Positions 1-10,346 of a stretch of 10,346 bases of DNA are shown in pieces; position 1 is the stretch's first letter; every line of letters begins with the position of its first letter. The notes under the pieces are model-generated. The model was given only the letters and a program-made list of their open reading frames with translations. It was not told the DNA's origin and searched no databases. The stretch lies in assembly GCA_022865545.1 (NCBI GenBank), contig JALHTA010000122.1, forward strand, positions 1-10,346, written 5' to 3'. The stretch comes from Actinomycetota bacterium. Lineage in GTDB: Bacteria > Actinomycetota > Humimicrobiia > Humimicrobiales > Humimicrobiaceae. The translations under genes were made by a program, and so were the position numbers.

Positions 1-723
1 AGTAGCCAGTTCGGCATATCTTTTAGAAAATTTAGGTTTGAATTTTTCAAACATTCCCAGCATATCATGGGTCACAAGTACCTGTCCGTCGCAATCTGCC
101 CCGGCCCCTATTCCTATTGTGGGTATTTGCAATTTTTTTGTTATTTTTGCTGCAAGTGAAGCCGGTATTTTTTCAAGTACAATAGCAAATGCTCCTGCCT
201 TTTCAAGTTCCTGTGCGTCCTCAATTATTTTTTGCGCTTCGTTCCCGCCTTCTCCTCTAATGCCATAACCTCCAAATTGGTGGACGGATTGAGGGGTAAG
301 GCCAAGATGGCCCATTACAGGTATGCCCGCAGCAGTTATTTTTTTTATAATACCTAAAATCTCGCGCCCCCCTTCGAGTTTGACTGCTTCTACCCTGGCT
401 TCTTTTAAAAATCTTCCTGCATTAGTAACAGCTTCCCTGTCTGATGCCTGATAGGACATAAAAGGCATGTCTCCTACAACAAGTGCTCTTTTTACACTGC
501 GTGTTACTGCCCTGCTGTGATGTAGCATTTGTTCCATTGTGGCAGGTATTGTATTATCGTATCCCAGAAGAACGTTTGCTACTGAGTCCCCCACCAGTAT
601 CATATCGATGCCGCTTTCATCTATCTGTGAAGCCATTAAAGCATCATATGCTGTAAGCATTGTTATTTTTTCGCCTTTTTCTTTCATTTCCTTTAAGGTG
701 CTTATTGTTGTTTTTTTTATCAT
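1..723 (-). CDS. panB: 3-methyl-2-oxobutanoate hydroxymethyltransferase (PanB), 3'-truncated by window edge
   Basis: Ketopantoate hydroxymethyltransferase is the first committed enzyme of pantothenate synthesis: it adds a hydroxymethyl group from 5,10-methylene-THF to 2-oxoisovalerate. The frame is open from ATG at 723 to the window edge (241 residues); the family is usually about 260-280, so the last 20-40 residues are missing. Visible family motifs: VGDS with Asp46 and VGDMPF with Asp85 (metal-binding aspartates), KLEGG with Glu117, GHLGLTPQS at 138-146, GGYGIRG at 151-157, VLEKIP with the presumed catalytic Glu184, PTIGIGAG at 201-208 and CDGQVLV at 211-217. A GGGGAG Shine-Dalgarno (729-734, minus) lies 5 bases before the ATG. 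It sits 22 bases after the DUF2520 gene, probably in the same transcript. All key residues are present, so it should be active. Identity is secure from motifs; the C-terminus is unseen. Confidence 0.96.
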
Positions 724-745
724 AATGTCTCCCCGATTATTTGAT

Positions 746-1675
746 TTAGGTTTTTAGTATATCAATAATTTCATTATATACTTTATTTTCTATCCACCCG
801 TTTTTTTTTGCGATCCCGGCTGTTTTTTTACCCATAAGTTTATAGATCTCGATATCCTTATCATTAAGATGTTTTTTAAAGTTTTTCATATGGTCTTTGA
901 TCGTTCCTGTGTCCCCGCGTGCTATTGGCCCGGTTAGTGATTTTTTGGTTCCGGCCTCGCCGATATTTTTAACCGTCCCCTCTACAAGCGATAGTAGGCC
1001 TTTTATGCTGTCCTCCGGCTTGATCCCGATCTTTTCATTTATATATACTGCATAATCCATCAGGGTTACAAGATAATTTGAAGCCACACAAGCTGCAGCA
1101 TGGTATAGCGGTTTTTTGCTGTCTTCCACGATTATGCTGTGTCCTCCAAGGATTTCTACTATTGTTTTTGCCAGCACTTCTTCTTCCGGGGTATTGTATG
1201 TTATTCCATATTCTGTATTTTTTATCGTTTTTATTGCTCTTGGTATAGAAGCCAAAGATTTTAATGGGTGTATTGATAATGTATTTGCTCCCGCTTCTGT
1301 GGCAGCATTAAGGACTTTTAGTGGTTTTGAGCCGCTGAAATGTATAACAAAAATATCTTCTTTTTTTTGTTTTATTATTGTTTGTTTTTTCTGGCCGAAT
1401 AGTTCCCGGCAAACTTTTTTTATAATATCATCAGGTGTACAAATAAATATGCAGTTTGCTTTTGCTGCTGCTTCTTTATTATTGGTAGTAAATAGTATTT
1501 TTTTAGAAAAATCTCCCAGTGTTTTTTTTGCCCGGTTAATTGATTTTATTGTTTGTGAGGATATTGATACGATTTTGGTATTTTTTTGGTTTTTAGAAGC
1601 AATAATAAAAGCTACTGTGGTTCCCAGTCTCCCGGCGCCAATAATAGCTATATTTATTTTTTTGTTTATAGTCAT
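746..1675 (-). CDS. Rossmann-like / DUF2520 NAD(P)-dependent reductase; candidate PanG-type ketopantoate reductase
   Basis: A 309-residue protein. Its N-terminal Rossmann domain carries the dinucleotide motif GAGRLG (13-18), followed by FICTPDD (77-83), a HFSGS turn (112-116) and HPLKSL (136-141). The C-terminal helical DUF2520 half shows [10 protein letters not shown] (191-200) and LTGPIARGD (247-255), both typical of that family. Fold and family are clear; the substrate is not. I recall that PanG, an alternative ketopantoate reductase described from Francisella, is a protein of this general kind. The panB gene 22 bases downstream makes reduction of ketopantoate to pantoate the leading idea, which remains inference. 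The start is the first ATG after an in-frame TAA two codons upstream. No Shine-Dalgarno is visible before it. It follows dnaN after 92 bases without a clear terminator. Alternatives are a pyrroline-5-carboxylate-reductase-like or F420-dependent oxidoreductase. Confidence 0.88.
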
Positions 1676-1768
1676 GGATTATTATTGTTTTGTTTTATGT
1701 ATCTGCCGCGGTTTTTTCTTTGGTTTTTTATTAATAGTTTTAATTATTCTTTTGTGTGGATTAAAAAC

Positions 1769-2878
1769 TTAGGATATACTTATTGGCATAAGCAGGTATG
1801 TCATGTCTTTGTTTTTTTCGGAATTTATTAGTATTGGTTTTAATGGTTCCTCTATTGAAAATATTATGTTTTTGTCGTCCATCATCATTATCCCATCAAT
1901 TAAGAAATCTGGGTTAAATGATATTTCCATATTTTCTTCGCCGTAGGAAACTTCGAAATCTTCACTAGAGCTTCCGATTTCTTTTATATCCATTGTTACA
2001 ATTATTCTGCCTTTTTCTATTATTAGTTTTATGGGAATATTGTCTTGCGAGATCGATGATATCCTGCGCACTACTTCGAGTATTTTTTCTTTTTCTATTA
2101 TTATATTGTGTTTCATTGCCTCGGGAAGAAGTTGTTTATATTCCGGAAATTTTCCTGATAGAAGTCTTGATATTATTATGTTTTTTATTTTGTCTTCTTT
2201 TTTTAAATAAAATGCTATTTGGTTTTCTTCAAGTATTATTTCCAGATCATATTTTTTAAGGTCGTTTTTTATAATACTGTCGAGTACCCTTGCCGGGACA
2301 ACAATTTTTATATCGTCGTTTTTATTTTTTAGTTTTTCTTTTATTATTGCCAGCCTATAGCTGTCTGTTGCAACCATGGTGAGGTTATTATCTTCCATTT
2401 CTATTAGTATTCCAGTTAGTATTGTCCTGCTTTCATCTTGTGAAACCGCTCTTTGTACCTTTAAGATCAGTGTTTTAAATTCATTTAACTGGATTTTTAT
2501 AGGATTTTTTATATTAGTTTCTGGAAATGCAGGATATTCTTCGAGTGATAGTGTGTTTATATTAAAGTTTGCTTTACCGCTGGATAAGAGGACCTGGTTT
2601 GTTTCTTTATTTAGTTTTAGTGTTATTTTTGATTCATTTAAACTTTTTAATATATTTATAAGTATTTTAGCAGGCACCACTACTTTACCTTTTTCTTCAA
2701 TTTTTACATTTATTGTTGTTTTTATGCTGGTTTCAAGATCTGTACTAAAAATGTTTAAATCTGAATCAATATCCAAAAGAACGCCGCTTAATATATAAGA
2801 AGAAATTTTTGGATTAATTGCCTTGCTTGAAAATAGTATTGCGTCAAGTAATTCACTTTTTGTGGTTTGAAACTTCAT
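1769..2878 (-). CDS. dnaN: DNA polymerase III beta subunit (sliding clamp)
   Basis: The beta clamp encircles DNA as a dimer and tethers polymerase III and other partners to the replication fork. The 369 residues match the usual 365-380 and cover all three clamp domains. Motifs: MKFQ at the start, ESRTILTGI around 149-157, ATDSYRLA at 170-177, GKFPEYKQLLP at 242-252 and the C-terminal YLLMP at 361-365, which forms part of the peptide-binding pocket used by clamp partners. An AGAGG Shine-Dalgarno (2884-2888, minus) lies 5 bases before the ATG. It is separated from dnaA by a 303-base AT-rich spacer, so it probably also has its own promoter. recF and gyrB, frequent downstream neighbours, are absent here. 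Confidence 0.97.
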   Translation of the reverse strand: MKFQTTKSELLDAILFSSKAINPKISSYILSGVLLDIDSDLNIFSTDLETSIKTTINVKIEEKGKVVVPAKILINILKSLNESKITLKLNKETNQVLLSSGKANFNINTLSLEEYPAFPETNIKNPIKIQLNEFKTLILKVQRAVSQDESRTILTGILIEMEDNNLTMVATDSYRLAIIKEKLKNKNDDIKIVVPARVLDSIIKNDLKKYDLEIILEENQIAFYLKKEDKIKNIIISRLLSGKFPEYKQLLPEAMKHNIIIEKEKILEVVRRISSISQDNIPIKLIIEKGRIIVTMDIKEIGSSSEDFEVSYGEENMEISFNPDFLIDGIMMMDDKNIIFSIEEPLKPILINSEKNKDMTYLLMPISIS

Positions 2879-3181
2879 AAATACCTCTTTTAAAAAATCA
2901 CATTGGTTTAAAAATTAAACTTATTTTATTATATATATTCTTTAATTAAAATAGTTAGTAATAATCATAGTACTGTTTAAATTGTTAACAAATAGCCAAA
3001 CAGTGAGGTTTTTGTAAAACACACTGTTAGTAGATCGAGTAAAACTTGTTGAAAAAAAAGAAAGTTTTAAACAAAAAAAATATTTTACAAAAACACCTGA
3101 AGTTATAAACAAGAAAAATTAATAAATGTTAATAAAAACCAAGGGTTACTAACAGTTTATAAACAACACTTGTTTATAAAC
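2879..3181. other. dnaA-dnaN intergenic region with a cluster of DnaA-box-like 9-mers
   Basis: A very AT-rich 303-base stretch with no credible gene. Between 3047 and 3179 there are six matches to TTWTNAACA, the DnaA-box consensus TTWTNCACA with C changed to A at position 6: TTTTCAACA (3047-3055, minus), TTTTAAACA (3065-3073, plus), TTATAAACA (3103-3111, plus), TTATTAACA (3127-3135, minus), TTATAAACA (3157-3165, plus) and TTATAAACA (3171-3179, minus). The last two are embedded in palindromes GTTTATAAAC (3155-3164, 3172-3181). TTGTTAACAA (2982-2991) is another perfect palindrome. The region should also hold the dnaN promoter: a TATAAT lies on the minus strand at 2933-2928, but no good -35 is visible. 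A second origin lobe, like the dnaA-dnaN part of the B. subtilis origin, is inference. Confidence 0.55.
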
Positions 3182-4546
3182 CTAAGGAGATTTTTTAATC
3201 CTATTGGTGATCTCCTGCATCTGCATATAAACATTTCTATCTTTGGTAATAAGACCCGCTATTTTAGACACAGCATAAATAACAGTAGTGTGATCCCTGC
3301 CACCAATAGCCCTTCCTATTTGTGGAAGAGAACTACTTGTGAGCTCCCTGGCAAGATACATAGCCAACTGGCGCGCATGCGAAATAAACTTATTTCTTTT
3401 ACTACTTAAAATATCATTAATAGGTATAGAAAAAAATCTTGATACTTCTTTTATGATTTTTTGTATGCTGATTTTATATTCTTTATCCTCAGGAAGAATG
3501 TCCTTTAAGATATTCTTCGCTGTATCAAGATCAGGTTTTGAGTTAGTAAGCGAAGAAAAAGCAACAACCCTTGTTAGGGCACCTTCAAGCTCCCTAATAT
3601 TAGAGGTTACCCTTGCAGCTATAAGATTTAAAATATCATCAGAAACAGTGAGCCTTTCTCGTTCTGAATATTTTTTAAGGATAGCCATGCGGGTCTCAAG
3701 GTCCGGGGGTTTAATATCAGTAACAAGACCCCACTCAAAACGAGACCTTAAACGCTCTTCAAGGGTCGCAATACTCCTTGGGGGGCGGTCGCTTGAAAGA
3801 ATGATCTGGCGGTTAGTATCATGAAGAGCATTAAATGTGTGAAAAAACTCTTCCTGGCTGGCTTCTTTTTCTTCGAGAAACTGTATATCGTCCACAAGTA
3901 ATATATCATTATTTCGATAGCTGTTTTTAAAACTACTTATATTTTTATACCGCAATGCATTAATAAAATCATTTAAGAATTTTTCAGCAGAAACATATTT
4001 TACTGTAAGGTTTGGAAAAAACTGTTTTGTATACTGGCCGATTGCATGCAATAGATGTGTCTTGCCAAGACCAACCCCCCCATAAATAAAAAGAGGGTTG
4101 TAGGTCTTACCAGGGTTTTCACATACTGCAAGAGAGGCAGTACACGCAAAACGGTTACCGCTCCCGACAACGAATGTATCAAAAGTATATTTTGAATTGA
4201 ATAAAACTTCCTCAGAATTCCGGTTGTTTGGTTCATTATTTTCATCGATTTCCAAAGGCTCATTATTAAAAAATGAACCCTCTTCTACCTGATCCGGGGC
4301 TTGTGTGATTATTTTGATCTTACAAGCAGCACCGGCAATTTTTTTTGTGGAATTATTAAGCAATCCTAAATATCTGGACTCAAGCCACTCTTTGGCAAAT
4401 GAACTTGGAACAGAAACAGTTAATATGTTTTTTTTTAAAGACTTAGGAGATATGCTTTCAAACCAGGTTTTATATGTAGGCAGATTTATATTACTTTTTA
4501 TATCTGTAAGGATGTTTTCCCAAATACTGTTGATCTCACCATTCAT
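3182..4546 (-). CDS. dnaA: chromosomal replication initiator protein DnaA
   Basis: DnaA is the AAA+ initiator that binds DnaA boxes and melts oriC. The 454 residues show all four domains: domain I at about 1-80 with the WFESI and FAKEWLESRY elements, an acidic Asn/Glu-rich linker at about 82-115, the AAA+ core, and DNA-binding domain IV at about 355-454. Walker A is GGVGLGKTH (156-164), Walker B LLVDD (216-220), sensor I SSDRPP (251-256), box VII LEERLRSRFEWG (262-273), and sensor II NIRELEG with Arg318. The domain IV signature GRAIGGRDHTTVIYA is at 411-425. The gene begins 9 bases after the ATPase gene and has no visible Shine-Dalgarno before its ATG, which suggests translational coupling to that gene. 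It ends in TAG. Confidence 0.98.
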   Translation of the reverse strand: MNGEINSIWENILTDIKSNINLPTYKTWFESISPKSLKKNILTVSVPSSFAKEWLESRYLGLLNNSTKKIAGAACKIKIITQAPDQVEEGSFFNNEPLEIDENNEPNNRNSEEVLFNSKYTFDTFVVGSGNRFACTASLAVCENPGKTYNPLFIYGGVGLGKTHLLHAIGQYTKQFFPNLTVKYVSAEKFLNDFINALRYKNISSFKNSYRNNDILLVDDIQFLEEKEASQEEFFHTFNALHDTNRQIILSSDRPPRSIATLEERLRSRFEWGLVTDIKPPDLETRMAILKKYSERERLTVSDDILNLIAARVTSNIRELEGALTRVVAFSSLTNSKPDLDTAKNILKDILPEDKEYKISIQKIIKEVSRFFSIPINDILSSKRNKFISHARQLAMYLARELTSSSLPQIGRAIGGRDHTTVIYAVSKIAGLITKDRNVYMQMQEITNRIKKSP

Positions 4547-4555
4547 ACAACAATA

Positions 4556-5404
4556 CTAAATATTATTTGAATAATATTCAAGGTATTTCAAACCTTTTTT
4601 AGACAATTTTCTTTTTCCTGAACTATCAGAAGAAAGCAATTTATTTTTTTCTAGTAACATTAGTTCCCTATAAGAGGTTGAAAGGCTAAAACCTAATTCC
4701 TGGCCAATTGTCGAAGGGCCGGCTTCTTCAAGCTCAAGGATAAGAAAGAGGATCTTTTTTTGTCTTTCAGTAAGGATCTCATTATTAAGTTTTTCAAAAC
4801 CCTCTATAGAAAGCTTTTTTTCGATTTCTTCCGGGCTTAACCGGGGACCTTCAGGAATTGCGGCATCCTCAAGAGAAGAAAAACCATCTTGTCCGGGTGA
4901 GCCGATTTTTAATGAAATAACCGTTCCCTGCCGCATATTATCAGAAATATCTATTATCCCGCCGGAAAAAGTAATGGTTTCTTTAACAATTGGAAGTCCG
5001 GACCCCACACCTCTTATATATTGTTTCATGGTCGAGGTTGCCGAAGTATATCCTGGAAGCATTGCTTTTTCCTTATCATCAATTCCAGGCCCCTGATCAG
5101 AGACCATAATATGGTTGCCTTCAGACATAATGGATATTGCGATCTCTTTAAATTCTGCATGAATTAGGTTTTCAATGATCTCCCTGATAATAGTATATGG
5201 TATCTTGCCCCCCATCTCATGTGAAAGATTATAGGTTTTTTGTGATGTATCATTAATAAAATCTGCTATGTTTTCATATTTAGAGTCTATTACCCTGGGG
5301 ATACTTCGCATATTATCATAGAGGGCTATCCTTACAGGAATAAAAAAACCTGCCTCTTTCTGGGCGGTTTTGCTTTTACTTTCTGCAATAGGAGCATTTT
5401 CCAC
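4556..5404 (-). CDS. GHKL/HATPase-domain protein with C-terminal winged helix, upstream of dnaA
   Basis: I do not recognise a named family for this 282-residue protein. It has a Bergerat-fold ATPase: N box around REIIENLIHA (74-83, Asn79), G1 box DQGPG (103-107), G2 region RGVGSGLPIV (131-140), and GT at 160-161. A linker follows (about 170-205). Residues about 208-270 look like a MarR-like winged helix: TERQKKILFLILELEEAG, a helix-turn-helix around TIGQELGFSLSTSYREL, then a basic wing. No HisKA/DHp phosphoacceptor helix, receiver domain or membrane segment is visible, so it is unlikely to be a classical sensor kinase. It resembles an anti-sigma-type ATPase fused to a DNA reader. The start is GTG at 5404 without a clear Shine-Dalgarno; the next in-frame Met is residue 32. 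It is the first gene left of oriC and is followed by dnaA after 9 bases, so a role in initiation or dnaA expression is plausible but inferred. Confidence 0.85.
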   Translation of the reverse strand: MENAPIAESKSKTAQKEAGFFIPVRIALYDNMRSIPRVIDSKYENIADFINDTSQKTYNLSHEMGGKIPYTIIREIIENLIHAEFKEIAISIMSEGNHIMVSDQGPGIDDKEKAMLPGYTSATSTMKQYIRGVGSGLPIVKETITFSGGIIDISDNMRQGTVISLKIGSPGQDGFSSLEDAAIPEGPRLSPEEIEKKLSIEGFEKLNNEILTERQKKILFLILELEEAGPSTIGQELGFSLSTSYRELMLLEKNKLLSSDSSGKRKLSKKGLKYLEYYSNNI

Positions 5405-5448
5405 AATAATATTTATGTAAATTAAGTATTATAAAATTATATAATAAG

Positions 5449-5478
5449 ATTATACGTATAGAGTTCCGTATTTTTCAC
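5449..5478 (-). promoter_or_regulatory. Candidate promoter for the ATPase-dnaA transcript
   Basis: On the minus strand a perfect TATAAT (5454-5449) is preceded after 18 bases by GTGAAA (5478-5473), four of six matches to TTGACA. It would start transcription about 35-40 bases before the GTG of the ATPase gene. The surroundings are so AT-rich that other -10 elements are possible. Confidence 0.4.
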
Positions 5479-5499
5479 TACCCTTCCACCAAACTTAAG

Positions 5500-5508
5500 T
5501 TATCAACA
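5500..5508 (+). promoter_or_regulatory. DnaA box, one mismatch (TTATCAACA)
   Basis: TTATCAACA differs from TTATCCACA only at position 6 (C to A), the same change seen in the other weak boxes of this window. It lies near the candidate -35 of the ATPase-dnaA promoter, so DnaA bound here could also affect dnaA expression. Confidence 0.5.
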
Positions 5509-5608
5509 GGTTTATAATAATATGATAGCTAGGAAAAAGCTACTATTTTATACAAACAACCAGGGATTTTAACAAGCCATGACATACAAGACAGTGATAT
5601 TTTTTAAG

Positions 5609-5617
5609 TTATTAACA
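5609..5617 (+). promoter_or_regulatory. Weak DnaA box (TTATTAACA)
   Basis: TTATTAACA fits TTWTNCACA except at position 6. It sits 12 bp start to start before the first perfect box at 5621, in the same orientation, so DnaA could bind the two side by side. Confidence 0.4.
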
Positions 5618-5618
5618 T

Positions 5619-5642
5619 GTTTATCCACACCTGTGGATAAAC
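5619..5642. promoter_or_regulatory. Perfect inverted pair of DnaA boxes
   Basis: TTATCCACA (5621-5629) and its exact reverse complement TGTGGATAA (5632-5640) are 2 bp apart. Matching bases extend the arms to 11 bp each (5619-5629 and 5632-5642). These are the only consensus DnaA boxes I find in the window and mark the likely core of oriC. Confidence 0.9.
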
Positions 5643-5678
5643 TGGTTGAAAACTCCGGGAGATTTTGAAAAGTACCAC

Positions 5679-5726
5679 TATATAATTTCTAAAAAATATA
5701 TTACTATTTCAATGGTAAAATAATAA
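5679..5726. other. Candidate DNA unwinding element
   Basis: Only 5 of 48 bases are G or C. The stretch lies on the rpmH side of the DnaA box pair, separated from it by a short G+C-rich patch CTCCGGGAG (5653-5661). Box cluster, GC patch, then AT-rich DNA resembles the B. subtilis unwinding region. I could not recognise a clear DnaA-trio repeat. Confidence 0.45.
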
Positions 5727-5770
5727 GAGAACAGGTGTTTGAGGACATGCCTAATTGAATAAGAGAGTTC

Positions 5771-5799
5771 TTGATATATAAAAGATTAAAATGTATAAT
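5771..5799 (+). promoter_or_regulatory. Sigma-70-type promoter of the rpmH operon
   Basis: TTGATA (5771-5776) and a perfect TATAAT (5794-5799), preceded by TG, are separated by 17 bp. Transcription would start near 5806, leaving a leader of about 50 bases before the rpmH ATG. It is the best-formed promoter in the window. Confidence 0.75.
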
Positions 5800-5856
5800 C
5801 TACTACTTAACTGAAAATTTATACTGTAAATATTAATAATAGAGGAATGATTCAAG

Positions 5857-5991
5857 ATGAAAAGGACTTTTCAACCCAATGTTAGGAAGAGAAAAAGGAA
5901 TCATGGGTTTAGGGCAAGAATGAGCACAAAAGCCGGAAGGACAATACTCTCTAATAGAAGAAGAAAAGGAAGAAAGCGGCTTTCTGCTTAA
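5857..5991 (+). CDS. rpmH: 50S ribosomal protein L34
   Basis: A 44-residue, strongly basic protein that begins MKRTFQPN and continues through [19 protein letters not shown] and [11 protein letters not shown], the full L34 pattern. L34 is a small component of the large ribosomal subunit. The ATG has an AGAGGA Shine-Dalgarno at 5841-5846, spacing 10. It is the first gene of the right-hand operon and rnpA follows after 22 bases, the near-universal rpmH-rnpA pairing. Confidence 0.98.
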
Positions 5992-5999
5992 TATTAATT

Positions 6000-6016
6000 A
6001 AGGACAAAGATAAATT
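6000..6016 (+). promoter_or_regulatory. Shine-Dalgarno and ATT start codon of rnpA
   Basis: AAGGA (6000-6004) lies 9 bases before ATT (6014-6016), the first codon after an in-frame TAA at 6011-6013. No ATG, GTG or TTG occurs in frame until TTG at 6092, which is inside the conserved domain. Spacing and protein length favour the ATT. Confidence 0.55.
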
Positions 6017-6361
6017 AAGTTTGAGACGATAAAAAGCAAAATTGTTTTTGATAAATTAAGATCAGAAGGAAAAGTTTTAAAAAACAAATACTTGATCATA
6101 TATATATTACCTGGGCCAAAAAATACGAATATTTCAAGGGTCGGGTTTGGTATAAGCAAGAAGACCGGCAAAGCTTTCCAAAGAAATAAACTTAGAAGAA
6201 TATTAAAAGAAGTATTAAGGAAAGTATTAATACCTTTTAATATAGATTTTTATCTAATTTCAAGGAAAAATATTGTAGGAGCAAGTTTTGCGGAAATAAA
6301 AGAAGGGCTTGAGGAAAGCTTGGGGTCATTCTTCTCGAATCAGAAATATAGTCAAAACTGA
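6014..6361 (+). CDS. rnpA: Ribonuclease P protein component, probable ATT start
   Basis: RnpA assists the catalytic RNase P RNA in maturing tRNA 5' ends. The conserved N-terminal segment [20 protein letters not shown], followed by [10 protein letters not shown], aligns with the usual RL-DF-V-G pattern. [19 protein letters not shown] with [10 protein letters not shown] then gives the RNR signature that binds the RNA. This segment begins well before the first conventional start (TTG 6092), which would leave only 89 residues. Starting at ATT 6014 gives 115 residues, the normal family length, with a Shine-Dalgarno at 6000-6004. An alternative is a one-base deletion near 6029: the neighbouring frame reads KDKLSLRR just before IKSKIVF, but it also lacks a good start. 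Product certain; start moderately certain. Confidence 0.93.
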
Positions 6362-6375
6362 TCTTTTGTAGGAAA

Positions 6376-6585
6376 GTGAAAATAATAATAATATTTTTTA
6401 TAAAAACATATAAAAAATTCATATCCCCTATTCTACCGGATAGCTGCAGATTTTATCCTAGTTGTTCCCAATATGCCATGGATGCTATAGAGAAATATGG
6501 CGCACTTAAGGGCGGAATGATGACTACCTATAGGATACTGAGATGCAATCCATTTAATAAGGGCGGATATGACCCTGTAAAGTAA
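6376..6585 (+). CDS. yidD: Membrane protein insertion efficiency factor YidD
   Basis: A 69-residue protein with the whole YidD pattern: a short hydrophobic/amphipathic N-terminus, [21 protein letters not shown] with its conserved cysteines, then [28 protein letters not shown]. YidD lies at the inner face of the membrane and helps YidC-dependent insertion. The start is GTG at 6376; AGGA at 6370-6373 is only 2 bases away, unusually close. It lies 14 bases after rnpA and 19 before yidC, the common order. Confidence 0.96.
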
Positions 6586-6590
6586 TAAAC

Positions 6591-6607
6591 GGAGGTCAAA
6601 AAACTTG
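6591..6607 (+). promoter_or_regulatory. Strong Shine-Dalgarno that fixes the TTG start of yidC
   Basis: GGAGGT (6591-6596) stands 8 bases before TTG (6605-6607). It decides the non-ATG start of yidC. Confidence 0.8.
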
Positions 6608-7351
6608 GAAAGAATATATCAGTTATTATCACCAATTCAAAACGTTCTTGAAATTGTAGTAGTATTTCTTTATCAAAATGTTATAGCAAGCTATGGTATA
6701 GTAATAATACTGTTGACGATAATCGTTAGATTAATACTTACACCGCTTACAATAACGCAGACCCGTTCAATGGCAAGGATGCAAAAGATCCAGCCGCAAC
6801 TTAAAGAACTTCAAAAAAAATATAAGGATGACAAGCAGAAACTCCAGCAGGAGACTATGGCATTCTACAAGGAAAATAATGTAAATCCCATGGCAGGATG
6901 TCTCCCCTTAATATTGCAGATGCCTGTATTTTTTGCACTATTTCAAACACTTAGAAACCCTACTGAAAAAGTAACCAGTGTAGTTGGGGATAATCTTAGT
7001 TTTCTCTGGTTGAAGCTAGACAAACCTGACCCTTACTACATTCTTGTGATATTGATGGTGGCAACTATGTTTCTTTCAACAAAGCTTTCCACCACAGACC
7101 CCAAACAGTCTAAGATCATGTATATCTTACCAGTAGTATTCGGCTTCATATCATTTCGGTTTGAGGCTGGAATTCTTTTATATTGGGTAACGACAAACGT
7201 ATGGTCGATAGGCCAGCAGTGGGTAGTAAACAAAATAGTTAAAAGAGATACCGGAAAAGGAGGCAAAAAAGAAGATGAAAAAGAAGATCTAAACCTGGAT
7301 GAAATAACAGCAATTGCCCGAAAAAAGAAGAAAAGAAGAAAGAATAAATAA
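6605..7351 (+). CDS. yidC: Membrane protein insertase YidC/Oxa1/SpoIIIJ family
   Basis: YidC inserts and folds membrane proteins, alone or with SecYEG. The 248 residues form the short type without the large periplasmic domain of Gram-negative YidC. A first hydrophobic stretch at about 15-30 and a membrane segment at about 30-50 carry Arg42 in VRLILTPL, the conserved positive charge of the insertion groove. A cytoplasmic helical hairpin of Lys/Gln-rich character covers about 55-92, then NPMAGCLPLILQMPVFFALF (94-113). Further membrane segments lie at about 144-159, 170-185 and 188-205 (GILLYWVTTNVWSIGQQ). The tail from 213 is strongly charged and ends in a Lys/Arg run, typical for ribosome contact. 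No lipobox is seen. The start is TTG, supported by GGAGGT at spacing 8. Confidence 0.97.
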   Translation: MERIYQLLSPIQNVLEIVVVFLYQNVIASYGIVIILLTIIVRLILTPLTITQTRSMARMQKIQPQLKELQKKYKDDKQKLQQETMAFYKENNVNPMAGCLPLILQMPVFFALFQTLRNPTEKVTSVVGDNLSFLWLKLDKPDPYYILVILMVATMFLSTKLSTTDPKQSKIMYILPVVFGFISFRFEAGILLYWVTTNVWSIGQQWVVNKIVKRDTGKGGKKEDEKEDLNLDEITAIARKKKKRRKNK

Positions 7352-7370
7352 TCCTAAACAGGAGGTTTGT

Positions 7371-7961
7371 ATGGTTGGAAACACAGGTATTGTAAATGCC
7401 ATAGATTCTTTTGTAGCTTCACTTGAAGAAGAGCAAGTAAATGGAAAACTAATAGAAGATAATTCAAATACTAAAAAACCTGAAATGTCAGAAGATAATA
7501 GTCTGGCAGGACTAAATAATATTGCGCGGATAATTAAGAAAAGTATAGAAATGATCTGCCTGGGGGAAAAAGTAAAAGTTAATACGAAGCTTGATGATTT
7601 TGAAGTCTCGGTTCACGGAGAAGATCTTGGAATAGCGATCGGAAGAGACGGAAAGAATATGGCCGCACTGGAATATCTTATCAATTTAATAGGAAAAAGA
7701 AAAAAAATCGTAGATAAAAAAGTCACTATTGATATTAAGGACTATAGAAAGAATAAGATAGAAAAAGTAACAAATATTGCTATAAGGATGGCTAAGAAAG
7801 CCATTAAAGAAGGTAAAAAAATAGCACTAAAACCAATGTGTTCATATGAAAGAAAAATAATCCATAATGCATTGTCAAAGTTTAAAGATGTTACAACAAG
7901 AAGCAAGGATGAAGAGCCAAATAGAAGGATAATAATATATCCATTAAAAGAAGTAAAATAA
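7371..7961 (+). CDS. jag: Jag/KhpB-type RNA-binding protein (KH and R3H domains)
   Basis: A 196-residue protein encoded beside yidC as in many bacteria; Jag/KhpB proteins bind RNA and are linked to cell elongation and division. The KH domain covers about 60-125 with the GxxG loop GRDG at 91-94. The R3H domain covers about 128-192 with Arg161 and His165 in ERKIIHNAL. The first 50 or so residues are acidic and low in complexity, and I see no typical Jag_N domain, so this is a short form. The frame is open farther upstream (from 7314), but AGGAGG at 7360-7365 sits 5 bases before ATG 7371 and the earlier part lies within yidC, so 7371 is chosen. It is the last gene of the operon. Confidence 0.93.
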   Translation: MVGNTGIVNAIDSFVASLEEEQVNGKLIEDNSNTKKPEMSEDNSLAGLNNIARIIKKSIEMICLGEKVKVNTKLDDFEVSVHGEDLGIAIGRDGKNMAALEYLINLIGKRKKIVDKKVTIDIKDYRKNKIEKVTNIAIRMAKKAIKEGKKIALKPMCSYERKIIHNALSKFKDVTTRSKDEEPNRRIIIYPLKEVK

Positions 7962-7986
7962 TTAAGCAAAAAACAATAGAATAAGG

Positions 7987-8013
7987 AAAAATGGCACCTA
8001 GGTGCCATTTTTT
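7987..8013 (+). terminator. Intrinsic terminator of the rpmH-jag operon
   Basis: ATGGCACCTAGGTGCCAT (7991-8008) is a perfect palindrome flanked by A's before and T's after, so the symmetry spans 26 bp (7987-8012). As RNA it forms a stem with a CUAG loop followed by a run of six U's. It begins 25 bases after the jag stop. The symmetric A/T flanks allow it to work on both strands. Confidence 0.9.
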
Positions 8014-8020
8014 ATGCATG

Positions 8021-8049
8021 TTTAAAAATTTAATAGATTTAAATATAAT
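8021..8049 (+). promoter_or_regulatory. Candidate promoter of mnmE
   Basis: TTTAAA (8021-8026), four of six matches to TTGACA, and a perfect TATAAT (8044-8049) are 17 bp apart, just after the terminator. The leader would be about 25 bases. The stretch is nearly pure A/T and contains TAATAGATT twice (8031-8039, 8046-8054), so a chance match cannot be excluded. Confidence 0.45.
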
Positions 8050-8080
8050 AGATTAACTTAATAAATTTAAAAGATTTAAG

Positions 8081-9469
8081 ATGAAAGATTATAGAGAAGA
8101 CACAATTGTAGCTATCGGGACAAAACCCGGAGAGGCCGCTATAGGAATAGTAAAACTAAGCGGGAATAACTCTATCCAGATAACAGATAGAATATTCAGG
8201 GCAAATAGTGGAAAGAAGATCTTTGAATTGGACACATATACTATGATATATGGATGGATCGAAGACAACAAAAAGAATATTGTAGATGAGGCAATAGTAA
8301 CTATTATGAAGGCACCAGGTTCATATACAAGAGAGGATATAATAGAGATCAACTGCCATGGCGGCATTGCATCAATAACAAAAGTAATGGAGCTGTGTAT
8401 GGAAGAGGGTGCCAGAATAGCAGAACCTGGAGAGTTCACAAAAAGGGCATTTATGAATGGAAGGATAGATCTTTCACAGGCAGAGGCCGTAATAGATATT
8501 ATAAATGCAAAAACAGAACTGAGCCTAAAAATAGCTGCAAAAAACCTCAGCGGCAATATTAAAGAAAAAATGTTTGAAATAAAGGAGTCTGTACTAGAGG
8601 TACTTGTACAGTTGGATGCAGCAGTCGATTTTATTGAAGAGGACCTGGAGACCACCCCGTATGATGAACTAAAGAAGGATATACTAAAAATATATAATGA
8701 AGTTGGGAAATTAATAAGGAATGAAAAAAAGGGTGAGATAATAAAGAACGGAATAAAAGCAGCAATCGTAGGTAAACCAAATGTTGGAAAATCAAGCCTG
8801 TTGAATTTCTTATCCAAAAAAGAAAAAGCCATAGTTACCGAAATACCTGGTACGACCAGAGATGCTGTTGAGGAAATACTTTATATAGAAGGAATACCCC
8901 TGATCTTGATCGATACTGCGGGAATTAGAAATACAGAAGATAGAATAGAAAAAATCGGGGTAGAAAAAAGTTTGAAACAGATAGACGATGCTGATCTTGT
9001 AATAATAGTATTGGACGGAAGCAGGGAGTTTGACAATATTGATGCGCAAATAATTAATAAAATAGAAGAGAAGAAAACTATTTGTTGTATAAATAAAAAA
9101 GATATAAAACAGAAGATTAATATAGATAATATCGCATGCCACTTCCCTACCGGAAATATTATAAAAATTTCTGCATTAAAAGGCAGTGGGGTTAATATAC
9201 TAGAAGAAAGAATAAAATCAATGATCCTTGATAATGGGGATTCTGGAATAGAAGAAAAGATAATTGTAAACACAAGACATAAAAACATTTTAAAAGAAAT
9301 ACAAAATATGATCAGTAGTGCCCTGGAAGCAATAGATAATAATTTATCTGAAGAATTTCCATCCTCTGATCTAAGAATAGCATATGAACTAATAGGTGAA
9401 ATAACAGGCGAGACCGCAAGAGAAGATATACTCGATAGAGTATTTCAAAAGTTTTGTATTGGCAAATAA
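8081..9469 (+). CDS. mnmE: tRNA uridine-5-carboxymethylaminomethyl(34) synthesis GTPase MnmE
   Basis: MnmE works with MnmG to modify the wobble uridine 34 of several tRNAs, using a methylene-THF-derived carbon and GTP hydrolysis. The 462 residues match the family. The N-terminal folate-binding domain (about 5-120) begins DTIVAIGTKPGEAAIGIVKL and ends near GEFTKRAFMNGRIDLSQAEAV. Helical parts surround a G domain with G1 GKPNVGKSS (231-239), G2 TTR (258-260), G3 DTAG (278-281), G4 NKKD (338-341) and G5 SAL (364-366). The C-terminal CIGK (459-462) carries the conserved cysteine. Everything needed looks intact. No Shine-Dalgarno is evident before the ATG. It is followed by a parS site and a degenerate-looking mnmG. 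Confidence 0.97.
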   Translation: MKDYREDTIVAIGTKPGEAAIGIVKLSGNNSIQITDRIFRANSGKKIFELDTYTMIYGWIEDNKKNIVDEAIVTIMKAPGSYTREDIIEINCHGGIASITKVMELCMEEGARIAEPGEFTKRAFMNGRIDLSQAEAVIDIINAKTELSLKIAAKNLSGNIKEKMFEIKESVLEVLVQLDAAVDFIEEDLETTPYDELKKDILKIYNEVGKLIRNEKKGEIIKNGIKAAIVGKPNVGKSSLLNFLSKKEKAIVTEIPGTTRDAVEEILYIEGIPLILIDTAGIRNTEDRIEKIGVEKSLKQIDDADLVIIVLDGSREFDNIDAQIINKIEEKKTICCINKKDIKQKINIDNIACHFPTGNIIKISALKGSGVNILEERIKSMILDNGDSGIEEKIIVNTRHKNILKEIQNMISSALEAIDNNLSEEFPSSDLRIAYELIGEITGETAREDILDRVFQKFCIGK

Positions 9470-9481
9470 AACTTTTGCCAA
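9446..9481. repeat. Two overlapping, mutually exclusive hairpins at the mnmE 3' end
   Basis: CAAAAGTTTT (9446-9455) pairs with AAAACTTTTG (9468-9477), and TTGGCAAA (9459-9466) pairs with TTTGCCAA (9474-9481). They share bases, so only one can form. They span the mnmE stop codon. No U run follows, so this is a poor plus-strand terminator. Confidence 0.45.
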
Positions 9482-9512
9482 AAATCAATATGATTAGGAT
9501 ATTTGACGCAAT

Positions 9513-9528
9513 TGTTTCACGTGAAACA
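9513..9528. promoter_or_regulatory. parS centromere-like site (ParB binding)
   Basis: TGTTTCACGTGAAACA is an exact match to the 16-bp parS palindrome bound by ParB/Spo0J for chromosome segregation. parS sites cluster near oriC, often around the mnmE-mnmG-rsmG-parA-parB region, and this one lies about 3.9 kb from the DnaA box pair in the 74-base gap between mnmE and the mnmG-like gene. I found no second exact copy in the window. Confidence 0.95.
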
Positions 9529-9543
9529 TAGGAAATTAAATTA

Positions 9544-10248
9544 ATGAAAAAAAAAGATATAAAAGAATATGATGTAGTAGTTATAGGCGGAGGGATCTCC
9601 GGTTGTGAAGCATCTTATATTTCAGCTGTAAATGGAGCAAGGACATTACTAATATCTATAAACACAGATACTATTGGGTATATGGCTTTTGAAAATTATA
9701 TATCAAATGGAAAAGGAATAGCCGCTGCAGGAAAAAATGTCTGGAATGATCTAGTCATAAAAAATGCCGCAAGAAAAAACAAGCTCGATTTCAATAATGC
9801 TAAGAGTATAAAAAAAGACAATAGCAGCGATATGGTAATCATTGACAGAAAACGGCAAATGATAAAAATAAAAGAGATTATCGAAAATCATGAAAATATT
9901 GAGACCAGGCAGGGTCTTGTAATTGACTTAATTTTCGATGATAGTATCTATCATACGGTAACAAACGACGGTACTACATATAAAAGTAAAGCCATTATAT
10001 TAGCTCCCGGAACTTTTTTTGATTCAATAATATTCTGGGGATCTTATTATATTGCTGCTGGAAGACCAGGAGAGATAGCGTCAAAAAAACTTTTAAGAAA
10101 TCTTATTAAAAACGGTTTTGAATTTGTAGAAGCGAAAGTATATTCTGGACCTAGAATTGACGGAAGAACCCTGGACCTAAATAAATATATTAGAAATAAG
10201 GAAAGCCATAAACTAAATATAATCCCGGAAGGAAAAGAGACAAGCTAG
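9544..10248 (+). CDS. MnmG/GidA-like FAD protein, divergent and probably degenerate, ends at premature TAG
   Basis: MnmG is the FAD-dependent partner of MnmE in wobble-uridine modification, normally about 620 residues. The open frame here is only 234. Clearly MnmG-like parts are YDVVVIGGGISGCEA (9-23, nucleotide-binding), GARTLLISINTDTIGYM, DRKRQM at 101-106, ETRQGLVIDLI, APGTFF (154-159), AAGRPGE (171-177), GFEFVEAKVYSGPRIDGRTLD. The normally invariant region after TIGQM, with its Cys and NPAIGG, is replaced by AFENYISNGKGIAAAG (48-63). After LDLNKYIRNKES the sequence jumps to NIIPEG, skipping about 75-80 residues of the family, including the CYITHTN and GVGPRYCPS motifs. TAG follows at 10246-10248. 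Start ATG with AGGA at 9530-9533, spacing 10. Probably a decaying copy, possibly a divergent paralogue. Confidence 0.75.
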   Translation: MKKKDIKEYDVVVIGGGISGCEASYISAVNGARTLLISINTDTIGYMAFENYISNGKGIAAAGKNVWNDLVIKNAARKNKLDFNNAKSIKKDNSSDMVIIDRKRQMIKIKEIIENHENIETRQGLVIDLIFDDSIYHTVTNDGTTYKSKAIILAPGTFFDSIIFWGSYYIAAGRPGEIASKKLLRNLIKNGFEFVEAKVYSGPRIDGRTLDLNKYIRNKESHKLNIIPEGKETS

Positions 10249-10346
10249 TTGTATGTTGCTGGAGTTATGACTGCTAATAGTGAGGAAGAACAGTTAAAAA
10301 CATTAAGGGAGATAAAAGGCCTGGAAAATGTAATAATTACAAGGCC
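10249..10346 (+). pseudogene. In-frame continuation of the mnmG-like gene after the TAG, cut by window edge
   Basis: The same frame stays open for 32 codons to the end of the window and still aligns with MnmG: LYVAGVMTANSEEEQLKTLR followed by EIKGLENVIITR corresponds to the family stretch YVNGxST...Q...LR.IPGLEN..ITRPGYA. With PEGKETS just before the TAG, this shows the stop interrupts a once longer gene rather than being its natural end. Because other genes in this window end in TAG, reassignment of that codon is unlikely. Confidence 0.75.

Follow-up and report, generated by a model that had tools for sequence, protein, structure and literature searches.

YabA, Hda, Soj/ParA and SirA are regulators of DnaA or of replication initiation, and we know of no DnaA regulator, these included, that is built as a GHKL or winged-helix fusion. 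GHKL domains act as ATP-gated clamps in MutL and gyrase. C. diphtheriae DIP2311 (PDB 3lmm), which we take to be a COG2865-like regulator, joins a GHKL domain to a winged helix; to our knowledge, regulators of this type are not linked to dnaA. In the CapK/CapS system, a GHKL kinase and a winged-helix DNA binder are encoded upstream of, and control, the next operon, and CapK is described as a sensor of single-stranded DNA (PMC13373217). These are two proteins with STAS domains, tied to immune operons rather than to dnaA (PMC13373217).

Here we describe a protein in which a GHKL domain and a winged helix share one chain, encoded beside dnaA on a 10,346-base contig (‘the window’, to which all window coordinates refer) from the fragmented genome of an actinomycetote that, judged by the names of its homologues, is of the Humimicrobium/Hydromicrobium type. 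A first-pass annotation of this DNA had proposed that the gene, lying between oriC and dnaA, might link energy state to initiation. The observation is right, and stronger than was claimed; the interpretation is right in outline, its translational coupling part being local to the window's group.

Protein architecture and comparison with known families

The gene (4556..5404, minus strand) has a GTG start and encodes 282 amino acids, comprising a HATPase_c/GHKL domain (residues 22-167; 4904..5341), a variable linker (residues 168-210; 4775..4903) and a MarR-type winged helix (about residues 211-282; 4559..4774), all on the minus strand. Pfam HATPase_c matches residues 70-167 with 43.4 bits, and the catalytic domain is present in 68/68 family members. 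An AlphaFold2 model built from a 68-sequence alignment (mean pLDDT 84.6, pTM 0.57) displays both domains, the winged helix being recognized by profile and structure comparison as well, and a low-confidence linker in which pLDDT falls below 50 at residues 173-186; at this pTM, the mutual placement of the two domains is left unfixed.

Conservation was counted across 183 distinct homologues. The N-box glutamate E75 is kept in 181 sequences, and N79, D103, G105 and G107 each in 182; G132, G134 and G136 also belong to the GHKL domain. In the winged helix, R246 is kept in 175 and G229 in 176 of the 183. This pattern fits the earlier description of an ‘ATP-sensing DNA-binding protein’, as far as residues can indicate. 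One Bacillota copy (locus L215 of genome G500, 3729-4694) has alanine in place of E75, and may bind ATP without hydrolyzing it. Copies in Coriobacteriia-type genomes (L126-L140) lie in longer open frames of 338-524 amino acids, in which the two domains are matched as separate stretches, or the first domain alone is matched.

No Pfam model spans the full length of the protein, and NCBIfam offers no full-length family and none at cut-off among the best 25 of 52 matches. A literature search of titles and abstract openings, with bioRxiv outside and few subscription papers within its reach, found no description, in agreement with the annotation, whose author knew of no named system with this arrangement. 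Comparison by hhalign with three profile sets (histidine-kinase HATPase_c, RsbW/SpoIIAB and PF13749) places the family nearest to the histidine kinases (probability 99.0, E 2.2e-18), with 78.1 for RsbW/SpoIIAB. The only GHKL proteins among the best 50 VIA-align matches are DIP2311 and SpoIIAB, a result that excludes no other family.

Histidine kinases share the catalytic domain, but possess a DHp/HisKA domain with a phosphoacceptor histidine, which is absent from the Pfam matches of the window protein and from the best 25 of 30 Pfam families matched in 68 members, and lack the DNA-binding domain that the dnaA-linked family carries in the same chain. A hidden phosphoacceptor was considered at the H-box-like ‘SHE’ of residues 61-63 and rejected, as H62 is histidine in 48 of 183 homologues; the annotation of a GHKL ATPase without a phosphoacceptor domain stands. 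Anti-sigma kinases of the SpoIIAB/RsbW/RsbT type differ by the absence of a fused winged helix; their HATPase_c_2 model matches two of 68 family members, weakly (best E 0.002), and the dnaA-linked copies are absent from the PF13581 matches of 10 carrier genomes (E<=1e-8). COG2865-like proteins have a HATPase_c_4 profile unlike that of the dnaA-linked family (hhalign probability 2.4, 13 PF13749 proteins) and an N-terminal AlbA/Schlafen-type domain, where the window protein has about 20 residues before the GHKL domain and no Pfam match of that type; PF13749 matches in the same 10 genomes (E<=1e-8) likewise do not include the dnaA-linked copies. MarR proteins have the same type of winged helix but as a stand-alone unit dimerizing through its own flanking helices, whereas here it is C-terminal to the GHKL domain. 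We call the family new because each known family tested fails at least one defining feature and no DnaA regulator known to us is so built; the domains are familiar folds, from which the function is inferred.

Phylogenetic distribution and linkage to dnaA

A scan of one genome per species returned 329 stretches encoding relatives, of which the best 80 were kept. Their record titles name Actinomycetota (Humimicrobium, Coriobacteriia, Thermoleophilia, Hakubella and others), Bacillota and Armatimonadota. The next gene on the same strand is dnaA in 79 of the 80, and in the remaining locus (L090) the contig stops inside the GHKL gene. We also searched 538 whole genomes of the three phyla, partly overlapping with the 80 loci, for the gene at any position, each sampled set taking the phylum label of its centre genome. 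The family is carried by 160 genomes, in 159 of which the gene immediately precedes dnaA and shares its strand; one is undecidable at a contig end, and in none does the gene lie elsewhere.

Among 246 Actinomycetota genomes, 97 were matched at 1e-10, 96 of them by the family and one (G102) by another GHKL fragment only; five such other-GHKL places, scoring at most 44 bits and including the sole match in G102, were left out of the counts. Adjacency to dnaA was established by coordinates for 69 of the 96 and by fetched loci for 20, while one (G242, locus L114) adjoins a dnaA fragment at a contig end and six adjoin dnaA across the record start, provided that the chromosome is circular, as judged by contig ends for five and by loci L122 and L220 for G064. 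Armatimonadota carry the family in 38 of 43 genomes, 37 adjoining dnaA (six of these counted as adjacent with overlapping stop-to-stop frames of the two genes) and one, G292, at a contig end. In Bacillota, 26 of 249 genomes are carriers, with dnaA adjoining in all 26. The window's class has the gene in 32 of 40 genomes, and cultured carriers include Rubrobacter xylanophilus (G049) and Cryptobacterium curtum (G064, one of the six spanning the record start). In the six sampled genomes whose record begins at dnaA, the gene closes the chromosome record, a position that may explain why it was overlooked.

A search of 14 carrier genomes down to 1e-6 gave scores of 342.7-379.7 bits for the family member and no more than 43.7 for the runner-up among GHKL matches, a gap indicating that the gene is single-copy there and sharply set off from other GHKL proteins. 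Nine sampled genomes lack it in Actinomycetota families otherwise having family matches. Seven of these (G178, G197, G057, G032, G018, G027 and G037) gave no dnaA either, so that their assemblies probably lack this locus, and an eighth (G016) gave a weak dnaA match alone (1.1e-51). The ninth, G053 (L242), is the one clear absence, with an intact dnaA and no GHKL gene. The gene thus appears to be core yet not indispensable, G053 representing an apparent loss and a natural case of dispensability.

Neighbouring genes were compared in 176 distinct loci with both genes on one strand, near-identical loci having been merged. Of the 112 loci long enough to show it, 111 have dnaN behind dnaA; rnpA, yidD or yidC is divergently upstream in 147 of 155. 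The GHKL-dnaA pair is intact in all eight loci in which none of these three was found beside it, namely L129 and seven of one group (L107 being the only one with Thermoleophilia in its title). L129 (G198) has a rearranged origin region, with dnaN on the other strand and yidD-yidC-jag beyond dnaA, and the pair is unbroken there too. The gene is therefore linked to dnaA rather than to the entire region. The survey of homologues that the annotation had suggested accordingly extends the linkage to three phyla, and with 159 of 160 copies beside dnaA and none elsewhere, an accidental location is rejected. Nor do Pfam, or the best 25 of 52 NCBIfam matches, point to a known unrelated family.

Trees of the GHKL protein and DnaA (162 loci after merging near-identical ones) both place the Armatimonadota in one clade (36/36), and a single clade takes in 19 of the 27 Bacillota in the GHKL tree and 25 of them in the DnaA tree; we read this as mainly joint inheritance of the two proteins. 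Distance co-variation over 106 loci, similarly merged, gave partial correlations with the GHKL protein of 0.34 for dnaA, 0.47 for dnaN and -0.08 for yidC; as co-variation with dnaN exceeds that with dnaA, no co-evolution specific to DnaA was seen.

Carriers and non-carriers in Bacillota also differ in YabA (PF06156), which scores above cut-off in none of 26 carriers and in 12 of 20 non-carriers (20 of the 223 without a family match; Fisher p 3e-6, kinship not corrected). Weak matches below cut-off number three in carriers and one in non-carriers. The contrast, uncorrected for kinship, fits a gene that takes on the control of DnaA in lineages lacking YabA, and is compatible with this rather than proof of it.

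The origin region and translation of dnaA

On the minus strand of the window, the GHKL gene is followed by dnaA (3182..4546; TIGR00362, 556.6 bits, cut-off 343.9), dnaN (1769..2878; TIGR00663, 256.4 bits, cut-off 137.65), a DUF2520 protein and a partial panB-like ORF; the plus strand carries rpmH, rnpA, yidD, yidC, jag, mnmE and the start of mnmG (panB-like, rpmH, rnpA and mnmE being assigned by eye). The DUF2520 and panB-like genes (1-1675) stand behind dnaN in place of recF and gyrB, the former starting 93 nt past dnaN, and DUF2520 has the same position in 16 loci of the window's group. No Rfam model matches the window.

The non-coding stretch that separates the GHKL gene from the divergent rpmH (5405..5857) is the probable oriC, coinciding with DnaA boxes and the GC-skew minimum. 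It contains two perfect DnaA boxes, TTATCCACA at 5621..5629 on the plus strand and its inverted partner at 5632..5640 on the minus strand, placing the gene between the probable oriC and dnaA, as annotated. In 69 loci searched with TTWTNCACA, the 900 nt upstream of the GHKL gene contain 190 boxes, the gene itself two and the following 150 nt two; at this stringency the upstream 900 nt of six loci are free of boxes. A weak, single DnaA-box-like sequence, TTTTCCACA, covers the GTG start codon of the GHKL gene (5397..5405, plus strand), possibly reflecting feedback by DnaA, or chance.

A promoter-like element (5516..5552, minus strand), consisting of a TATA-rich -10 sequence TATAAAAT followed by TAGTAGCTTTTT, occurs about 126-173 nt upstream of the GHKL gene in the window and eight of 17 near relatives searched, and could be a promoter or an operator. 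Counting k-mers in the upstream regions of six clade groups yielded no general winged-helix operator; the counts recovered mainly DnaA boxes, together with AT-rich words in the window's group, and masking of DnaA-like words left a few clade-local ones. A dyad in Armatimonadota was discarded as an operator, being close to the coding anchor and probably inside the coding sequence.

dnaA begins after a 9-nt spacer (4547..4555, minus strand) without a Shine-Dalgarno sequence, exactly as first annotated, and spacers are likewise short in the window's group. The junctions of this group (4544-4560 in the window) mostly show a TAATATT-like spacer and no Shine-Dalgarno sequence. The further suggestion that translation of dnaA depends on the GHKL gene holds up only within this group, where coupling is plausible: a Shine-Dalgarno-like sequence precedes dnaA in one of 22 of its loci, against 43 of 52 in other lineages. 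In the same group such sequences precede dnaN in 17 of 19 loci and yidC in 12 of 15, and are scarce for yidD (1/16) and DUF2520 (3/17) as well; the GHKL gene of the window has none itself. Because dnaA has a Shine-Dalgarno sequence elsewhere, and yidD and DUF2520 also lack one, coupling appears local and not what conserves the pair, and we reject it as a general mechanism outside the window's group.

Possible roles at the start of replication

We favour, with about even confidence, an ATP-dependent DNA-binding regulator, probably a dimer, whose synthesis is tied to that of DnaA through a promoter in the origin region and which in turn acts on this region. The gene and dnaA would be co-transcribed from this promoter; by taking up ATP, the GHKL domain would toggle the winged helix between a form that binds DNA and one that does not, and the near invariance of the N-box glutamate suggests that hydrolysis is perhaps also involved. 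The winged helix would bind in or close to oriC and the promoter of dnaA, and the outcome would be a tuning of dnaA expression, of access to the origin, or of both. Such control of DnaA or initiation is also the role of YabA, Hda, Soj/ParA and SirA.

A partner of DnaA resembling the anti-sigma-factor kinases (SpoIIAB/RsbT-type), which would bind or phosphorylate DnaA while the winged helix anchors it at the origin, appears unlikely, given a GHKL profile closer to histidine-kinase catalytic domains than to RsbW/SpoIIAB (99.0 against 78.1), the weak HATPase_c_2 matches in two of 68 members, and co-evolution over 106 loci that is not specific to DnaA. We consider it improbable that the protein instead structures the origin or senses the state of its DNA, as a GHKL clamp or a CapK-like sensor of single-stranded DNA gating the unwinding of oriC, with little part in dnaA transcription; the concentration of DnaA boxes on the gene's far side from dnaA (190 against 2 and 2 in 69 loci) and the clamps of MutL and gyrase speak for this role; against it, Pfam recognizes no GyrB/MutL-type transducer domain. 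Least probable is a regulator of other genes that happens to share a transcript with dnaA, perhaps so that its dosage tracks replication or growth rate. A winged-helix protein may have targets anywhere in the genome, and G053 tolerates the lack of the gene; yet linkage in 159 of 160 carriers over three phyla, with the pair intact in differing neighbourhoods, is hard to account for unless the gene is functionally tied to dnaA or the origin.

This uncharacterized gene, which keeps its position across many bacteria of three phyla, probably encodes a regulator of replication start that has gone unnoticed. More tentatively, the ATP-switched regulator favoured here may represent an ancient, undescribed class of initiation controller, encoded with dnaA in at least three phyla, including Bacillota lineages without YabA, that reads nucleotide state or single-stranded DNA at the origin and feeds back on dnaA and oriC. 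The finding bears on the control of DnaA in bacteria outside E. coli and B. subtilis, and turns the vague question of what controls DnaA in these phyla into one about a testable ATP site and DNA-binding domain, for which cultured carriers are available.
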